64,000 nt of DNA from Thermobifida alba (GTDB lineage: Bacteria; Actinomycetota; Actinomycetes; Streptosporangiales; Streptosporangiaceae), in assembly GCF_023208015.1 (NCBI RefSeq), contig NZ_CP051627.1, positions 682,001 through 746,000 on the forward strand, read 5' to 3'. The position numbers and the translations under genes are program-made. This document shows, in pieces, positions 1-64,000 of this stretch. A model generated the notes under the pieces. The model worked only from the letters and a program-made list of their open reading frames with translations, did no database searches and was not told the origin of the DNA. The first letter of the stretch is position 1. Each line of letters starts with the position of its first letter.

Positions 1-1
1 G

Positions 2-703
2 GCGGGGCACGCGAGGGTGGCGCGGCTGCTGCTCACCGCCGACCGCGGGGAGGAGCTCGACCGGAGGCTCGGCGAGGTGATCCGGTCGCGCGCCCGGATC
101 GTGGACGCCTTCACCGCCGAGCGGCGCAGCATCGAACGGAACCTGCACGACGGCGCCCAGCAGCGCCTCACCGCCCTCGTCATGCGGTTGGGCATGGCGC
201 TGGCCCGGTTCGACGACGATCCGGAAGCGGCCCGCACCCTGGTCGAGCGGGCGCACCGGGAGGCGCAGGAGACCCTGGAGGAGCTGCGCGACCTCGTCCG
301 CGGCATCCATCCCGCGGCCCTGACCGAACGGGGGCTCGCCGCGGCCGTGGAGGAACTGGCCGACTCCTGCCCGGTGGAGGTGGCCGTCGACGCCGACACG
401 GTCGGACGGCTGCCCGAGCCGGTGGAGTCCACCGCCTACTTCTGCGTCGCCGAGCTCGTCGCCAACGCGGTCCGGCACGCACGGGCCGACCGGGTACGGC
501 TGTGCCTGCGCGTCACCGGGACGAGGAGGAGGCTCCTGGTGATCACCGTGACCGACGACGGTGTGGGCGGCGCCGATCCCCGGCGGGGAACAGGGCTGAC
601 GGGACTGGCGGACCGGGTGGCGGTCCACGGCGGCACGGTCGTGCTGCACAGCCCCCGAGGAGGCCCCACGACGGTGGAGGTGAGGATTCCGTGCGTGTCG
701 TGA
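2..703 (+). CDS. Sensor histidine kinase, 5' end cut off by the window
   Basis: This is the C-terminal 233 residues of a NarL-partner sensor kinase; the reading frame is open to the left edge, so the sensor region lies outside. A HisKA_3 dimerisation and phosphotransfer segment carries the signature ERNLHDGAQQRL, whose His is the phosphorylation site. A HATPase domain follows, with an N-box (ELVANAVRHA) and glycine-rich ATP-lid motifs (DDGVGG, GTGLTGLADRV). The kinase should autophosphorylate and pass phosphate to the response regulator that starts inside its last codons. The 13-base overlap points to translational coupling in one operon. The stimulus cannot be judged from this fragment. Confidence 0.9.
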   Translation, partial: AGHARVARLLLTADRGEELDRRLGEVIRSRARIVDAFTAERRSIERNLHDGAQQRLTALVMRLGMALARFDDDPEAARTLVERAHREAQETLEELRDLVRGIHPAALTERGLAAAVEELADSCPVEVAVDADTVGRLPEPVESTAYFCVAELVANAVRHARADRVRLCLRVTGTRRRLLVITVTDDGVGGADPRRGTGLTGLADRVAVHGGTVVLHSPRGGPTTVEVRIPCVS

Positions 704-1335
704 TCGCCGAGGACTCGGCCCTGCTGCGCGAGGGCCTGGCGCAGCTGGTCGCCCTGGGGGGCCACGAGGTCGTGGCGACGGTCGGCGACGCTCCGGGACT
801 GCTGGCGGCCGTGGCCGAGCACGAGCCGGACGTCGTGGTCACCGACGTGCGCATGCCGCCGGGCCACGAGGACGACGGGCTGCGTGCGGCGGTGCGGCTG
901 ACCCGGACCCATCCCGGGGTGGCCATCCTGGTCCTGTCCCAGTACGTCATGCGGGCGACCGCCGCGGAACTGCTGGAGAGCGCCACGGCGGGGGTCGGCT
1001 ACCTGCTCAAGGACCGGGTCGGCGACGTCGCCGAGTTCCTCCGCACCCTGGAACGGGTGGCCGCCGGGGGGACGGCGGTCGACCGTGAGGTGGTGCGGCG
1101 GCTGCTGGGCCGCCACCGCAACCGGTCGGCGCTGGACCGGCTGAGTCCGCGGGAACGGGAGGTGCTGGGCCTGATGGCGCAGGGCCGCTCCAACGCGGCC
1201 ATCGCCAGGGCGCTGGTGATCACCGAGGCCGCGGTGGCCAAGCACGTCAGCGGGATCTTCGCCAAGCTCGGACTGCCGGTGGCGCCGGAGGACAACCGCC
1301 GCGTCCTGGCGGTGCTCACCTACCTGGGCGCCTGA
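691..1335 (+). CDS. LuxR/NarL-family response regulator
   Basis: This 214-residue DNA-binding response regulator is the partner of the upstream kinase. The receiver domain spans about residues 1-120, with the acidic pair near E7/D8, the phosphoacceptor Asp52 in VVVTDVRMPP, and the conserved Lys in YLLKDRV. A C-terminal LuxR-type HTH starts at LSPREREVL and continues through the recognition helix near AAVAKHVSGIF. I chose GTG 691 because VRVVIAEDS is the expected N terminus and because it overlaps the kinase stop. A longer open frame from 502 exists but overlaps kinase coding sequence. Phosphorylation should promote dimerisation and promoter binding; the targets are unknown. Confidence 0.93.
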   Translation: MRVVIAEDSALLREGLAQLVALGGHEVVATVGDAPGLLAAVAEHEPDVVVTDVRMPPGHEDDGLRAAVRLTRTHPGVAILVLSQYVMRATAAELLESATAGVGYLLKDRVGDVAEFLRTLERVAAGGTAVDREVVRRLLGRHRNRSALDRLSPREREVLGLMAQGRSNAAIARALVITEAAVAKHVSGIFAKLGLPVAPEDNRRVLAVLTYLGA

Positions 1336-1494
1336 GCGGGGCGGCGGTCGAAGCGGGGAACACCGGCACGTCGAGCGCACGCCCCGAGCCCAAGGCCCTG
1401 TCGGTGCCGGTCCGGTGGAAACGGCGGGGAGGCGGTGCGCCGCCGCGGCGCACGCGACGGGGACGGCCGAGCCCCGGGACCGGGTGCGGGCTCC

Positions 1495-1950
1495 TCACCC
1501 CCGTCCGCGGCCGGCCCGGTCGAGGCGCAGCGGCGGGGGCGCGGCCTCCCGGATCCTGCACAGGAGGGCCCGCAGCTCCCCGGAGCAGCCCTCCCACGCG
1601 GCGGCCCGCCGGTCCGGGTCGGTGAGGAGGTCGGTCAGGCTGACGGGGACCGCGGCGGGACCTCTGCGGGCCTCCCGCTGGGAACGGATCTGGAGGAACA
1701 GCAGCAGCGCTCCCGGCAGCACCGAGACGGTCGCGACGACCGAACCGAGCACCGGCCACCCGGTGTCGACGCCGTCGGCCAGGAGGAACGACCACGCCCA
1801 CAGCGCGGTGACCGCCGCGCAGAACACGACGAACCACATCCGGGACAGCAGAAGCCACACGGCGGCGAAGCACCGGCCGGGAACCGTCGTCCGGGACCGG
1901 GAGGCTGCTGGGGTGCGCGGTGGCCCGACCGCGTTTTCCGTGTCGTCCAT
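1495..1950 (-). CDS. Small two-TM membrane protein, unknown function
   Basis: I do not recognise this 151-residue protein. Two hydrophobic stretches are clear, near residues 28-56 and 64-88, separated by a short loop (ADGVDTGWP). The C-terminal half is soluble, Arg-rich, and has an amphipathic stretch around LTDLLTDPDRR. It would sit in the cytoplasmic membrane with its tail on one side. It is convergent with the two-component operon and alone on its strand, so the context gives no role. Start ATG 1950 is the first in frame. Coding status rests on the hydrophobic pattern only. Confidence 0.6.
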   Translation of the reverse strand: MDDTENAVGPPRTPAASRSRTTVPGRCFAAVWLLLSRMWFVVFCAAVTALWAWSFLLADGVDTGWPVLGSVVATVSVLPGALLLFLQIRSQREARRGPAAVPVSLTDLLTDPDRRAAAWEGCSGELRALLCRIREAAPPPLRLDRAGRGRG

Positions 1951-2228
1951 GCCCGGCGACTAGCCTGCCCGCCGCGCCGTCAAACACTCCGAGTGACAGG
2001 CCGCCCGCGGTCCGTCGCCGCGGCCGCGTCCCGTCGCCGGTGGCGGCGGCGTCCGCGGCGGACGGGACGGCGCGCCGCACCTCCCGACCGGGATTCCGCC
2101 CCGTTTGAGGGTCAGGGGACGTTCTCCTCGGACGATGCCGCTGATCACGGAGAAAGCCTCGAAAGCAGTCCAATGAGAACATCGAAGGCAGAGCACCGTG
2201 GACCCCTTCTCCTGCGAAAGGAATCCCG

Positions 2229-2747
2229 ATGGACGCCGACGACGTCATCCGCTTCGTCTCCGGCCTGCCCGAGACCGTCGTCATGACCGCTGACGAGGCC
2301 GGCGGAGCCCCCGAGGCCGCGTGGGGCGACTCCTTCTTCTTCCACGCCCCCGACGGGGAGGAGGCGGACCAGCGCTTCCCCTTCGCGACCCTCGTCGTCA
2401 GCGACTACGACGGCTTCGACACCGCCTCCGCCCTGAACCGGCCCGGGGTGTTCGCGCTCAACATCGACGTGGGCCGCACCGGGTTCCACCAGTGCCTCGG
2501 CTACCCGCCCGCGGCGCACGCCGAGCACCACGCCCGCATCGACTACACGGCGGCCGACCGGATCCTGCCGCACCCGGTGTACGCCGCCCAGGGCTGGATC
2601 CGCATCCTCAACCCGGGGGAGGCCACCGGCGAGCTGGCGCGCTCCCTGCTGCGCGCGGCCCACGCCCGCGCGGCCGGGCGGCGCCGGGCACGCCGCCCGG
2701 ACTCCGGGGAGCACCCCGGCGGACCGCAGGCAGCGGCACCACGGTGA
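2229..2747 (+). CDS. DUF6194 family protein
   Basis: This 172-residue protein resembles actinobacterial DUF6194 proteins. Family-like features are the N-terminal helix with GLPETVV, the GDSFFFH segment, FPFATLVVSDYDGFD, and a central FALNIDVGR followed by a tyrosine- and His-rich stretch ending in HPVYAAQGWI. These proteins recall small ligand-binding or MmcQ/YjbR-like folds, but no activity is established as far as I know. The last 30 residues are Arg/Ala-rich and low in complexity, so the real family domain ends near residue 140. ATG 2229 is preceded by a GAAAGGAAT ribosome-binding site. It appears to be a single-gene unit. Confidence 0.75.
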   Translation: MDADDVIRFVSGLPETVVMTADEAGGAPEAAWGDSFFFHAPDGEEADQRFPFATLVVSDYDGFDTASALNRPGVFALNIDVGRTGFHQCLGYPPAAHAEHHARIDYTAADRILPHPVYAAQGWIRILNPGEATGELARSLLRAAHARAAGRRRARRPDSGEHPGGPQAAAPR

Positions 2748-2780
2748 CCGCCGCGTGCCGCTGCTCCTCCACGGCCCGGC

Positions 2781-2810
2781 GCCGGGCCCGCCGGGCCCGC
2801 CGGGCCCGCC
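2781..2810. repeat. Short tandem repeat, 9-bp unit
   Basis: The unit GCCGGGCCC is repeated a little more than three times in the spacer between the DUF6194 gene and the convergent MFS gene. It is non-coding in any recognisable gene. It could form GC-rich secondary structure at the convergent gene ends, but it is not a classical terminator. Confidence 0.7.
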
Positions 2811-2970
2811 TGCTCCCGGCGTCGCCGGCTCGGCGGGTCAGTCCGGGGTGGACGCCGCTGAGCCGGGTGGCGGCGCCGTCGAGGAGGCCGTGGAGCACCG
2901 AGGCGGGGGGACGTGTCGTGGAACGCGGTCTCCGCGAAGGACGGTGCCTCGGGGGCGTGGCGGCGGCCCC

Positions 2971-4479
2971 TCAGCCCGGTCGGGGCAGGCCGCGCACGGC
3001 GAGGGAGACCGGTACCGCCACCGCCGTGAGCAGCACCGCGCCGGTGAGGGCCGCCGCGGTGACGCCGTCGGTGTAGGCGGACAGGGCCGTGCCCAGGAGT
3101 TCGGCCGCGGCGCCCGCGGGGTCCGGTCCGGCCGCGGCGACGGCTCCCGAGACCGTCTCGACCGCGGCGGGGTCCGTGCCCTCGGGGGCGTGTGCGGTCA
3201 TGACGGAGCGGTAGACCGTGTGCGCGACCGTCCCCAGGACGGCGATGCCCAGGGCGGCGCCGAGTTCGCTGCTGGTCTCGGAGATCCCGGCGGCGGTCCC
3301 GGCGCGTTCGGGAGGCGCGGCGGTGAGGATGAGGGAGTTGGTCACGGTGGCGGTTACGCCGACGCCGAGCGTGAGGACGGTGTAGCCGCCGATGAACCCC
3401 CACGGTCCGGTCTCCGGCGGCGCCACGGCGACGACGCCGAACCCGCAGGCCGTGACGAGGAGCCCGCCGAAGACCAGGACCGCCGGGGTGAGCCGGGAGG
3501 CCAGGGTGGTCGCCGCCGCGACACCCGCCAGGGTTCCGGCGAAGGTCGGCAGGGCCCACAGCGCCGCGTGCAGCGGACTCAGGCCGTGGACGGTCTGCAG
3601 GAAGGTGAACGCGAGCACGCCCAGGCCCGAGGCGGCCAGGGCCACGGCGGTGTTGGCGCAGACGGAGGCGCTGAAGGCCGGGACGCGGAACAGGTCGACG
3701 TCGACGAGCGGATGCGCGGCGCGTCGCTGCCGCCGCAGGAACACCGCGGCCGCCGCGGCGCCGACGGCTGCGGCAGCGGCGGCGACCGGGTCCGGGCCGT
3801 GCCCGGCCAGGTGCTTCATCGTGAACACCAGGGCGAGGACCGCCGTCAGTGAGGAGAGCGCGCCCACGAGGTCGAACGGGGTGGGCGCGGCCTTTTCGGC
3901 CTCGGGGACCAGAAGCGGGGCCGTCGCCAGCAGCAGGAGCATGACGGGGACGTTGACCAGGAAGACCGTCCCCCACCAGAAGTGCTCCAGCAGCAGGCCG
4001 CCGAGGACGGGGCCGACGACCGCTCCGCCGCTGAACGCGGCGGTCCAGGCGCCCACCGCGGTGCTCCGCTGCCGCGGGTCGGTGAACATCCCGCGAATGA
4101 GGGACAGCGTCGACGGGGCGAGGGTGGCGCCGCCGAGCCCCAGCAGGGCCCGGGCGAGGATGAACGTCTCGGGAGAGGAGGCGAAGGCGACCACGGCCGA
4201 GGCCGCGCCGAACAGCGCCGCTCCGGCCAGCAGCAGTCTCCTGCGGCCGATCCGGTCGCCGAGGCTGCCCATCGTGATGAGCAGGCCCGCCAGGACGAAG
4301 CCGTAGACGTCCATCATCCACAGCCACTGCGTCGCGGTGGGGGCGAGCGTCTCGGTGATGGCCGGTCCGGCCACGAACAGGACCGACAGGTCCATCGAGA
4401 CCAGCAGGGCGGGCAGGAGCAGCACGGCCAGCCCGCACCAGGTGCGGGCCGACGCTCGGGGTGAGAGAGAAGAAGCCAT
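2971..4479 (-). CDS. MFS drug exporter, DHA2 (14-TM) type
   Basis: This 502-residue secondary transporter probably exports toxic compounds or an antibiotic by proton antiport. The N terminus has the DHA2 hallmarks: an acidic residue in the first helix (VSMDLSVLFV), motif A after helix 2 (GSLGDRIGRRR) and the antiporter motif C (GPVLGGLLLE). About fourteen hydrophobic segments can be counted along the length. It is divergent from the TetR gene that starts 69 bp away, with a repeated palindromic operator in between, so the TetR product very likely represses it. The substrate is unknown. ATG 4479 begins a short polar leader before helix 1, as usual. Confidence 0.92.
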   Translation of the reverse strand: MASSLSPRASARTWCGLAVLLLPALLVSMDLSVLFVAGPAITETLAPTATQWLWMMDVYGFVLAGLLITMGSLGDRIGRRRLLLAGAALFGAASAVVAFASSPETFILARALLGLGGATLAPSTLSLIRGMFTDPRQRSTAVGAWTAAFSGGAVVGPVLGGLLLEHFWWGTVFLVNVPVMLLLLATAPLLVPEAEKAAPTPFDLVGALSSLTAVLALVFTMKHLAGHGPDPVAAAAAAVGAAAAAVFLRRQRRAAHPLVDVDLFRVPAFSASVCANTAVALAASGLGVLAFTFLQTVHGLSPLHAALWALPTFAGTLAGVAAATTLASRLTPAVLVFGGLLVTACGFGVVAVAPPETGPWGFIGGYTVLTLGVGVTATVTNSLILTAAPPERAGTAAGISETSSELGAALGIAVLGTVAHTVYRSVMTAHAPEGTDPAAVETVSGAVAAAGPDPAGAAAELLGTALSAYTDGVTAAALTGAVLLTAVAVPVSLAVRGLPRPG

Positions 4480-4487
4480 GTTTTGAT

Positions 4488-4533
4488 CGTACGTCCGTAC
4501 AAATCCATGTACAAGACGTACGTCCGTACAAAT
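4488..4533. promoter_or_regulatory. Repeated TetR-type operator between MFS and TetR genes
   Basis: Two identical 17-bp copies of CGTACGTCCGTACAAAT lie at 4488-4504 and 4517-4533, 29 bp apart from start to start. Each contains the inverted repeat GTACG-TC-CGTAC. A smaller TGTACA palindrome sits between them. The spacing of nearly three helical turns would place two dimers on the same DNA face. The second copy ends 14 bp before the TetR start codon and the first begins 9 bp before the MFS start, so binding would block both genes. Confidence 0.85.
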
Positions 4534-4547
4534 GCTAGGCTGCCGCC

Positions 4548-5114
4548 ATGGGACAACGAGAGGACCTGCTGGCCGGAGCCAAGAAGTGCCTCGTCGAGAA
4601 GGGGTACAGCCGCACCACGGCGCGCGACATCGCCGCCGCCTCGGGCGCGCACCTGGCGTCCATCGGCTACCACTTCGGCTCCAAGGACAACCTCATGAAC
4701 ACGGCGGTCCTTGAGGCGACGAGCGAGTGGGGCGACACGATCGAGGCCGCGGTGCGGGCGGCCCGGGCGGAGACCCACTCCCGCAGGCTGGAGGTCTTCC
4801 TCGACGAGCTCTTCGCGGCGATCCCGCGGGAACGGCCGCTGCTGGTGGCGACCGTGCAGGCCTATGAGCAGGCCCAGTTCGTCGAGGAGGTCCGCCGGTT
4901 CCTCGTGGGGGCGTTCGAGCAGGCGCGGGAGGGACTGGCGGCCATGATCCTGGGCGTGTCCCCCGAGGAGGTCGACGACGACACCGCCCGGGGGCTGGGG
5001 TCGCTGGTGTACTCCCTGATCGTCGGCTACATCCTGCAGGGGCTCCTCGCCCCGGAGGCGCTGCCGACCGCCGCGCAGGCCGCGCGGGCCGTGCGGACGC
5101 TCGCGGGCGGATGA
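4548..5114 (+). CDS. TetR-family repressor of the divergent MFS pump
   Basis: This is a 188-residue one-component repressor. The N-terminal HTH is textbook: a first helix ending in LVEKGYSRTTARDIAAASG, then the recognition region around IGYHFGSKDNLMN. The remaining 140 residues form the ligand-binding and dimerisation domain. By position it should bind the double palindrome in the divergent promoter, repressing itself and the MFS exporter until a substrate of the pump binds. ATG 4548 has almost no leader after a possible -10 (TAGGCT), so the message may be leaderless. The effector cannot be deduced. Confidence 0.92.
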   Translation: MGQREDLLAGAKKCLVEKGYSRTTARDIAAASGAHLASIGYHFGSKDNLMNTAVLEATSEWGDTIEAAVRAARAETHSRRLEVFLDELFAAIPRERPLLVATVQAYEQAQFVEEVRRFLVGAFEQAREGLAAMILGVSPEEVDDDTARGLGSLVYSLIVGYILQGLLAPEALPTAAQAARAVRTLAGG

Positions 5115-6014
5115 GCGCTCCTCGCCCGACCCCGGCCCGGCCGGGAGGCCGGGGAGTGCCCGACCGCTCGGCGGTCACCGCACCGCACTGCGCGTCCGGC
5201 CCGCCGGGCAGGCGACCGACATCCCGGGCCCCCTCCGCAGGAGGGCAGGAAGTGTCCTGAAGGACCCCTGGCCTCTCGGACGACCGAGAGCCGCCCCGGC
5301 CCCCGCCCGCTCCGCGTCGGCCTCCCCGGGAGCGGCTCGACGCCCCGGCGGCACGGCCGGCCCGCCCCCGCGGCCCGGGGCCGGCCACCGGGCTCTTCGG
5401 GGCCTCGGGGGTCTCGTGCGAGCGCCGTCCGCGGCCGTGACCGGAAACCGGCAGGCAGTGAACGTGTTCCATTTCGTTCGAAACCGTTCGACGGGCGTTT
5501 CGGCTCCGAACCAACTGCCGTGAGGGGGCGCGGCTCCGGCTGCCGTTCAGTGAGCTATTCGTGCGGTCCTGGTGCCCGGACGACCGGCCTGCCTTTCTGT
5601 TCTCTGAGCAGCGGAAATCTCCCTTCGAGCAGGCGCTGGACCGGTTTCAGGGCCGGAGGCCTCCCGTTCGAACCTGTCATCTGACCTGGTCATTCATTCC
5701 TGATCAGGAGAGATTCCTGTGGAGGTGGGAACTGGTCGACTTCGATGGAAAGCGGGTATAGAAAGCTCTTTCCTGCGCTTCTTTTATTTTGCGGATCGAC
5801 GAATCCCGGTATTTACCGGAGACGGTGTCTGCGCCCGCGTTGCGGGGGTGTCGGGGCGGCCGGAAAAGTTTGGTTCTCTTCACTTCTTTGAAAGGGGCGG
5901 GAAAAGAATGCCACTCCGCTCTTCGGAGATCCAGCCCCCGAAGACGCTTCCGGTCGGACCGGCGTTTCCTCTGGTGTGACTCCTGCTGTGCGCCGTGATT
6001 CGACTGGAGTGATA
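5115..6014. other. Intergenic stretch of about 900 bp without a convincing gene
   Basis: A short hairpin at 5273-5290 (CTCTCGG-ACGA-CCGAGAG) could terminate the TetR transcript. From about 5560 to 5960 the GC content falls visibly. A 66-codon frame at 5561-5761 has no recognisable product, so I do not call it. The stretch probably contains the promoter of the broken AraC-type gene, plus either decayed sequence or a regulatory leader. Confidence 0.5.
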
Positions 6015-6814
6015 GTGAGAGAAGTCATCCGGCAAGCCGTGTCTTCCATCCGCAGCAGATACTCCGAGCCGCTCACCCTGAGCGGCCTTGCGGCGGAAGC
6101 CTTCGTAGCCCCTACCACTTCTCGCGCGTCTTCTCCAGTGAGGCCGGGTGACCCCCGGCCAGTACCTGTCCGGGGTCCGGTTCTTCGAGGCGAAACGGCT
6201 GCTGCTGACGACCTCCCTGACGGTCTCCAACAGCGTCGGCCGAGTCGGCTACACCAGCGTGGGCACATTCACCAGCAAGTTCACCCGAGCCGTCGGGATG
6301 TCGCCGACACACTACCGCCACCCCGAGGTCCGCAGGGCGATGCTCGCGATCTCCCCGGAGTTCCAGCGTCTCCCGGCCCTCGACCTGATCCGGCGGGCGA
6401 GGACCGCCGAGGGGGTGAGGAGGCTGGGCGCCGGAGCCGTCGACTGCGCGATCGAACTGCCGCGTTCGGCGGGACGCGTGCATGTCCTGGCCGGACTCTT
6501 CACCGATCCCATTCCGCAGCGTGCCCCCGTCGCCTACCGTGCCGGAAGCGGAGCCGACGCCGCCGAGATGGCCATCCAGAACGTCCCCGCGGGCCGGTGG
6601 ACGGTCATCGTGGTGGCCTGCCGGGCCGGAACCGGCCCGCACCCCCGCCTCCTCGGAAGTTTTCGAAGGCGGGTGGAGGTCACCCCGGGACACGCCACCC
6701 GGGTCACCGCGGTTGCGCGACCTGACACCGCTCGACCCGCCGATCGCCATCACCCTGAGCGCGCGGATCCCGTCGCCGCGGTCCTGCGCGACCGAGGGGA
6801 GCACGGCGGCCTGA
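6015..6814 (+). pseudogene. AraC-family regulator, broken by three frameshifts
   Basis: Joined across three frames, this reads as an AraC-type regulator with an N-terminal DNA-binding domain. It has MREVIRQAVSSIRSRYSEP, then PYHFSRVFSSEAG, then VTPGQYLSGVRFFEAKRLLL and SVGTFTSKFTRAVGMSP. A C-terminal domain of about 150 residues follows, ending RLRDLTPLDPPIAITL. The frame changes at a four-C run (6109-6112) and a three-G run (6146-6148), each explained by one missing base. A third change near 6706-6714 needs a two-base loss or one extra base. GTG 6015 has GGAG five bases upstream. Either the gene is decayed or the sequence carries errors; no intact product can be made as written. Confidence 0.8.
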
Positions 6815-7348
6815 TCCGGCCCGGCCGCACCTCCGTGCCGCCGGGGGACTCCCGCGCGACCCCGGTCGCTTCCGGAGCCCCGACGCGCGGGGGCGGCGTG
6901 TTCCGCCGCGAGTCAGCCCGCCCCACCGGCGAAGAACGGTCCTGCCCGCCTCCTGCCGGAACCGAACCGACTCCCGCATCAAGCACGAACAGAGAAGACG
7001 ACGTGCCCCCGGCGGCCCATGCTGAGAGCGCTCAGCAGGTGACGGAGAGCAGCGGGCCCCGGCGGGGTGCCCCCAGGCGTACCGGTCCGGCGGTGCACGA
7101 CCCGCCGGAGCGCGGGGACAACGGTGTCCCCGACGCAGAGCACGGCACGGCCCGGACCGCCCGGCACCCCCGAAGCGGAGGACCCACCGCCGCACCGTCC
7201 TTGACCACGGGACCGGTGCTGTCCGCGGACAGCACCGGTCCCGTGGACCGCCCGCCGGAAGGCGGCGTGAAGACACCCGACGAAGCAACGACACCCCCCG
7301 GTGCGACGCGGGGACCGCACAGACCGAGCAGGACAGGAGGGGGATCCG
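6815..7348. other. Spacer of about 530 bp with two inverted repeats
   Basis: No gene is supported here, although one reading frame stays open by chance. A 7-bp-arm hairpin lies at 7020-7037 (TGCTGAG-AGCG-CTCAGCA), and a perfect 42-bp palindrome at 7205-7246. The end of the spacer carries an AGGAGG ribosome-binding site at 7335-7340 for the next gene. Confidence 0.55.
7205..7246. repeat. Perfect 42-bp palindrome
   Basis: The left arm begins CCACGGGACCGGTGCTGTCC and the right arm is its exact reverse complement, meeting at a GC centre. The match ends abruptly on both sides. No T-run follows, so it is not a typical intrinsic terminator. Because there is no loop, it could be a cruciform, a large protein-binding site or a transcript end between the two broken genes. 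Confidence 0.9.
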
Positions 7349-8324
7349 ATGCCCCAGACCGGTTCCGACACCGCCGCCTCCTCCCCCCCCGAAGCCGCCC
7401 GCCGGACCTGCCGCGGCGGCGGTGGGTCGTGGTCGTCCTCAGCGTCCTGGCCGGGGCGCTGGCCGCCTCGCTGTGGTCCTTCGAACTCGTCGACCGCGTC
7501 ATCGGCGACAACGTCGCCAACACGCTGCTGGGGTACGACGCCAAGGAGACGCCGATCAGCGGGCTCGTGGCGGGCACGGTCTTCGCCTTCGTCACGGGAC
7601 TGGCCGGGGCGTTCACGGCCTGCAACATCGCGGTGTTCGGTGCGATCGCACCCATGACGCACACCACGGGCCTCGCCGACGGCAGGGGGAGACTGTCCCC
7701 GCGTCCGGGATCGCGGCCTCGCTGCGGCCGATCGGCTGGCTGTGCCTCGGCGCGGTCGTCGTCTCCGCCGGATACGGCGTGGTCGGCGTACTGGTCGGGG
7801 ACCGGCTCCCCCAACTGTCGGAGGCGACGCTCGCCTCGGGGGTGCCGGTGCGGCTGCTGCAGGCCTCGATCGTCTTCGGGGTGATCGGTCTGGCCTTCAG
7901 CTACCTCGGCCTGGCCGCGCTGCGCCTGGTCCCCGGCCCGCTGCGCGCCCTGCCCGCCCGGTTCCCCAACGCCCGGTCCGTGGTGATCGGCGCCCTGATC
8001 GGCGGATTCCTGATCGGACGGCCGTTCCCCCTGTTCCGGGCGATGTTCGAGTACGCGGTCGAAACCGCCAACCCGCTGTACGGTGCGGGGGTCTTCGTCC
8101 TGCAGTCGCTGGGCAACATCACCGTCGTCGCCGTGCTGTTCCCCGTCCTCGTGCACGGGAGCCGGGGCCGTTTCGTCAACTGGTTGACCGCCAAACCGGC
8201 GCGGCTCGCGACCGTGACGGCGGTGGCCTTCATCACCGTGGGTGTCTTCACCGTCCTGTACTGGGACCTGCGGGTGCCGTCGAGGTACGGGTTCGGGTTG
8301 TATCCGGCCGTGGACTGGGGGTGA
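7349..8324 (+). pseudogene. Integral membrane protein, broken by two frameshifts
   Basis: Read across frames, this gives a protein of about 325 residues with six or seven hydrophobic helices. Segments include WVVVVLSVLAGALAASLW, a helix with TGLAGAFTACNIAVFGAI, then IGWLCLGAVVVSAGYGVVG, and a C terminus ending in YGFGLYPAVDWG. The arrangement vaguely recalls CcdA/DsbD-like or exporter proteins, but I cannot assign a family. One base appears to be missing from an eight-C run at 7383-7390 and one from a five-G run at 7685-7689. ATG 7349 has AGGAGG eight bases upstream. The intact downstream helices suggest recent damage or sequencing error rather than long decay. Confidence 0.75.
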
Positions 8325-8507
8325 CCTCTGGCCCCGCCGCACTCCCGGCCGAGAACCGCGGCGGTCCGGCCGGCCGGGGCCTTCACGCCCCGGGCGAGGC
8401 GGTCACCGTTCCTGTTGTGCCGCCGACCGGGCCCCCGGGACGCCACGGTCCCACGGGCCCGGTCGGCGGGCCGCGCCGCCGTACGCCGAGGCCCGGGCGG
8501 CCGCCGC

Positions 8508-9023
8508 TCACAGGCTGCGCAGTCCCACCAGCACCCGCTCCAGCAGGGCCCGGTCGACGCGGGCGGGAGGCACGTCGACCACCAGAGCAGCCTCCCGCAG
8601 CAGTCCCACCAGCACCGCGGTCGTTCCCAGCGGCAGGCCCGCGTCGACCGCGAGGTCCACCACCCGCGCCCCGGCAGGACCCGCGCGCAGACAGGACGCG
8701 TAGACCACCGCCGCGGGCCGGGGCAGGTCGACGGGCAGCAGCCTGCCCGGATCGTGGACCCGTACCCGGTGGAGTTCGGTGACCGGGGGGCGGTTCCGGC
8801 GGCGCCGTCCCACGTAGCCGCGGGTTTTCGGGGGGCAGCGGTGGGGAAGCCCCGAGCCGATCTCCCACCGCGCGGCGGTGCCGTGCCCGTCGCCGGGGCG
8901 GGGCGCCGGCGGGAGGGGAGAAACAGTGGTCTGCCCGTGCCCCGTCATCGCGGTCCGCCCCGTGGCGAGGAGGGCCTGGATGCAGTTCCCGGTGGAGGTT
9001 TCGGGTGGCCTGCCGCCGCGCAT
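8508..9023 (-). CDS. DUF742-like protein, orphan
   Basis: The C-terminal 95 residues resemble DUF742, the winged-helix-like partner found in actinobacterial conservons with a roadblock protein and a small GTPase. The visible hallmarks are RGYVGRRRRNRPP, a helix followed by GLPLGTTAVLVGLLREAALV, and the terminal DRALLERVLVGLRSL. The N-terminal 75 residues are low in complexity. None of the usual conservon partners is next to it. I chose ATG 9023 because GGAAGAGG sits just upstream; ATG 8948 is an alternative giving 146 residues. If functional, it would act in the cytoplasm as a signalling adaptor. Confidence 0.55.
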   Translation of the reverse strand: MRGGRPPETSTGNCIQALLATGRTAMTGHGQTTVSPLPPAPRPGDGHGTAARWEIGSGLPHRCPPKTRGYVGRRRRNRPPVTELHRVRVHDPGRLLPVDLPRPAAVVYASCLRAGPAGARVVDLAVDAGLPLGTTAVLVGLLREAALVVDVPPARVDRALLERVLVGLRSL

Positions 9024-9579
9024 GGTTCCTCTTCCTGTGCAGTTCTCGGGGAGAGGGCAGCGCTGTTCTCGGGTGCCGCTGCCCCACCTATTGAGCGGTA
9101 TCGGACCCCGCGGGGTCGAGCCCCGGAAACGGACACCGCCAACGGTCGGAAACACCGGAATTCCCGGGCCGCGTCGGGGGCCACCGCAGCGCCGAACGCT
9201 CCGACCGGGGCAGGCCGCCGCCGGCCTCGGCCGTCCACCGGACTTCCCGCCTCCGCCGCTTTGACCGCGTGCCGCGAAAACCGGGGACGGGGAATCCGGA
9301 AGCGGAAATTCCGTCCCTTTCCGCAGAAGCGCAGGTCAGCGGGGAAACGGTGCGGGTGGTTCCGGGGACCGCCGGAAGGTGAGCCTTGACACAGGAGATC
9401 GATGTCGTCGCTGGTGGAAGCGGTTCCGCTGGGAGAGGGGAGAGGAGGCGCCCCCTGAAACCCGCATAACCCAGTCCGATCATGAATAATCCTTACCAAT
9501 CAGTAGACCGCTACCCGGTAAAAGGAGATGCTGAATCCGACATCGTGTCCCGCCGTCCTGAACCGCAGAGGAGGAAGCG
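9024..9579. other. Divergent promoter region of about 555 bp
   Basis: It separates the DUF742-like gene from the HTH-TPR regulator. The last 100 bp are relatively AT-rich and must hold the promoter of the regulator. A GAGGAGG ribosome-binding site precedes GTG 9580. I see no other gene, repeat or hairpin that stands out. Confidence 0.5.
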
Positions 9580-11055
9580 GTGCCCCGACCCCCGAAGCCG
9601 CTGCGGCCCGAACGGTCGCCCGCCGACTGGTTCGGCGCGGAACTTCGGTACTGGCGTGAACACCGGAAACTGACCCAGCGGGAACTCGCCCAGCGCGTGT
9701 GGGTCAGCACGAGCCTGGTCGGACGGATCGAGGCCGCCGAGCGTTCCTGCCCGCCTGATCTGGCGCGGCACTTCGACGAAGTGCTCGAAACAGGGGGAGT
9801 TCTCAGCCGTGCCCTGCGTTTGGTCACTGCGGCCGCTGGGGATTCCGACACAAAGTCAGACAGTGGCGGAAAAACGACGGGGTCGTCCACCGGCGCCGAC
9901 CATTCTCCTCCAGGGTCTTCCCGTGACCTGTGGCCGGTATCGGGAACGATCCGCGACATCGCTGAGACCACGGTGAATGATCTGATGAAACGCAGAAACG
10001 CGCTGGCGGCGGGCGGTGCGCTGGTCGTCGGAACGGCGCTGACCGAGACGTTGGAGAACTGGCTCGTCCCGGCCCGGCCCCCGAGCGCGCCGCGTCGCGG
10101 CGCGCTCGGGGAGTCGGACCTGGAGCGGATCGAGGCCGGGGTGGCCGTCCTGCGGCGCTGGGACGACCGGTGGCGGCTGGGCATCGGCCGCAAGGCGGTG
10201 GTGGCCCAGCTGTCGGAGGTGGCGGAGCTGGCCGGGGGCATGCAGCCCGCGGCGGTGCAGCCCCGGCTGTTCCTGGCGATGGCCGAACTGTCGCGGATCG
10301 TGGCGTCGATGTCCTACGACGAGGGCGACCACCCCAACGCGCAGAAGTACTACACGCTGTCCCTGCGGGCCGCCCACCAGGCGGGGCCCGGATACGAGCT
10401 GTACGGGGTGGGCGTGCTCGCGGACATGGCCCGGCAGATGCTCGACCTGCACCGGCCCCAGGACGCGCTGGAGATCTCCCGGCTGGCGCTGGACGGCGCC
10501 CGGGCCCGCAGGGCCCCCGCACCGATGATGTCGATGCTGTACACCCGGGAGGGGTGGGCGTACGCGCGGATGGGACGCGTCCAGGCCTACCGGAGGACCG
10601 TCGCGCAGGCCGAGGAGCTGCTCGACGGCGACACGTCGGAGTCGCTGCCGGAGTGGGCGAGGACGATCGACCACGCGGAGCTGTCCGGGGTGGTGGGGGC
10701 CCGTTACCGGGACCTCGCCCAGGGGCAGGAGGACCCGGCGGCGAAACGGAAGAACGCGGAGGAGGCGGTCCACCACATCACCAGGGCCCTGCGGCTGCGG
10801 CCGGCCGAGCAGCGCCGCAACCAGGCGTTCGACCTCATCGGCCTGGGACGCACCTACCTGCTGCTGGGTGAACCGGTGGAGGCCGCCAGGGCCGTCCGCG
10901 ACGCCGTGGCCGTCGCGGGCGGACTGGGCTCGGGCCGGGTCCGGCGGCGCCTGCACGACTGGCACCGGGAGGCCGCGCCGTTCCACCGGGAACCGGTGGT
11001 GGCGGAACTGCGCGCGGAACTGTCCCGTACGCTCCTGGCCAAGAGTCAAACGTGA
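9580..11055 (+). CDS. XRE-type regulator with C-terminal TPR-like domain
   Basis: This 491-residue protein has an HTH_31/XRE domain at about residues 14-75 (FGAELRYWREHRKLTQREL, then VSTSLVGRIEAAER). A linker with one hydrophobic stretch (AGGALVVGTALTETLE) leads to a long all-helical region that reads as repeated TPR-like helices, such as YYTLSLRAAHQAG and ALEISRLALDGARARRAP. Actinomycetes carry many such regulators, often controlling the gene next door. GTG 9580 has a clean GAGGAGG site. The next gene, encoding a SLOG-fold protein, begins 17 bases after the stop, so the pair is an operon and probably a functional unit. The signal is unknown; a peptide or nucleotide is possible. Confidence 0.85.
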   Translation: MPRPPKPLRPERSPADWFGAELRYWREHRKLTQRELAQRVWVSTSLVGRIEAAERSCPPDLARHFDEVLETGGVLSRALRLVTAAAGDSDTKSDSGGKTTGSSTGADHSPPGSSRDLWPVSGTIRDIAETTVNDLMKRRNALAAGGALVVGTALTETLENWLVPARPPSAPRRGALGESDLERIEAGVAVLRRWDDRWRLGIGRKAVVAQLSEVAELAGGMQPAAVQPRLFLAMAELSRIVASMSYDEGDHPNAQKYYTLSLRAAHQAGPGYELYGVGVLADMARQMLDLHRPQDALEISRLALDGARARRAPAPMMSMLYTREGWAYARMGRVQAYRRTVAQAEELLDGDTSESLPEWARTIDHAELSGVVGARYRDLAQGQEDPAAKRKNAEEAVHHITRALRLRPAEQRRNQAFDLIGLGRTYLLLGEPVEAARAVRDAVAVAGGLGSGRVRRRLHDWHREAAPFHREPVVAELRAELSRTLLAKSQT

Positions 11056-11071
11056 TGAAAGGGCTTCAGGA

Positions 11072-11551
11072 GTGCGAATTGGGATTACCGGGCATTCCAA
11101 TCTGACCGCTGACAGCATGGACCCGGTGCGCCGGGCGCTGGCCGACGCGCTCGCGCCGTACGCGGATTCCGACCTGGTGGGGGTCTCCTGCCTGGCACGC
11201 GGCGCCGACCAGCTCTTCGCCGAGGCGGTGCTGGACGCCGGGGGGCGGTTGGAGGTGGTGCTGCCGTCCGCGGACTACCGGGAGACCAAGGTGAAGCCGG
11301 ACAACCGGGAGCGGTTCGACCGGCTGCTGGTCCGCTCCTCGTGGGTGCGCTACATGTCGCACCTGAGCGCGGGCCGCCAGGCCTACGAGGACGCCAACGA
11401 GGCGGTCATCGGCAGTGTCGACCGGCTGTTCGCGGTCTGGGACGGCCGGCCCGCCGCGGGGAAGGGCGGGACCGCCGACGCGGTCGCGGCCGCGCGGGCC
11501 AGGGGAGTGCCGGTCGACGTCATCTGGCCGGAGGGGGCCCGTCGGGAGTGA
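11072..11551 (+). CDS. SLOG-fold (DprA/LOG-like) nucleotide-binding protein
   Basis: This 159-residue protein has the Rossmann-like features of the SLOG group, which binds nucleotides or nucleotide-derived signals. The visible ones are IGITGHSNLT at the N terminus, GVSCLARGADQLFAEAVL, a central VVLPSADYRETK, and the C-terminal AVWDGRPAAGKGGTADAV. It has no added effector domain, so it is probably a sensor or a small nucleotide-processing enzyme. GTG 11072 is the only usable start in frame; GAAAGGG lies upstream at a suitable distance. The tight link with the HTH-TPR gene suggests the two cooperate. No cleavage activity can be claimed. Confidence 0.8.
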   Translation: MRIGITGHSNLTADSMDPVRRALADALAPYADSDLVGVSCLARGADQLFAEAVLDAGGRLEVVLPSADYRETKVKPDNRERFDRLLVRSSWVRYMSHLSAGRQAYEDANEAVIGSVDRLFAVWDGRPAAGKGGTADAVAAARARGVPVDVIWPEGARRE

Positions 11552-12516
11552 CCGTCTTTTCGGGAGCGTTCCCACACGCTGGAGAGCCGGTTTCGGGCGA
11601 AAAGTCAAGTCCTCGAAACCGACAGTTCTGAGACGCGGACCGGGGCGGCCGTCGCGCGGGCGGCCGCCCCCGCGTCACCATCCTGCTCTGCGTTCCGACA
11701 GGGAATGCGGCTCGGGGCCGCCCGCCCGCGGCCCGCCCGCGGGCCGCGGGCGCAGGCCCGGGACCGCACCGCTGTCGGATTCCGTTGGAGGAGGGCGCCG
11801 ACGGGATGAAACAGTGGACGCCGGGCCGCCTCCGGGGACGACGTCGAACGCGGCTCCCGCTTCCGCCGTCAGAGCCTGCGCACGTCGAGTCGCGGCCCCG
11901 ACCGGGGACGCGGGGGTCCGCTCGGGCCGACGGCGCCCCGTGGCCGCCGGGCGGTCGGGGCTGGCAGCAGGACGGGACCGACCGCCCACCGGCGGCACCG
12001 GCCGGGGCGCGGGCGGAGACCGGCGGGCATCGCGCCTGTGGTCGGCGCACTCAACGGCGACGCTCGTCCCCCGGGAGGTCGGCCCCGTCCGCTTCGACGG
12101 GAGCCCCGCGGAAGCGAGCCGGCGGGGCGTCGGCCGGCCAACCGTACGGCACGGGGCGAAATAGTCACTTTCCTGGCTTTCGTCATGAAGTGTCGGAAAA
12201 GGTGGGTCCTTCGCTTTCCTGTGAGGGCGATCACGCGTAGCGTGACGGTCACCCCTGCTGGGACGAGTGGTGCGGTTCCGGCCGAACGGCCCCGCCCGCG
12301 GAGCGGCACGCCGGACCGGGCCCCGCACCACCGAGAACAGGGGTGGGGTTTCCGGTACGCGCACCATGTGGACCGGCACCGCGCCCCCCGACCGAGAGCG
12401 CAGGATGAGGACCTGATGGTTGAGGCTGTCTGTCACCTGTCCGAGTCGTGGCGAACACCCCGTGCGCGCCTCCGGGAGCCCCGCCCTCGGTCCGCCCGGC
12501 GCGCGGGAGCGGGAGG
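11552..12516. other. Intergenic stretch of about 965 bp
   Basis: Several frames are open here only because GC content is high; none has a recognisable domain. A 15-bp inverted repeat at 12231-12245 (TCACGC-GTA-GCGTGA) and the AT-richer stretch from 12160 to 12245 are the best candidates for the promoter and operator of the ATPase gene that follows. Confidence 0.45.
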
Positions 12517-12954
12517 ATGAGCGTGTCCTCCACGGTTCTTCCGGGGATTCCCGACAGCGTGGCCGCCGCCCGCGCGTTCGTGGTCGAGTGCCTGCGGAGC
12601 ACTCCGGGGAGCACCGTCCCCGACGAGCTGGTCGAGCGGGCCGAACTGATCACCTCCGAACTCGCCACCAACGCCGTGCGCCACACCCGCTCCGGAGACC
12701 CCGGCGGCTCCTACGAGGTCCGCGTCGAGGTGGACCGCAGCGAGATCCGCGCCGAGGTCCGCACCCGGGAACCCCGTACGCCCCACACCGCGCCGCACGT
12801 GCTCCCCCACGCCGGCGACCCCTGCCGCGCGACCGGCCGCGGCCTGTTCCTCGTCGACCTGCTGGCCACCAGGTGGGGCGGCCTGGCCACCCCGGCCGAG
12901 GGCGTCTACTTCGTCCTCCGCTGGCCGGACCGCCCGTACCCGGTGCGCGCCTGA
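12517..12954 (+). CDS. Anti-sigma-type ATP-binding protein (HATPase_c_2)
   Basis: This 145-residue stand-alone GHKL ATPase resembles the RsbW/SpoIIAB-like kinases common in actinomycetes. The N-box reads ELATNAVRHT, followed by a short beta segment. The G-box region is GRGLFLVDLLATRWG. Such proteins bind or phosphorylate anti-anti-sigma factors, or act as orphan regulators. ATG 12517 directly follows a GGGAGG run; the open frame extends to GTG 12448 but the extension is low-complexity. No sigma factor or STAS-domain gene is adjacent, so the partner is elsewhere. A nearby SpoIIE-type phosphatase at 46-48 kb could belong to the same type of network. Confidence 0.85.
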   Translation: MSVSSTVLPGIPDSVAAARAFVVECLRSTPGSTVPDELVERAELITSELATNAVRHTRSGDPGGSYEVRVEVDRSEIRAEVRTREPRTPHTAPHVLPHAGDPCRATGRGLFLVDLLATRWGGLATPAEGVYFVLRWPDRPYPVRA

Positions 12955-13078
12955 TCCGTGCGGACCGGGGGCGGGCGCCGTGACCGGGCCCTCCCGGGAG
13001 CGGTCCCGTTCCCGGGAGGGCACGAGCAGCGGGGAGTCCTTCGGGGCCACGGCGTTCGCGGAAGGGCCGCGGCCGGGG

Positions 13079-13669
13079 TCACAGCAGGCCGGAGGCCGCC
13101 GCGGCGCGGGCGGCGCGGGCGTGGGCGTCGGCCTCCTCGCGGGTGAGCGGCCCGCCCAGCAGGATCCGCTGGTGGTAGAGCGGTCCGGTCGCCGCGACCA
13201 GCAGCCTCCGCGGATCGGTGCCGGGAGGGACCTCGCCGCGCTCCACGGCCCGGTGGACCACCGCCGCACACCGCTCGTAGCGGTCCTCCCAGAACCGGCG
13301 CAGCGCCTCCCCGGCCTCGGGGGAGCGGAAGGAGGCCGCGACCACCGCGGCGGTCACCGACGGTTCGGCGGTCAGCGCGGCGTGGACCTCCCGGTTGATC
13401 GCGACCAGGTCACCCTCCAGCGAACCGGTGTCCGGCGCCCGCCAGTCGTCCTCGGTGCCCGCGTCGAGCAGGTCGACCAGGAGCATCGGCACGCTGCCCC
13501 ACCTGCGGTAGAGCGTGGTGCGGTGGACGCCGGAGCGTTCGGCGACCGCGTCGAGGGTCAGCCCCTCGTCACCGACCTCGGCGAGCAGGGCGTCCACGGC
13601 GGCGAGGACGGTGGCGCGGACCCGTGCGCTCCGGCCGCCGGGTCGTCTCCGGATCCCGGAAGGAGGCAT
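13079..13669 (-). CDS. TetR-family regulator
   Basis: This 196-residue repressor has a clear N-terminal HTH: AVDALLAEVGDEGLTLDAVAE, then SGVHRTTLYRRWGS. The C-terminal half resembles the TetR_C_16-type domain, with helices around AALTAEPSVTAAVVAASFRS and the DRYERCAAVVHRAVERGEVP segment. It lies 29 bp downstream of the XRE/DUF5753 gene on the same strand and is probably co-transcribed. No obvious efflux pump or enzyme gene is divergent to it, so its target is unknown. ATG 13669 gives the usual spacing before the HTH. Confidence 0.88.
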   Translation of the reverse strand: MPPSGIRRRPGGRSARVRATVLAAVDALLAEVGDEGLTLDAVAERSGVHRTTLYRRWGSVPMLLVDLLDAGTEDDWRAPDTGSLEGDLVAINREVHAALTAEPSVTAAVVAASFRSPEAGEALRRFWEDRYERCAAVVHRAVERGEVPPGTDPRRLLVAATGPLYHQRILLGGPLTREEADAHARAARAAAASGLL

Positions 13670-13698
13670 GGGGCTAGCCTAATGCTACTTTTGTCGCG

Positions 13699-14541
13699 TT
13701 AAAAGCGGAGCGGGGGCAGGCCGGGCCGCGCTCCCCCGCAGAGCTCCCGGTGGAGTTGTGCGACCAGCCTGCGGGACGCCCCCAGGGGCAGGGCCGCGCC
13801 CCGCAGGTCGGAAAACAGTTGGACGTAGTCCTCCACCGCCTCCGCCTCCTCCGTGGGCTTGGCGAAGTGCCGGGCCTCCACGTACAGGACGGGACTCCTC
13901 CGCGGGACCGCGAACAGGGTGAAGCCGTTGGACAGCCCCGGATGGTGGTCGCTGTCGTAGGGCACCACCTGGAGGGACACGGACGGTTTGGCGCTTTCGG
14001 CCAACAGGTGTCCGAGCTGCCGCCGCATCACCTCGCGCCCCCCGGTGGGACGGCGCAGCACTCCTTCGTCCAGGACCACGACCAGTCGGGGCGGACGCTC
14101 CTGGTCGAGGACCGCCTGGCGGCTCGTCCGACCGCGCACCAGGTCCTCGATCTCGGCGGGAGTGGCCCGGGGGCGGCCGACCCGGAAGAGGTGCTGGGCG
14201 TACTCCTCGGTCTGCAGCAGTTCCGGGACTGCAAGAGGGTGGTAGACCCAGATCTCCGAGGCGGCCCGTTCGATGTCGGCCACCTTCTCGTACCACGTCG
14301 GCGGACCGGTGGTCTGGGACCGGTCCCATAATTCGGTCAGTGAACCGGCTGTGCCGAGCGCGGTGTCGATACGTTCCACATGGTCCCTTTTGATGCCGCG
14401 TACACCACGCTCCATCGCGCTGAGCATGGTCGGCGAGAGGGCCACCAGCCTCGCCAACCCCTCCTGGGAAAGCCCAGCGTGTTGGCGGTGTTCTCGGATC
14501 TTCCCCCCGATCCGGACCCAGCGCCCCCCGTCTTTCTGCAC
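13699..14541 (-). CDS. XRE-family regulator with DUF5753 domain
   Basis: This 280-residue protein is of the widespread actinobacterial type. The XRE HTH spans about residues 10-65 (IREHRQHAGLSQEGLARLV, SPTMLSAMERGVRG). DUF5753 fills the rest, with the typical WYEKVADIERAASEIWVYHP start, LLQTEEYAQHLF, and VVLDEGVLRRPTGGREVMRRQL. These regulators are usually paired with a small DUF397 protein and act in development or antibiotic control. I see no DUF397 gene beside it, though a small 69-residue gene lies divergently 615 bp away. ATG 14541 gives the expected N terminus. Confidence 0.92.
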   Translation of the reverse strand: MQKDGGRWVRIGGKIREHRQHAGLSQEGLARLVALSPTMLSAMERGVRGIKRDHVERIDTALGTAGSLTELWDRSQTTGPPTWYEKVADIERAASEIWVYHPLAVPELLQTEEYAQHLFRVGRPRATPAEIEDLVRGRTSRQAVLDQERPPRLVVVLDEGVLRRPTGGREVMRRQLGHLLAESAKPSVSLQVVPYDSDHHPGLSNGFTLFAVPRRSPVLYVEARHFAKPTEEAEAVEDYVQLFSDLRGAALPLGASRRLVAQLHRELCGGARPGLPPLRF

Positions 14542-15156
14542 ACCTTTCCCCGATTCTGCACTAATTCGGCACAGTTAACCACCGTGTCGGACTTGTTGCT
14601 CCACTTTAGTCAAACGGGTGGAAGGCGACCATCGGTTCGGAGACGCTGAACAGCGGAGGAGGACGGAAGAACCCGTTTCCTCCCGGCGCCGGCCTCCCCG
14701 GTGCTTTCCCGATTCGGGACGACAGCGTTGAGCCGGGAAGCCGACCCCGAATCTGTCATCCAGGTGGTGATCCGTGAACCAGGCTGCGGTCCGGCGCGTG
14801 CGGCGCGCCCCGCGTCCCGTGCGCGGGACCGGCGGTGCCCCCGCGACCTTCTCCGGCACCCCCGACGAAGCGGCCGCCCCCACCGGTGCGCCGCGCCCGC
14901 GGCCCGGAGCCGACGCCTCCGGCAGGACGGCCGAACGGGCTGGGCCGAGCGCGGCGGAACCGGCCGCCGACGCCGTCCGCCGCCCCCGCTCCGGCGACCC
15001 CGGCGAGCCCTTCGGCCCCCGGAACGCCCGGACGGCCGCCACCCCCGTTCCCCCTGACGGCCCGACCGGTTCACAGCGGCCGTTCCGAATCCCCGACCGG
15101 TGACACGAGGCCGTCCGCGCCCGGTCCCGGTCCCACCCCGCATTCCAGGCACACAC
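14542..15156. other. Divergent intergenic stretch of about 615 bp
   Basis: The first 80 bp are AT-richer and probably hold the promoter of the XRE gene. A Pro/Ala/Arg-rich frame from GTG 14774 to 15103 is open for 109 codons but has no recognisable domain, so I leave it uncalled. Nothing else stands out. Confidence 0.4.
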
Positions 15157-15366
15157 ATGAACCACACCGACAGTCTCGTGACCCTGTACGCCGGTCCTCT
15201 GGACGGACTGGCCATTCCCGCCGCCGACCTGACCGGGCTGGTGCGGGACGACGGATCCGAACGCCTCCTCTTCCTCACCCGCTTCGGAGTCGCCGGCCTC
15301 TACCGGGAGACCGGCGGCCGGTGGGTCTACGCCGCCCCCGGCCTGCTCGGCGAGACCACACCGTGA
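15157..15366 (+). CDS. Small protein of unknown function
   Basis: I do not recognise this 69-residue protein. It is balanced in composition, with a short beta-rich pattern: LVTLYAGPLDGLAIP, then ERLLFLTRFGVAGLYRET, then GGRWVYAAPGLLG. It has no signal peptide, membrane segment or cysteine. ATG 15157 follows a weak ribosome-binding site. It faces away from the XRE/DUF5753 regulator. Such regulators often have small partner proteins, so a link is possible, but this is not a DUF397 sequence. The pattern of alternating hydrophobic residues supports coding. Confidence 0.55.
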   Translation: MNHTDSLVTLYAGPLDGLAIPAADLTGLVRDDGSERLLFLTRFGVAGLYRETGGRWVYAAPGLLGETTP

Positions 15367-15453
15367 GCAGCCCCGGACGGGGACCGCTTCGGCGCGGGGA
15401 AGGCGCGGGCGACAGGTCCGGGACGACGGATCACCGGTGCGGGACGGCCCGGT

Positions 15454-15981
15454 TCACCCGCGCGCTCCGTGCAGGGTGTGGAGCAGGCCGATCTCGGCGA
15501 CGTTCTTGGTCAGTTCCACGTTCACCCAGCCCGCGACGTCGGCCAGGGTCTGCCCCCCGCCCCAGGGCAGGGACGCGGTCCGGTCGGTGGAGTCCAGGTC
15601 GGCGTCGGTGAGGCCGGACAGGTGGGAGCGCCACCGGTCCTTCAGCCCGCGCAGCCACGCGGCCGCGGCGGCCAGACTGCCCGGCCAGGTGATCTCCTCC
15701 CGTTCGGGAGCCCCTGAGCCGAAGCAGTGGCCCAGGGTGGTGGTCCACCAGAAACCGATGTGCCAGGTCAGCCAGCCGATGGTCACGGCCGGCACCGGGT
15801 CGGGCTCGGGAACCTGCCAGTCGGCCGTCCACCGGCCGCGCCCGTCGGGACGGACCGTCCAGCAGTGCGGCGCGGGCTGCCACAGGCACACCTCGTCGTC
15901 GAGGCCGTCCAGGTGGTACTCCAGCAGCGCCCAGGCGATGTCGAGTTGGCGCAGCAGCAGATCGACACGGGAGACCGGCAT
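15454..15981 (-). CDS. DinB-like four-helix protein
   Basis: This 175-residue protein matches the actinobacterial DinB branch. The N-terminal helix is RVDLLLRQLDIAWALLEYHL. A tryptophan-rich segment (GWLTWHIGFWWTTTLGHCFG) supplies two metal-binding His, and a C-terminal GWVNVELTKNVAEIGLLHTL brings another. The family binds a divalent metal in a four-helix bundle, and some members are thiol-dependent transferases, but the substrate here is unknown. ATG 15981 begins directly at the first helix. It is upstream of nothing on its strand and is probably monocistronic. Confidence 0.85.
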   Translation of the reverse strand: MPVSRVDLLLRQLDIAWALLEYHLDGLDDEVCLWQPAPHCWTVRPDGRGRWTADWQVPEPDPVPAVTIGWLTWHIGFWWTTTLGHCFGSGAPEREEITWPGSLAAAAAWLRGLKDRWRSHLSGLTDADLDSTDRTASLPWGGGQTLADVAGWVNVELTKNVAEIGLLHTLHGARG

Positions 15982-16053
15982 CCCGGCATGATGCCACCGG
16001 CGGCACGTCCCGTGCCACCGGTTCCGCCGCGCCGGTCAGGTCGGCGCGGCGGC

Positions 16054-16428
16054 TCAGCGTCCCGCCCCGGCCAGGCGGGCCCGCAGTTCCGCCAGGTCGG
16101 CGAGGAACCACAACTGCCCGCCCCGGTTGCTCTCGCGGACGAAGTCGCGCAGCGCGGTGCTCTGCTCGACGTGGCGGGAGACGTCGCCGAGAACGGCCAG
16201 GCCGATCCGGTAGTTGACGAACTTCTGCGCGATGTTCCCGGCGAGGCGGGTGCGCAGCCGGAAGAAGTCGTCGGTCAGCCGTTCCACGGGGACGGCGACC
16301 CAGGCGGCGCCGTGGTGGAAGGCGTTGCCGAGCAGGTCGGTGGCCTCACGTTCGCCCCGCACCGGTTCGCCGTCGGCACCGCACACGAGAACGGGGACAC
16401 CGTCGAGATACTGGAGGGTGTCGGTCAT
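16054..16428 (-). CDS. DUF4180 family protein
   Basis: This 124-residue protein fits DUF4180. It has a start with VPVLVCGADGEPV, a central DLLGNAFHHGAAWVAVPVER, DDFFRLRTRLAGNIAQKFVN and a terminal SNRGGQLWFLADLAELRARL. These resemble STAS-like alpha/beta folds seen in small prokaryotic proteins; no activity is established as far as I know. ATG 16428 is preceded by GAAAGGCGG. It lies between the DinB gene and a degraded RidA locus on the same strand. Function is unknown. Confidence 0.82.
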   Translation of the reverse strand: MTDTLQYLDGVPVLVCGADGEPVRGEREATDLLGNAFHHGAAWVAVPVERLTDDFFRLRTRLAGNIAQKFVNYRIGLAVLGDVSRHVEQSTALRDFVRESNRGGQLWFLADLAELRARLAGAGR

Positions 16429-16560
16429 GGGGACCGCCTTTCAGCCGAAGCGGGAAGCGGGCTGCGGCGCAACCGTCGCGTCCGGCCGATCCTAGAGCGG
16501 CCCCCGTGCGGTGTCATGCGATTTGCCGGCCGTGCGGTGCCGCCCCACCGCCCGGGCCGC

Positions 16561-16806
16561 TCAGCGGCCGGTCGACGCCGCGGGAACGGCGGCGACCGCC
16601 TCCACCTCGATGACCGCGCCCGGGCGGAACAGGGCGGAGACCTCGACGGTGACACTGGTCGGCGGGGCGGGGAAGAACTCGGCGCGCACGGCCCCGTATT
16701 CGGCGAGCCGGGACAGGTCGGTGACGAAGGTGCGGGTACTCACCGCGTCGGCCGGCGACGCGCCCTCGGCGCGCAGCACGTGCCGGGACCGCGCGGCCAT
16801 GTTCAC
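16561..16806 (-). pseudogene. RidA-like fragment lacking its N terminus
   Basis: The 81 residues match the C-terminal two thirds of RidA/YjgF deaminase-fold proteins: a helix reading VLRAEGASPADAVSTRTFVT, then DLSRLAEYGAVRAEFF, then VTVEVSALFRPGAVIEVEAV. Full-length relatives carry about 45 more residues at the N terminus, including the first beta strands of the trimer. These are absent here and do not appear in the other frames upstream. The GTG at 16806 is therefore only a convenience start. The gene is probably a deletion relic, since it directly abuts another gene remnant. Confidence 0.65.
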
Positions 16807-16829
16807 CGGGTTTCCCTTCGGGGGAGCGG

Positions 16830-17200
16830 AGGCGGTCGGTCAGGCGGCCCAGGTCGACGTCCTCGGCCGCGAGGCGCGGCGGGGAGCGGGCGTCGGCGGC
16901 CCAGGCCCGCCGCAGCAGGCCGCCCAGCGGTCCCCGGTCCGGTCCGGTGCGGAGCAGGTCTTCGGGCAGGCCCGGGGCGTCGCCCAGTGCCAGGGCCCCG
17001 CCGACCAGTGCGACGCCGCCGATCATCGCGTTGACCAGCACCGCCTTCAGTGCCGCGCCGGAACCGGACGGCCCGCGGCGCGGCACCGTGCCGAACACCT
17101 CCAGCACCGGCACGACCGCCTCGACGTCGCCGCCCGCACCGCGGGACGGCGCCGCCGTGCTCGGCTCGGGCACGGCGTCCGGGGCGGGCGCCGACAGCGT
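16830..17200 (-). pseudogene. Remnant of a 3-hydroxyisobutyrate-dehydrogenase-like gene
   Basis: Translation on the minus strand gives GGDVEAVVPVLEVFGTV, then GPSGSGAALKAVLVNAMIGG, then ALALGDAPGLPEDLL. These align well by eye with the junction of the Rossmann and helical domains of beta-hydroxyacid dehydrogenases, including the conserved Lys that follows GSG. The N-terminal Rossmann half (about 150 residues) and the C-terminal helices are missing. It lies between the end of the Spo0M gene and the RidA fragment. Boundaries are approximate. It appears to be a deletion scar that joined two gene remnants. Confidence 0.5.
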
Positions 17201-17241
17201 CCTGGTCGCCACCGGCGTTGCCCTCGGACCCGCGCCGGCGG

Positions 17242-18297
17242 CTACTCGTCCTCCTCCCAGCCGCCCTCGTCCTCGTCGTCGCCCTCGAACGCGTCGCCGA
17301 TCTCGTCGATGATCTCGCCCGCGACGTAGCCGGCCGCCAGTCCTCCGGCGATCCCCGCGACGACCCCGCCCAGCCCGCTTCCGCCGTGGTGGCCGTGCTC
17401 CTGGTACTTGGGGGACGCGTGCTCGGGGTACCCGTGGCCGGGATAGCCGTGCCCGGGGTGTCCGGGATAGCCGTGGCCGGGGTGCCCCGGGTACCCGTGG
17501 CCGTAGCCGCCGAAGAGGCTGCGGTGCCGTTCCAGGGACTGGGCGATCCACGCGTCGACCTGCGCGACCCAGTCCACGCGGTCGACGTCGTAGTGGGCGA
17601 CCCGGAACCGGCCGTAGAGGTCCTGCCCCTCGGTGAACAGTCCGCCGCGCCGGTCGAACTCGATGATCACGTCCACGCCCTCGGGGTCGGCGACGAAGCT
17701 GACCTCGACCTCCTCGATCTCGTGGGCGTAGCGGGGAGAGGGGTGGAACTCGATCTCCTGGAAGAACGGGAACTGCTGCGCGGTGCCCACCAGGTGCCCG
17801 TGCTCCAGGTCGGTGTGCTTGAGGGCGAAACCGAGCCGCGCGAACGCCTCCAGGATGCGGTCCTGGACGGGCAGCGGATGGATCAGCACGGGGTCCAGGT
17901 CGCCCTTGTCGGGGGCCTGGCCGACGACCACGTCGGTGCGCAGGCCCACCCCGGTCCCCGGCAGCGGGCCGCCGCCCGCCGCGGTGACCGGCGCCTGCCA
18001 GGGCACCGGGTAGCGGAACGGGATCGAGCGACGCTCCCCGGCCGCGAGGTGGAACGCACCGGCCACGGGGAAGCGGGCGAACTCGATGCCGGCGACGCCC
18101 TCGGAGTCACCGGCCTCCACCTCCACGGTCGAGGCCAGGCACACGGCGATCTCCTCGATGAGCACGTGGCTGTCGCCGCCGGAGAGTTCGACCACCCCCT
18201 CCAGGAACGCGCCGGGACTGGTGTGCGGGGAACGCAGCACCGTGTCGATGCTGGGACCGCCCACCCCGAAAGCCATGAGAAAACGCTTGAAGACCAT
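17242..18297 (-). CDS. spo0M: Spo0M-like sporulation-control protein with Gly/His/Tyr repeat tail
   Basis: This 351-residue protein has an arrestin-like Spo0M domain over about residues 1-250: MVFKRFLMAFGVGGPSIDTV at the start, then LEGVVELSGGDSHVLIEEI, and FEQ-type beta segments such as VDVIIEFDRRGGLF. After a short helix (WIAQSLERHRSLFGG) come repeats of the unit GHPGHGYP (about residues 265-300). A glycine-zipper-like helix (LGGVVAGIAGGLAAGYVAGE) and a strongly acidic end follow. In Bacillus, Spo0M affects sporulation and cell-shape control; here the role is inferred. ATG 18297 has GAAGGG upstream; the frame extends further without coding character. Confidence 0.85.
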   Translation of the reverse strand: MVFKRFLMAFGVGGPSIDTVLRSPHTSPGAFLEGVVELSGGDSHVLIEEIAVCLASTVEVEAGDSEGVAGIEFARFPVAGAFHLAAGERRSIPFRYPVPWQAPVTAAGGGPLPGTGVGLRTDVVVGQAPDKGDLDPVLIHPLPVQDRILEAFARLGFALKHTDLEHGHLVGTAQQFPFFQEIEFHPSPRYAHEIEEVEVSFVADPEGVDVIIEFDRRGGLFTEGQDLYGRFRVAHYDVDRVDWVAQVDAWIAQSLERHRSLFGGYGHGYPGHPGHGYPGHPGHGYPGHGYPEHASPKYQEHGHHGGSGLGGVVAGIAGGLAAGYVAGEIIDEIGDAFEGDDEDEGGWEEDE

Positions 18298-18633
18298 GCT
18301 GCCCTTCTCGCCGTTACGGGGAAGGCCCGCGACCGCCGTTTCCGGGACCGGCCCGGTGCGGGAGGCGCGCGGCGCCATGACGTCCCGGCAACGCCCGGTT
18401 CCCGAAGCGAGTTCCGCCCCCGGCGCGGCCGAGGCGGCGCCGGGCGGGCGAGCCCCGGAAAGCACCATGATCTCGCAGGTCAAGGACGTGCTTCCGAACA
18501 GTTCGGGGAGAGGCGGGACCCCGGACACCCCGGTTCCGGTCAGGGGTGGATCCCCCTTTTCCACGGTGCCGTTATCCGTCCGGCGGCGGAGGCCGGCCGC
18601 CCCGCCCCCGCCGCCGGACACGTCCGGGCGCCC
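18298..18633. other. Spacer of 336 bp between SDR and Spo0M genes
   Basis: It contains the Spo0M promoter and the 3' end region of the SDR transcript. Around 18540-18560 a small inverted repeat (GGGGTGGATCCCC) followed by a T-run in plus orientation is visible. Nothing else is supported. Confidence 0.4.
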
Positions 18634-19410
18634 TCAGCGCACCGACGCCTGGCCGCCGTCGACCGGGATGAGCTGCCCGGTGATGAACCGGGACGCCTCC
18701 GAGGCGAGGAAGACCATGACCGGCCCCAGGTCGCGGTCCGGGTCGCCGTAGGCGTGGCCCAGCGCGATCGAGTTCTCGTTCTGCCAGTAGTGCGCGGTCA
18801 GCTGCTCCTCGGTCATGCGCGCCTTGGCCTCCTCGTACATGGGGGTGGCGATGGCGGGCAGGATCGCGTTGACCCGGATGCCGTCGGGGCCCCAGGTCGC
18901 GGCGGCGGTGCGGGTCCAGGAGTGCACGGCGCCCTTGGACGCCGAGTACGCCGCCGCGGACGGTTCGGGGCGCAGCCCGGAGATCGACCCGAAGTTGATG
19001 ACGGACCCGCGCCGGTTCGGCGCCATCAGGCGGTGGGCGGCCTGGTTGGTGAGCACGGTGCCGCGCACGTTCACCGCCATCATCAGGTCCCAGTCGGCGA
19101 CCGGGACGTCGGAGGCGCTGGCGGGCCGCTGGATGGCGGCGGGGTGCGCCAGCACGTCCAGCCCGCCCATCCGGTCGGCCGCGGCGTCGAAGGCGCGTGC
19201 CACGTCGTCGGCGTCGGACACGTCCACGGCCGTGAACGTCGCCCGGCCCGGCCCCACCCGGGTCGCCTCCTCGGCGACCCGGACGCCGTCGGCCTCGTTG
19301 ACGTCCATGGCCACCACGGTGGCCCCGGCGCCGACGTAGGCGCGGACCGTGGCCGCTCCCATGCCGCGCGCGGCCCCGGTGACGACGATGCGGTAGTCGT
19401 TCAGCTCCAC
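18634..19410 (-). CDS. Short-chain dehydrogenase/reductase
   Basis: This 258-residue NAD(P)-dependent SDR has the cofactor motif TGAARGMGAATV near the N terminus. An Asp after beta-2 (VVAMDVNEADG) favours NAD(H). The catalytic Ser is in NFGSISG, and the YSASK motif supplies Tyr and Lys. In place of the usual NNAG it has AHPAAIQ. The C terminus (FITGQLIPVDGGQ) is standard for the classical family. GTG 19410 follows a G-rich ribosome-binding site. The DUF4383 gene lies 78 bp upstream on the same strand. The substrate is unknown. Confidence 0.88.
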   Translation of the reverse strand: MELNDYRIVVTGAARGMGAATVRAYVGAGATVVAMDVNEADGVRVAEEATRVGPGRATFTAVDVSDADDVARAFDAAADRMGGLDVLAHPAAIQRPASASDVPVADWDLMMAVNVRGTVLTNQAAHRLMAPNRRGSVINFGSISGLRPEPSAAAYSASKGAVHSWTRTAAATWGPDGIRVNAILPAIATPMYEEAKARMTEEQLTAHYWQNENSIALGHAYGDPDRDLGPVMVFLASEASRFITGQLIPVDGGQASVR

Positions 19411-19488
19411 TGGTCCCCCCGTCTGCTCGGTCGGCCCCGTCCCCACGGACGCGGCCTGCGGTCTCCTCACCTCTGGCTCCGGGGCCGG

Positions 19489-19977
19489 TCACTCCGGGAT
19501 GCCGCGCGCCGGCCGCACCAGGAAGTACAGGGCGAGCATCCCCGCCGCCACCAGGAAGCGCAGCCAGTCGTCGGCGGGGGCGAACGACACGAGGCTCGTC
19601 CCGGACGGGATAGGACCGAACAGTTTCTCCACGGTCGTCAGGTCCAGAAGCGCCCCGTACAGCCACAGCGCCAGGTAGACCAGGCCGCCGGCCAGCAGGT
19701 ACAGGCGGGAGAGCCGGGCGCCCAGCCATGCCGCGGCCAGTCCGGCGGCACCGAGCAGCAGGTGCAGCAGGTTGTGCAGCACCGACACCTGGAACACGCC
19801 GAACAGCCTCGCCTCCGAGTAGTGGCCCGACAGGGCCAGGGAGGCGTAGTCGCTGGTGACACCCGGAACGAAGCCGAGGATTCCGGCGAGGAGGAACAGC
19901 GCGCCCGCCACGCCGGCCGCGAGCCGGGCCGGACGCCTCGTCGCGTCCGCGACCTCCCGTGTCCGTTCCTGCAGCAT
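19489..19977 (-). CDS. DUF4383 membrane protein
   Basis: This 162-residue protein has four hydrophobic helices and the DUF4383 pattern. Helix 1 includes FLLAGILGFVPGVTSDY. The conserved central segment is LFGVFQVSVLHNLLHLLLG with its His pair, followed by a helix with LYLLAGGLVYLALWLYG, and a last helix near WLRFLVAAGMLALYF. It sits in the cytoplasmic membrane; no function is known for the family as far as I know. ATG 19977 gives a charged N-terminal leader. It is upstream of the SDR gene and may share its transcript. Confidence 0.87.
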   Translation of the reverse strand: MLQERTREVADATRRPARLAAGVAGALFLLAGILGFVPGVTSDYASLALSGHYSEARLFGVFQVSVLHNLLHLLLGAAGLAAAWLGARLSRLYLLAGGLVYLALWLYGALLDLTTVEKLFGPIPSGTSLVSFAPADDWLRFLVAAGMLALYFLVRPARGIPE

Positions 19978-20145
19978 GGTGACCTCCCGTGTCGACTGAC
20001 CGGGCCTCTACCCGGCAGCGGTCCGGGCACACGGCCGTCCGCGAAGCGGCGTGCTCCGAGCGGCGGAGTCCCCCGCGGGGGCGGGAACGGACTCCAACGG
20101 GGTAGGAGACCCCCGGTTGTCCCGCTCCCGAAGTAAGGAGTCCCC

Positions 20146-21333
20146 TTGGCTTCCCCACCCCGGATCGTGCTCGACGCCGACAGCGGTGTCACCGAGGACG
20201 ACATTCGCGCCCTGACTCTTCTGGGTCCCGTGGTCCGGCTCGATGTGATGGGTCTGGACGTGTGGGCCGTGACCGGCGACGAGGAGTTGCGGGCGCTCAT
20301 GGCCGACCCCGCGGTGAAACGCGGGGGCGAGCACTGGGCGGCCGTGGCCCGGGGGGAGGTCCCCGCCGGGCACCCGCTGGTGAAGCTGGTCTCCATGGGG
20401 TCGATGCTCAGCAAGAACCCGCCCGAGCACACCCGGCTGCGCCGCCTCGTCCAGTACGCGTTCACCACCCGCCGGGTCGAGGCACTGCGCCCGGCGGTGC
20501 GCGACCTCACCCGGGCCTGCCTGGACGGCATCGACGCCGCGCGGCCGTTCGACGTCGTCGCGGCCCTGGCCCGTCCGGTGCCCACGGGCGTCCTCGGCCG
20601 CCTGCTGGGGGTTCCCGAAGCGGACCGGGAAGCCCTCGACTCCCTGGTCACCCGCCTGCTGTCGGGCACCGACGCCACGGTGCACGAGGAGCTGTACGCC
20701 TACGTCGCCGACATGGTGGCGGCCAAGCGGAAGAGCCCGGACGAGGGGCTGATCAGCGCCCTGCTGCGGGTCCACGACGAGGACGGCGCCAGGCTGTCGG
20801 AGGAGGAGCTCGTCTGGACGGTGGTCCTGCTCGTCGACGCGGGCTACGAGACCACGGTCGGGCAGATCTCCAACGCCGTGCGGCTGCTGCTGGAGCATCC
20901 CGACCAGCTCGCCCTGGTCGCCTCCGGCGCGGTGCCGTGGGAGCGGGCGGTGGAGGAGTGCCTGCGCCACAGCGCGTCGGTGGCGATGCTGCCGTTCTGC
21001 TTCCCCACCCGCGACCTGGAGCTGGGCGGCCACACCATCGGCGCGGGCGAGCCGGTGATGATGGTCTACCTGGCGGCCAACCGCGACGGCCGGGCCCGTA
21101 CCGCCCCCGACGCCTTCGACGTCACCCGGACCGACAGCCGCCACGTGACGTTCGGGCACGGCCCCCACCACTGCCTGGGCGCGCCCCTGGCCCGCCTGGA
21201 ACTCACCGTGGTGCTGCCCGAGCTGTTCGCGCGCTTCCCCGGCCTGGCCCTGCTCGACGGCGAACCCGAGCGGGTCAGGAGCCTGTTCGTGAACCGCCCC
21301 CGTGAACTGTGGGTGACCGCGGACCCCGCCTGA
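20146..21333 (+). CDS. Cytochrome P450, TTG start
   Basis: This 395-residue soluble bacterial P450 has the haem-binding loop FGHGPHHCLG with the ligand Cys. The oxygen-activation helix has DAGYETT, and the ExxR motif reads ECLRH. A PEHTRLRR segment in the C-helix region is typical of actinomycete macrolide- or terpene-type P450s. No ferredoxin or reductase is beside it, so it depends on partners from elsewhere, possibly those at 50-52 kb. The start is TTG 20146, preceded by AAGGAG with ideal spacing; no ATG nearby fits the N terminus. The substrate is unknown. Confidence 0.92.
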   Translation: MASPPRIVLDADSGVTEDDIRALTLLGPVVRLDVMGLDVWAVTGDEELRALMADPAVKRGGEHWAAVARGEVPAGHPLVKLVSMGSMLSKNPPEHTRLRRLVQYAFTTRRVEALRPAVRDLTRACLDGIDAARPFDVVAALARPVPTGVLGRLLGVPEADREALDSLVTRLLSGTDATVHEELYAYVADMVAAKRKSPDEGLISALLRVHDEDGARLSEEELVWTVVLLVDAGYETTVGQISNAVRLLLEHPDQLALVASGAVPWERAVEECLRHSASVAMLPFCFPTRDLELGGHTIGAGEPVMMVYLAANRDGRARTAPDAFDVTRTDSRHVTFGHGPHHCLGAPLARLELTVVLPELFARFPGLALLDGEPERVRSLFVNRPRELWVTADPA

Positions 21334-21596
21334 GAGGGGCGCGGGCGCCGACGACCGGAACGTCCGCCGCGCCGCCGCCCCGCCGGGGCCGGGCGCCCGG
21401 CCCCGGCGGGGCGGCGGCGCGGCACCTTCTTCGCCGTCCACGGTCCCGGCGGCGACGAGCGGCCGGCCGCACGCGCCCACCCGCTGCGGGGCCGCAACCG
21501 GCGCTGGCGTAGGGTCGGGGCCGAACCGGCCGGTGGCCGCATCCACCGGGCACCGGACCGACACCGTTCCCCCTCCCCCCACTCCAGGAGACGGCG

Positions 21597-22241
21597 ATGC
21601 CGGTCATCTACCTCGTCCGCCACGGCCAGGCGTCCTACGGCGCCAGCGACTACGACGTGCTGTCCGACCTGGGACGCCGCCAGGCGGAGGTCGTCGGCGC
21701 GGAACTGGCCCGGCGCGGCCCGCGCTCCCCGCTGGTGGTCTGCGGCACCCTGCGGCGGCAGCACGACACGGCGGAGATCCTCATGAAGGCGGCCGGACTG
21801 CCCGGACGGCCGCGCACCGACGCCCGGTGGAACGAGTACGACCACACCGACCTGGTGGACCGCTACGGGACCGCCTCCGACCGGAGCTCCGCGGAGCCGC
21901 ACGGCTTCCAGGTGCTGCTGGACCACGCGCTGCGGGCGTGGATCGAGGAGGGCGACGGGTGGCGCCGGTTCGCCGCGGGGGCCGCGGCGGCGCTCGACGC
22001 GCTGGCGGCCGACCTCGGCCCCGGACGCGACGCGGTCGTGGTCACCTCCGGCGGGGTGCTGGCCGCGCTGTGCGCCGGACTGCTGTCGGCGTCCGCGGAG
22101 GGCGTGGTGGCGCTCAACCGGGTCGCCGTCAACGCCGCGATCACCACCCTGGCGGTGGGCGCCTCCGGGACGAGCCTGCTGTCCTTCAACGACCACGCGC
22201 ACTTCTCCGGCGAGCGGCGCGCCCTGCTCACCTACCGGTAA
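21597..22241 (+). CDS. Histidine phosphatase family protein
   Basis: This 214-residue member of the phosphoglycerate-mutase-like superfamily has the catalytic LVRHGQASYG motif at residues 6-15. The second conserved region reads VVTSGGVLAAL, so the usual second catalytic His is a Ser; I recall other members with the same change, but it may alter activity. Arg and Glu residues around GTLRRQHDTAEI complete the phosphate pocket. ATG 21597 has GGAGAC upstream. It is followed by a crotonase gene 174 bp later. The likely role is as a small-molecule or protein phosphatase of unknown substrate. Confidence 0.88.
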   Translation: MPVIYLVRHGQASYGASDYDVLSDLGRRQAEVVGAELARRGPRSPLVVCGTLRRQHDTAEILMKAAGLPGRPRTDARWNEYDHTDLVDRYGTASDRSSAEPHGFQVLLDHALRAWIEEGDGWRRFAAGAAAALDALAADLGPGRDAVVVTSGGVLAALCAGLLSASAEGVVALNRVAVNAAITTLAVGASGTSLLSFNDHAHFSGERRALLTYR

Positions 22242-22415
22242 CGGGCCGGTACCGGTCCGAGAGGCGCCGGGGCGCGCGGGCGGGGCCGCCGGACGGTCCG
22301 ACCACGCGGCGTCCTAGGGTTTCGGTGGTGCTCCGGCAGCGGCGCCGACCTCGGCGGTTCCTGCTTCCCGCGGCCGGGGGAACGGTACAGGCGCGAGGAG
22401 AGGGTGGTTGGTCGG

Positions 22416-23168
22416 ATGAACGGTGTCCGTTGTGCCGTGGACGGAGGGGTCGCGCGGATCACGCTCGCCCGCCCGGAGGTGTCGAACTCCGTCGACATGG
22501 CGACCGCGCGGGCCTTCGGCGAGGCCGTCGACCGGGCCCAGGACCCGTCGGTGCGGGCCGTCCTGATCACCGGTGAGGGCAAGCGGTTCTGCGCCGGCGG
22601 GGACGTGGCGTCGATGGCGGCGGCCGAGGACCGGTCGGCGTACCTGAACGAGCTCGCCGCCGCGCTCGGCACGGAACTGCTGCGGCTCGCCGAACTGGAC
22701 AAGCCCGTGGTGGCCGCCGTGCACGGCGCCGTCGCCGGCGCGGGACTCGCCTTCGTGCTCACCGCCGACCTGGTGGTGGCGGCGCGCTCCACCAGGTTCC
22801 TCATGGCCTACTCCGGTGTGGGCCTGACCCCCGACTGCGGGGTCTCCTACCTGCTGCCCCGGGCGGTCGGACAGCAGCGCGCCCTGGAGATGGCCCTCCT
22901 CAACCGCGCGCTCACCGCCGCGGAGGCCCAGGAGTGGGGTCTGGTCACGCAGGTCGTCGACGACGCGGACGCGGTCGCCCGGGCCGAGGAGGTCGCCGCG
23001 CGGCTCGCCGACGGGCCGGCGTTCGCGCTCGGCCAGGCCAAGCGGCTGATCCGCGGCTCCTGGACGGTGACGCCGCAGCAGAGCGTCGCCGAGGAGGCCG
23101 CGACGATCGGTCGGGCGGTCGCCACCGACGACGCGGCCCGGCTGATCGACGCGTTCCTCGCGCGGTGA
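22416..23168 (+). CDS. Enoyl-CoA hydratase/isomerase (crotonase) family
   Basis: This enzyme has about 250 residues. The two oxyanion-hole segments are visible: RFCAGGDVASM and HGAVAGAGLAF. The region that normally holds a catalytic Glu reads SGVGLTPDCG, as in PaaG-type isomerases, so simple hydratase activity is uncertain. It should act on acyl-CoA thioesters in the cytoplasm. GTG 22404 is an alternative start four codons upstream with a tighter ribosome-binding site. There is no acyl-CoA gene next to it, so it is not obviously part of the catabolic cluster at 51-64 kb. Confidence 0.87.
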   Translation: MNGVRCAVDGGVARITLARPEVSNSVDMATARAFGEAVDRAQDPSVRAVLITGEGKRFCAGGDVASMAAAEDRSAYLNELAAALGTELLRLAELDKPVVAAVHGAVAGAGLAFVLTADLVVAARSTRFLMAYSGVGLTPDCGVSYLLPRAVGQQRALEMALLNRALTAAEAQEWGLVTQVVDDADAVARAEEVAARLADGPAFALGQAKRLIRGSWTVTPQQSVAEEAATIGRAVATDDAARLIDAFLAR

Positions 23169-23265
23169 CCGTCCCCGTCCGGTGTCCCGCGGTGCCCGGG
23201 ACGCCGGACGGGCCCCGCCGGTAGGGTGGGGCCGGCGGACCCCCGGAGCCGACAGGAGGCGGACC

Positions 23266-23820
23266 GTGGCAAGTCAGAAGGAGCGCATGCTCGCCGGTGA
23301 GCTCTACATCGCCGACGACCCCGAACTGGCGGCCGACGCCCTGCGCGCGGCGACGCTGATGGAGCGGTTCAACGCCTCCACCGCCGAGGACCCCGAGCAG
23401 CGGCGGGAGATCCTCGGCGAACTGCTGGGCGAGGTCGGCGAGGAGGTGGAGATCCGTCCGCCGCTGTACGTGGACTACGGCTACCAGATCAGCGTCGGGC
23501 CGCGCACGTTCGTCAACTTCGGCGCGGTCATGCTGGACGTGGCGCCCATCCGCATCGGCGCCGACACCCAGTTGGGCCCCAACGTGCAGCTGCTCACCCC
23601 CACCCACCCGCTCGACCCCGAGCAGCGGCGGGCCAAGTGGGAGGCCGCCGAGCCCATCACCATCGGCGACAACGTCTGGCTGGGCGGCGGCGTCATCGTC
23701 TGCCCCGGCGTGACCATCGGCGACAACACGGTGGTGGGTGCGGGAGCGGTCGTCGCCCGCGACCTGCCGGCCAACGTGGTGGCGGTCGGCAACCCGGCGC
23801 GCGTCATCCGGGAACTGTAG
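23266..23820 (+). CDS. maa: Sugar O-acetyltransferase (maltose/galactoside type)
   Basis: This 184-residue acetyltransferase is of the LacA/Maa/NodL group. The N-terminal maltose-acetyltransferase helix region (KERMLAGELYIADDPEL) is followed by the left-handed beta-helix with hexapeptide repeats, such as ITIGDNVWLGGGVIV and VTIGDNTVVGAGAVV. The catalytic His lies in LLTPTHPLD. It transfers acetyl from acetyl-CoA to a sugar hydroxyl. GTG 23266 has a perfect AGGAGG seven bases upstream. It is convergent with the SMR exporter gene, 37 bp apart. Whether the natural acceptor is maltose, glucose or a wall sugar is unclear. Confidence 0.92.
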   Translation: MASQKERMLAGELYIADDPELAADALRAATLMERFNASTAEDPEQRREILGELLGEVGEEVEIRPPLYVDYGYQISVGPRTFVNFGAVMLDVAPIRIGADTQLGPNVQLLTPTHPLDPEQRRAKWEAAEPITIGDNVWLGGGVIVCPGVTIGDNTVVGAGAVVARDLPANVVAVGNPARVIREL

Positions 23821-23857
23821 GCCGCTGCGGGGCCTCGGCAGCCGCGGCCCCGGCCGC

Positions 23858-24172
23858 TCAGTGCAGCAGTCTGAGGCCGACGACGCCGCCGACGATGAGC
23901 AGCAGGCAGCAGATCCGCGCCACGCTCACCGCCTCGCCGAGCCAGACCATGCCGACCACGGCGGTGCCGATCGCGCCGATGCCCACCCACACCGCGTAGC
24001 CGGTGCCCACCGGGATGGACCGCAGCGCCAGCGCCAGGCCGCCCATGCTCAGTACCAGGGCGACGAGGAAGACCACCGAGGGCCACAGCCGGGTGAAACC
24101 GCGCGACGCGTCCAACGCGATCGCCCACACGGTCTCCAGCAGTCCGGACAGGATGAGGAGCAGCCAGGCCAT
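23858..24172 (-). CDS. gdx: SMR-family exporter, probably guanidinium (Gdx/SugE type)
   Basis: This 104-residue small multidrug-resistance protein has four TM helices. The essential Glu is in LSGLLETVWAIALDASRGF (residue 13), a start typical of the SugE/Gdx branch. WVGIGAIGTAVVGMVWLGE is the conserved third to fourth helix region. It should work as an antiparallel dimer exchanging protons for a small cation. The guanidine-III aptamer just upstream makes guanidinium the likely substrate and shows how the gene is regulated. ATG 24172 has GGAGG upstream; the open frame extends further but overlaps the aptamer. Confidence 0.93.
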   Translation of the reverse strand: MAWLLLILSGLLETVWAIALDASRGFTRLWPSVVFLVALVLSMGGLALALRSIPVGTGYAVWVGIGAIGTAVVGMVWLGEAVSVARICCLLLIVGGVVGLRLLH

Positions 24173-24199
24173 CGTTGCCTCCGAATCGTGGGAAGTGCC

Positions 24200-24240
24200 G
24201 CGCCGTCTTGTCCTGACCGGGTACGACGCACCTCGTCCGG
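24200..24240 (-). ncRNA. Guanidine-III (mini-ykkC) riboswitch
   Basis: On the minus strand the 41 nt begin CCGGACGAGGTGCGTCGT and end ACAAGACGGCGC. The segment GCGTCGT pairs with ACGGCGC (one G-U pair), and the ACCCGG segment closes the second helix with CCGG, giving the class-III pseudoknot with the ACGAGG and GGACAAGAC conserved strings. From memory the T. fusca aptamer used for crystallography differs at one base, in a position that keeps pairing. The Shine-Dalgarno GGAGG and start codon of the SMR gene follow within 30 nt, so control is probably translational. Confidence 0.93.
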
Positions 24241-24377
24241 GGCCGAGGCCCGCGACCTCGCCGCCGCACAGGATAGCGGGGCGCCACCGGAGGCGGTGCC
24301 CCGGCCCGGGCGGTGGAGGAGCGGCGGCGGGCCTTCGAAAGGGGCCCGCGGACACGGGGTTCCCCGCCGGGGCCCGG

Positions 24378-25655
24378 TCAGGTGGCGTGGCCGGTCGCGG
24401 CCCGGTGGTCGGGCAGTTCCACGGCGTTGGCGGCGCGCTGGACGCCGCTGCCGAGCCGGCTGAGGGCGGGAAGGCGCGCGGCGAGACGCAGCAGCTGGTC
24501 GCGCAGCCAGAGGCGCGGGCGGGTGGCGGGGAGGAGCAGGCCGCCCCCGGAGGAGACGAGGGCCTGGTTCTGTTCGACGTAGGGACGCATCCGGGCCTCG
24601 TAGCGGGGGAACGCGGTGCGGTGGTCGCCGTCGGCGGCGGCGAGTTCGCAGGCGAGGACGTAGGCGCCGACCAGGGCCAGGCTGGTGCCCTGGCCGGACA
24701 GCGGGGAGGGGCAGTGCGCGGCGTCGCCGAGGAGCACCACGCGCCCTCGCCACCAGCGGTCCATGCGGATCTGGCTGATGGAGTCGAAGTAGAAGTCCGG
24801 GGTGTCGTCCAGCAGCCGCAGCAGCCTCGGTGTCTCCCACCCCATGTCGGCGAAGACGGTCCGCAGGATCTGCTTCTGGGCGGAGGCGTCGCGGGGGTCG
24901 AAGGGGATCGGTGCGCGGGCGGAGAACGCGAGGACCGCCTTGGCCTCCGGGTTCACCCCGGACGCGGCCTCCTCCTGCGGGGCGGGCGGTTCGACGCGGC
25001 CGGTGTGGGGAGCTGCGCTGTAGAGGCCGACGAGCCTGCCGGGGACGTTGTGCAGCACCACCTCGCGGTCCAGGCCCAGGTGGTTGGGCACGCCGAAGAT
25101 GGAGATGTAGCGGTCCAGGTCGCGGCGGAACCGCTCCTCGGGGCCGAAGGCGGTGCGGCGGACGGTGGAGTGCAGGCCGTCCGCGCCGACGACGAGGCCG
25201 AAGGTGCGCGGTGCGCCGCGTTCGAAGGTCACGCGCACCCCGTCGGCGGTCTCCTCCAGGGCGGCGACCGAGTCGTCGAAGACGTACTCGACGTCGTGTT
25301 CGGTCGCGGCATACAGGATGCGGCTGAGGTGGCCGCGCATCAGTTCGACGTCGCGCCCGCCGGTGCCGTCGTCGAACAGGGTGATGTCGACGGTGACGCG
25401 GCGGCGTCCGGTGGAGTCGGCCACGGACATCCGGCGCAGGTCGGTGTAGGCGCGGCGGACCTGCGGCAGCAGGCCCATCCGGTCGAGGACCTCGACGGCG
25501 GCGCCGCGGACGTCGATGGCGTAGCCGCCGTCGCGCAGGCGGGGTGCGCGCTCGACGACGACGGGGGTGAAGCCGAGCCGGTGCAGCCAGTAGGCGAGGG
25601 CGGGGCCGGCGATGCTCGCCCCGGAGACGAGGACGGTGCGGTCGGTGGAGGGCAT
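24378..25655 (-). CDS. FAD-dependent aromatic-type monooxygenase
   Basis: This 425-residue group A flavoprotein monooxygenase carries the N-terminal dinucleotide motif LVSGASIAGPALAYWL, the middle DG motif (VVGADGLHSTVR) and the FAD ribityl motif LLGDAAHCPSPLSGQG. It should use NAD(P)H and oxygen to hydroxylate an aromatic or polyketide-like compound. The first Gly of the usual GxGxxG is retained as GASIAG. It is divergent from a TetR gene 173 bp away, with an inverted repeat between them, so substrate-induced expression is likely. ATG 25655 follows AAGGAGGAGG. The substrate cannot be told; such pairs often serve drug inactivation. Confidence 0.9.
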   Translation of the reverse strand: MPSTDRTVLVSGASIAGPALAYWLHRLGFTPVVVERAPRLRDGGYAIDVRGAAVEVLDRMGLLPQVRRAYTDLRRMSVADSTGRRRVTVDITLFDDGTGGRDVELMRGHLSRILYAATEHDVEYVFDDSVAALEETADGVRVTFERGAPRTFGLVVGADGLHSTVRRTAFGPEERFRRDLDRYISIFGVPNHLGLDREVVLHNVPGRLVGLYSAAPHTGRVEPPAPQEEAASGVNPEAKAVLAFSARAPIPFDPRDASAQKQILRTVFADMGWETPRLLRLLDDTPDFYFDSISQIRMDRWWRGRVVLLGDAAHCPSPLSGQGTSLALVGAYVLACELAAADGDHRTAFPRYEARMRPYVEQNQALVSSGGGLLLPATRPRLWLRDQLLRLAARLPALSRLGSGVQRAANAVELPDHRAATGHAT

Positions 25656-25737
25656 GTCCTCCTCCTTTCTGGAGTGGCGGCCCGGGCGGGCCCCGTGGCC
25701 GCGCCGTGGACCGCTCGCCGCCCAGAGTAGGCGCCGT

Positions 25738-25774
25738 ACTTGCCGGGCGGCAAGTAAGTTACCGGCCGACCGGT
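25738..25774. promoter_or_regulatory. TetR-type operator in the monooxygenase/TetR divergent region
   Basis: A perfect inverted repeat ACTTGCC-GGGC-GGCAAGT spans 25738-25755. A second, shorter one, ACCGG-CCGA-CCGGT, lies at 25761-25774. They sit between the divergent starts, upstream of a possible -10 for the TetR gene (TAGGGT near 25781). The 7-bp arms with a 4-bp spacer match the usual TetR-dimer site length. Confidence 0.8.
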
Positions 25775-25828
25775 CTCCGATAGGGTGGAGCGGCGGGGCG
25801 GGAGGCCGTCGTGCGAGGAGGCGGGGGA

Positions 25829-26362
25829 GTGGCGAGGCAGCGGACCGACACCAGGGCGGAGATCCGTGCGGTCGCCCTGGAGCTCTTCGCGGAGAAGGGG
25901 TTCGCCAAGACCAGCCTGCGCGAGATCGCCGAGCGCCTCGGCATCACCAAGGCCGCGCTGTACTACCACTTCCCCTCCAAGACCGACCTGCTGCGCGAAC
26001 TGGTCCAGCCGTTGATGGACGACGTCGCGGCACTGCTCGACGCGGCCGAGCGGGCCGACCGGCTGGAGCCCCGCGCCTTCCTGGGGGACTACTTCGACGC
26101 GATCTCCCGCAACCGCGCCGTGTTCATGGTGCTGCTCAACGACATCGGGACGCTGGAGGAACTGGACCTCGTCGCCGAGATCTTCGCCTGGCGCGGCCGG
26201 GTCCACGGCGTGCTGATCGGCCCCGGCGCCACCGCGGTGGACGCGGTCCGGGCGACGGTCGCCACGGGCGGCCTCCAGGACGCCGCGATCCTCGCCGCCG
26301 ACCCCGCCCCGGAGGTGCGGGAGGCCGCGGTCGAGGCGGCGTACCGGGCGCTGTCCCCCTGA
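25829..26362 (+). CDS. TetR-family regulator of the divergent monooxygenase
   Basis: This 177-residue repressor has the HTH region ALELFAEKGFAKTSLREIAERLGI, followed by ALYYHFPSKTDLLRELVQP. The C-terminal domain is mostly helical and ends in a run of Ala/Glu. I chose GTG 25829 because GGGGGA lies just upstream and the protein then begins MARQRTDTRAEI; GTG 25811 would add six Gly-rich residues. Position and the paired inverted repeats suggest it represses itself and the FAD monooxygenase. The ligand is probably the monooxygenase substrate. Confidence 0.92.
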   Translation: MARQRTDTRAEIRAVALELFAEKGFAKTSLREIAERLGITKAALYYHFPSKTDLLRELVQPLMDDVAALLDAAERADRLEPRAFLGDYFDAISRNRAVFMVLLNDIGTLEELDLVAEIFAWRGRVHGVLIGPGATAVDAVRATVATGGLQDAAILAADPAPEVREAAVEAAYRALSP

Positions 26363-26705
26363 CCCCGGCTCCACGGTCGGCACCTTCCCGGCCCCGGACT
26401 TCTTCGGCGGAGCGCGGCCCGGCAGGCGGGGCGGGACACCGGAGTGCCCCGGGGCGCGGAAACGGCTGCCGGTGGTGTGCCCTCGCCCGCAGCGGTCCGC
26501 CGTTCTCCGCGTGCAGGTGAGGAAAAGCGTTCCCGCGAAACCGTCCGGGGGAAACAGCGGATTATTCGGTGCGGCGTCGGACGCTCTCCCCCTGCAAAGA
26601 ACGTAACTTTAGCTACGGTTAATGGAATGGCGGGCAAACACCTGAAGAATAGCCTGGAGAGGGGTAGGGTTTTCCCCGGTGGTCTGGACGGGTGAGGGGA
26701 AGACC
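26363..26705. other. Spacer of about 340 bp between two TetR genes
   Basis: The last 100 bp are AT-richer and contain the inverted repeat at 26604-26621. Upstream of this I see no gene or hairpin of note. GAGGGGAAG precedes GTG 26706. Confidence 0.45.
26604..26621. promoter_or_regulatory. Candidate operator of the second TetR gene
   Basis: The 18-bp element TAAC-TTT-AGCT-ACG-GTTA is a symmetric inverted repeat with three matching blocks (TAAC/GTTA around AGCT). It lies about 85 bp upstream of GTG 26706 in a local AT-rich island. Autoregulation by the TetR product is the simplest reading. Confidence 0.6.
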
Positions 26706-27380
26706 GTGAAAGAGGCAGGCGCGCAGGCGCTCACCGAGGAATTCTTGATCCGGCCGCCGCGTCAGGAGCGGAGTCGCAGGGCGTGGGCGCGGGTGCTGGA
26801 AGCCGGTGTGGCCCTGTTCGAGGAGGGCGGGTACGAGGCGTTCACCATCGCGGCCGTCTGCGAGCGGGCCAGGGTCGCCCCCCGTGCCATCTACGACCGG
26901 ACTCCCAGCAAGGAGGCGCTGTTCGTCGCTGTCTACGAGCACCGGGTCAGCCAGATCTGGGAGGAGATGCGCGTCTTCGACGACGAGGAGCGCTGGGCCG
27001 GCCTCGACGGCCCCGAACTGGTCGCAGCGCTCTTCGCCGAGTTCGGCGACATCCTCCGCCGCCACGAGGCCTTCACGAGGTCGCTCATGTCCATCTCCCC
27101 CGCCACCCACAGCGGGATCTACCAGCGGGCCCACTGCTACAGCCACCGGCTCGCCGACCGGATGGCCGGCCTGCTCCTGACGATCAAGCCGCACATCGCC
27201 CACCCCGACCCGGAGACGGCCGTGCGGGTGTGCTTCACCTCCGTCTACTCCGCCCTGGTCATGCGCATCGGCTACGGACCGGAATTCGTCCAGCCGGTGC
27301 TGGACCACGACGCCTTCGTACGCCACCTCGTCGAGATGTCGGTGTGCTACCTGTTCGGCCCGCGGCCCGAGGCGGCCTGA
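26706..27380 (+). CDS. TetR-family regulator
   Basis: This is a 224-residue repressor with a longer N-terminal arm (residues 1-22) before the HTH. The HTH reads WARVLEAGVALFEEGGYEAF, then TIAAVCERARVAPRAIYDRT. Here the usual YYHF of the recognition region is IYDRTPSKEALF. The ligand domain resembles generic TetR C-terminal helices, with a conspicuous His- and Tyr-rich segment (ATHSGIYQRAHCYSHRL). GTG 26706 with GAGGGGAAG upstream fits better than GTG 26679. The next gene is a convergent methyltransferase, so no target is evident; it may act at a distance. Confidence 0.88.
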   Translation: MKEAGAQALTEEFLIRPPRQERSRRAWARVLEAGVALFEEGGYEAFTIAAVCERARVAPRAIYDRTPSKEALFVAVYEHRVSQIWEEMRVFDDEERWAGLDGPELVAALFAEFGDILRRHEAFTRSLMSISPATHSGIYQRAHCYSHRLADRMAGLLLTIKPHIAHPDPETAVRVCFTSVYSALVMRIGYGPEFVQPVLDHDAFVRHLVEMSVCYLFGPRPEAA

Positions 27381-27553
27381 GAGGGCCGTCGGCCGCGGGC
27401 GCCCCGGTGGCCGTGGAACGACCCCGGGGCAGTCACCGGAAAAACTTCTCGGAATTGTTGTCGGTATTTCTGGTCCGCGAGGGTCTTTGCCGTTTCCGTG
27501 CGGAAGGGGGCCCGGGGCGGGCCGGAGCCCGTCCGTCGTTTTTCGGCGCGCCG

Positions 27554-28255
27554 TTATTTCCGCGTCGACACGTCGCCGTGGTGCGCGGCCGCAGCGGCCT
27601 CCGGTGGCTTTCCTGCCCCGGAGCGGCGGGCCAGCAGGCAGGCCTGCGGGACCCGTTCGGTGCCGTCCGGCTGGCGGAGCGTCCGGGCGGTCACGCTGAA
27701 GCGGGCCCGCTCCAGCGCCTCGGCGACGCGGTCGGGCCGCCAGCGCAGGAAGTCGAGTTCCACGGCACGGCCGAACGCCTCCCGCAGGCGCAGCGGTTCG
27801 TCGCCGACCTGGAAGGCGAGCAGCAGGTGCCCGCCCGGCACGAGCACCCGGTGGAACTCGGCCAGCACCGCGGGCAGCCGCTCCGGCGGGGTGTGGATGA
27901 TGGAGTACCAGGAGACGACGCCGCCCAGAGAGCCGTCCGCCACCCCCAGGGAGTCCAGCCTCCCCTCGACGAAGCGCAGGTGCGGGTACCCGGCGCGGGC
28001 CAGGGCGACCATCCGCGGCGACAGGTCGACACCGAAGACCTCCACGCCGAGGGAGTGGAGGTGGGCCGTCACCCGGCCGGGGCCGCAGCCGAGGTCGGCG
28101 ACCGGCCCGGCGCCGGAGTCCCGCACGAGTTCGGCGAACGCCGCGAGCAGCGCCCGGTCCAGCGGCCTGCAGGGCTCGTCGTCGAACAGCGCGGCGTAGT
28201 CGGCGGCGATGGCGTCGTAGGAGGCGCGGACGGTGCGCAGGAGGGACTCGGTCAC
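27554..28255 (-). CDS. SAM-dependent class I methyltransferase
   Basis: This 233-residue enzyme has a Methyltransf_11/25-type core. Motif I is VADLGCGPGRVTAHLHSLG, motif II ends in GVDLSPRMVALARA, and the post-I acidic region is FVEGRLDSLGVADGSLGGVV with WYSIIHTPPERLPAVLAEF after it. The N-terminal YDAIAADYAALFDDE is typical of small-molecule methyltransferases. The acceptor is unknown. Start ATG or GTG at 28255 gives MTESLLRTVRASYD, which fits the family. The C-terminal 20 residues are low-complexity. It lies downstream of the second FAD monooxygenase on the same strand, 55 bp away, so the two may be co-expressed. Confidence 0.9.
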   Translation of the reverse strand: MTESLLRTVRASYDAIAADYAALFDDEPCRPLDRALLAAFAELVRDSGAGPVADLGCGPGRVTAHLHSLGVEVFGVDLSPRMVALARAGYPHLRFVEGRLDSLGVADGSLGGVVSWYSIIHTPPERLPAVLAEFHRVLVPGGHLLLAFQVGDEPLRLREAFGRAVELDFLRWRPDRVAEALERARFSVTARTLRQPDGTERVPQACLLARRSGAGKPPEAAAAAHHGDVSTRK

Positions 28256-28310
28256 GGTCGACGACCGTAGCCGCCCGCGCGCGGGGCGAGGGCCGGTTGG
28301 CCGGTACCGG

Positions 28311-29441
28311 TCAGACCGGGGGGCGCCACCGCAGGATCTCGTCCGCGGCGGTGAGCATCAGGTCGGGTCGGAGCCGTCCGCCCAGCACCATCGCCGCCTC
28401 CCGCAGCCGCACCGCCAGCGGGTTGCGCAGCTTCGTGATCCGGCAGAGCGTGTCGGAGGCCCGTACCACCCGCGTGGCCCGGGGCAGCCGGGCAGCGGTG
28501 TAGGCGGCCGGGCCGTCCGGCCGGTCGGCCAGGTGGGCGAGCACGACCGCGTCCTCGATCGCCTGGCAGGCGCCCTGGCCGAGGTAGGGCGTCATGGCGT
28601 GCGCGGCGTCGCCGAGCAGGACGACCCTGCCCCGGTGGAAGGCGGGCAGCGGGGTGGCCAGCGAGTACAGGTCGGTGCGCAGGATGCGCCCCGCCCCGGC
28701 GGCCTCCAGCAGCCGGGGGATCGGGGCGTGCCAGTCCCCGAACCGGCGGAGCAGTTCGGCCCGTTCGTCGTCGGCGCGGCCGCCCGCGGGAACGGTGGCG
28801 GTGCCGTAGCAGTACACCAGGTCACCGGCGAGCGGCAGCACCCCGAAGACCTGTCCCGCGCCCCAGGTCTCCGACGCCGGGCAGGGCAGGCCGCCGCGCG
28901 GGACCAGCAGGCGCCAGCTCGTCACGCCCGCGTAGGCCGGGCCGGGGTGGTCGGGGAACAGGGCGCGGCGGACCGCGGAGTGGAGGCCGTCGGCGGCCAC
29001 CACCAGGTCGGCGGTCAGCTCGCCCGCCCCGGTGGACACCCGTCCGGTGTCCGGATCGACCGCGTGCACCTCGGTGCCCAGCCGCAGCGTGCCGGGGGCG
29101 AGGTGTTCGGCGAGCAGGTCGACGAGGGCGGCGCGGGTCAGCAGCACGACCGAGTCGCCGTAGCGTGCCGCGGCGGCCTCCTCGGTGGTGCGGACCAGCC
29201 AGCGCCCGTCCCGCCTGCGGATCCCGCCCTCCCCCCTGAGCGTCGACAGTGCGCGGACCGCGTCGCCGACCCCGAGGACGTCCAGGGCCTTCAGCGCGTT
29301 GGCGGCCACGGCCAGGCCCGAGCCCACCGGGTCCAGCGACGGGGCCCGCTCGCAGACGGTCACCGCCCAGTTCCGCTGCTGCAGCGCCAGCGCCGCCGCG
29401 AGTCCGCCGATGCCGCCGCCGACCACCACCGCGTGGGACAC
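28311..29441 (-). CDS. FAD-dependent monooxygenase (salicylate-hydroxylase-like)
   Basis: This 376-residue group A flavin monooxygenase has AVVVGGGIGGLAAALAL at the N terminus and ERAP after beta-2. The DG motif is VVAADGLHSAVRRALF, and the FAD motif is VVLLGDAAHAMTPYLGQGA. The overall pattern resembles actinobacterial salicylate-1-monooxygenase-like and kynurenine-type enzymes. It should hydroxylate or epoxidise a small aromatic or polyketide compound using NAD(P)H and oxygen. It is divergent from a TetR gene with clear operators between, and followed on its strand by a methyltransferase, hinting at hydroxylation then methylation. ATG 29441 begins exactly at the beta-1 strand. Confidence 0.9.
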   Translation of the reverse strand: MSHAVVVGGGIGGLAAALALQQRNWAVTVCERAPSLDPVGSGLAVAANALKALDVLGVGDAVRALSTLRGEGGIRRRDGRWLVRTTEEAAAARYGDSVVLLTRAALVDLLAEHLAPGTLRLGTEVHAVDPDTGRVSTGAGELTADLVVAADGLHSAVRRALFPDHPGPAYAGVTSWRLLVPRGGLPCPASETWGAGQVFGVLPLAGDLVYCYGTATVPAGGRADDERAELLRRFGDWHAPIPRLLEAAGAGRILRTDLYSLATPLPAFHRGRVVLLGDAAHAMTPYLGQGACQAIEDAVVLAHLADRPDGPAAYTAARLPRATRVVRASDTLCRITKLRNPLAVRLREAAMVLGGRLRPDLMLTAADEILRWRPPV

Positions 29442-29452
29442 GTCCCCTCCTC

Positions 29453-29507
29453 CACTACTTGTGTAGTGAAAAATACTACAGGCGTAGTATCACTGCAACT
29501 GTAGTAT
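29453..29507. promoter_or_regulatory. Triple TetR-type operator between monooxygenase and TetR genes
   Basis: Two inverted repeats share the half-site GTAGT: CACTAC-TTGT-GTAGTG at 29453-29468 and ATACTAC-AGGC-GTAGTAT at 29473-29490. A third half-site GTAGTAT lies at 29501-29507. The last half-site also provides a possible -10 (TAGTAT) only seven bases before GTG 29515, so the TetR message could be leaderless. Binding would cover both divergent promoters. Confidence 0.87.
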
Positions 29508-29514
29508 CCCTGCT

Positions 29515-30075
29515 GTGAAGCGAGCCGAGGTCATCGCGGAGGCGGCCATCGCCCTGCTGGTCGAACGGGGGATGCGCGGGCTCACGCACCGCGCGGTGGA
29601 CGAGGCCGCGGGCCTGCCGCCGGGATCCACCTCCAACCTGGCCCGCACCCGCGCCGCCCTGCTGGAACTCACCCTGGACCACCTCACCGAGCAGGAGGAG
29701 GCCCTGTTCGCGCCCCTGCTGGCCGGCGGACCGCCCGCCGACGTGGACACGCTCGTCGACCTGATGGCGCACCTGGCGCACCTCCAGCTCACTGTCGGGC
29801 GCGAACGCACCATCGCCCGCTACGAACTGGCGTTGGAGGCCACCCGCCGCCCCGAGCTGCGCAGGATCTACGACCGTTCCGGACGGCGCTTCCGGGAGGC
29901 CGCCGTCACCGTGCTCTCCGCGGCGGGCTCCACCGACCCCGTGCGGCACGGCCACCGGCTCGTGGCCTTCGCGGAGGGGGTGCTGTTCGACGCGATCGCC
30001 GGGGCGGGAACCGAGCCGACACCGGAGGACCTCCGCCTCGGCCTGCGCGAACTGCTCAGGGGAATGCTCGGCTGA
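29515..30075 (+). CDS. TetR-family regulator of the divergent monooxygenase
   Basis: This 186-residue TetR has the HTH segment EAAIALLVERGMRGLTHRA, followed by VDEAAGLPPGSTSNLARTRA. The PPGSTSNLARTR form is characteristic of a subgroup whose recognition helix has Ser-Thr-Ser-Asn in place of the common YYHF. A helical ligand domain with YELALEATRRPELRRIYDR follows. GTG 29515 starts directly after a -10-like element, and no ribosome-binding site is seen, which supports leaderless translation. It very likely represses the FAD monooxygenase, and possibly the methyltransferase downstream of it. Confidence 0.92.
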   Translation: MKRAEVIAEAAIALLVERGMRGLTHRAVDEAAGLPPGSTSNLARTRAALLELTLDHLTEQEEALFAPLLAGGPPADVDTLVDLMAHLAHLQLTVGRERTIARYELALEATRRPELRRIYDRSGRRFREAAVTVLSAAGSTDPVRHGHRLVAFAEGVLFDAIAGAGTEPTPEDLRLGLRELLRGMLG

Positions 30076-30241
30076 CCGCCCCGGCGACGGGGCCGGGACC
30101 GGGGGGACGGGAGCGGAGGACGCGGCCTCCGCGTGACGCAGAACACGGCGGATTTCCGACAGCGGCGACATCCGGGAGAAGGCGATCCCGTTAAATTGAC
30201 CGGGATCACCACGCCATTTCCCAACGGAACGGAGAACCGTC

Positions 30242-30574
30242 ATGGCGCGAAAGGCCCGGGTGCTGCTCATCGACGACCTCGACGGAGGCGAGGCCGGGCA
30301 GACCGTCTCGTTCAACCTCGACGGCCGCGCCTACGAGATCGACCTCAGCGACGCCAACGCCGCCCGGCTGCGCGAGGCGCTCGCCCCGTTCATCACCGCC
30401 GCCCGCCGGGTCCCGCCCCGGCGCCCCCGGCCCCACGCGGACGGGGACGCAGCCGTGGGGCGGGACCGCAGCGCCGCCATCCGGGCCTGGGCCAAGGCCC
30501 AGGGCCGGCAGGTCAGCGACCGGGGACGCATCGCGCAGGCGATCATCGACGCCTACCACGCCGCCCGGCACTGA
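30242..30574 (+). CDS. lsr2: Lsr2 nucleoid-associated protein
   Basis: This 110-residue xenogeneic silencer is of the Lsr2 family. The N-terminal oligomerisation domain reads VLLIDDLDGGEAGQTVSFNL, then GRAYEIDLSDANAARLREAL. The C-terminal DNA-binding domain has AIRAWAKAQGRQVSDRGRI, where the RGR loop inserts into the minor groove of AT-rich DNA. The linker is Pro/Arg-rich. It bridges DNA and silences AT-rich regions, so the AT islands at 46, 52-54 and 57-61 kb are natural targets. ATG 30242 follows GGAGAACC. Confidence 0.95.
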   Translation: MARKARVLLIDDLDGGEAGQTVSFNLDGRAYEIDLSDANAARLREALAPFITAARRVPPRRPRPHADGDAAVGRDRSAAIRAWAKAQGRQVSDRGRIAQAIIDAYHAARH

Positions 30575-31390
30575 CCCGCCCCCGGAGGAACCGCCGGTCC
30601 GCCCGGCCCGGTGGCGACCGGTGCGGAGGAGGCAGTCCCCGGGAACAGGGTTTCCCGGTGCTCGGTCCGACGCCCCGGCGGTGTCCGCCCGGCCGGGGGC
30701 GTCGGGGGGGCGCGCCGGAGGCGGGACGCGAGCGGTCCTGCCCGCCGGTGAGCCGTGCGCAGCCCCCGTACGCCGAGGAGGACCGGCGGGGAGTCGCGTT
30801 CGCACACACCGGGACGACAGGCCGGTTCCCCCGCCGTCCCCGACCGGACCAGGTGCTGTTGCGGTCAGCTGGTGTCCGCAATTCACAGAGGCGCGAACAG
30901 GCTTCCCGTCCCGGGGATGGCGCCCGGGCGGCCCCTCGGCGGGGTGGGAGGCACGACGGGGAAGACGGTCGACGACACCGGTACCGGGGCGCCGCGTCGA
31001 CGGCCGCGGTCTTCCCGACCCCTGCCCCGGGGCGCCGTCCCCGGGACGGTGCCGGAGCCCCGCGGATCCGGGGAGACGGCGCGGACGACGGGAGGACCCG
31101 GCAGCGGTTCACGACACCGATCACCGCCCACCCGGCGGACGCGTGCGTCCGGGAGGCGCGGACCGTGGCCCCCGACGTCCGTCTGCCCGGCCGGGCCGTG
31201 CCCGCCCCGCAGGCCGGAGGGTCGGGCAGACGTCGACCCCGGCGACGGGCCGGTGGGCGGGACGGAGGTGGCGCGGCGAGGGCTGCTCCGGTGCCCCGAC
31301 TGCGTTGCGCCGACCGCCTCGCCCGACGCGGCGGGAGGCCGTCCCCGCTTGCCGCGGGCGCCTGCGGGGCCGTCGGGGAACGGCCGGGGC
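30575..31390. other. Intergenic stretch of about 815 bp, no gene seen
   Basis: It lies between the Lsr2 gene and the 3' end of the exonuclease gene. Long open frames occur on both strands, but their translations are Arg/Pro/Gly-rich without any recognisable domain or hydrophobic pattern. I see no repeat, hairpin or promoter that I would defend. Confidence 0.45.
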
Positions 31391-31963
31391 TCATCCCCGG
31401 GAGAGGAGGGGCCAGGAGCCGCGTCCGGCCAGGTGCAGCACCAGCGCGGCGATGTTCCAGGCGTCGTCCTCGCCCCGGTGGTGGCGTCCCTCCAACGGCA
31501 GGCCCGCGAACTCCAGCGCCCGCGCCATACCGAGCTGTCCGCGCAGGCCGTGGGCGTCGGCGCAGACCGCCTCGGCGTTGGTGTGCCGGGGGCCGAAGGG
31601 GTAGGCCGTCCCCGTGGCCGCACACTGCCGGACGAACTGTTTGCGGTCGTAGTCGCCCCAACTGGCCCACGGACGGGCTCCGGCCCGGTGCCGCGTCGCG
31701 AGCAGGCGGCAGGCCTCGGCGAAGCTGACGCCGTCCGCCACCTCCTCCTGGGACAGCCCGGTCAGTTCGGTGCAGAAGGCGCTGACGGTGCAGCGTTCGG
31801 GCCGGACCAGCACACGGTGCCGCTCCAGACGCCGTCCCGCGGCCAGGTCGACGACGGTCACCCCGACCTCGATGATCTCACTGACCTGTCCGGGAGGTGG
31901 CGCGCCCGCCCAGCAGGTGGCCTCGACGTCGACGACGTCGAGCAGATCCGGGGAGCCGTCCAT
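31391..31963 (-). CDS. DEDDh 3'-5' exonuclease
   Basis: This 190-residue RNase T/DNA polymerase III epsilon-type exonuclease resembles the ERI-1/KapD branch. Exo I has VVDVEATCW (Asp and Glu), Exo II has WASWGDYDRKQF (Asp), and Exo III has HRGEDDAWNIA (His and Asp), giving a DEDDh active site for two metals. TELTGLSQEEV is typical of the group. It should trim single-stranded nucleic acid, more probably RNA. ATG 31963 places the first strand at residue 6; the open frame extends upstream to 32026 but without matching features. It is 82 bp downstream of the CNNM gene on the same strand. Confidence 0.88.
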   Translation of the reverse strand: MDGSPDLLDVVDVEATCWAGAPPPGQVSEIIEVGVTVVDLAAGRRLERHRVLVRPERCTVSAFCTELTGLSQEEVADGVSFAEACRLLATRHRAGARPWASWGDYDRKQFVRQCAATGTAYPFGPRHTNAEAVCADAHGLRGQLGMARALEFAGLPLEGRHHRGEDDAWNIAALVLHLAGRGSWPLLSRG

Positions 31964-32045
31964 GCCGCGGAGTCCAGGGGCGACGGCGGCCGGCTGTCGC
32001 CCGGTTTCCGCGGGGCCGCAGGACACCCGGGCCCCGGCGCCGGAG

Positions 32046-33311
32046 TCACCGGGGGGTGAGGACCACCTCGGTGATGGCGTGCCCGGCCACGGCCGTGACC
32101 GTGCCCGTCCAGGAGCCCAGGTCCACCTGCTCCCCCGGCTGCTGCGGGATGTGGCCGAGCCGTGCCAGCAGCATCCCGGCCACGGTCACGTAGTCGCCCG
32201 GGGGCGGCGCGGTGAGGTGCACGTCGACGTCGGGCAGGTCGTGCACGGGGAACGTGCCGGGCAGCCGCAGCGAGCCGTCGGGCAGCCGGGTGGCGGTGCG
32301 GACGTCGGAGTCGGTCTCGTCGTAGATGTCGCCGACGATCTCCTCCAGCAGGTCCTCCAGGCTCACGATGCCGTCGACCGCCCCCGTGCCGTCGACGACC
32401 AGCGCCAGGTGCTGGCGTTCGGCGATCATGCGCTCCAGCGCCAGCGACACCGGCAGGGAGTCGGCCAGCAGCAGCGGAGGGCGGGCCACGGCACCGGTGC
32501 TGCCCCGGCCGAGCAGCAGGTCCGACCAGTGCACGACGCCCACCACCGTGTCGCGGTCGCCGTCGGCCACGACCGGGGCGCGCGAGTGCCCCTGTTCGGC
32601 GAGGAAGCGCGCGGCCTCGCCGGCGGGCATGGACGCGGGCACGACGACGACGTCGCGGCGGGGGACGAGGACCTGCCGCAGGCTCCGGTCGGTGATCTCG
32701 AAGGCGCCGGTGAGGATGGTGCGCTGCTCCCGGGTGATACCGGGCTGGGTGGCGAGGATGTCGCGCAGCTCCTCCTCCGACATCTCCTCCCGGGCCGCCT
32801 CCGGATCGCCGCCGCTGAGCCGCACCACCAGGTCGGTGGAGACGCTGAGCAGCCACACCGCGGGCCGGGAGAGCACCGAGAGCAGGGTCAGCGGCCGGGC
32901 CACCAGCAGCGCCCAGGTCTCGGCCCGCTGCATGGCGACGCGTTTGGGGGCGAGTTCCCCGAACACCAGGGTGACGAAGGTGAGCGCCACGGTGACCAGC
33001 ACGACCGCGACCGGTGCGGCCGCCGCGCCCAGCAGCGCCCCCAGGGGATCGACCAGGGGCCGGGCCAGGGAGACGGCCGCGGTCGCCGAGGCCAGGAACC
33101 CGGCCAGGGTGATGCCGACCTGGATGGTGGCCAGGAAGCGGTTCGGGTCCCGCGCCAGACGCGCCACCGCGCGGCCGCCCGCCCCGCGCCGCTCCAGCCT
33201 CCTCAGCTGACTCTCGCGCAACGTGATCAGCGCGATCTCGCTGCCCGCGAAGACCGCGTTCAGCAGCACCAGCACCGCGACGAGGGCGAGTTGGACGGTG
33301 TAGTTCTCCAT
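32046..33311 (-). CDS. CNNM/CorC (HlyC) family membrane protein
   Basis: This 421-residue protein starts with a DUF21/CNNM transmembrane domain at about residues 1-180, with FAGSEIALITLRESQLRRLE and TLVFGELAPKRVAMQRAE. A CBS pair follows at about 200-330, with GHSRAPVVADGDRDTVVGVV and GIVSLEDLLEEIVGDIYDE. The CorC_HlyC domain closes the protein and ends TEVVLTPR. Family members transport magnesium or other divalent ions, or regulate such transport; the older name haemolysin is misleading. It sits in the cytoplasmic membrane with cytosolic CBS domains that may bind adenosine nucleotides. ATG 33311 is immediately before the first helix. Confidence 0.94.
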   Translation of the reverse strand: MENYTVQLALVAVLVLLNAVFAGSEIALITLRESQLRRLERRGAGGRAVARLARDPNRFLATIQVGITLAGFLASATAAVSLARPLVDPLGALLGAAAAPVAVVLVTVALTFVTLVFGELAPKRVAMQRAETWALLVARPLTLLSVLSRPAVWLLSVSTDLVVRLSGGDPEAAREEMSEEELRDILATQPGITREQRTILTGAFEITDRSLRQVLVPRRDVVVVPASMPAGEAARFLAEQGHSRAPVVADGDRDTVVGVVHWSDLLLGRGSTGAVARPPLLLADSLPVSLALERMIAERQHLALVVDGTGAVDGIVSLEDLLEEIVGDIYDETDSDVRTATRLPDGSLRLPGTFPVHDLPDVDVHLTAPPPGDYVTVAGMLLARLGHIPQQPGEQVDLGSWTGTVTAVAGHAITEVVLTPR

Positions 33312-33504
33312 GAGTCCTCTTCGGACGGCGACATCCGCCCCCTACCCGTGGCCGCGGGCGGGACAACAGGGCGGTGGACGTGGGACGCCGTCGCCGTGCG
33401 ACGCGATTGGACCGAGCCGCTGCGGGCAGCCGTGCCAGAGAACACGGACCGCCGAGCCCGGCCCGCGCGGTCCCGGACAGACGGACGAGTCCACGGAGGC
33501 GATG

Positions 33505-33993
33505 ATGAACGGTCCCGAGTTCGACGCTCCCTCCGGCGGCGTCCCCGCCCAGCGGGGGCAGCGGCTGGTGGCGAGCTATTCCACCTACGTCGAAGCCCAG
33601 CGGCTGGTGGACCAGATGTCCGACCGGGGGTTCCCCGTGGAGCACGTGCGCATCATCGGGGACGGCGTGCGTACCGTCGAACAGGTCACGGGACGGATGA
33701 CCAAGGGCAAGGCCGCGCTGGCCGGAGCCGGGGCCGGAGCCTGGTTCGGCCTGTTCATCGGCCTGCTGTTCGGCCTGTTCGCGGTCGGTCCGGCATGGTT
33801 CTGGGTGATCCTGGTCAGTGTGGCCATCGGCGCGCTGTGGGGCGGGGTCTTCGGGTTCATCGCCCACTGGGCGACCCGGGGCCAGCGGGACTTCTCCAGC
33901 GTGCAGACCCTGCAGGCGCAGCGCTACGACGTCTACGTCGACGCCACCCACGCCGGACAGGCCGAACGCCTCCGCCAGGAGGCCAACCTGTAG
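33505..33993 (+). CDS. General stress protein 17M-like membrane protein
   Basis: This 162-residue protein has an N-terminal YflT/GSP17M-like domain (LVASYSTYVEAQRLVDQMSD, then FPVEHVRIIGDGVRTVEQV). Two transmembrane helices follow, rich in Gly and Ala (GAGAWFGLFIGLLFGLFAVG and WFWVILVSVAIGALWGGVF). A short C-terminal domain with QRYDVYVDATHAGQAERL closes it. In Bacillus the soluble relatives belong to the general stress regulon; the membrane form is common in actinomycetes and of unknown function. ATG 33505 is five bases after GGAGG; ATG 33502 is too close. It is divergent from the CNNM gene. Confidence 0.87.
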   Translation: MNGPEFDAPSGGVPAQRGQRLVASYSTYVEAQRLVDQMSDRGFPVEHVRIIGDGVRTVEQVTGRMTKGKAALAGAGAGAWFGLFIGLLFGLFAVGPAWFWVILVSVAIGALWGGVFGFIAHWATRGQRDFSSVQTLQAQRYDVYVDATHAGQAERLRQEANL

Positions 33994-34141
33994 CCCGTGC
34001 CGGGGCCCGCCCCGCGCCGCCGGGGAGGGGCCCGGGGCCGCGTGACGGTGCCGCGGGAGGGAGGCCGCCGACCCGCGGGGACGGGACGGAGTGTTGACCG
34101 CTCCGCACGACCCGGATAGGGTTTCGCCAGCCAAAAGAATG

Positions 34142-34158
34142 ATTTCGCATGGTGGAAT
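34142..34158. promoter_or_regulatory. Candidate operator before hyi-glxR
   Basis: The 17-bp ATTTCGCATGGTGGAAT is a near-palindrome (ATTTC/GGAAT, one mismatch) directly before the hyi start. It has the look of an IclR-type (AllR-like) TTCC/GGAA operator, which controls glyoxylate and allantoin genes in other bacteria. The call is tentative. Confidence 0.4.
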
Positions 34159-34164
34159 TGTGTG

Positions 34165-34980
34165 ATGGTCGCTCCACCCGTCCCGTACACCGTCAACTGC
34201 TCGATCCTGCTGACGGACCTGCCCCTCCTCCAACGCCCCGCGGCGGCGAGGGCGGCGGGCTTCAGCGGCGTCGAGTTCTGGTGGCCCTTCCCCACCCCCA
34301 CCCCCGACCGGGCTGACGTCGACGCCTTCGTCACCGCCGTCACCACCGCCGGAGTCCAGCTCACCGGGCTGAACTTCGACGCGGGCGACATGCCGGGCGG
34401 CGACCGGGGGCTCGTCTCCCACCCCGACCGTTCCGCCGAACTGCGCGCCAACCTCGACGTGGTCACCGAGATCGGGGAGCGGACCGGCTGCCGGGCCTTC
34501 AACGCGCTCTACGGCAACCGCATCCCCGGAGCCGACCCCGCGGCCCAGGACGCCCTGGGGGCGGAGAACCTGCACCTGGCCGCCCGGGCGGTGGCCCGCA
34601 TCGGCGGCACCGTGCTGCTCGAACCGCTCTCCGGAGCCCCCGCCTATCCGCTGCGGACCTCCGCCGACGCCGTCGCCGTACTGGACCGGGTCGCCGCGGA
34701 GCACGGCTCGACCAACCTCGGGCTGCTCTGCGACGTCTACCATCTCTCCGTCAACGGCGCGGACGTCGCCGCCGAGATCGCCGCCCACCGCGACCGGATC
34801 GCCCACGTGCAGATCGCCGACGCCCCGGGCAGGGGCGCCCCCGGCACCGGCGGACTGCCCGTCGCCGACTGGATCGAGGACCTGCGCCGCGGCGGCTACA
34901 CCGGCCCGGTGGGGCTGGAGTACACGAGCGGGGACGCCGACCCGTTCGCCTGGCTGCCGCGCGCCGCACGCGCCGCCTGA
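34165..34980 (+). CDS. hyi: Hydroxypyruvate isomerase
   Basis: This 271-residue TIM-barrel enzyme interconverts hydroxypyruvate and tartronate semialdehyde. Family segments are YTVNCSILLTDLPLLQRPAA at the start, GFSGVEFWWPFP, FNALYGNRI, TVLLEPLSGAP (catalytic Glu), LLCDVYHLSVNG (metal-binding Asp/His), HVQIADAPGRGAPGTGGL, and the closing GLEYTSG. It stands 31 bp upstream of glxR, giving the classic pair of the glycerate pathway of glyoxylate metabolism, but glyoxylate carboligase is not next to them. ATG 34165 is preferred over GTG 34162. Expression is probably induced by glyoxylate or purine breakdown products. Confidence 0.92.
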   Translation: MVAPPVPYTVNCSILLTDLPLLQRPAAARAAGFSGVEFWWPFPTPTPDRADVDAFVTAVTTAGVQLTGLNFDAGDMPGGDRGLVSHPDRSAELRANLDVVTEIGERTGCRAFNALYGNRIPGADPAAQDALGAENLHLAARAVARIGGTVLLEPLSGAPAYPLRTSADAVAVLDRVAAEHGSTNLGLLCDVYHLSVNGADVAAEIAAHRDRIAHVQIADAPGRGAPGTGGLPVADWIEDLRRGGYTGPVGLEYTSGDADPFAWLPRAARAA

Positions 34981-35011
34981 ACCCGACCGAGTGGAGAGGA
35001 ACCACAGCGAC

Positions 35012-35890
35012 ATGGCCCGCATCGCCTTCATCGGACTGGGCATCATGGGCAGCCCCATGGCCGTCCACCTGCACAACGCCGGACACCGGGTCGTCGGCTA
35101 CAACCGCACCCCGGACAAGACCCGAGCGCTGGTCGAGGCCGGGGGAAGTGCTGCGGCGAGCGTCGCCGAGGCCGTCGCCGACGCCGACGTCGTCGCGCTC
35201 ATGGTCACCGACACCCCCGACGTCGTCGAGATCCTCACCGGCGAGGGCGGGGTCTTCGAGACCGCCAGGCCCGGCACCCTCGTCATCGACTTCTCCACCA
35301 TCCGTCCCGACGTCACCGCCGACCTCGCCGAACAGGCCCGCCGCAAGGGCTTCCGCATCATCGACGCCCCCGTCTCCGGCGGCGAGGCGGGCGCCCGCAA
35401 CGCCACGCTGTCCATCATGGTCGGCGGCACCGAGGAGGACTTCGCCGCCGCCCGGCCCGTGCTCGACGTCGTCGGCCGGACGGTCGTGCACGTCGGCCCC
35501 AACGGCTCCGGCCAGACCGTCAAGGCCGCCAACCAGCTCATCGTGGCCGGGCACCTCGCGGTGCTCGCCGAGGCCGTCGTCTTCCTGGAGGCCTACGGCG
35601 TGGACACCGCGGCCGCGATCGAGGTCCTCGGCGGAGGACTCGCGCACTCGGCGATCATGGAGCACAAGGCCCCCCAGATGCTGGACCGCTCCTTCGAACC
35701 GGGTTTCCGCCTCGACCTGCACCACAAGGACCTCGGCATCGTCACCTCCGCCGCCCGCGAGGCCGGCGTCGTCACCCCGGTCGCCGCACTGGCCGCCCAG
35801 CTCGTCGCCGCCGCCCGCGCGAGCGGCGACGGGAACCTCGACCACTCCGCGCTCTTCCGCACCGTCGCCCGCCTCTCCGGACGCGAGTGA
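35012..35890 (+). CDS. glxR: 2-hydroxy-3-oxopropionate (tartronate semialdehyde) reductase
   Basis: This 292-residue beta-hydroxyacid dehydrogenase has the NAD motif FIGLGIMGSPMAVHL and the substrate motif DAPVSGGEAGARNATLSIM. The catalytic Lys is in GSGQTVKAANQLIVAGH, followed by the helical C-terminal domain. The AANQLIVAGHLAVLAEA stretch is typical of GarR/GlxR rather than of 3-hydroxyisobutyrate dehydrogenase. It reduces tartronate semialdehyde, the product of the hyi reaction, to glycerate. ATG 35012 follows GGAGAGGA at a somewhat long distance; ATG/GTG 34991 would add seven residues. Confidence 0.93.
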   Translation: MARIAFIGLGIMGSPMAVHLHNAGHRVVGYNRTPDKTRALVEAGGSAAASVAEAVADADVVALMVTDTPDVVEILTGEGGVFETARPGTLVIDFSTIRPDVTADLAEQARRKGFRIIDAPVSGGEAGARNATLSIMVGGTEEDFAAARPVLDVVGRTVVHVGPNGSGQTVKAANQLIVAGHLAVLAEAVVFLEAYGVDTAAAIEVLGGGLAHSAIMEHKAPQMLDRSFEPGFRLDLHHKDLGIVTSAAREAGVVTPVAALAAQLVAAARASGDGNLDHSALFRTVARLSGRE

Positions 35891-36206
35891 CTCCGCCGGG
35901 AGGCAGCCGCTCCCGCGCAGAGCCGTGGGCGCCGCCGTCACCGCGTTGCGCAGCGCCGCACCCTCGGGGAACCGGCTCCGATCGGAAAACCCCGACCGGG
36001 GCCGGGACGGCGCCGTTCGCACGGGCGGCTCGACCGGAGCCGGCCTCCCGGCCAGAGGCACGGCGGAGTCGAGTCCCTGAACGCGCAGTCAAAGGCAGGC
36101 CTCCTCCGTCGGTACTCCACAACGCGGGACCGGTGCGGTGAGAGGGGGAGCAGGCACCGGAGCGCCGCAGCGGCGTCGGGAGTCCCGGGAGAACGGGCCG
36201 CCGGGG

Positions 36207-37772
36207 TCACGCGCTCCCGGCGCGGCTTTGCCGGTACTCCGCGGCTTCGGGCACCTCGGTGTACTCCAGCAGGTCTCCGGCGACCTCGGAGAGCAGCGTC
36301 CGCACCTCCGCCGGGGTGGCGTGGAAGAACTCACGCCGCTGGTTGACCCGGTTGACCCGACGGTCCGCCAACCGGCGGTGCAGTTCCGCCTCGACTCCGA
36401 CGGCGTCCTCGGAGAAGTGCAGGGCGTGCACGTCGAAGGTGAACGGGACCGAGGCGTCACCGAGTTCACGGACCCGGTCCATCGGGTCCAGCCGCCGGGT
36501 CATGCCGATCTTGACCACGCCTTCGCCGAAGGAACCGATGTTGGAGATCACGTACACGTATCCGGCCCGGGCGTTCGCGGCCCGGTCGTCGACGTTGTCG
36601 ATGGCCCGGGAGATCTCGTCCAGCCGGACCGCCAGACGGGAGGCTCCCTCGTCGTCCCCCTTGGCGCGCAGCGCCGCCAGGGCGTTCTCGTAGTGTTGAC
36701 GCTCCTTGTCCAGCCGCGCCCGCTCTCGTTCGAGCTCGGCCTGGGCCCGGCGTTCCTCCCGGAGGCGGGCCTTCTCCGCGCGCTCGCATTCCCTCTCCTC
36801 GGCGACCTTGGCGAGGTGGTCGGCGGTCAGTTCCAGTTCCTTCACACGGAGCGCGTGGTAGCGGGCCGAGATCCGGATGTCCATGGACCGTCCGAGCTTC
36901 TCGATCGTCGCGCGGGACTTCTCCAGCCGGTCCTTGGCCGCGGCGAGCCTGTACGGCTTCATTCCGCGCACCAGGTTGTCGGCTTCGTTGTTGTAGGCGC
37001 GCAACAGGAGGGTGGAGAACTCGCCCACCATCTTCCTGCCCTGTGCCAGCGAGCCGTTCATCGTGAACGAGGTCGTGGCCTCCACCGCGCCGCCGTTCTT
37101 GCGGGCCATCGCCCGGATCTGCTCTTTGAGGGAGGTGAGGGCGGTCTTGTGGGCGACCGAGTCGTCGAGCGGGTGGGTGTACTCGTAGACCCCCGCTTCC
37201 TGGAGGACCAGCAGGTCCTCGGTGAGGACCACCTGCTGCCGGAGTGCGGCGAGCCGCTCGGCGACCGCGTCGAGTTCGGCGGCGGCCTGTGCGAGCCGAG
37301 CCTCGTGCTCGGTCCGCATCCGCTGCCGTTCGGCCTCCCGGTTCGCGCGTTCGGCGGTGATCTCCTCCCGCAACCGCTGTTTGAGACGTTCCAGTTCGGG
37401 AACGTCGAGCGCTCCGAGCCGCTCCAGGGAGGCACGCAGTTCCGTGTTCTCCGCGGAGAGCCGGTTCACCTCGTGGGCGAGTTCCTTCGCCTTGCCGCGG
37501 ACCCCGAACAGGCCGATGGTGGTGTCGACCCGCTGGACCGTGGGGGACGCGGTGGCCGGGGAGCCGACCGGGGAGGTCGAGGGCTGCGGATGAGCGGAGC
37601 CCGGCGGGGCCGGGACGGCGGTGGCGGGGGAGGGCTGCGGGGAGCCGGCGGGGAGCCAGAACTGCCATCCCGGAGGCGGCGGCCCCCAGGAGGGATCAGG
37701 ACGCCAGCCCGGTGGAGGAGTCCACCCGTCGGGTGGAACGGGCCAGTTCGGGGGCGGGTTGTAACGGTAGAT
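36207..37772 (-). CDS. DUF4041 / T5orf172 (GIY-YIG-like) coiled-coil protein, apparent ATC start
   Basis: This is a protein of about 521 residues. The N terminus is a Pro/Trp-rich actinobacterial motif (YRYNPPPNWPVPPDGWTPP). Coiled coils with ELRASLERLGALDVPELERL lead into DUF4041 (about 190-330). A second long coiled coil (residues 335-390) follows, then the T5orf172/Mug113 GIY-YIG-like domain with AGYVYVISNIGSFGEGVVKIGMTRR (GYVYVI, VKIGMT). No ATG, GTG or TTG exists in frame upstream of GTG 37469, yet the protein clearly continues to ATC 37772, which has CCAGGAG five bases before it. DUF4041 proteins occur in phages and in defence-type contexts; function is unknown. Confidence 0.8.
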   Translation of the reverse strand: MYRYNPPPNWPVPPDGWTPPPGWRPDPSWGPPPPGWQFWLPAGSPQPSPATAVPAPPGSAHPQPSTSPVGSPATASPTVQRVDTTIGLFGVRGKAKELAHEVNRLSAENTELRASLERLGALDVPELERLKQRLREEITAERANREAERQRMRTEHEARLAQAAAELDAVAERLAALRQQVVLTEDLLVLQEAGVYEYTHPLDDSVAHKTALTSLKEQIRAMARKNGGAVEATTSFTMNGSLAQGRKMVGEFSTLLLRAYNNEADNLVRGMKPYRLAAAKDRLEKSRATIEKLGRSMDIRISARYHALRVKELELTADHLAKVAEERECERAEKARLREERRAQAELERERARLDKERQHYENALAALRAKGDDEGASRLAVRLDEISRAIDNVDDRAANARAGYVYVISNIGSFGEGVVKIGMTRRLDPMDRVRELGDASVPFTFDVHALHFSEDAVGVEAELHRRLADRRVNRVNQRREFFHATPAEVRTLLSEVAGDLLEYTEVPEAAEYRQSRAGSA

Positions 37773-38110
37773 GACGACTCCTGGAGCAGGGAGGGACCCG
37801 GTGGGCTGCGCGGGGGGCGAAGTCCCCCGCGCGAGGTTTCTCGGACGGACGCCTCCTCGTCGTGGGGCGGTCGCGTCGTTCGGTAACTTATGCGCTGGTC
37901 GCTCCGGTCCAGGGGTTTCTCCCGGAATTCATCGATATTGGGGAATTCCTCCGCAGGGATGCGGCGGTCCTCGTCGAGCAGATCCCCGGTCGGTGCGGGG
38001 GCCGGTACCGCCGGACGGGGCCGCCCACCCGACCGGATCGGGCACCGAAGGTCGGGTGCGGCGGGGGCGCCCCTTCCTAACGTGGGTGCCGTACGGGAAG
38101 GAGACCCGGG
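37773..38110. other. Divergent spacer of about 340 bp
   Basis: It separates the DUF4041 gene from the AraC/GyrI gene and must contain both promoters. A lower-GC island lies near 37880-37960. GAAGGAGA precedes ATG 38111. I see no clear operator. Confidence 0.4.
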
Positions 38111-38986
38111 ATGCTGGACCGGCTCAACCAGGTCATGGAGCACATCGAGCGCAACCTCGACCAGCGGATCGACGGGGCCGAGCTGGCGCGGATCGCCGCC
38201 ACCTCCGAGTACCACCTGCGGCGGCTGTTCTCCGCGCTGGCGGGGATGCCGTTGTCGGAGTACGTCCGGCGCAGGCGGCTCACCGTCGCCGGGGCCGAGG
38301 TGCTCGCGGGGAAGCACACCCTGCTCGACATCGCGGTGCGCTACGGCTACGGCTCGGGTGAGGCGTTCGCGAGGGCGTTCCGCGCCATGCACGGCGTGGG
38401 CCCCGGCGAGGCCCGCCGCACCGGCGCGGAGCTGCGCTCCCAGCCCCGGATGTCCTTCCGCCTCGTCGTCGAAGGGAGCGGTGACATGCGGTACCGGATC
38501 GTGGAGAAGGACGCCTTCCGCGTCGTCGGGAAGAGGGCCCGGGTGCCCCTGGTGTACGAGGGGCAGAACCCGGCGATCGTCGAGTTCGTGCGGGGCATCG
38601 GCACCGCGACGCTGCGGCGCCTGGCGGAGCTGTCCGACCAGGAGCCGCGCGGGATCGTCGCGGCCGTCCACAACTTCGCCGGCCACCGGGTGGACGCGCC
38701 GGAGGGCACCGAGCTGGACTACTACCACGGTGTGGTGACCGGCGCGGAGGCGCCCGAGGACATGGAGGTCCTGCCGGTCGCGGCAGGCACATGGGCGGTG
38801 TTCGAGGCCTCCGGCGAGGCGCCGCACGCCATCCAGTACCTGTGGCGGGACGTGTTCACCCAGTGGTTCCCGTCCAACCCGTACCGGAGCGTGCCGGGCC
38901 CGGAGATCCTGCGCACCGTCCTGTCGCAGGACGGTGCGCACGCCGAGGCCCAGCTGTGGATCCCGGTGGAGCGGACCGCGGACTGA
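38111..38986 (+). CDS. AraC-family regulator with GyrI-like effector domain
   Basis: This 291-residue regulator of the Rob/SoxS-plus-GyrI type has two HTH motifs in residues 1-105: DGAELARIAATSEYHLRRLF and LLDIAVRYGYGSGEAFARAF. After a short linker, a GyrI-like small-molecule-binding domain occupies residues 125-285, with MRYRIVEKDAFRVVGKRARV, YYHGVVTGAE and the closing AQLWIPVE. Such proteins bind amphipathic or cationic drugs and activate efflux or modification genes, though nothing adjacent looks like a target. ATG 38111 has GAAGGAGA upstream. Confidence 0.92.
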   Translation: MLDRLNQVMEHIERNLDQRIDGAELARIAATSEYHLRRLFSALAGMPLSEYVRRRRLTVAGAEVLAGKHTLLDIAVRYGYGSGEAFARAFRAMHGVGPGEARRTGAELRSQPRMSFRLVVEGSGDMRYRIVEKDAFRVVGKRARVPLVYEGQNPAIVEFVRGIGTATLRRLAELSDQEPRGIVAAVHNFAGHRVDAPEGTELDYYHGVVTGAEAPEDMEVLPVAAGTWAVFEASGEAPHAIQYLWRDVFTQWFPSNPYRSVPGPEILRTVLSQDGAHAEAQLWIPVERTAD

Positions 38987-39153
38987 CGGTGCGGTGTGCG
39001 CCGTCGCGGTCCCGTCGCGGGACCGCGACGGCGGAAGGCGGCAGTGTGCGGGCGGCAGCCGGTGGGAAGACCACGGCGGCCGTGGGCGTTGATCTGGAAG
39101 CTTGACCCGTTATGGTCGGGTTTGTTCCCCAGATCAGGTAGGTGAGGACCCCC

Positions 39154-39303
39154 ATGGACACGCCGCACCCCGCGGAGGCGCCGCCCTCCGCACAGCCGGA
39201 CCCGCAGCACGGCGCCGAGGCCGCCCCGCTCACGGCAGCGCCCGGACTGGTCGTGCTCGGCGACTCCGACGCCCCCGCGTGCACCGACGGGGTGTGCCGG
39301 TGA
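39154..39303 (+). CDS. 49-residue microprotein with C-terminal CTDGVC motif
   Basis: The peptide has a Pro/Ala-rich N-terminal half and an ordered-looking end, APGLVVLGDSDAPACTDGVC followed by Arg. The two Cys are separated by four residues, so a disulphide or metal ligand is possible. ATG 39154 has AGGTGAGG upstream. Its stop overlaps the start of the DsbA/FrnE-type gene by four bases (GTGA), which strongly suggests translational coupling. I recall similar short proteins next to thiol-oxidoreductase genes in other actinomycetes, but cannot verify it here. It may be a substrate, a cofactor or only a leader peptide. Confidence 0.65.
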   Translation: MDTPHPAEAPPSAQPDPQHGAEAAPLTAAPGLVVLGDSDAPACTDGVCR

Positions 39304-39971
39304 ACGCCCCGGACCGGACCGTGACGGTCGAGGTCTGGTCGGACATCGTCTGCCCGTGGTGCTACATCGGCAAGCGCCGCCTGGAGAGCGCCCTGGAGCA
39401 GTTCGAGCACGCCGCCGAGGTCGAGGTGGTCTGGCGCAGCTTCCAGCTCGACCCGACCTTTCCCGTGGGAGTCCGCCAGCCGGTGCCCGAGATGCTGGCG
39501 GAGAAGATCGGCGGCTCGGTCGAGCAGGCCCGCCGGATGAACGCGGAGATCACCGAACTGGCCGCGCAGGAGGGCCTGGCCTACGACCTCGACCGCGCCA
39601 CGATGGTCAACACGGTCGACGCCCACCGCCTGACCCACCTGGCCCGGGCGCACGGCCTGGGGGACGCGGCCCACGAGCGGCTGCTGCGCGCCCAGCTCGT
39701 CGAGGCGCAGGTCCTCGACGACGTCGACACCCTGGTCCGGCTGGGGGTGGAGATCGGACTGCCCGAGCAGGAGACCCGCCGGGTCGTCCTGGGCAACGAC
39801 TACGTCCGGGACGTCCGGGCCGACCTCGCCGAGGCGCGTGCGCTGGGCGTCAGCGGGGTGCCGTTTTTCGTGCTCAACCGCGCCTTCGCGGTCTCCGGGG
39901 CCCAGCCCGTGGGGACGTTCCTGTCGGCGCTGCGCGCCGCCCACGAGCACGCGCGCGAGTCCGCGGCCTGA
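39300..39971 (+). CDS. DsbA-family (FrnE-like) thiol oxidoreductase
   Basis: This 223-residue cytoplasmic thioredoxin-fold protein starts TVTVEVWSDIVCPWCYIGKR, with the redox motif CPWC, and has the cis-Pro loop SGVPFFVLNRAFAVSGAQP. The all-helical insertion between contains MVNTVDAHRLTHLARAHGLG. The group includes FrnE, first named in polyketide biosynthesis, and 2-hydroxychromene-2-carboxylate-isomerase relatives. It lacks a signal peptide, so it acts on cytosolic thiols or as an isomerase. GTG 39300 overlaps the stop of the preceding microprotein by four bases. Confidence 0.92.
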   Translation: MNAPDRTVTVEVWSDIVCPWCYIGKRRLESALEQFEHAAEVEVVWRSFQLDPTFPVGVRQPVPEMLAEKIGGSVEQARRMNAEITELAAQEGLAYDLDRATMVNTVDAHRLTHLARAHGLGDAAHERLLRAQLVEAQVLDDVDTLVRLGVEIGLPEQETRRVVLGNDYVRDVRADLAEARALGVSGVPFFVLNRAFAVSGAQPVGTFLSALRAAHEHARESAA

Positions 39972-40078
39972 ACTCCGGCCGCCGCGCGTGCCGGGAAGGA
40001 CGCCGTGGCGGAGGACGCGGCGGCCCCGCCGGTGTGGCTTCCGGCGGGGCCCGTGACGTGTCGGTCCGAACGGGTGGA

Positions 40079-40747
40079 TCAGACGAAGTTCACGTCACTG
40101 CACAGGTAGTAGGTCTGGTCCATGTGCGAGGCCTTCCAGATGGTGAAGACCACGTGGCGGCCGCTGCGGTTGGGCGCGTTGACCGTGAACTGGATGTTCT
40201 GGCTGGGCGCGTAGCTGCCGGTCCGGTGGACCAGGTCCAGGCTGCCCCAGGTCAGCGGCTGGGTGGTCGGGTCGAAGCCCTGCTTGGTGACGTAGACCTC
40301 GAAGTAGTCCGCACCGTGGCTGGCCTGGTCGTACAGGTGGATCGTGAAGGTGTTGTTGATGTCGGTGGTCTTCCACGGGCCCACGGCGTCCATGGAGCGG
40401 TAGCGGCCGCCCTCGGCCAGACCGCCGCTGCACAGCTGCCCGTCGGGCAGCGCGGCCCGGTGGTTGCCGCCCACGTTGTCGCGGTACAGGCCGTTCCAGT
40501 TCCACATGGCGTTGGGGTTGTCCTGCCAGGCCTGCCAGCACATGGGGTCTTCGTGCTGCATGTTGGGGTTGAGGTGGTCGTTGCCCCACCGCAGCCAGCA
40601 GCCGTAGTTGCGCGTCGCCGGGTTGATGACCGACCCGTGGGCGGCCGCGGGGGCGGTCCACTGGGTCAGGCCCAGCAGGGCCGCGAACAGCACGGCCAGA
40701 GCGCGCACGGTCCACCGGGAGGTCCCGGCGTGAACATGACGATGCAT
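40079..40747 (-). CDS. Secreted AA10 lytic polysaccharide monooxygenase
   Basis: This 222-residue single-domain LPMO has a Sec signal peptide (residues 1-36, ending TAPAAA). Cleavage exposes His37, which with His96 (GGNHRAALPD) forms the copper histidine brace. The mature start HGSVINPATRNYGCWLRWG and the end MDQTYYLCSDVNFV resemble T. fusca E7 very closely from memory. It oxidatively cleaves chitin and cellulose, boosting hydrolases. Four Cys are positioned for disulphides. ATG 40747 gives the expected signal peptide. A CelR-type operator lies 37 bp upstream, so cellobiose induction is expected. Confidence 0.96.
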   Translation of the reverse strand: MHRHVHAGTSRWTVRALAVLFAALLGLTQWTAPAAAHGSVINPATRNYGCWLRWGNDHLNPNMQHEDPMCWQAWQDNPNAMWNWNGLYRDNVGGNHRAALPDGQLCSGGLAEGGRYRSMDAVGPWKTTDINNTFTIHLYDQASHGADYFEVYVTKQGFDPTTQPLTWGSLDLVHRTGSYAPSQNIQFTVNAPNRSGRHVVFTIWKASHMDQTYYLCSDVNFV

Positions 40748-41089
40748 TGTCTGATCTCCAAATTCCGGATGTGGGGGTTCCGGGCGTGGGAGCGTTCCCA
40801 CGCTAAGGGCATGTTACCCAGAGATATTGATCAAAAACAGACAGTGACCAAAATAAGGGGATCTGTCCTGGTCAATCCGTTGTTCCACCTGTTCGCTGTG
40901 TAGTGATAAAAGGAAAAAATATGTACAAAACGCCCTGGTGTTCGCGGGAAAGTCGACGGAGTGTATGGGAAGGCGGGGCGGGGCCGCGCGAGCGCCCCGA
41001 CGCTGCTGGCGCGGACCGGTCCGCGCCGCACGGCCGAACGTAGGCTGGAGGGGGAGTCGTCCGCCCGGCCCGGAGGGAGAGGGGAAGCC
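40748..41089. other. Divergent promoter region of about 340 bp
   Basis: It contains the CelR-type operator, followed by an AT-rich stretch (40800-40940) that must include the LPMO promoter. The other end supplies the promoter and the GAGGGGAAG ribosome-binding site of the DUF1992 gene. No gene is supported. Confidence 0.6.
40784..40803. promoter_or_regulatory. CelR-type operator
   Basis: The core TGGGAGCGTTCCCA spans 40787-40800 and extends to a 20-bp inverted repeat GCG...CGC with one mismatch at the centre. The known T. fusca CelR (LacI family) site is TGGGAGCGCTCCCA, one base different. Repression of the LPMO gene released by cellobiose is the expected mode. Confidence 0.92.
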
Positions 41090-41500
41090 GTGACCGAGCG
41101 CAGGCCGTCCGGAGAGCCGTTCGAGTCGTGGGTGGACCGGCAGATCCGCGAGGCGGTCGAACGGGGCGAGTTCGACGACCTGCCCGGCCTGGGCAAGCCG
41201 ATCCCCGACATCGACCGGCCCTACGACGAGATGTGGTGGGTCAGGCGGAAGCTGGAGCGGGAGGGCGTCTCCGCACTGCCGCCCGCGCTCGCCCTGCGCA
41301 AGGAGGCCGAGCGGGCGATGGCCGAGGCGATGCGGGCGCGCTCCGAGACCGAGGTGCGCCGCATCGTGGCGGACCTCAACGGCCAGATCCGCGCGCTGAT
41401 GCTGCGCCCGATCCCCGGGCCCCCGCTCACCCTCGTGCCCTACGACGCGGACGAGGTCGTCCGCCGGTGGCGGGAGAAGCGGGAGGACGGACGGCGCTGA
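41090..41500 (+). CDS. DUF1992 (DnaJ-homologue subfamily) protein
   Basis: This 136-residue protein has the family signature SWVDRQIREAVERGEFDDLPGLGKPIPD near the N terminus. A positively charged helix (MWWVRRKLEREGVSALPPAL) and a C-terminal helical segment with EVRRIVADLNGQIRALML follow. DUF1992 proteins are small helical proteins of unknown function, related to a vertebrate DnaJ-C28 domain. GTG 41090 has GAGGGGAAG upstream; the frame extends further without similarity. It is divergent from the LPMO gene and faces the hydrolase gene tail to tail. Confidence 0.9.
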   Translation: MTERRPSGEPFESWVDRQIREAVERGEFDDLPGLGKPIPDIDRPYDEMWWVRRKLEREGVSALPPALALRKEAERAMAEAMRARSETEVRRIVADLNGQIRALMLRPIPGPPLTLVPYDADEVVRRWREKREDGRR

Positions 41501-41582
41501 ACGGCCGGCGGGCGGGACGCGGCCCCGGAGGGAGCGGCCCCGCCCGGCGGACCGGGCGGCCGGAAGCGGCCCGAAGGGCCGG

Positions 41583-42500
41583 TCACCTGCCGCTGACGGG
41601 TTCGCCCGGGGTCCTGGGGCGGGGTGCGGCCGCCTCCTCCGACCCCAGACGGCGTTCGATGAGGTCGAGCGCCTGCTTCAGGTAGCCGGCGAACCTCGGG
41701 TAGTTCTCGCTCATCGGGAAGTGCCCGATCTCCGTCATCTCGATGAACTCGGCCCCCGGGATCTGCTCGGCGGTGCGCCGGCCGGCCTCGGGCGGAGTCA
41801 GGTAGTCGTACTCGCCGGTCAGCATGACCACCGGGCAGCGCGAGGTGTCGATCTCCCCGCAGCGGCCCCGCAGGTCGTGGTCGACCGAGTAGAAGTACAG
41901 GTCGCCGCGGAACGCCTCGGAGCCCTGCGAGTAGTAGAACCACGTGCGCCAGCGGTCGTGCTCCGGCGACTGGGGCGCCATCAGGTCCCACACGCCGCTC
42001 GCGCACACCTGTGCGGCGTTGGCGTGCGGGTGCTGCCACCAGTCGAGGAAGAAGCCGGGCGAGTAGTCGGCCGCCTCCACCGGGATGACCGCCTTGAACC
42101 GGTCGGGGTGGCGCAGCGCCAGTTGCAGGGCGACGTTGCCGCCGAAGGAGGAGCCCATGAAGATCGGGTCCTCCAGGCCGAGGGCGTCGCAGAAGGCCAC
42201 GACGAACGCGACGTAGTGGTCGGCGGTGAGCCGGTACTCCTCCTTCCACCACTCCGCGTTCATCGGCGGGTCGGACTTGCCGTGCCGGGCCAGGTCGTAG
42301 GCGATCACCCGGTGGTTCTCGGTGATCTCCGGGTCCTCCAGCAGCCCCATCCACTGGTGGTTGTGGCAGCCGGCGGTGTGCTGGCAGACCAGCGGCTGGC
42401 CGCTGCCGTTCTCCAGGTAGAAGACGCGGTACTGCGTCCCCTCGACCTCGATGGTGACGTAGTGGCCGGTCACCGGGGAGACTTGTATCGGTGTGGTCAT
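41583..42500 (-). CDS. Alpha/beta hydrolase
   Basis: This 305-residue hydrolase has the nucleophile elbow FMGSSFGGNVALQLA (catalytic Ser), the acid in VVMLTGEYDYLTPPE and the His in MTEIGHFPMSENYP. The oxyanion-hole region is CQHTAGCHNHQW, with an unusual His/Cys-rich composition. The fold suits esters, lactones, or C-C bond cleavage in ring-degradation products. The SCP2-like gene lies 20 bp upstream on the same strand, so they form an operon. ATG 42500 has AAAGGACAC upstream. The pair recalls lipid or steroid-like catabolic accessory genes, but the substrate is unknown. Confidence 0.9.
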   Translation of the reverse strand: MTTPIQVSPVTGHYVTIEVEGTQYRVFYLENGSGQPLVCQHTAGCHNHQWMGLLEDPEITENHRVIAYDLARHGKSDPPMNAEWWKEEYRLTADHYVAFVVAFCDALGLEDPIFMGSSFGGNVALQLALRHPDRFKAVIPVEAADYSPGFFLDWWQHPHANAAQVCASGVWDLMAPQSPEHDRWRTWFYYSQGSEAFRGDLYFYSVDHDLRGRCGEIDTSRCPVVMLTGEYDYLTPPEAGRRTAEQIPGAEFIEMTEIGHFPMSENYPRFAGYLKQALDLIERRLGSEEAAAPRPRTPGEPVSGR

Positions 42501-42520
42501 CGGGAGTGTCCTTTCCGGGG

Positions 42521-42916
42521 TCAGACCAGCGGGCCGGTGGTGCGCAGCAGTTCGATCTGCCGGGTCACGCAGCGCAGGTTCTGCATGAGCACCAGGAGGT
42601 CGCCCTCCAGGCGCATGTCGCGTTGGAAGGTGGCGGCCCAGATGCCGTGGAACATCGGGGCGGGCGTCGGTCGGCCGAACTCCCGCCAGGTGTCGGCGCT
42701 GGCCCGGATGGCGAAGTCGTAGGCCTCCAGCGGTTCGGGGTCGACGATCAGGTCCTCGACCTTGCCCCGGTGCATCCGGATGAGGAACTTCTTCTCCTCC
42801 ATGTCCCACAGAAACGAACAGGAGAAATATTTCCCGTGCGCCTGGATTTCCGGGTCGGAATCGCTGAGTCGACGAAATTCCGCAACAGCGGATTCCTTGC
42901 TGGTCGTCATGGTCAT
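42521..42916 (-). CDS. SCP2-like small protein
   Basis: This 131-residue protein has the pattern of sterol-carrier-protein-2-like domains: a beta-rich centre (FSCSFLWDMEEKKFLIRMHR, then EDLIVDPEPLEAYDFAIRAS), then the helix/loop ADTWREFGRPTPAPMFHGIW, and a terminal helix with LLVLMQNLRCVTRQIELL. It probably binds a hydrophobic ligand or acyl-CoA and delivers it to the co-transcribed hydrolase. I chose ATG 42916 because GGAGG lies nine bases upstream; ATG 42931 and ATG 42910 are alternatives. Upstream is a short AT-rich promoter region. Confidence 0.72.
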   Translation of the reverse strand: MTMTTSKESAVAEFRRLSDSDPEIQAHGKYFSCSFLWDMEEKKFLIRMHRGKVEDLIVDPEPLEAYDFAIRASADTWREFGRPTPAPMFHGIWAATFQRDMRLEGDLLVLMQNLRCVTRQIELLRTTGPLV

Positions 42917-43245
42917 GGCGGTTGCCTCCATGCTGTCCAGGAGTAGCGGCTTTTGCGGGTCTTTATGGGGCCGAGTCTACGTCTCAGGTGTTCTGCGCTG
43001 AAGCCGAAAAACGTGGAGAATTGCCATTTGTGGCAAAGGATCAACTGATTTTTTGGACTCTTTTTGCGGTGCGGGCGGACTGCCCCGGGAGCCGCGGGAA
43101 GGGGGATGGCGGGGCCTCCCGGTGCTCCGCGGCCCCGGCGTGAGGAGCAGGGGACCCGGCGCCCTCCGGGTGGCCGGACGACCCGGAGTGGCCGTTGCGA
43201 CCGGGAGACCCCGCGAACCCAGCGGCGGGAAGTGAGGAGAGACCG

Positions 43246-43719
43246 ATGGGTGAGACCGAGATCGTCATCGAACCGGGCCACCAGGACATCGTCATGACGC
43301 GTGTTTTCGACGCGCCCCGCGACGCGGTGTTCCGGGCGCTCACCGACCCCGACCTCCTGGCGCAGTGGTGGGGGCCGAAGGAGTACCGGACCGTGGTGGA
43401 GCACCTGGACGCGCGGCCCGGGGGCTCCTGGCGGATGATCCACCAGGGCGACCAGGGCGACGAGTACGCGTTCCGGGGGATCTTCCACGACGTCGCGGCG
43501 CCCGAGCGGATGGTGCAGACCTTCGAGTACGAGGGGATGCCCGGCCACGTCTCGCTGGAGACCGCCGTCCTGGAGGAGGCCGAGGGCGCGAAGACCCGGT
43601 ACGTGGCCACCTCCGTCTTCCAGTCGGTGGCCGACCGCGACGCCATGACCGAGTCGGGCATGGAGGAGGGGGCCCGCGAGAGCATGGACCGCCTCGCCGC
43701 GCTCGTGGAGAAGTCCTGA
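43246..43719 (+). CDS. SRPBCC/AHSA1-type START-like protein
   Basis: This 157-residue protein has the AHSA1/CalC fold signature. It starts with DIVMTRVFDAPRDAVFRALT, then DPDLLAQWWGPKEYRTVVEH, the central GGSWRMIHQGDQGDEYAFRG, and a long C-terminal helix (MTESGMEEGARESMDRLAAL). Such proteins bind hydrophobic ligands, or act as polyketide cyclases or chaperone co-factors; here it is a stand-alone gene. ATG 43246 has GAGGAGAG upstream. It is divergent from the SCP2-like/hydrolase operon. Confidence 0.92.
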   Translation: MGETEIVIEPGHQDIVMTRVFDAPRDAVFRALTDPDLLAQWWGPKEYRTVVEHLDARPGGSWRMIHQGDQGDEYAFRGIFHDVAAPERMVQTFEYEGMPGHVSLETAVLEEAEGAKTRYVATSVFQSVADRDAMTESGMEEGARESMDRLAALVEKS

Positions 43720-43739
43720 ACGGACCCCGGCCGTGGACC

Positions 43740-44361
43740 GCTCCTCCGGGACAGGTCCTCCGCCGGATCGGCGAAGCCGTCGGCGAGGGCCTGTGCCGCG
43801 GCGGCCGCGTCGGAGCGCAGCGTCGGCAGGACGCGGTGCGCCCGTCCCAGGTGGGTGGGGGAAACAGCAGGGCACTGCCCCCGGTCCCACCCCCCGACAC
43901 CGACGTCGGCGAGGCGGGGCAGCACGTGGGACGCCAGGTCGGTGCCGCCGAACAGGAGGGCGAACAGCGCGGTGGAGGACACCTGCGGACTCTGGCCGCC
44001 CAGGATCCGCCGCCAGCTCGACAGCAGCGGTGAGAGCGCGACCACCACGGCGATGCCCGGCGTGGTGGGGCCGAGGAGCGCGCCGACGGGGACCGCCGGG
44101 AGCCCGCCGAGCAGAAAACCGGAGGGCCCTCCCGAACCGACAGCGCGATGGTGGGGTGGACGCCCAGCAGCGCGGCCAGCGGGCGCGAGGGACGGGGCGG
44201 CGTGCCCCAGCGCGTACCCGGCGACCACCCAGGCCACCACGGTGGCCAGGGGCCTTGGCCACCAGTCGCAGGCGTTCGCGCCGGTACTCCCGCCTCCCCT
44301 CGGGCGGTGCGGGCGCCCACGGCCGCACCGGGGAGGCGGCCCGGTCGCGCAGCACGGACAC
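43740..44361 (-). pseudogene. Degraded membrane-protein gene, several frameshifts
   Basis: Pieces of one hydrophobic protein appear in different frames. They are MSVLRDRAASPVRPW with a basic stretch, then PLATVVAWVVAGYALGHAAP, then LAALLGVHPTIALSV, then GSGGPSGFLLGGLPAVPVGA and a further helix with PGIAVVVALSPLLSSW. Frame changes fall at a four-G run (plus strand 44249-44252) and near 44175-44195 and 44128-44141. The end of the gene is not clear. I cannot name the family; helices of this kind occur in transporters. It looks like a decayed gene, or a spot of sequencing error like the one at 6-8 kb. Confidence 0.5.
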
Positions 44362-44391
44362 CCTCTCTCCCAGCAGGCGGCGGACGCGGGG

Positions 44392-44637
44392 TCAGGGGCG
44401 GGGGAACGTCCTGGTCCAGCCGTGTCCACGACGCGCGGAGCGTTTCCCGCCCGCGGCTGCGCGGCACTTCGGGCGGAGGCGGCGGACCTCGTCCGCCGCG
44501 CCTCCGGACTCGGGGAACACGTCCGGCCACGGCACGTGGGGGAAGCGCCACAGCCGGGAGCGGTGCAGTGCCAGCCCGCACAGCGTCTGGTTCTGCCCCG
44601 GCCAACAGGCGCGCGCCTCACCCGCGGGCAGCCGCAC
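44392..44637 (-). CDS. Small protein of unknown function, 5' end uncertain
   Basis: The 81 codons from GTG 44637 read VRLPAGEARACWPGQNQTLC, then GLALHRSRLWRFPHVPWPDV, and end HGWTRTFPRP. It resembles short actinobacterial hypothetical proteins with paired Cys. The frame continues upstream in a sensible way (TEPFVAASGRWTDEDG) for about 18 more codons, but no ATG, GTG or TTG is available there, so the true start may be lost. It sits immediately upstream of the broken membrane-protein gene. Coding is plausible; function is unknown. Confidence 0.45.
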   Translation of the reverse strand: MRLPAGEARACWPGQNQTLCGLALHRSRLWRFPHVPWPDVFPESGGAADEVRRLRPKCRAAAGGKRSARRGHGWTRTFPRP

Positions 44638-44866
44638 GCCGTCCTCGTCCGTCCACCGGCCCGAGGCCGCGACGAACGGTTCGGTCCGTGCCGCCCTGTG
44701 CGGACCTCCTCCCGTGCCGTCCGCCGCTACCCGCGTGCGGTCGGGGGGAAACCGGGGCGCCCCCGCGGGGGCGCCCCGGGGCCGATGCCGTTGACCGGAT
44801 GCGGTACGGAGGAGAACCGGAACACCCCGCGGGAGAGACGGCGGGGGGCATCGGCGGCTGGGAGGC

Positions 44867-45946
44867 TCAGAAGGTGAGGACGGTGCGTGCGCCGAGGGGG
44901 TTGTCGAGGTCGGCGAGGGCGCGGTTGACCTCGGTGAGGGGGACCCTGGCGCTGAGGAGTTCGTCGAGCTTCAGGCGGCCGTCCAGGTAGAGCCGGCAGT
45001 AGAGGGGGATGTCGATCCGGAACCGGGACGACCCCATCTTGGAGCCCTGGAGGCGCTTCTCCAGCAGCAGGTCGGTGGCCGGGACGCGGACCTGCACGTC
45101 GGGGCGGGCCACGCCCACGACGGTGGCGGTGCCCTGGGTGTCGAGCATCTGGAACGCCTGCTCCATGGTCGCGGCGATGCCGACCACCTCGATGGCGTGG
45201 TCCACACCGCCGCCGGTCAGCTCCCGCACGGCCTCCACCGGGTCGGTGGTGCCGGCATCGACGGTGTGGGTGGCGCCGAACTGCCGGGCGAGGGCGAGCT
45301 TGTCGGGGATCCGGTCGACCGCGATGATCTGCGCGGCTCCGGCGATGCGGGCCCCCTGCACCACGTTGAGGCCGACACCGCCGCAGCCGATGACCGCCAC
45401 GGTCTGGCCGACCTGGACCTTCGCGGCGTTGCGGACCGCGCCCACGCCGGTGATGACCGAGCAGCCCAGCAGCGCGGCACGGTCCAGGGGCATCTCCTCG
45501 GGCAGTTTCACCACGGCGCTCTCGTGCACGAGGAGCTGCTCGGCGAACCCGCCGAGGCCGACGAACGGCTCGACGGGCGTGTCGCCCTGGGAGAGCCGGG
45601 GCGGCCGGCCGGGCTCGCGGGAGCGCCGCTTGCGCTCGCAGTGCTGCAGTTCGCCGCGCATGCACCAGCGGCAGCTGCCGCAGAAGGCGGAGGCGCAGGT
45701 CGCGACGGGGTCGCCGGGTTTGACGTAGGTGACGGCGCTTCCCACGCGCTCCACGATCCCGGCGGCCTCGTGGCCGAGGATGAGCGGCAGGGGAAGGTCG
45801 TTGGCCCCCAGTTGCATGGTCCGGTCCGTGTGGCAGACGCCGGAGGCGACGACCCGGACGAGGACCTCGTCGGGAGCGGGCTCCGAGACAGTGACGTCCT
45901 CGATCACCAGATCCTTGTGGAACTCGTGCAGGACGGCAGCTTTCAT
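44867..45946 (-). CDS. Zinc-dependent alcohol dehydrogenase (MDR family)
   Basis: This 359-residue dehydrogenase is of the class that includes aryl-alcohol and mycobacterial NDMA-type enzymes. The catalytic zinc ligands are in VVASGVCHTD and LGHEAAGIVERV with Cys in the LLGCSVITG segment. The structural zinc site is CASAFCGSCRWCMRGELQHC. The NAD domain has AVIGCGGVGLNVVQGARIAG with Asp after beta-2 (AVDRIPDK), favouring NAD. It oxidises a primary alcohol to an aldehyde. It could serve the P450-led pathway at 49-64 kb, but it is 4 kb away. Its promoter is an AT-rich island like those in that cluster. ATG 45946 has GGGAGG upstream. Confidence 0.92.
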   Translation of the reverse strand: MKAAVLHEFHKDLVIEDVTVSEPAPDEVLVRVVASGVCHTDRTMQLGANDLPLPLILGHEAAGIVERVGSAVTYVKPGDPVATCASAFCGSCRWCMRGELQHCERKRRSREPGRPPRLSQGDTPVEPFVGLGGFAEQLLVHESAVVKLPEEMPLDRAALLGCSVITGVGAVRNAAKVQVGQTVAVIGCGGVGLNVVQGARIAGAAQIIAVDRIPDKLALARQFGATHTVDAGTTDPVEAVRELTGGGVDHAIEVVGIAATMEQAFQMLDTQGTATVVGVARPDVQVRVPATDLLLEKRLQGSKMGSSRFRIDIPLYCRLYLDGRLKLDELLSARVPLTEVNRALADLDNPLGARTVLTF

Positions 45947-45978
45947 CAACGCCTCCCCTGGGCTCGACTGTGAGACGC

Positions 45979-46010
45979 AGATAACAATATATTGCTTATT
46001 ATTAATTTCA
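45979..46010. promoter_or_regulatory. AT-rich promoter/operator of the alcohol dehydrogenase
   Basis: A sharply AT-rich island contains the perfect 10-bp palindrome CAATATATTG (45985-45994), flanked by ATAA and CTTAT to form a larger imperfect inverted repeat. It lies 40-60 bp upstream of the start, where a minus-strand promoter is expected. It is a likely binding site for a repressor and a natural target for Lsr2. Confidence 0.6.
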
Positions 46011-46152
46011 TAGATGGTTGCCCAGGGGTAGGGGCCCGGGGAAGCGGCGCGGACGCCCCGGCAGGAGGCTCCGGCCGGGGCACCGGACGCAGGGCGGAGG
46101 CCGTGGGCGGTGCGCCGGGGCGCACGACCCGGTCGCCGGGACGGCGGACCGG

Positions 46153-47913
46153 TCAGCGCGGACCGGCGTCCTCCCCCGAGGCCGTCGAGGTCCGGCCGTC
46201 GGCGACACGCAGGGCCAGCAGAGCCACGTCGTCGTCGTTGTCGGAGGGGCGGACGCGTTCGATGAGGCCCCGGCACAGGTCCGTGAGCGGGCCGCGCACC
46301 AGGTCGACGGCGTGGCGGCGCAGCGCGGCCAGACCCGCGTCGATGGAGTGCGTGGCGGACTCGACGAGGCCGTCGGTGTAGAGCACCACCGTGGACGACG
46401 GCTCCAGCGCGACGCCGGCGGTGTGCCGGTCGGTGAGGGGGTCGGGGCCCACCAGGAGGTCGCTGCCGTGGTCGAGGAAGCGGGCACCGCCGTCGGGGGT
46501 CAGCAGCAGCGGCGGCGGATGCCCCGCGTTGGTCCAGCTCAACGTCCAGGAACCGGCCGCCGTCCGGACGAGCCGGGCGAACACCAGGGTGGCCATGGTG
46601 GGGATGCCGATGGTGGCCAGCGCCCGGTCGAGCCGGGAGACGATCTCGGCGGGAGACGACTCGCGGTCCCAGGCGAACGCGCGCAGCATGCTGCGGACCT
46701 CGGCCATGCGGGCCGCCGAGCGCAGGTCGTGCCCCATCACGTCGCCCAGCACCAGGGTGAGCGTGCCGTCGGGCAGCACGAACGCGTCGTACCAGTCGCC
46801 GCCGACCCGGGAGGACTGCGGCGCGGGATGGTAGCGCGCCTCCAGGTCCACCCCCGGGACCCGGGGGAGCTGCGGCAGCAGGTAGCGCTGCATCGCCTCG
46901 GCCACCCGGCGCTGCTGCTCGTAGTCGAGCGCCAGCCCCGCCTGGTGGGCGATGTCGTCGACCAGCGTGATCTCGGTGGAGTCGAAGTCGCGGCGCTGCC
47001 CGGAACGTCCCAGGGTCAGCACTCCCAGCACCTCACCGCCCCGGCCGCGCAGCGGCGCGGCGATCGCCGAGCGCATCCCCGTCGCCTCGAACAGCCTCCG
47101 CTGCACCACCGCCATGTCCGAGTCCAGGGGATCGGTGTAGTCCCTGGAGCTGAGCCGGGTCACGGGCGCTCCCATCAGCACCCGCGACAGCGGCATCACG
47201 GAGTCCGGGGGAACCGCCGGCAGCGGTCCCTCCAACTCCTCGACCCGCACGTGCTGTCCGTCCCGGTAGTGCGTCACGGCGACCCGTTGCAGATCGCCGT
47301 CCTCGTCCACCAGGTCCACCACGGCCCAGTCGGCCAGGCGCGGCAGGACCAGCCGGACCAGTCGGCGCAGCGCCTCGGCCATCTCCAGGCTGGAGGTCAG
47401 CACCGTGGTGGTCGCGGAGATCAGGGACAGGCTGTCGGCCAGGGCCGCCAACGCCGCCACGTGGTCGCCGGACTCCACCGCGCCGAGCGCCTCGGACTGC
47501 TCCGCGGCGCGTTCGTGGAACAGCACCGCCACCCCGGTCGACCCGTCGGCCAGTTCGTACGGGGTGACCAGCCAGACCACCGGCAGCAGCGTCCCGTCGC
47601 CGCGCATGAACCACTTGCTGCCGCCGTGGCTGCCCCGCCCCCTGCGGAAGACCTTCATCAACTGGCACTGGGCGCGCGGCAGCGGGGTGCCGCCCGCTCC
47701 CCGGTGCAGCAGGTCGTGGGCGTTGCGGCCGACGAGGAACGCTGCGGACCGGGCCAGCAGTTCCTCCGCGTGCGGGTTGACCGCGACGATCCGTTCCTGC
47801 TCGTCGGTCACGTACACGCCGACGTCCAGTCCGGTCAGGGCCTTCTGGAGCAGCAACGGGTCCGCGACAGCGGACCCGTTGGGGTGTCGGCGGTGTTCTG
47901 TCCGGTGCGCCAT
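46153..47913 (-). CDS. PAS-GAF-SpoIIE protein phosphatase (PP2C type)
   Basis: This 586-residue sensor phosphatase has a PAS domain at about residues 20-140 (ALTGLDVGVYVTDEQERIVA). A GAF domain follows at 165-320 (SLSLISATTTVLTSSLEMAE, SAIAAPLRGRGGEVLGVLTL). A SpoIIE PP2C domain occupies 345-570, with metal ligands in RVGGDWYDAF, LVLGDVMGHDL and SDNDDDVALL. It should dephosphorylate an anti-anti-sigma factor in response to a ligand or redox signal. Unlike many actinomycete homologues it carries no C-terminal ATPase domain. ATG 47913 has GGAGAG upstream. No STAS gene is adjacent. Confidence 0.93.
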   Translation of the reverse strand: MAHRTEHRRHPNGSAVADPLLLQKALTGLDVGVYVTDEQERIVAVNPHAEELLARSAAFLVGRNAHDLLHRGAGGTPLPRAQCQLMKVFRRGRGSHGGSKWFMRGDGTLLPVVWLVTPYELADGSTGVAVLFHERAAEQSEALGAVESGDHVAALAALADSLSLISATTTVLTSSLEMAEALRRLVRLVLPRLADWAVVDLVDEDGDLQRVAVTHYRDGQHVRVEELEGPLPAVPPDSVMPLSRVLMGAPVTRLSSRDYTDPLDSDMAVVQRRLFEATGMRSAIAAPLRGRGGEVLGVLTLGRSGQRRDFDSTEITLVDDIAHQAGLALDYEQQRRVAEAMQRYLLPQLPRVPGVDLEARYHPAPQSSRVGGDWYDAFVLPDGTLTLVLGDVMGHDLRSAARMAEVRSMLRAFAWDRESSPAEIVSRLDRALATIGIPTMATLVFARLVRTAAGSWTLSWTNAGHPPPLLLTPDGGARFLDHGSDLLVGPDPLTDRHTAGVALEPSSTVVLYTDGLVESATHSIDAGLAALRRHAVDLVRGPLTDLCRGLIERVRPSDNDDDVALLALRVADGRTSTASGEDAGPR

Positions 47914-48039
47914 AAGGAACTCTCCGCGCGGGTGCGACTGTTCCCCAACGCTGCTCATCTGCCCCCGCCGGCGCGCCGTAACCTCGGCGGCCGCGGAGGC
48001 GGGAAGCGCTGTGCGCGCACCCGCCCCGCGGCCGGACCG

Positions 48040-48597
48040 CTAGCCGCAGTGGTCGTAGACGCTCACTCCGGACAGTTCGTCGTTGCCGACCCTGCCGTAC
48101 GGGAAGTTGCCCGCCCGGTTCTTCGGGAAGAACGCCGCCGGCTGGGTGCCCGGGGCGTGGACGTGGAAGTGGCCGCAGAACCCGTAGGACGCCCACGCGC
48201 TGGCCTGGTCGTTGAACCGGCGCGGGACGTAGTAGAGGCCGGGCTCGACGAAGTAGAGGTGCCAGCCCTCGCGTTCGGCGCGGGAGCCCCACGGGCCGTG
48301 CTCGGTCACGACCACGTAGGAGACGTGGTCGTCGTGGCCGTGGCCGTCCCGGCAGCCCCGGTGCCGCCCGTCCCTCCCGTCCCGGCAGTCCCGGCCGCTG
48401 GACGCGCTGGCGGTCTCCCGGGCCGGCTGCAGGCACTCGGCGTCCCCGAGGTCCCCGCCGTCGGGCACGAAGGTCACCGCGCAGTCGGGCAGGATCACCG
48501 GTTGATGGTCGATTTCGGCCGCGGCTCCGGACATGCCCGCGGCCACCAGAGCGCCGGTCAGCGCTCCGGTCAGAGCGATCTTGGTGAAACGACGCAT
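48040..48597 (-). CDS. Secreted protein of unknown function
   Basis: This is a 185-residue exported protein. The signal peptide is MRRFTKIALTGALTGALVAA followed by GMSGAAA and probable cleavage before EIDHQP. The mature part has four to five Cys, a hydrophilic Arg/Asp/His-rich stretch (CRDGRDGRHRGCRDGHGHDD) that could bind metal, and a C-terminal region rich in aromatic residues (GWHLYFVEPGLYYVPRRF, SYGFCGHFHVHAPG). I do not recognise the family. ATG 48597 gives the natural signal peptide. It is divergent from nothing and stands alone. Confidence 0.75.
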   Translation of the reverse strand: MRRFTKIALTGALTGALVAAGMSGAAAEIDHQPVILPDCAVTFVPDGGDLGDAECLQPARETASASSGRDCRDGRDGRHRGCRDGHGHDDHVSYVVVTEHGPWGSRAEREGWHLYFVEPGLYYVPRRFNDQASAWASYGFCGHFHVHAPGTQPAAFFPKNRAGNFPYGRVGNDELSGVSVYDHCG

Positions 48598-48709
48598 GAC
48601 TCCCCCCAATGTCACGTCGCTTGGTGAGTGTATGGTTACACATCGTGTCCGCTTGGCGCAGTCTTAGCCGCCGTGTCGGCTTTCGCTCGGGGAGAGCGGG
48701 AAGCCCCGG

Positions 48710-49675
48710 TCAGGACGGCGCCGGCGGGGCGGGGAGCAGGCGCAGCACCGGCGCGGCCCCTTCGGGGGCGGCCAGGTCGGCCCCGGAGACCACGACGAGT
48801 CCGGTCCCCGCGGGCGCCGCCGCGGCCTTTCCCGGGGGAGGCACCCGGCGGAAGTGGAACTCCGGTTCGGCGACGGCCTCCTCCAGGGTCGCCGCGGTCT
48901 CCGCCGGACCGGGCCGGCGGGCCACGGAGCGGCTGATGCGGCCCACCGCCCGGGTGAAGTCGGCCTCCGCGGCGGGATCGTGCGGCGGAGGCTCGGGCGG
49001 GGGCTGCCCGGGCACCAGCCACAGCGTCACCCCGGGCGTGCACAGCCCGGCCAGCAGCGCCACCGCGGGATGGCCGTGCGGATCGGGCACGTGCACGGCG
49101 GCGTCGGCCCCGGCGGCGAGCCGCCGCACCGCCGCCACCTGCTCCGGCGGCGGGTCCGCCCAGTCCAGCAGCTCCAGGGCCGCGTCGAGCGGCAGCGGGT
49201 CGTGTCCGGTGCGGCGCAGCGGCCAGCGGGGGAAGACCGGCGGCGGCCACACGTAGGGCAGGTGGTCGGGAAGGTCGCCGAAGAGCGGCCGGTAGTACCC
49301 GGGATCCTTGCGGAGCAGGGCCGAGCGGTGCGACCGGTGCAGGGCCGCGTCGCCCAGCCACGGCGGCAGCAGGTCGCGGGCGAACAGGTCCCCCTCCCGG
49401 GGGACGCGCCCCCCGGTGAACTCCAGCAGGGCGGGCAGCGTGGCGTCGGAGCGGCCCCGCCGGCGCCACTCGGCGCAGACCGCCACCCCGTAGGCCACCA
49501 GCGCCGGGACGAACCCGCGCCACATGGCCACGGCCGGGTGCCGCTGCCAGCCGTAGGCGGGCCACACCAGCGCGCGCAGGATCTGCAGGGTCTCCACGCG
49601 CTGCTTGCCCAGCCGGCGGTCGTCCAGGACCGCGGCGCAGGCCGCGAAGGTGGGAAGCGGCAGGAAGGTCTGCAT
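48710..49675 (-). CDS. MSMEG_6728-like protein (pyrimidine-dimer-glycosylase-like domain)
   Basis: This is a 321-residue protein. The N-terminal 145 residues match the MSMEG_6728 type: MQTFLPLPTFAACAAVLDDR, then RLGKQRVETLQILRALVWPA, then YGWQRHPAVAMWRGFVPALV, and HRSHRSALLRKDPGYYRPLF. This domain is distantly related to T4 endonuclease V-like proteins. The C-terminal half, Pro/Ala-rich with a Rossmann-like VTLWLVPGQ segment, is not recognised. A role in DNA handling is only inferred. ATG 49675 gives the exact family start. It is downstream of the ferredoxin-reductase gene on the same strand, 125 bp away, but probably unrelated to it. Confidence 0.8.
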   Translation of the reverse strand: MQTFLPLPTFAACAAVLDDRRLGKQRVETLQILRALVWPAYGWQRHPAVAMWRGFVPALVAYGVAVCAEWRRRGRSDATLPALLEFTGGRVPREGDLFARDLLPPWLGDAALHRSHRSALLRKDPGYYRPLFGDLPDHLPYVWPPPVFPRWPLRRTGHDPLPLDAALELLDWADPPPEQVAAVRRLAAGADAAVHVPDPHGHPAVALLAGLCTPGVTLWLVPGQPPPEPPPHDPAAEADFTRAVGRISRSVARRPGPAETAATLEEAVAEPEFHFRRVPPPGKAAAAPAGTGLVVVSGADLAAPEGAAPVLRLLPAPPAPS

Positions 49676-49800
49676 GCCCGACCCCCTACCCGGCCGGGTG
49701 CGGACGCACCGGCGTTCCGGAACGCCGGTGCCGCCGAACACGCCGTCCCCGGCTCCGCGGCCGCGGAGCCGGGGACGGCAGGCGGGCCTCCGCCGCAGGG

Positions 49801-51009
49801 CTACTTCCTGCGGGGCGGTGCGAGTTTCGCCTCGGGGTCGCGCAGCACGGCCTCGTCGGGGCGCGCCCCCGCCTCGATGGCCATCCGCGCGTCGATCATC
49901 TGCCGGGGCGAGTCGATGCTCAGGTGGGCGGTGAGCCGACCGTCGGGGGCCAGCCACGCCGCGGCCCACCGCGCACCGCCGTCGCCGCGGACGACCAGGG
50001 TGTCGTCGGGGCCGTGGTGCCCCACGTACTGGATCTTGTGGCCGAACTGGTCGCTCCAGAAGTAGGGGACCGGGTCGTGCACGGGCAGCGGCGTCCCTTC
50101 GGACGGGTCGTGCAGGAGGACACCCGCGACGGTCCGCGCCGCCTCCCGCGCGTCGTCCCAGTGCTCGACGTGCACCCGGGCGTTCCACCGCGGCGACCAG
50201 CGCACCGCCACGTCGCCGAGGGCGAGGACCCCCGGCAGCGAGGTGCGCAGGTGTTCGTCCACCACCACGCCCCGGTCCAGTTCGATCCCGGAGCCGGCCA
50301 GCCAGCCGGTGTCGGGGCGGACCCCGACGCCGGCCACGACCACGTCGGCGTCCACGTGGTCGCCGTCGGTCAGCCGCACGCCGGTCTCGGTGACCTCCGC
50401 GACTCCCGTGCCGAGCCGCAGGTCGACCTGCGACCACCAGGGCAGGAAACGCTCGCCCACCTTCGCCCCCAGGGCGGCGGAGAGCGGCGCCGGCCCCGCC
50501 TCGACGCAGGTCACCGAGCAGCCCCGGCGCAGCGCCGCGGTGGCGACCTCGGCGCTGATCCAGCTGGCCCCCACCAGGACCACCCGCTGGCCGGGCTTCA
50601 GCTCGGCCCTGAGCCGGGCCGCGTCCTCCACGGTGCGCACCGTGAACTGGCGGCCCGGTCCGGGCAGCCGGACGGGGGAGGCGCCGGTGGCGATGACGAG
50701 CGCGTCGTAGGTCACGTCGCCCCCGGTGGTCCGCACGGTGCGGGACGCGGGGTCCAGCGCGGTGGCGGCGACACCGAGGCGCAGGTCCACCGACAGCTCC
50801 GCGTAGTCGGTGGGGAAGGTGGAGTCGTGCTCCTCCTCGGTGAGCGCGGCCTTCGACAGCGGCGGCCGGTCGTAGGGCCGGTGCGGCTCGGCGCAGAGCA
50901 TGACCAGCTCCCCCTCGTACCCCCGGGAGCGGAGCTGCTCGCACGTGCGGGCGGCGGCCAGCCCGCCGCCCGCGATGACGATTCGTTCCATGGTCGTGGA
51001 TCGTTCCAT
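49801..51009 (-). CDS. FAD-dependent ferredoxin reductase
   Basis: This 402-residue reductase is of the putidaredoxin-reductase/BphA4 type. The FAD motif is ERIVIAGGGLAAARTCEQLR, and ATGASPVRLPG follows. The NAD(P)H domain has VVLVGASWISAEVATAALRR (here GASWIS rather than GxGxxG). GVLALGDVAVRWSP is the second FAD motif. The C-terminal reductase domain closes the protein. It should pass electrons from NAD(P)H to the ferredoxin encoded divergently, which feeds the P450 just upstream. The P450 gene ends 27 bp before it, so the two form an operon. Two possible start codons lie in an 18-bp tandem duplication. Confidence 0.93.
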   Translation of the reverse strand: MERSTTMERIVIAGGGLAAARTCEQLRSRGYEGELVMLCAEPHRPYDRPPLSKAALTEEEHDSTFPTDYAELSVDLRLGVAATALDPASRTVRTTGGDVTYDALVIATGASPVRLPGPGRQFTVRTVEDAARLRAELKPGQRVVLVGASWISAEVATAALRRGCSVTCVEAGPAPLSAALGAKVGERFLPWWSQVDLRLGTGVAEVTETGVRLTDGDHVDADVVVAGVGVRPDTGWLAGSGIELDRGVVVDEHLRTSLPGVLALGDVAVRWSPRWNARVHVEHWDDAREAARTVAGVLLHDPSEGTPLPVHDPVPYFWSDQFGHKIQYVGHHGPDDTLVVRGDGGARWAAAWLAPDGRLTAHLSIDSPRQMIDARMAIEAGARPDEAVLRDPEAKLAPPRRK

Positions 51010-51018
51010 GGTCGTGGA
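50983..51018. repeat. 18-bp tandem duplication over the reductase start
   Basis: The unit TCGTTCCATGGTCGTGGA occurs twice in a row, at 50983-51000 and 51001-51018. Each copy contains a start codon on the minus strand (CAT at 50989-50991 and 51007-51009), so the protein can begin MERSTT-MERIVI or MERIVI. It looks like a recent slippage duplication. Confidence 0.92.
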
Positions 51019-51036
51019 CGCCTCCCGCCGGCGGGG

Positions 51037-52287
51037 TCAGCCGATGACGGCTTCGGACGGGGGCAGCACCCGCTCGCCGGGGGTGAACTTCGCGGGGATG
51101 CTGCGGAAGCCCACGTTGGTGCCCTGGTCGTGGAAGTGCTGCAGGGAGTCGAAGTCGATCGTGTAGTCGGGCATGCGGGTGAGGATCTCCTGCAGCAGCC
51201 GCTTGGCCATCAGGCGGCCGAGGTGGGAGCCCGCGCACCGGTGGACGCCGATGCCGAAGGCGACGTGGCGGTTGGGCCACCGCTTGATGTCGATGGTGTC
51301 GGGGTTCTCGAACTGCTCCTCGTCGCGGTTGGCCGAGGCCCACGACAGCAGGACCCGGTCGCCCTTCTTCATCGGGCAGCCGTGGAACTCCACGTCGCGG
51401 GTGACGGTCCGGGCCAGGGCCTGGGTGGGGGAGAAGACGCGGAGGAACTCCTCCACCGCGCGGTCGAGCAGGCTGAGGTCGTCGATGAGCTCCTGGCGGA
51501 CGTCGGGGTTCTTGGCCAGCCAGACCAGGGCCTGGCTCACCAGCGAGGCCGTGGTGCCGGTGCCGCCGGAGACGAGCAGGTCGACCATGGCGAAGACCTC
51601 CTCGTCGGTGATCGGGCGGCCGTCGATCTCCTGGGAGACCAGGAAGCTGATCACGTCGTCGGTGGGCTGCTCGCGCCGGGCCCGGATGGTGTCCCACATC
51701 TGCTGGGACAGGGCGGGCAGTTCCACCTCGACGGCGTGGCGGAACGCCTCGCTGCCCTGGGGCTCGGCCAGGGTGGCGCGGTGGGCGTCGGCGTAGCGCT
51801 TCCAGTCCTTCACGGGCAGGCCCAGCCAGTCGATGGTGACGATCGCGGGCACGCCGATGATCGTGGTGAAGTCGCACTCGCCCGTCTCGATGACGCTGTC
51901 GACGAAGGCGGTGGTGTAGCGCTCCACCATCTCCTTCATCCGGTCCACCGCGGAGGGCGCGGTGACCTGGTTGACGATCTTGCGGTACTTGCGGAACTCC
52001 GGCGGGTCGACCTCGATGGGGATGTGGTGGTACATCGGGGTCGGGGGGATGACGATGGCCAGGCCGTCGGTGCCGGCGGCCTCGCGGGTGGAGGAGAACA
52101 GCTCGTCGTCACGGGCCGCGTCGAACACGCTCTGGTAGTCCGACAGCACCCAGTAGCCGCCGTGCGCCTCGGTCCAGCCTCGCTTGTGGGACTGCCGCAG
52201 GGCGCGGTACGAGGCCACCGGGTCGCTGGCGTGCTCCGGTGAGTGGTGGTCGAAGTTGATCACCGGGCAGCGCGTGGGGTTGCTCAT
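51037..52287 (-). CDS. Cytochrome P450 of the catabolic cluster
   Basis: This 416-residue class I P450 has the haem loop FGIGVHRCAGSHLGR, the I-helix LVSGGTGTTASLVSQAL and the ExxR motif in AVEEFLRVFSP. The N-terminal region (YWVLSDYQSVFDAARDDELF, then IPIEVDPPEFRKYRKIVNQV) resembles catabolic P450s that hydroxylate terpenoid or other hydrophobic substrates rather than biosynthetic ones. The reductase follows 27 bp downstream on the same strand, and a [3Fe-4S] ferredoxin is divergent 180 bp upstream, so all redox partners are present. Its promoter shares a box with two acyl-CoA gene promoters. The substrate is unknown. Confidence 0.95.
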   Translation of the reverse strand: MSNPTRCPVINFDHHSPEHASDPVASYRALRQSHKRGWTEAHGGYWVLSDYQSVFDAARDDELFSSTREAAGTDGLAIVIPPTPMYHHIPIEVDPPEFRKYRKIVNQVTAPSAVDRMKEMVERYTTAFVDSVIETGECDFTTIIGVPAIVTIDWLGLPVKDWKRYADAHRATLAEPQGSEAFRHAVEVELPALSQQMWDTIRARREQPTDDVISFLVSQEIDGRPITDEEVFAMVDLLVSGGTGTTASLVSQALVWLAKNPDVRQELIDDLSLLDRAVEEFLRVFSPTQALARTVTRDVEFHGCPMKKGDRVLLSWASANRDEEQFENPDTIDIKRWPNRHVAFGIGVHRCAGSHLGRLMAKRLLQEILTRMPDYTIDFDSLQHFHDQGTNVGFRSIPAKFTPGERVLPPSEAVIG

Positions 52288-52389
52288 GCTGTGTGCCCTT
52301 CCTGTCGTGCGCGGAAGTCCGTTGTGACCTGTGTGGTTATGGTCTGTGACCAGTGCTCGGATGCTGTGTGATTTTCATTGCGGTCCTGG

Positions 52390-52403
52390 TGATAATCGTT
52401 ATA
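52390..52403 (-). promoter_or_regulatory. Shared promoter box, P450 copy
   Basis: On the minus strand the sequence reads TATAACGATTATCA, about 105 bp upstream of the P450 start, in an AT-rich island between the P450 and ferredoxin genes. The first six bases fit a -10 element. Eleven of the first thirteen bases match the box at 58102. Confidence 0.6.
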
Positions 52404-52466
52404 CTCAAAAGCATCAATGTCAAGATGGCCAGGGAGTAAGGGGTCTCTGGTCCCGAGGAGGGCAAC

Positions 52467-52658
52467 ATGCGCGTCCGAGTCGACGGAAAGCAGTGCCAGG
52501 GGCACGGTGTGTGCTACATGACCGCGCCCGACGTGTTCGCGCCGCGCGAGGAGGACGGGCACGCCTACGTGCTCCACGACGAGGTGGGCCCGGAGTTGGA
52601 GGCCGCGGCCAGGGAGGGCGCGGACGTCTGCCCGGAGCGGGCCATCACCGTCGAGTGA
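52467..52658 (+). CDS. P450-linked [3Fe-4S] ferredoxin
   Basis: This 63-residue ferredoxin is of the CYP-partner type. The cluster ligands are in KQCQGHGVCYM and GADVCPERAI. The second Cys of a normal [4Fe-4S] motif is His (CxxHxxC), as in many actinomycete P450 ferredoxins with [3Fe-4S] or heteroleptic clusters. It should shuttle electrons from the reductase to the P450. ATG 52467 has GGAGGGCAAC upstream. It is divergent from the P450/reductase operon and followed by the MDR gene 145 bp later. Confidence 0.95.
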   Translation: MRVRVDGKQCQGHGVCYMTAPDVFAPREEDGHAYVLHDEVGPELEAAAREGADVCPERAITVE

Positions 52659-52803
52659 GGCGAACCGGGCGCGGGGCCGCGTCTCCCCCTGGAGAGGCGG
52701 GGCCCCGGCACACGGCCCGGTCCCGGTGGTCGCAGCAGCTCCGAGAAGGGGCGGGATCTATACTCCGGCAGACCGATCGCCCACGACGCCGAGGGGAAAG
52801 TGG

Positions 52804-53772
52804 ATGTTCGCCGTCTACGCCGAGAGCTTCTCGCCCGATGACCCGCTGTCCGCGCTGCGCCTGGGGGAGCGCCCCGACCCCGAACCCGCCGCGGGCTGGG
52901 CGGTGGTCACGGTCCGGGCCGCCTCCCTCAACCACCACGACGTCTGGTCGCTGCGCGGGGTGGGCCTGCGCGAGGAGCAGCTGCCGATGATCCTCGGCTG
53001 CGATGCCGCCGGGTACGACGAGGACGGCAACGAGGTGGTCGTCCACGCCGTCGTCAGCAGCCCCGACTGGGTCGGCGACGAGACCCTCGACCCGAAGCGC
53101 TCCCTGCTCAGCGAACGCCACCAGGGGACCCTGGCCGAGAAGGTGGCCGTGCCCCGGCGCAACCTCGTCCCCAAACCGAAGTCGCTGTCCTTCGAGGAGG
53201 CCGCCTGCCTGCCGACCGCGTGGCTGACCGCCTACCGGATGCTGTTCACCCAGGCCGGGCTGAAGCCGGGGGACAGCGTGCTGGTGCAGGGTGCGGGCGG
53301 CGGTGTGGCCACCGCGCTGATCGCCCTGGGCCGCGCGGCGGGACTGCGGGTCTTCGCCACCAGCCGCGACAGCGCCAAACGCGAACGCGCCCTGGAACTG
53401 GGCGCGCACGAGACCTTCGAGCCCGGCGAGCGTCTTCCGGCGCGGGTGGACGCCGTCATGGAGACCGTCGGCAGGGCCACCTGGTCGCACTCGGTCAAGT
53501 CGCTGCGTCCCGGAGGCACCGTGGTCATCGCGGGGACGACCTCGGGCGCCAACCCCGACAACGCCGAACTGACGCGGATCTTCTTCCAGCAGATGCGCGT
53601 GCAGGGCTCCACCATGGGCACCCGCCGCGAACTCGACCAGCTGGTGAACTTCCTCGACATCACCGGAGTGCGTCCGGTCATCCACGACACGATGCCGCTG
53701 GAGCGGGCGCGCGACGGTTTCGCGGCCATGATCGCGGGGGAGCTGTTCGGCAAGATCGTCTTCACCCGGTGA
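52804..53772 (+). CDS. Quinone-oxidoreductase-like MDR dehydrogenase
   Basis: This 322-residue medium-chain oxidoreductase lacks the zinc-site Cys of alcohol dehydrogenases: the N-terminal region reads AASLNHHDVWSLRGVGLREE and GCDAAGYDEDGNEVV. The nucleotide motif is VLVQGAGGGVATALIALGRA, with Ser/Arg after beta-2 (FATSRDSAKRERAL) favouring NADPH. It may reduce an enone or oxidise an alcohol made by the P450. ATG 52804 has AGGGGAAAG upstream; the open frame extends to 52726 without similarity. A strong palindromic terminator follows 70 bp after the stop. Confidence 0.9.
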   Translation: MFAVYAESFSPDDPLSALRLGERPDPEPAAGWAVVTVRAASLNHHDVWSLRGVGLREEQLPMILGCDAAGYDEDGNEVVVHAVVSSPDWVGDETLDPKRSLLSERHQGTLAEKVAVPRRNLVPKPKSLSFEEAACLPTAWLTAYRMLFTQAGLKPGDSVLVQGAGGGVATALIALGRAAGLRVFATSRDSAKRERALELGAHETFEPGERLPARVDAVMETVGRATWSHSVKSLRPGGTVVIAGTTSGANPDNAELTRIFFQQMRVQGSTMGTRRELDQLVNFLDITGVRPVIHDTMPLERARDGFAAMIAGELFGKIVFTR

Positions 53773-53842
53773 GGGCCGGGGCCGCGCCGGCGCCCGGTTT
53801 TCGGGCCTGAGCCCCTCGGGGCGCAGCCCCCGAGGGATGTCA

Positions 53843-53882
53843 CGGGTGGGCCGCCGCTCCGCGCGGAGCGGCGGCCCACCCG
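53843..53882. terminator. Strong GC-rich hairpin after the MDR gene
   Basis: The inverted repeat has 18-bp arms (beginning CGGGTGGGCCGCC) around GCGC, so the whole 40 bp is a perfect palindrome. It lies 70 bp after the MDR stop and just before the AT-rich GntR promoter. It probably separates the two transcription units. Confidence 0.75.
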
Positions 53883-53942
53883 TTCGTGCGCGGAAATTGG
53901 CCCAATCTAAGGCTCTCTGTGCTTGATTTGTTACGGGTGGTA

Positions 53943-53970
53943 TTAGTACTAAGGTAAATTAGTTTAACCA
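53943..53970. promoter_or_regulatory. Promoter region of the GntR gene with FadR-type sites
   Basis: A 10-bp palindrome TTAGTACTAA lies at 53943-53952, and TAGTTTAACCA at 53960-53970 fits the FadR-type GntR consensus TNGTNNNACNA. Both lie 70-100 bp upstream of the regulator start in an AT-rich island. Autoregulation is likely. Confidence 0.6.
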
Positions 53971-54040
53971 TGCGTATCATTAATCTATCCGGGGGTATCC
54001 GTGCCGCCGGAGAGCCGACCGAGACGTGGAGGTGCTTGCC

Positions 54041-54775
54041 ATGGCGCAGCCGCCCCTGAGGCCGCAGAAGACGGCGATGCTGGTCGCCCAGCAGATCGTG
54101 GCCGACATCAATCGACGGGGCAACACGGTGGGAGACCGACTGCCCCCCGAGCGGGTCATGCTCGACGAGTACTCCGTGGGGCGGGGGACCCTGCGCGAGT
54201 CGCTGCGCTTCCTGGAGTTGCAGGGGGTCATCTCGCTGCGTCCCGGCCCGGGCGGCGGCCCCGTCGTCCAGCAGCCGGACGCCAGCAGCCTGACCACCAC
54301 GCTGACCCTGCTCATGCAGTTCGAGAAGGCGCCCTTCCGCACCATCACCGAGGCGCGCACCGCGCTGGAGCCGATGATGGCGCGGCTGGCCTCGGAGCGC
54401 ATGAGCGACGAGAAGCTGGCGGAGCTCAAGGAGAGCGTGGACAACATGCACGAGAACCTGGAGGACCAGGAGGTCTTCCTGGAGGAGAACAAGCGCTTCC
54501 ACGACCTCATCGCCCACGGCTCCGGCAACGTCATGTTCGGCTACCTGGTGGACTCCCTGCTCGGCATCCTGGACGGTTCGGCCATAGGCATCGACTACCC
54601 CCAGTTCCGGCGCGCCGCGGTGCACAAGGCCCATCTGAGCATCTACGAGGCGATCGCCTCCCGCGACCCCGAGGCGTCCGCCGAGGCGATGGCCCGGCAC
54701 ATCCACGAGTACGTCCGCTACGCCGAGAAGAAGTTCCCCGACGTGCTCGACGCGCCCATCGTCTGGAGCTCCTGA
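54041..54775 (+). CDS. FadR-type GntR regulator (FCD domain)
   Basis: This is a 244-residue regulator. The winged HTH covers residues 8-75: VAQQIVADINRRGNTVGDRL, then PPERVMLDEYSVGRGTLRES, and LRFLELQGVISLRPGPGGGP. The FCD effector domain follows, with TITEARTALEPMMARLASER, the metal-binding ENKRFHDLIAHGSGN, and MARHIHEYVRYAEKKFP at the end. FadR-type proteins sense acyl-CoA or organic acids. Located between the P450 part and the thiolase operon, it is the best candidate for controlling the cluster. ATG 54041 has GGAGG eight bases upstream. Confidence 0.93.
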   Translation: MAQPPLRPQKTAMLVAQQIVADINRRGNTVGDRLPPERVMLDEYSVGRGTLRESLRFLELQGVISLRPGPGGGPVVQQPDASSLTTTLTLLMQFEKAPFRTITEARTALEPMMARLASERMSDEKLAELKESVDNMHENLEDQEVFLEENKRFHDLIAHGSGNVMFGYLVDSLLGILDGSAIGIDYPQFRRAAVHKAHLSIYEAIASRDPEASAEAMARHIHEYVRYAEKKFPDVLDAPIVWSS

Positions 54776-54845
54776 GCGGCGCACGGTGACGGCGGCGACG
54801 CCACCCCGTCCCGGTGGTCCGCGTCAAAGGTCCACGCCCACACCA

Positions 54846-54893
54846 CCATACATATAGACGAATGATCTGAATCATGATAAGAAATATGTATGG
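54846..54893. promoter_or_regulatory. Inverted repeat enclosing the thiolase start
   Basis: Perfect 10-bp arms CCATACATAT (54846-54855) and ATATGTATGG (54884-54893) flank an inner repeat ATGAT-CTGA-ATCAT. The right arm contains the thiolase start codon ATG 54890. No ribosome-binding site is visible, so the message may be leaderless or the hairpin may gate translation. A bound repressor is the other possibility. Confidence 0.75.
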
Positions 54894-56083
54894 CAAAAGC
54901 GCGATCCAACGATGTGGTCATCGTCGACGCGGTGCGCACCGCCGCCGGTCGCGGACGTGAGGGCGGAGCCCTCGCCGACGTCCACCCGGTGGACCTGCTC
55001 GCCCAGACCCTCAGCCAACTGATCTCGCGCCACGACCTGGACCCGGGGACCGTGGACGACGTCATCATCGGATGCGTGTCGCAGGTGGGCGAGCAGTCGG
55101 CGACCCCCGGCCGCATGGCCTGGCTCGGCGCCGGCTTCCCCACCCACGTCCCGGCCACGACCATCGACCGCAAGTGCGGCTCCAGCCAGCAGGCGGTCCA
55201 CTTCGCCGCCCAGGGCATCATGGCCGGCTCCTACGACATCGTGGTCGCCGGCGGCGTGGAGTCGATGAGCCGCGTCGTCATGGGTTCCGCGCGCATGGGT
55301 GCCGACCCCTACGGCGCCCTGGTCGCCGAGCGCTACGCCCCCGGCCTGGTCTCCCAGGGAGTGGCGGCCGAACTGGTCGCGGCGCGCTGGAAACTGGACC
55401 GCACCGCGCTGGACGAGTACTCCGTCCGCTCCCACCGACTCGCCGCCCAGACCCAGGAGGCGGGCCTGTTCGACCGGGAGATCGTCCCGGTACAGACGCC
55501 TGCGGGCACCGTCGACCGCGACGAGACGATCCGCCCGAACAGCACCGTCGAGAAGCTCGCCGGCCTCAAGACCGTCTTCGCCACCCCCGAGCTGTCCGAG
55601 CGCTTCCCCGAGATCGACTGGAGCATCACCGCGGGCAACTCCTCGCAGATCACCGACGGGGCCAGCGCGCTGCTGCTGATGAGCCGCGCCAAGTGCGAGG
55701 AGCTCGGCTACACCCCGCGCGCCCGCGTCCACTCCATGGCGGTGTGCGGTGACGACCCGCTGCTCATGCTGACCGCGCCCATCCCGGCCACCCGGAAGGT
55801 CCTGGAGCGCTCCGGCCTGTCGCTGTCCGACATCGACCACGTCGAGATCAACGAGGCGTTCGCCCCGGTCCCCCTGGCCTGGCTCGCCGAGTTCGACATC
55901 GACGCCGCGAAGGTCAACCCCAGGGGCGGCGCGATCGCGCTCGGACACCCGCTCGGCGCCTCGGGCGCGCGGCTGATGACCACGATGCTGCACGCCCTGG
56001 AGGACAACGACCAGCAGTTCGGCCTGCAGTTGATGTGCGAGGCCGGCGGGATGGCCAACGCCACCATCATCGAACGCATCTGA
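54890..56083 (+). CDS. Thiolase (acetyl-CoA acyltransferase)
   Basis: This 397-residue thiolase has the nucleophile Cys in TIDRKCGSSQQAVHFAAQG. The NEAFAPV segment holds the Asn/Glu, GGAIALGHPLGASGARLMTT holds the His, and the second Cys is in MCEAGGMANATIIER, where the family norm is CxGGG. It should catalyse thiolytic cleavage of a 3-ketoacyl-CoA, the last step of a beta-oxidation round. It heads an operon with an SDR and a crotonase (gaps of 29 and 49 bp). ATG 54890 sits inside an inverted repeat. Confidence 0.95.
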   Translation: MAKARSNDVVIVDAVRTAAGRGREGGALADVHPVDLLAQTLSQLISRHDLDPGTVDDVIIGCVSQVGEQSATPGRMAWLGAGFPTHVPATTIDRKCGSSQQAVHFAAQGIMAGSYDIVVAGGVESMSRVVMGSARMGADPYGALVAERYAPGLVSQGVAAELVAARWKLDRTALDEYSVRSHRLAAQTQEAGLFDREIVPVQTPAGTVDRDETIRPNSTVEKLAGLKTVFATPELSERFPEIDWSITAGNSSQITDGASALLLMSRAKCEELGYTPRARVHSMAVCGDDPLLMLTAPIPATRKVLERSGLSLSDIDHVEINEAFAPVPLAWLAEFDIDAAKVNPRGGAIALGHPLGASGARLMTTMLHALEDNDQQFGLQLMCEAGGMANATIIERI

Positions 56084-56112
56084 CAGCGACACCGACTTTC
56101 GGAGGAGACAGC

Positions 56113-56871
56113 GTGGACGTCAACGGAGCTTCCGTCGTCGTGACCGGAGGGGCCTCCGGCCTGGGCGCGGCGACCGCGGCGCGGCTGGCCAAGCAGGGGG
56201 CCCACGTGGTCATCGTCGACCTGCCCCAGTCGAAGGGCGCGGAGGTGGCCGAGCAGATCGGCGGGCAGTTCGCCCCCGCGGACGTGACCGACCCCGACGC
56301 GGTCGACGCCGCGCTCGACCTCGCCGAGGCCAAGGCCCCGCTGCGCGCGCTGGTGCACTGCGCCGGCCGCGGCGCCACCGTGCGCGTGGTCGAGAAGGAC
56401 GGCAGCCCCGGCTCCCTGGAGACCTACGAGCAGATCGTCCGGATCAACCTGTTCGGCACGTTCAACGTGCTGCGCCTGGCCGCCGCCCGGATGGCGAAGA
56501 ACGAGGTCGCCGACGAGGAGCGGGGCGTGTGCGTGCTGACCGCCTCGGTCGCCGCCTACGAGGGCCAGATCGGGCAGATCCCCTACGCCTCGGCCAAGGC
56601 CGGTGTGGCGGGGATGACCATCGTCGCCGCCCGCGACCTGGCCTCCAAGAAGATCAGGGTCGCCACGATCGCCCCGGGCGTGTTCGACACCCCCATCCTC
56701 AGCCGCTTCTCCCAGGAGATCCGCGACGCCCTCGGCAGGTCGGTGCCGCACCCCAACCGGCTGGGCCACGTCGACGAGTACGCCATGCTCGCCCAGCACA
56801 TCATCGAGAACAAGATGATCAACGGCGAGGTCATCCGTCTCGACGGCGCCATGCGCATGAGCGCGCGCTGA
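56113..56871 (+). CDS. SDR, probable 3-hydroxyacyl-CoA dehydrogenase type II
   Basis: This 252-residue SDR resembles HSD17B10-like (type 2) 3-hydroxyacyl-CoA dehydrogenases. The cofactor motif is VVVTGGASGLGAATAARLAK with Asp after beta-2 (VIVDLPQSKG), so NAD. The catalytic Ser is in VLTASVAAYEG and YASAK follows. The IAPGVFDTPIL segment and the terminal NGEVIRLDGAMRM are typical of that group. Within the operon it would oxidise the 3-hydroxyacyl-CoA formed by the crotonase, giving the thiolase substrate. GTG 56113 has GGAGGAGA upstream. Confidence 0.93.
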   Translation: MDVNGASVVVTGGASGLGAATAARLAKQGAHVVIVDLPQSKGAEVAEQIGGQFAPADVTDPDAVDAALDLAEAKAPLRALVHCAGRGATVRVVEKDGSPGSLETYEQIVRINLFGTFNVLRLAAARMAKNEVADEERGVCVLTASVAAYEGQIGQIPYASAKAGVAGMTIVAARDLASKKIRVATIAPGVFDTPILSRFSQEIRDALGRSVPHPNRLGHVDEYAMLAQHIIENKMINGEVIRLDGAMRMSAR

Positions 56872-56920
56872 GGAACCGGACCCACCCGCCGCGGCGGGGC
56901 AGCAGGAGAGAGAACCGAAG

Positions 56921-57706
56921 ATGAGCAGCACCACCAACGACGACGCACCCGAGCTCCTCGTCGAGGAACGCGGGCGGGTGCTCGTGCTCACCATGAACCG
57001 TCCCCGGGCCCGCAACGCGATGTCGCAGGCGATGGCCTTCCAGATCGCCGAGGCCCTGGAGACCCTGGACAGCCGCCCCGACCTCAGCGTCGGCGTCATC
57101 ACCGGGGCGGGCGGCACGTTCTGCGCGGGGATGGACCTCAAGGGCTTCGCCCGCGGCGAGCGTCCGATCGTGCCGGGGCGGGGGTTCGCCGGCCTGGTCC
57201 AGAAGCCGCCGCGCAAGCCGCTGATCGCGGCGGTGGAGGGCTACGCGCTGGCCGGGGGCTTCGAGATCGTGCTCGCGAGCGACCTGATCGTGGCCTCCAG
57301 GGAGGCGAAGTTCGGCCTGCCCGAGGTCAAGCGCGGGCTCACCGCCGCGGCGGGCGGCCTGCTGCGGCTGCAGCACCGCATCCCCTACCACCTGGCCATG
57401 GAACTCGTCCTCACCGGCCGGATGTGGCCGGCCACCGAGGCCGCCGAGGTGCGTCTGGTCAACCGGCTCACCGAGCCCGGCAAGGCGTTCGAAGCGGCGC
57501 TCGACCTCGCCGAGGAGGTCGCCGCCAACGCGCCCCTGGCCCTGGCCGCCTCCAAGCAGGTGCTGGTCAACTCGGTGGACTGGCCGCTGGACACCCAGTT
57601 CGAGCGCCAGGAGGAGTACGTCGACCCGGTGCGCAACTCCGCCGACGCCAAGGAGGGGGCGCTCGCGTTCGTCGAGAAGCGCGAGCCGCGCTGGACCGGC
57701 CGGTAG
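56921..57706 (+). CDS. Enoyl-CoA hydratase (crotonase family)
   Basis: This is a 261-residue crotonase. The oxyanion-hole motifs are TFCAGMDLKGFARGE and EGYALAGGFEIVLASDLIVA. The catalytic Glu region reads AKFGLPEVKRGLTAAAGGLL. The C-terminal helix carries LDTQFERQEEYVDPVRNSAD. It should hydrate a 2-enoyl-CoA to the 3-hydroxyacyl-CoA taken by the SDR upstream. ATG 56921 has AGGAGAGAG upstream. A GC-rich hairpin at 57790-57815 ends the operon. Confidence 0.94.
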   Translation: MSSTTNDDAPELLVEERGRVLVLTMNRPRARNAMSQAMAFQIAEALETLDSRPDLSVGVITGAGGTFCAGMDLKGFARGERPIVPGRGFAGLVQKPPRKPLIAAVEGYALAGGFEIVLASDLIVASREAKFGLPEVKRGLTAAAGGLLRLQHRIPYHLAMELVLTGRMWPATEAAEVRLVNRLTEPGKAFEAALDLAEEVAANAPLALAASKQVLVNSVDWPLDTQFERQEEYVDPVRNSADAKEGALAFVEKREPRWTGR

Positions 57707-57789
57707 GCCGGTTCGCGCAGGCGGTGCGGTCCGGGGAGGACCGGGACCGCACCGCCGCGGCCGCGCGGGGTGTGGAATACGGAAAGCTC

Positions 57790-57815
57790 GGGGGCGCCCT
57801 CACGGGGGCGCCCCC
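57790..57815 (+). terminator. Hairpin ending the thiolase operon
   Basis: The arms GGGGGCGCCC and GGGCGCCCCC are perfectly complementary around TCACGG, 84 bp after the crotonase stop. There is no T-run, as usual in this GC-rich group. Confidence 0.75.
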
Positions 57816-58101
57816 GACGTGTCACGGCGGGGGCCGGCCCGGGACCGAAATCAGCACATAATTGCTGATCAACATAAGCATAATTATGGTAGGATCGTTT
57901 CTGATGTGAGAGGTGTCGCCGCGGCCTCCCGGCACGCCCGGCGGGCGCCCGTCCCGGAGTCGCGGGGCGGGGGTTTCGCGGGGGAGGGCGGGTCGAAGGG
58001 CGCGTCCGGTGCCCGGTGTTCCGGACGGCGGGGGAGTGCCCCCGGGGGCGGTCGCCGTGAGGTGGCTGTTGACCTGGGGGAAGCTGGATGCTGAAATCTA
58101 G

Positions 58102-58115
58102 TATAATGATTAACC
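58102..58115 (+). promoter_or_regulatory. Shared promoter box, first acyl-CoA dehydrogenase copy
   Basis: TATAATGATTAACC lies 23-36 bp before the start codon. TATAAT is a perfect -10, so transcription would begin near 58114, leaving a leader of about 24 nt with the GGAAGGGG ribosome-binding site. GATTA after the -10 is the part shared with the P450 and second SDR promoters. Confidence 0.65.
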
Positions 58116-58137
58116 AAGACCGGAAGGGGACAGCCCC

Positions 58138-59301
58138 ATGACGGCCAGACCCGTCGATGAGTACACGGAGATCCGCGAACTGGCTGCGAAGGTCGCCCGT
58201 GAGGTGTACGGACCGATCGCCGAGCAGTTGGACGTCGAGCGGAAGCCGATCTCGGTCGAAGAGCGGCTCCGCCTGGGCGAACTCGGCTTCCTCGGCATCG
58301 CCCACCCGGAGCGCTACGGCGGCGCCGGGGCCCCGCTGGCCCAGGCCCTGGCGGTGATCGAGGAGTTCGCCCGGGTCTGCCGCCCGGCCGCCTTCCAGAT
58401 CTTCGAGGCCAACACCGGACCGGCCCAGGTGATCAACCACCTGGGCACCGAGGAGCAGCGCGAGCGCTGGCTGCCGGACATCATCTCCGGGGCCAAGACC
58501 ATGGCCGTCGCCATCTCCGAGCCCGACGCCGGCTCCGCCGCGACCGACATGCGCACCACCGCCCGCCCCTCCGGCGACGGCTACGTGATCACCGGCAACA
58601 AGCGGTGGATCTCCAACGGCGGCGAGGCCGACCAGTACCTCGTCTACGCCCGGCTCAACGACGAACCCGGCTCCCGGGCGATCGGCGCGCTGGTGGTCGA
58701 CAAGGGCACCCCCGGCCTCAGCTTCGGCCCCCCGGAACGGCTCATGGGCTTCCGCGGCATCCCCTCGGCCGACGTCATCTTCGACGAGGTGTGGGTCCCC
58801 AAGGAGAACCTGGTCGTCCCCGCGGGCGGTTTCGGCAAGCTGTTCGGGGTCTTCTCCATCGAGCGGCTCGGCAACACCACGATGAGCCTGGCCATCGGCC
58901 AGGAGGCGCTGGACCGCACCATCAAGTACGTCCAGGAGCGCGAGCAGTTCGGCAAGCAGCTCATCGAGTTCCAGAGCGTCCAGCTCACCCTGGCCGACAT
59001 GGTGATGCAGGTGGACTCCGCCCGGCTGCTGCAGCAGCGCGCCGCGGCCAGCGCCGAGGGCGGCAAGCTGCCCGACCCGCTGCAGGTCTCCCTGGCCAAG
59101 TGCGCCGCCAACGAGATGGCCAAGCGGGTCACCGACCTGGCCATGCAGCTGCACGGCGGCAACGGGTACACCGAGGAGTACGGCATCGAGCGGCTGCACC
59201 GCGACGCCCACGGCTGGGCCATCGCGGGCGGCACGCCGAACATGCAGCGCATGCGCATCGTCTCCGAACTGCTGGGCCGCAAGTTCAACCAGCGCCGCTA
59301 G
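58138..59301 (+). CDS. Acyl-CoA dehydrogenase 1
   Basis: This is a 387-residue FAD-dependent acyl-CoA dehydrogenase. The flavin/substrate motif is VAISEPDAGSAATDMRTTAR. KRWISNGGEADQY and REQFGKQLIEFQSVQLTLAD follow, and the C terminus has QLHGGNGYTEEYGIERLHRD. At the position of the common catalytic YEGT the sequence reads AIAGGTPNMQRMRI, so the base must come from another position, as in isovaleryl-CoA-type enzymes, or the specificity differs. It should introduce a 2,3-double bond and pass electrons to ETF. ATG 58138 has GGAAGGGG upstream. It stands as its own unit between two promoters. Confidence 0.94.
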   Translation: MTARPVDEYTEIRELAAKVAREVYGPIAEQLDVERKPISVEERLRLGELGFLGIAHPERYGGAGAPLAQALAVIEEFARVCRPAAFQIFEANTGPAQVINHLGTEEQRERWLPDIISGAKTMAVAISEPDAGSAATDMRTTARPSGDGYVITGNKRWISNGGEADQYLVYARLNDEPGSRAIGALVVDKGTPGLSFGPPERLMGFRGIPSADVIFDEVWVPKENLVVPAGGFGKLFGVFSIERLGNTTMSLAIGQEALDRTIKYVQEREQFGKQLIEFQSVQLTLADMVMQVDSARLLQQRAAASAEGGKLPDPLQVSLAKCAANEMAKRVTDLAMQLHGGNGYTEEYGIERLHRDAHGWAIAGGTPNMQRMRIVSELLGRKFNQRR

Positions 59302-59443
59302 GGCCTCTCGGCGGGCCCGGGGAACGGGTGGCCCCGCCGCGGGATGCGGCGGGGCCACCCGGGCGGTGTCCGCGGGACGGTCTGCCGGACAGGCCCTGGA
59401 CGGGCCGTTTCAGCACACAGCTTCGAGCGAGAAGAGGGCGATC

Positions 59444-60586
59444 GTGGAAGAGGGGCAGATGTTCGACCTGGGGCCGCGCCACCGCGAGGTCCAGAGGGTC
59501 GCGCGTTCCGTGGCCGAACGCGTGGCGGAGTTCGCCGACGAGGCGGACGCCGCGGTGGAGGTGCACCAGGGTGTGGCGGAGGTGCTGCGCGACAGCGGCC
59601 TGGCGCGCCAGGTGGTGCCCGCGGCCTACGGGGGTGAGAGCGACGTCCTCGACCCGCTGGCCATCGCCGTCGTCCGCGAGGCGCTCATGTACAGCTCGGC
59701 CCACCTGGACTCCCTGTTCGGCATGCAGGGGGTGGGAAGCTACTCGCTCACCGTCGGCGGGACCGAGGAGCTGAAGCGCGAGTGGCTGCCCCGGGTGGCG
59801 CGCCTGGAGGCGATCGCCGGGCTCGCCCTGACCGAGCCCGACATCGGCTCCGACCTGCGCGGCGTCACCACGACGATCGAGGCCACCGCCACGGGCGTGC
59901 GGGTCGACGGCCGCAAGTCGTTCATCACCAACGGCGGCGCCGCCGACTTCTACTGCGTCCTCGGCCGCGAGGGCGAGGGCTACTCCATGGTGCTGGTCCC
60001 GGCGGACTCGCCCGGACTCACCATCCGGCGCGGGGACGACCTGATCGCCCCGCACATCCTGGGCGAGCTGCACTTCGACGGCGTCGAGGTGCCCGAGAGC
60101 CACCGCCTCGGCGTGCCGGGCAAGGCGTTCTCCCTGATGCTGCAGACCCTGGCGGTGTTCCGGGTGACCGTGGCGGGCTCGGCCGTCGGGCTGGCCCAGG
60201 CGGCCCTGGACGAGGCGCTGAACCACGCCCGGACCCGGGAGCAGTTCGGCCGTCCGCTGCTGGAGCTGGGCGCGGTCTCGCAGAGCCTGGCGTGGTCGTG
60301 GACCGAGGTCGAGACGGCCCGGGCCATCACCTACCGGGCGGCGGCGCTGGCCAAGAGCGATCCGCTGGCCCACCTGGACTACTCTTCGATTGCCAAGGTC
60401 AGCGCGACGGAGGCGGCCGGGAGGGTGGTCGACCGCTCGGTGCAGACCATGGGGCGCTTCGGCCTGGTCCGCGGTTCCAAGATCGAGCGGCTCTACCGCA
60501 ACGCGCGCCCGCTGCGCATCTACGAGGGCGCCACCGAGGTGCTGCTCGACTCCCTGGCCCGCCGCCTCGACAAGCGGAGCCGCTGA
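59444..60586 (+). CDS. Acyl-CoA dehydrogenase 2
   Basis: This acyl-CoA dehydrogenase has about 380 residues. Motifs are LALTEPDIGSDLRGVTTTIE, KSFITNGGAADFYCVLG and REQFGRPLLELGAVSQSLAW. Unlike the two relatives in this cluster, it keeps the catalytic Glu in LRIYEGATEVLLDSLARRLD. The central region (GELHFDGVEVPESHRLGVPG) is typical. It lies 142 bp after dehydrogenase 1 and has its own leader. GTG 59444 has GAAGAGGG upstream; ATG 59459 is also possible. It probably acts on a different acyl-CoA from its neighbours, or on a branched or cyclic acid. Confidence 0.93.
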   Translation: MEEGQMFDLGPRHREVQRVARSVAERVAEFADEADAAVEVHQGVAEVLRDSGLARQVVPAAYGGESDVLDPLAIAVVREALMYSSAHLDSLFGMQGVGSYSLTVGGTEELKREWLPRVARLEAIAGLALTEPDIGSDLRGVTTTIEATATGVRVDGRKSFITNGGAADFYCVLGREGEGYSMVLVPADSPGLTIRRGDDLIAPHILGELHFDGVEVPESHRLGVPGKAFSLMLQTLAVFRVTVAGSAVGLAQAALDEALNHARTREQFGRPLLELGAVSQSLAWSWTEVETARAITYRAAALAKSDPLAHLDYSSIAKVSATEAAGRVVDRSVQTMGRFGLVRGSKIERLYRNARPLRIYEGATEVLLDSLARRLDKRSR

Positions 60587-60638
60587 TCCCTCTCCCGTCC
60601 CGCCGCGACGCAGCGTGTGTCCTGCGCGACCGACTCCC

Positions 60639-60675
60639 TTGACCCACATCACAGAAAACCATTATGATGATTAGA
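60639..60675 (+). promoter_or_regulatory. Promoter of the second SDR operon with shared box
   Basis: TTGACC at 60639-60644 and TATGAT at 60663-60668 are separated by 18 bp, a good sigma-70-type promoter. The -10 runs into TATGATGATTAGA, which shares TATRAYGATTA with the boxes at 58102 and 52390. The start would fall near 60675, about 90 nt before the SDR. Confidence 0.75.
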
Positions 60676-60767
60676 AGTAATACGGTGTGGGGAATCGCGA
60701 CGTCGCGGCGGACGGGAAGCGCCACACGGACGATCACGACACGAGACCACTGTGAAGGGACGCGATA

Positions 60768-61538
60768 ATGCGCCGTTTTGAAGGACGTATCGCCGCCGTT
60801 GTCGGCGGTGGATCCGGCATGGGCCGCGCCATCTCGCACCGCCTGGCCTCCGAGGGCGCCACCGTCTACGTGGCCGACCTCAGCGAGGACGCGGCGCGCA
60901 AGGTCTCCGAGGAGATCGCCGCCGAGGGCGGCAAGGCGACCCCGGTCCAGGTCGACGCCACCGACAACGACAGCCTCAAGGCGCTGTTCGACCGCATCCG
61001 CTCCGAGCACGGCGTCCTGCACGTCCTGCACGCCCAGGTCGGCATGCCCGGCCCCGGCGGCATCGACACCGACGACGCCCAGTGGCAGAAGAACATCGAC
61101 GTCAACGTCAAGAGCGCCTACTACACCTGCACCCTCGGATACGACCTGCTCAAGGCCGCCGAGGGCAAGGGGTCGATCACCATGACCTCCTCCACCTCGG
61201 CGCTCGTCGGCTCCCCCTTCAGCCCCCTCTACTCGATGACCAAGGGAGCCCTCGTCCCCTTCACCCGCGCCCTCGCCCTCAAGGGCGCCCCCGACGGCAT
61301 CCGTGTCAACGTGATCTGCCCCGGCACCGTGCAGACCCCCATGCTCGCCCAGTTCTTCGGCCGTGAGCCCGGAGCCGACGTCTCCGAGCTGACCAAGGAC
61401 TTCATCAGCGGAATCCCGCTCGGCCGCGGTGCCCAGCCCGAGGAGATCGCCTCCGTCATCGCCTTCCTCGCCAGCGACGACGCCAGCTACGTCACCGGCG
61501 TCACCATCCCCGTCGACGGCGGGCTGACCGCCAAGTAG
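60768..61538 (+). CDS. Short-chain dehydrogenase/reductase
   Basis: This 256-residue SDR has the cofactor motif AAVVGGGSGMGRAISHRLAS with Asp after beta-2 (VYVADLSEDA), the catalytic Ser in TMTSSTSALVGSP, and YSMTK. The usual NNAG is replaced by LHAQVGMPGP, a clear departure. The end FVTG-type segment is YVTGVTIPVDGGLTAK. Located between acyl-CoA dehydrogenases, it probably oxidises a hydroxyacyl-CoA or an alcohol of the pathway substrate. ATG 60768 follows AAGGGACGCG. It starts a unit with dehydrogenase 3, the lyase and the MaoC gene. Confidence 0.92.
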   Translation: MRRFEGRIAAVVGGGSGMGRAISHRLASEGATVYVADLSEDAARKVSEEIAAEGGKATPVQVDATDNDSLKALFDRIRSEHGVLHVLHAQVGMPGPGGIDTDDAQWQKNIDVNVKSAYYTCTLGYDLLKAAEGKGSITMTSSTSALVGSPFSPLYSMTKGALVPFTRALALKGAPDGIRVNVICPGTVQTPMLAQFFGREPGADVSELTKDFISGIPLGRGAQPEEIASVIAFLASDDASYVTGVTIPVDGGLTAK

Positions 61539-61608
61539 CGACACGGACACCACCCCCGTCCACGCGGTCCCGCACGCCGCGCGGACGGGGGCCGACCGGG
61601 AGGACCCC

Positions 61609-62775
61609 ATGGACTTCAGCAAGGACACGGTGCACGAGGACATCCGCGCGGCGGTGCGGGACCTGTGCGCCAACTTCTCCGACGACTACTGGATGGAGCA
61701 CGACCAGTCGCAGGAGTTCCCCTGGGACTTCTACAACGCGGTCGTCAAGGGCGGCTGGCTGGGCCTGACCGTTCCCACCGAGTACGGCGGCGGCGGACTC
61801 GGCGTCACCGAGGCCGCCATCGTGGAGCAGGAGATCGCCGCCTCCGGCGCGGGCATGAACGGCTGCAGCGCGGTGCACATCGGCATCTTCGGCTTCGAGC
61901 CGATCATCAAGCACGGCAGCGAGGACCTCAAGCAGCGCTTCCTGCCCCGCCTGGTCACCGGCGACCTGCACGTGTCCTTCGCCGTCACCGAACCCGACGC
62001 GGGCACCGACACCACCAACCTCTCCACCTTCGCCCGCAAGGTCGACGGCGGCTGGCTGGTCTCCGGCAAGAAGGTCTGGATCACCAAGGCCCAGGAGGCC
62101 GAGCGGCTGATCCTGCTGGCCCGCACCACCCCGCGCGACCAGGTGGCCAAGAAGACCGACGGGCTGACCCTGTTCTTCGCGCCCATGGACCGCGAGCGCG
62201 TCACCGTGCGCCCCATCCCCAAGATGGGCCGCAACGCCATCGACACCAACGAGCTGTTCATCGACGACCTCTTCGTCGCCGACGAAGACGTCATCGGCGA
62301 GGTCGGCAAGGGCTTCCGGACCATCCTGGCCGGCCTCAACGCCGAGCGGGTCATCTCCGCCAACGCCGCCATCGGCATCGGCCGCGCCGCGCTGCGCCGC
62401 GCCACCAACTACGCCAAGGAGCGCACCGTCTTCGGCCGCCCGATCGGCCAGAACCAGGGCATCGCCTTCCCGCTGGCCGAGGCCCTCATCAAGCTGGACG
62501 CCGCCGACGTGATGTGCCAGCGCGCCGCCTGGCTCATCGACAACGGCCACCCCAGCGGCCGGGAGGCCAACGCGGCCAAGTACCTCGCGGCCGAGGCCGG
62601 GTTCTTCGCCGCGGACGCGGCGCTGAGCGCGCACGGCGGCTACGGCTACAGCAAGGAGTACCACATCGAGCGGTACTTCCGTGAGGCGCGGCTGATGCGC
62701 ATCGCGCCGATCAGCCAGGAGATGGTCCTCAACTACGTGGCCGAGCACGTCCTGGGACTGCCGAGGAGCTACTGA
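61609..62775 (+). CDS. Acyl-CoA dehydrogenase 3
   Basis: This 388-residue acyl-CoA dehydrogenase carries FAVTEPDAGTDTTNLSTFAR, KKVWITKAQEAERLILLART and RTVFGRPIGQNQGIAFPLAE. The C-terminal region has AHGGYGYSKEYHIERYFREA and then LMRIAPISQEMVLNYVAEH, so the common YEGT Glu is absent, with a Glu two positions later (SQEM). It belongs to the branch often found with CoA-transferase, MaoC and CitE-like genes in actinomycetes. It overlaps the lyase gene by one base (TGATG). ATG 61609 has GGGAGGACCCC upstream. Confidence 0.94.
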   Translation: MDFSKDTVHEDIRAAVRDLCANFSDDYWMEHDQSQEFPWDFYNAVVKGGWLGLTVPTEYGGGGLGVTEAAIVEQEIAASGAGMNGCSAVHIGIFGFEPIIKHGSEDLKQRFLPRLVTGDLHVSFAVTEPDAGTDTTNLSTFARKVDGGWLVSGKKVWITKAQEAERLILLARTTPRDQVAKKTDGLTLFFAPMDRERVTVRPIPKMGRNAIDTNELFIDDLFVADEDVIGEVGKGFRTILAGLNAERVISANAAIGIGRAALRRATNYAKERTVFGRPIGQNQGIAFPLAEALIKLDAADVMCQRAAWLIDNGHPSGREANAAKYLAAEAGFFAADAALSAHGGYGYSKEYHIERYFREARLMRIAPISQEMVLNYVAEHVLGLPRSY

Positions 62776-63683
62776 TGCAGCCGTACCGTTCCGTCCTCTT
62801 CGTCCCCGGCCACCGCCCCGCGTGGGTGGCCAAGGCGCTGGCCTCCGGAGCCGACGCGATCGTGCTGGACCTGGAGGACTCGGTGCCCCAGGCGGAGAAG
62901 GCCGCCGCCCGGGCCACGGTCGCCGAGTCCATCCGGCGGGTGCGCGCCGACAACCCCGACGTGGGCCTGTTCGTCCGGGTCAACCCGCTCAATACCAAGA
63001 TGACCGGGGCGGACCTGGAGGAGGTCGTGGTCCCCGGGCTGACCGGCATCTTCGCGCCCAAGGTGGAGCAGGCCACCGACGTGCTGCGCTACGACGCGCT
63101 GCTGGACCACTTCGAGGCCCGCAACGGCGTCAGCGGACTGGAGTACATCATCCCGGTGGAGACGGTGCGGGCCATCCACTCCTGCCTGGAGGTGGCCACC
63201 GCCTCCCCCCGGGTGGGCGCCATGATCGGCCCGACCGCCGAGCACGCCGACATCGCCCGGGCCGTCGGGTACGAGTGGACGCTGGAGGGCACCGAGACGC
63301 TCTACCACCGCAGCCGCATCCTGCTCGCCTGCCGCGAGGCCGGCATCCACGCCCTCACCGGGCTCTGGGAGGACCTGGAGAACCTCGACGGCCTGCGCGA
63401 GTTCGCGCGGCGGGGCCGCCAGCTCGGCTTCCGGGGCATGATCGCGATCCATCCCAGCCACGTCGCGGTCATCAACGACGTGTTCACCCCCTCCGACGCC
63501 GACGTCGCCTTCTACCGGGGCCTGGTCGAGGCCTACGAGAAGGCCGCCGCGGAGGGGATCGGAGCGCTGCGCTACCGGGGCGTGCACATCGACAAGGCCC
63601 ACTACGACAAGGCACTGGAGTGGCTGGAGCGTGCCGAGCGCCTGCGGGCACGCGACGCGACGAACGGGGAGGAAGCGAAATGA
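62775..63683 (+). CDS. HpcH/HpaI-family CoA-ester lyase (CitE-like)
   Basis: This 302-residue TIM-barrel lyase has the CitE-like signatures YRSVLFVPGHRPAWVAKALA, ADAIVLDLEDSVP (metal-binding Asp/Glu), LFVRVNPLNTK, and the C-terminal GMIAIHPSHVAVINDVFTPS. These enzymes cleave or form malyl-, methylmalyl- or citramalyl-CoA-type thioesters. Together with the MaoC gene that overlaps it by four bases, it suggests a final step that releases glyoxylate, pyruvate or acetyl-CoA from a hydroxylated dicarboxyl-CoA. ATG 62775 overlaps the stop of dehydrogenase 3. Confidence 0.92.
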   Translation: MQPYRSVLFVPGHRPAWVAKALASGADAIVLDLEDSVPQAEKAAARATVAESIRRVRADNPDVGLFVRVNPLNTKMTGADLEEVVVPGLTGIFAPKVEQATDVLRYDALLDHFEARNGVSGLEYIIPVETVRAIHSCLEVATASPRVGAMIGPTAEHADIARAVGYEWTLEGTETLYHRSRILLACREAGIHALTGLWEDLENLDGLREFARRGRQLGFRGMIAIHPSHVAVINDVFTPSDADVAFYRGLVEAYEKAAAEGIGALRYRGVHIDKAHYDKALEWLERAERLRARDATNGEEAK

Positions 63684-64000
63684 CGATGCGAGGGCTGTAC
63701 TTCGAGGAGTTCGAGGTGGGCAAGGTGTACAAGCACCCGTTCACCCGGACCGTCACCGAGATGGACAACATCATGTTCACCTCGCTGACGATGAACCTGC
63801 AGCCGCTGCACCTGGACGAGGAGTTCGCCAAGACCACCATCCACGGCCGCCGCGTCTTCAACAGCCTGTTCACCCTGGCGCTCATCGGCGCGTTCCACGT
63901 CCCCGAGCTGACCATGGGCACCACCCTGGGCAACCTCGGCTACGACGAGGTCAAGTTCCCCCACCCGGTCTTCCACGGCGACACCCTGCGCGCCGAGACC
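63680..64000 (+). CDS. MaoC-like (R)-hydratase, 3' end outside the window
   Basis: The first 107 residues of a hot-dog-fold hydratase are visible. It starts GLYFEEFEVGKVYKHPFTRT, then VTEMDNIMFTSLTMNLQPLH, where the QPLHLDE segment holds the catalytic His of the MaoC motif, and HGDTLRAE near the edge. Relatives in such clusters hydrate mesaconyl-CoA- or 2-methylfumaryl-CoA-like compounds, in step with the CitE-like lyase. ATG 63680 overlaps the lyase stop as ATGA, so translation is coupled. Further genes of the pathway probably lie to the right. Confidence 0.92.
   Translation, partial: MTMRGLYFEEFEVGKVYKHPFTRTVTEMDNIMFTSLTMNLQPLHLDEEFAKTTIHGRRVFNSLFTLALIGAFHVPELTMGTTLGNLGYDEVKFPHPVFHGDTLRAET

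Follow-up and report, generated by a model that had tools for sequence, protein, structure and literature searches.

The window, a stretch of 64,000 nt of Thermobifida alba DNA, carries on its minus strand a 41-nt element (24200–24240) that an initial annotation had read from the letters as a class III guanidine riboswitch controlling an SMR exporter. This raises the question of whether the element is a genuine member of its class placed to control an exporter gene, and what the single base by which it departs from the crystallized RNA of Thermobifida fusca means for the sensor.

The aptamer core and the gene behind it

Scanning the whole window against Rfam 15 with cmscan returned a match to the Guanidine-III family (RF01763) at 24262–24197 on the minus strand, which covers the complete model (positions 1–67 of 67) with 55.8 bits and an E-value of 7.6e-9. 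This is the covariance scan that the annotation had proposed as a check, and the score lies 19.8 bits above the gathering cut-off of the family (36 bits). It was the sole Rfam match above gathering cut-off anywhere in the window, and RF01763 run against the whole 4.9 Mb genome found no copy besides that in the window, while the same genome searched with the guanidine-I family gave no riboswitch of that class. The aptamer core (24200–24240) contains the class III strings CCGG, ACGAG, CGUAC, CCGG, and ACAAGACG, all within the 41 nt. Numbered after the text of Huang et al. 2017 (PMC5696562), the core forms an H-type pseudoknot on the minus strand, in which the 4 pairs of P1 join nucleotides 1–4 to 21–24 (24240–24237 with 24220–24217), the 7 pairs of P2 join nucleotides 12–18 to 35–41 (24229–24223 with 24206–24200), and the third strand runs from 24235 to 24230. 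All pairs are standard, one of them being a U-G pair at 15–38. The nucleotides C6, G7, and G17, which that text names as ligand contacts, are kept in the window core. The class III assignment and the pseudoknot pairing of the annotation are borne out by these strings, pairs, and scores, and the element is an ordinary, correctly read new copy of an already known riboswitch class.

The gene behind the core (23858–24172, minus strand) starts 27 nt downstream of it and encodes a protein of 104 amino acids. Pfam places this product in the SMR family (PF00893, 89.4 bits against a cut-off of 23.7), and its best PDB match is 6wk5, the structure of Gdx-Clo, an SMR guanidinium exporter according to the text of PMC7695847. 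Aligned to Gdx-Clo, the window protein has E13, W16, S42, Y59, and W62, besides G10; the roles of these five residues are described in the text of PMC7695847 and PMC9574504, the first of which uses W16 to tell Gdx from Qac proteins, where a G or an A stands at this place. The score with the NCBIfam SugE equivalog model (116.3) is under the cut-off of 126, yet ranks first among the 21 families that matched; the T. fusca homologue is likewise under that cut-off (117.6). The family and PDB matches agree with the Gdx/SugE type that had been assigned to the gene, and its product would be a Gdx-type SMR protein and putative guanidinium exporter. A second PF00893 gene of the genome (L147, C1:377467–377748) has Ala at position 16, gives Qac models as top matches, and comes without a guanidine-III element.

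At an E-value of 0.001, guanidine-III matches occurred in 79 of 120 genomes of the family (77 above the Rfam family cut-off) and in 51 of 396 genomes of the phylum (42 above it), the genome of the window being included in both counts. From these genomes, and from genome contigs scanned once with a pattern, we collected 145 loci, leaving out 3 weak matches (G116, G136, and G319). A parser that picks the reading by pairing score, and that restricts position 33 to A or C, read 141 of them into 110 distinct cores (L084, L094, L096, and L141 were left out). A motif search found an SMR gene behind 121 of the 141 parsed loci, with T. fusca counted twice, and behind 85 when an aromatic residue was required at position 16. 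Met occupies the Gdx Trp16 position in 37 of the 121 SMR proteins (L037 and 36 others). These proteins form one clade that goes back to one change, and therefore their association with aptamers carrying A38 (36 of 37) is not independent evidence. Other genes were also found behind these elements: in L081 the element precedes a metallo-beta-lactamase-fold protein (PF00753, 41.1 bits), with similar protein starts in L078, L085, and L086, and in L097 an arginase-family protein (PF00491, 256 bits), with similar starts in L008, L095, L108, and L109, L081 and L097 being the members of each group that were scanned.

Nucleotide 15 and the variation of its base triple

The T. fusca RNA that was crystallized, whose sequence Huang et al. 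2017 (PMC5696562) give, differs from the window core at nucleotide 15 only (24226, minus strand), where the window has U for C. The T. fusca record NZ_BCWB01000008.1 (L033) also differs from the window core at this position alone, so that the one-base difference that the annotation had given is confirmed twice. Nucleotide 15 pairs with G38 (24203) in P2, and the change from a C-G to a U-G pair was thus correctly described. In the crystal, as the text of Huang et al. 2017 (PMC5696562) describes it, P2 is formed by nucleotides 12–18 and 35–41, and C15-G38 and G10 make a base triple, one of 3 regular triples that run into the ramp holding the ligand; by analogy with this structure, U15 of the window RNA would form a triple with nucleotide 10 (24231). 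The annotation had added that the substitution keeps the fold. A U-G pair does replace the C-G pair, but because 15–38 belongs to the C15-G38-G10 triple and also carries the third-strand contact of G10, this part of the claim is softened to an expectation, namely that the U15-G38 wobble is neutral or mildly weakens the fold.

Among the 110 distinct cores, the pair 15–38 is C-G in 55, C-A in 42, U-A in 8, U-G in 4, and G-C in 1. Because the pair varies naturally in this way, the window variant is less special as a probe for comparing affinity than had been suggested. The U-G cores are those of the window, L019, L054 (same genus), and L097, and U15 is found in 2 of the 4 Thermobifida genomes seen with a match (the window and L054). 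L054 also carries C33 instead of A33, as do L133 and L134 (3 of the 110 cores, at a position where the parser allowed A or C only). When an exact-match pattern of the window core with positions 15 and 38 open was run against named genome contigs, a set from which records near the genome of the window may be left out, the U15 core of the window was not found; 6 contigs matched, all with C15, of which 2 had G38 and 4 had A38.

The frequency of C-A is not favoured by the parser, since its pairing score includes 15–38. In a model hairpin, the nearest-neighbour energy of P2 is −13.0 kcal/mol with C-G, −10.9 with U-A, −10.3 with U-G, and −5.8 with C-A treated as an open mismatch. That C-A is costly as a mismatch yet common suggests that C15-A38 is in fact paired, or that the third strand holds it. 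When its A is protonated, a C-A wobble takes the same shape as a U-G wobble, and therefore the U15-G38 pair of the window would correspond to a state that is common in nature. No mention of C15-A38 pairing was found in the passages of running text from the guanidine-III literature that were searched, and we do not claim newness. Nucleotides 10 and 38 are identical in 89 of the 110 cores (G/G in 53 and A/A in 36), against 70 at most in shuffles, a statistic that ignores relatedness. On a tree of the SMR proteins, which is a quick tree of 120 rows and few columns with many forks unresolved, the minimum number of changes is 8 at nucleotide 38, 16 at nucleotide 10, and 9 at nucleotide 15. In a tree-aware test, 4 well-supported independent pairs differ at nucleotide 38, and a mean of 2.8 of them change the same way at nucleotide 10 and none the opposite way, too few for significance. 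We tentatively propose, as a possibility that falls short of being probable, that the 15-38-10 triple by the ligand ramp occurs naturally in at least 2 geometries, a Watson-Crick form with C-G or U-A and a wobble form with U-G or C-A, of which C-A would take the U-G shape only on protonation of A38. Nucleotide 10 tends to equal nucleotide 38 (G-G or A-A), U15-G38 of the window would be the unprotonated counterpart of C15-A38, and the C-A members may be pH-sensitive. This variation of the 10-15-38 triple, U15 of the window included, is the most interesting thread at the locus.

The same data bear on the possibility that U15-G38 harms the triple and makes the window copy a weak or lost sensor. 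Such damage could be expected from the position of nucleotide 15 in a base triple and from the P2 energy of the model hairpin, which falls from −13.0 to −10.3 kcal/mol, but U15-G38 is seen again in L019, L054, and L097, the costlier C15-A38 (−5.8 kcal/mol in the same model) occurs in 42 of the 110 distinct cores, and the remainder of the window core is intact. With U-G in 4 and C-A in 42 of the 110 cores, a wobble at 15–38 seems to be tolerated and a large loss of affinity is unlikely, and we regard a damaged sensor as very improbable. A chance or non-functional match deserves even less credence, because it is contradicted both by the covariance score (E-value 7.6e-9) and by the conservation of the element, which in all 4 Thermobifida seen stands before a gene of the same type.

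The leader and the proposed switching

A Shine-Dalgarno-like GGAGG (24178–24182, minus strand) follows the core at a distance of 17 nt, so that the earlier statement that the element lies directly before the Shine-Dalgarno is no more than roughly right. On the other side of the core, the Rfam element takes in a 5′ hairpin that was absent from the earlier 41-nt reading. In this part of the element (24241–24262, minus strand), the cmscan alignment and folding pair GGUCG (24257–24253) with CGGCC (24245–24241), and an alternative, overlapping hairpin of CGAGGUC with GGCCUCG (24260–24254 with 24250–24244) is possible. Further upstream, TATCCT (24270–24275, minus strand) is a candidate −10 box that fits TANNNT in the 4 Thermobifida leaders aligned by eye; a start from it would place the 5′ end of the RNA near the 5′ hairpin. 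A sigma-70 scan found no consensus promoter. In the alignment of the 4 leaders, the same arrangement is present throughout: the aptamer is invariant save for nucleotide 15 and the A33 to C change of L054, GGAGG is invariant, and by eye conservation is much higher in the leader than in the DNA upstream of it. An FAD-binding monooxygenase gene lies upstream on the same strand as the exporter gene (24378–25655, minus strand), with PRK07588, PRK05868, and a tetracycline-destructase subfamily model as its best NCBIfam matches, each under its own cut-off. A terminator for this gene was considered and rejected, the hairpin at 24377–24330 being no better than shuffles (z −0.32) and the terminator scan giving none.

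According to the text of Huang et al. 2017 (PMC5696562) and of a 2025 review (PMC12186494), this class acts as an ON switch with the ribosome site near; the former describes a guanidinium-driven folding of the third strand into P2 that stabilizes the pseudoknot and disfavours competing structures of the leader, so that the exporter is made, and the latter adds protection from RNase E. Transferred to the window, rising guanidinium would bind G7 and G17 at their Hoogsteen edges and stack on C6, and the bound ligand would lock the third strand into P2 and stabilize the pseudoknot. Once folded, the aptamer would then work against competing structures around the ribosome site, which lies 17 nt downstream, and it may additionally block RNase E, after which the exporter would be made and guanidinium pumped out. 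The primary study of the RNase E protection is reportedly that of Richards and Belasco 2021. While sequence, structural match, gene type, and conservation are those of the window copy itself, ligand, pocket, and ON direction are taken from papers on other copies, and it is from near identity with these that the window copy would be expected to bind guanidine and switch its leader. We are highly confident that the 5′ leader of this Thermobifida gdx gene holds a guanidine-III riboswitch, which would respond to guanidinium by turning the exporter on. A simple release of the ribosome site was rejected on the folding results: without the pseudoknot, the predictions for the 4 Thermobifida disagree with one another and do not separate an OFF from an ON state, and masking the aptamer made the ribosome site of the window more paired in the prediction, not less. 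By eye, the CCUC in the arm of the 5′ hairpin is a possible pairing partner of GGAGG in Thermobifida.

Another proposal for the switching step, compatible with the ON switch, is an OFF hairpin in which aptamer nucleotides 21–35 pair with exporter codons 6–13 and shut the ribosome site until guanidine breaks it. Perfect complements of 10 nt in L003 and in L013, 8 nt in L016 (T. fusca), and 11 nt in L021 point to such an anti-aptamer, and over 119 loci runs of at least 7 nt occur in 21, against 5.9–7.9 expected from synonymous shuffles (z 3.2 to 5.3 in the longest-complement test). Among 79 less redundant loci the runs occur in 11 against 3.7–5.1 expected (z 1.6 to 3.0 for the mean effect), and among 39 representatives in 5 against 1.9–2.3 (p 0.03–0.04), control regions showing these runs at chance level, but in these 39 the mean run length is no greater than chance would give (p 0.13–0.22; z 0.8 to 1.2). 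By duplex energy, p 0.05 was reached at just 8 of 81 loci, where about 4 would be expected (z about −2 on the 81 loci), and in a swap control aptamers paired with the genes of other loci did equally well (p 0.40). At the window locus the longest unbroken complement is just 5 nt and the duplex energy is not unusual (p 0.18–0.22). The hairpin would moreover open P1, whereas in-line probing by the Breaker group found P1 and P2 formed without ligand, as cited in the text of Huang et al. 2017 (PMC5696562). Because the mean effect shrank after removal of near-duplicates and the swap control failed, we keep the anti-aptamer as a rival only, which we consider doubtful; in coding sequence it is not supported at the window locus and is unproven in general. 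The window element is most likely a guanidine ON switch.

Comparison with known systems

Taken alone, the locus adds one further well-placed pair of guanidine sensor and exporter. The window RNA is also a natural partner of the T. fusca crystal RNA, and together with the C15-A38 forms it offers a small set of natural variants of a single base triple, suited to asking how affinity depends on the P2 triple helix and whether a protonated A-C pair gives some guanidine switches a pH response. The T. fusca guanidine-III riboswitch (PDB 5NWQ; PMC5696562) is alike in 40 of 41 nt, in genus, in the Gdx-type gene behind it, and in the pocket of C6, G7, and G17, and differs in that its C15 makes a Watson-Crick pair where U15 of the window makes a wobble in one P2 triple. 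Compared with the Rfam family RF01763 (Guanidine-III, ykkC-III), the window element matches the model over its full length, and no departure from the range of the 141 parsed relatives was seen. The window protein aligns with residues 1–101 of Gdx-Clo (6wk5) and has G10, E13, W16, S42, Y59, and W62 in common with it, while K21 of Gdx-Clo is replaced by D.
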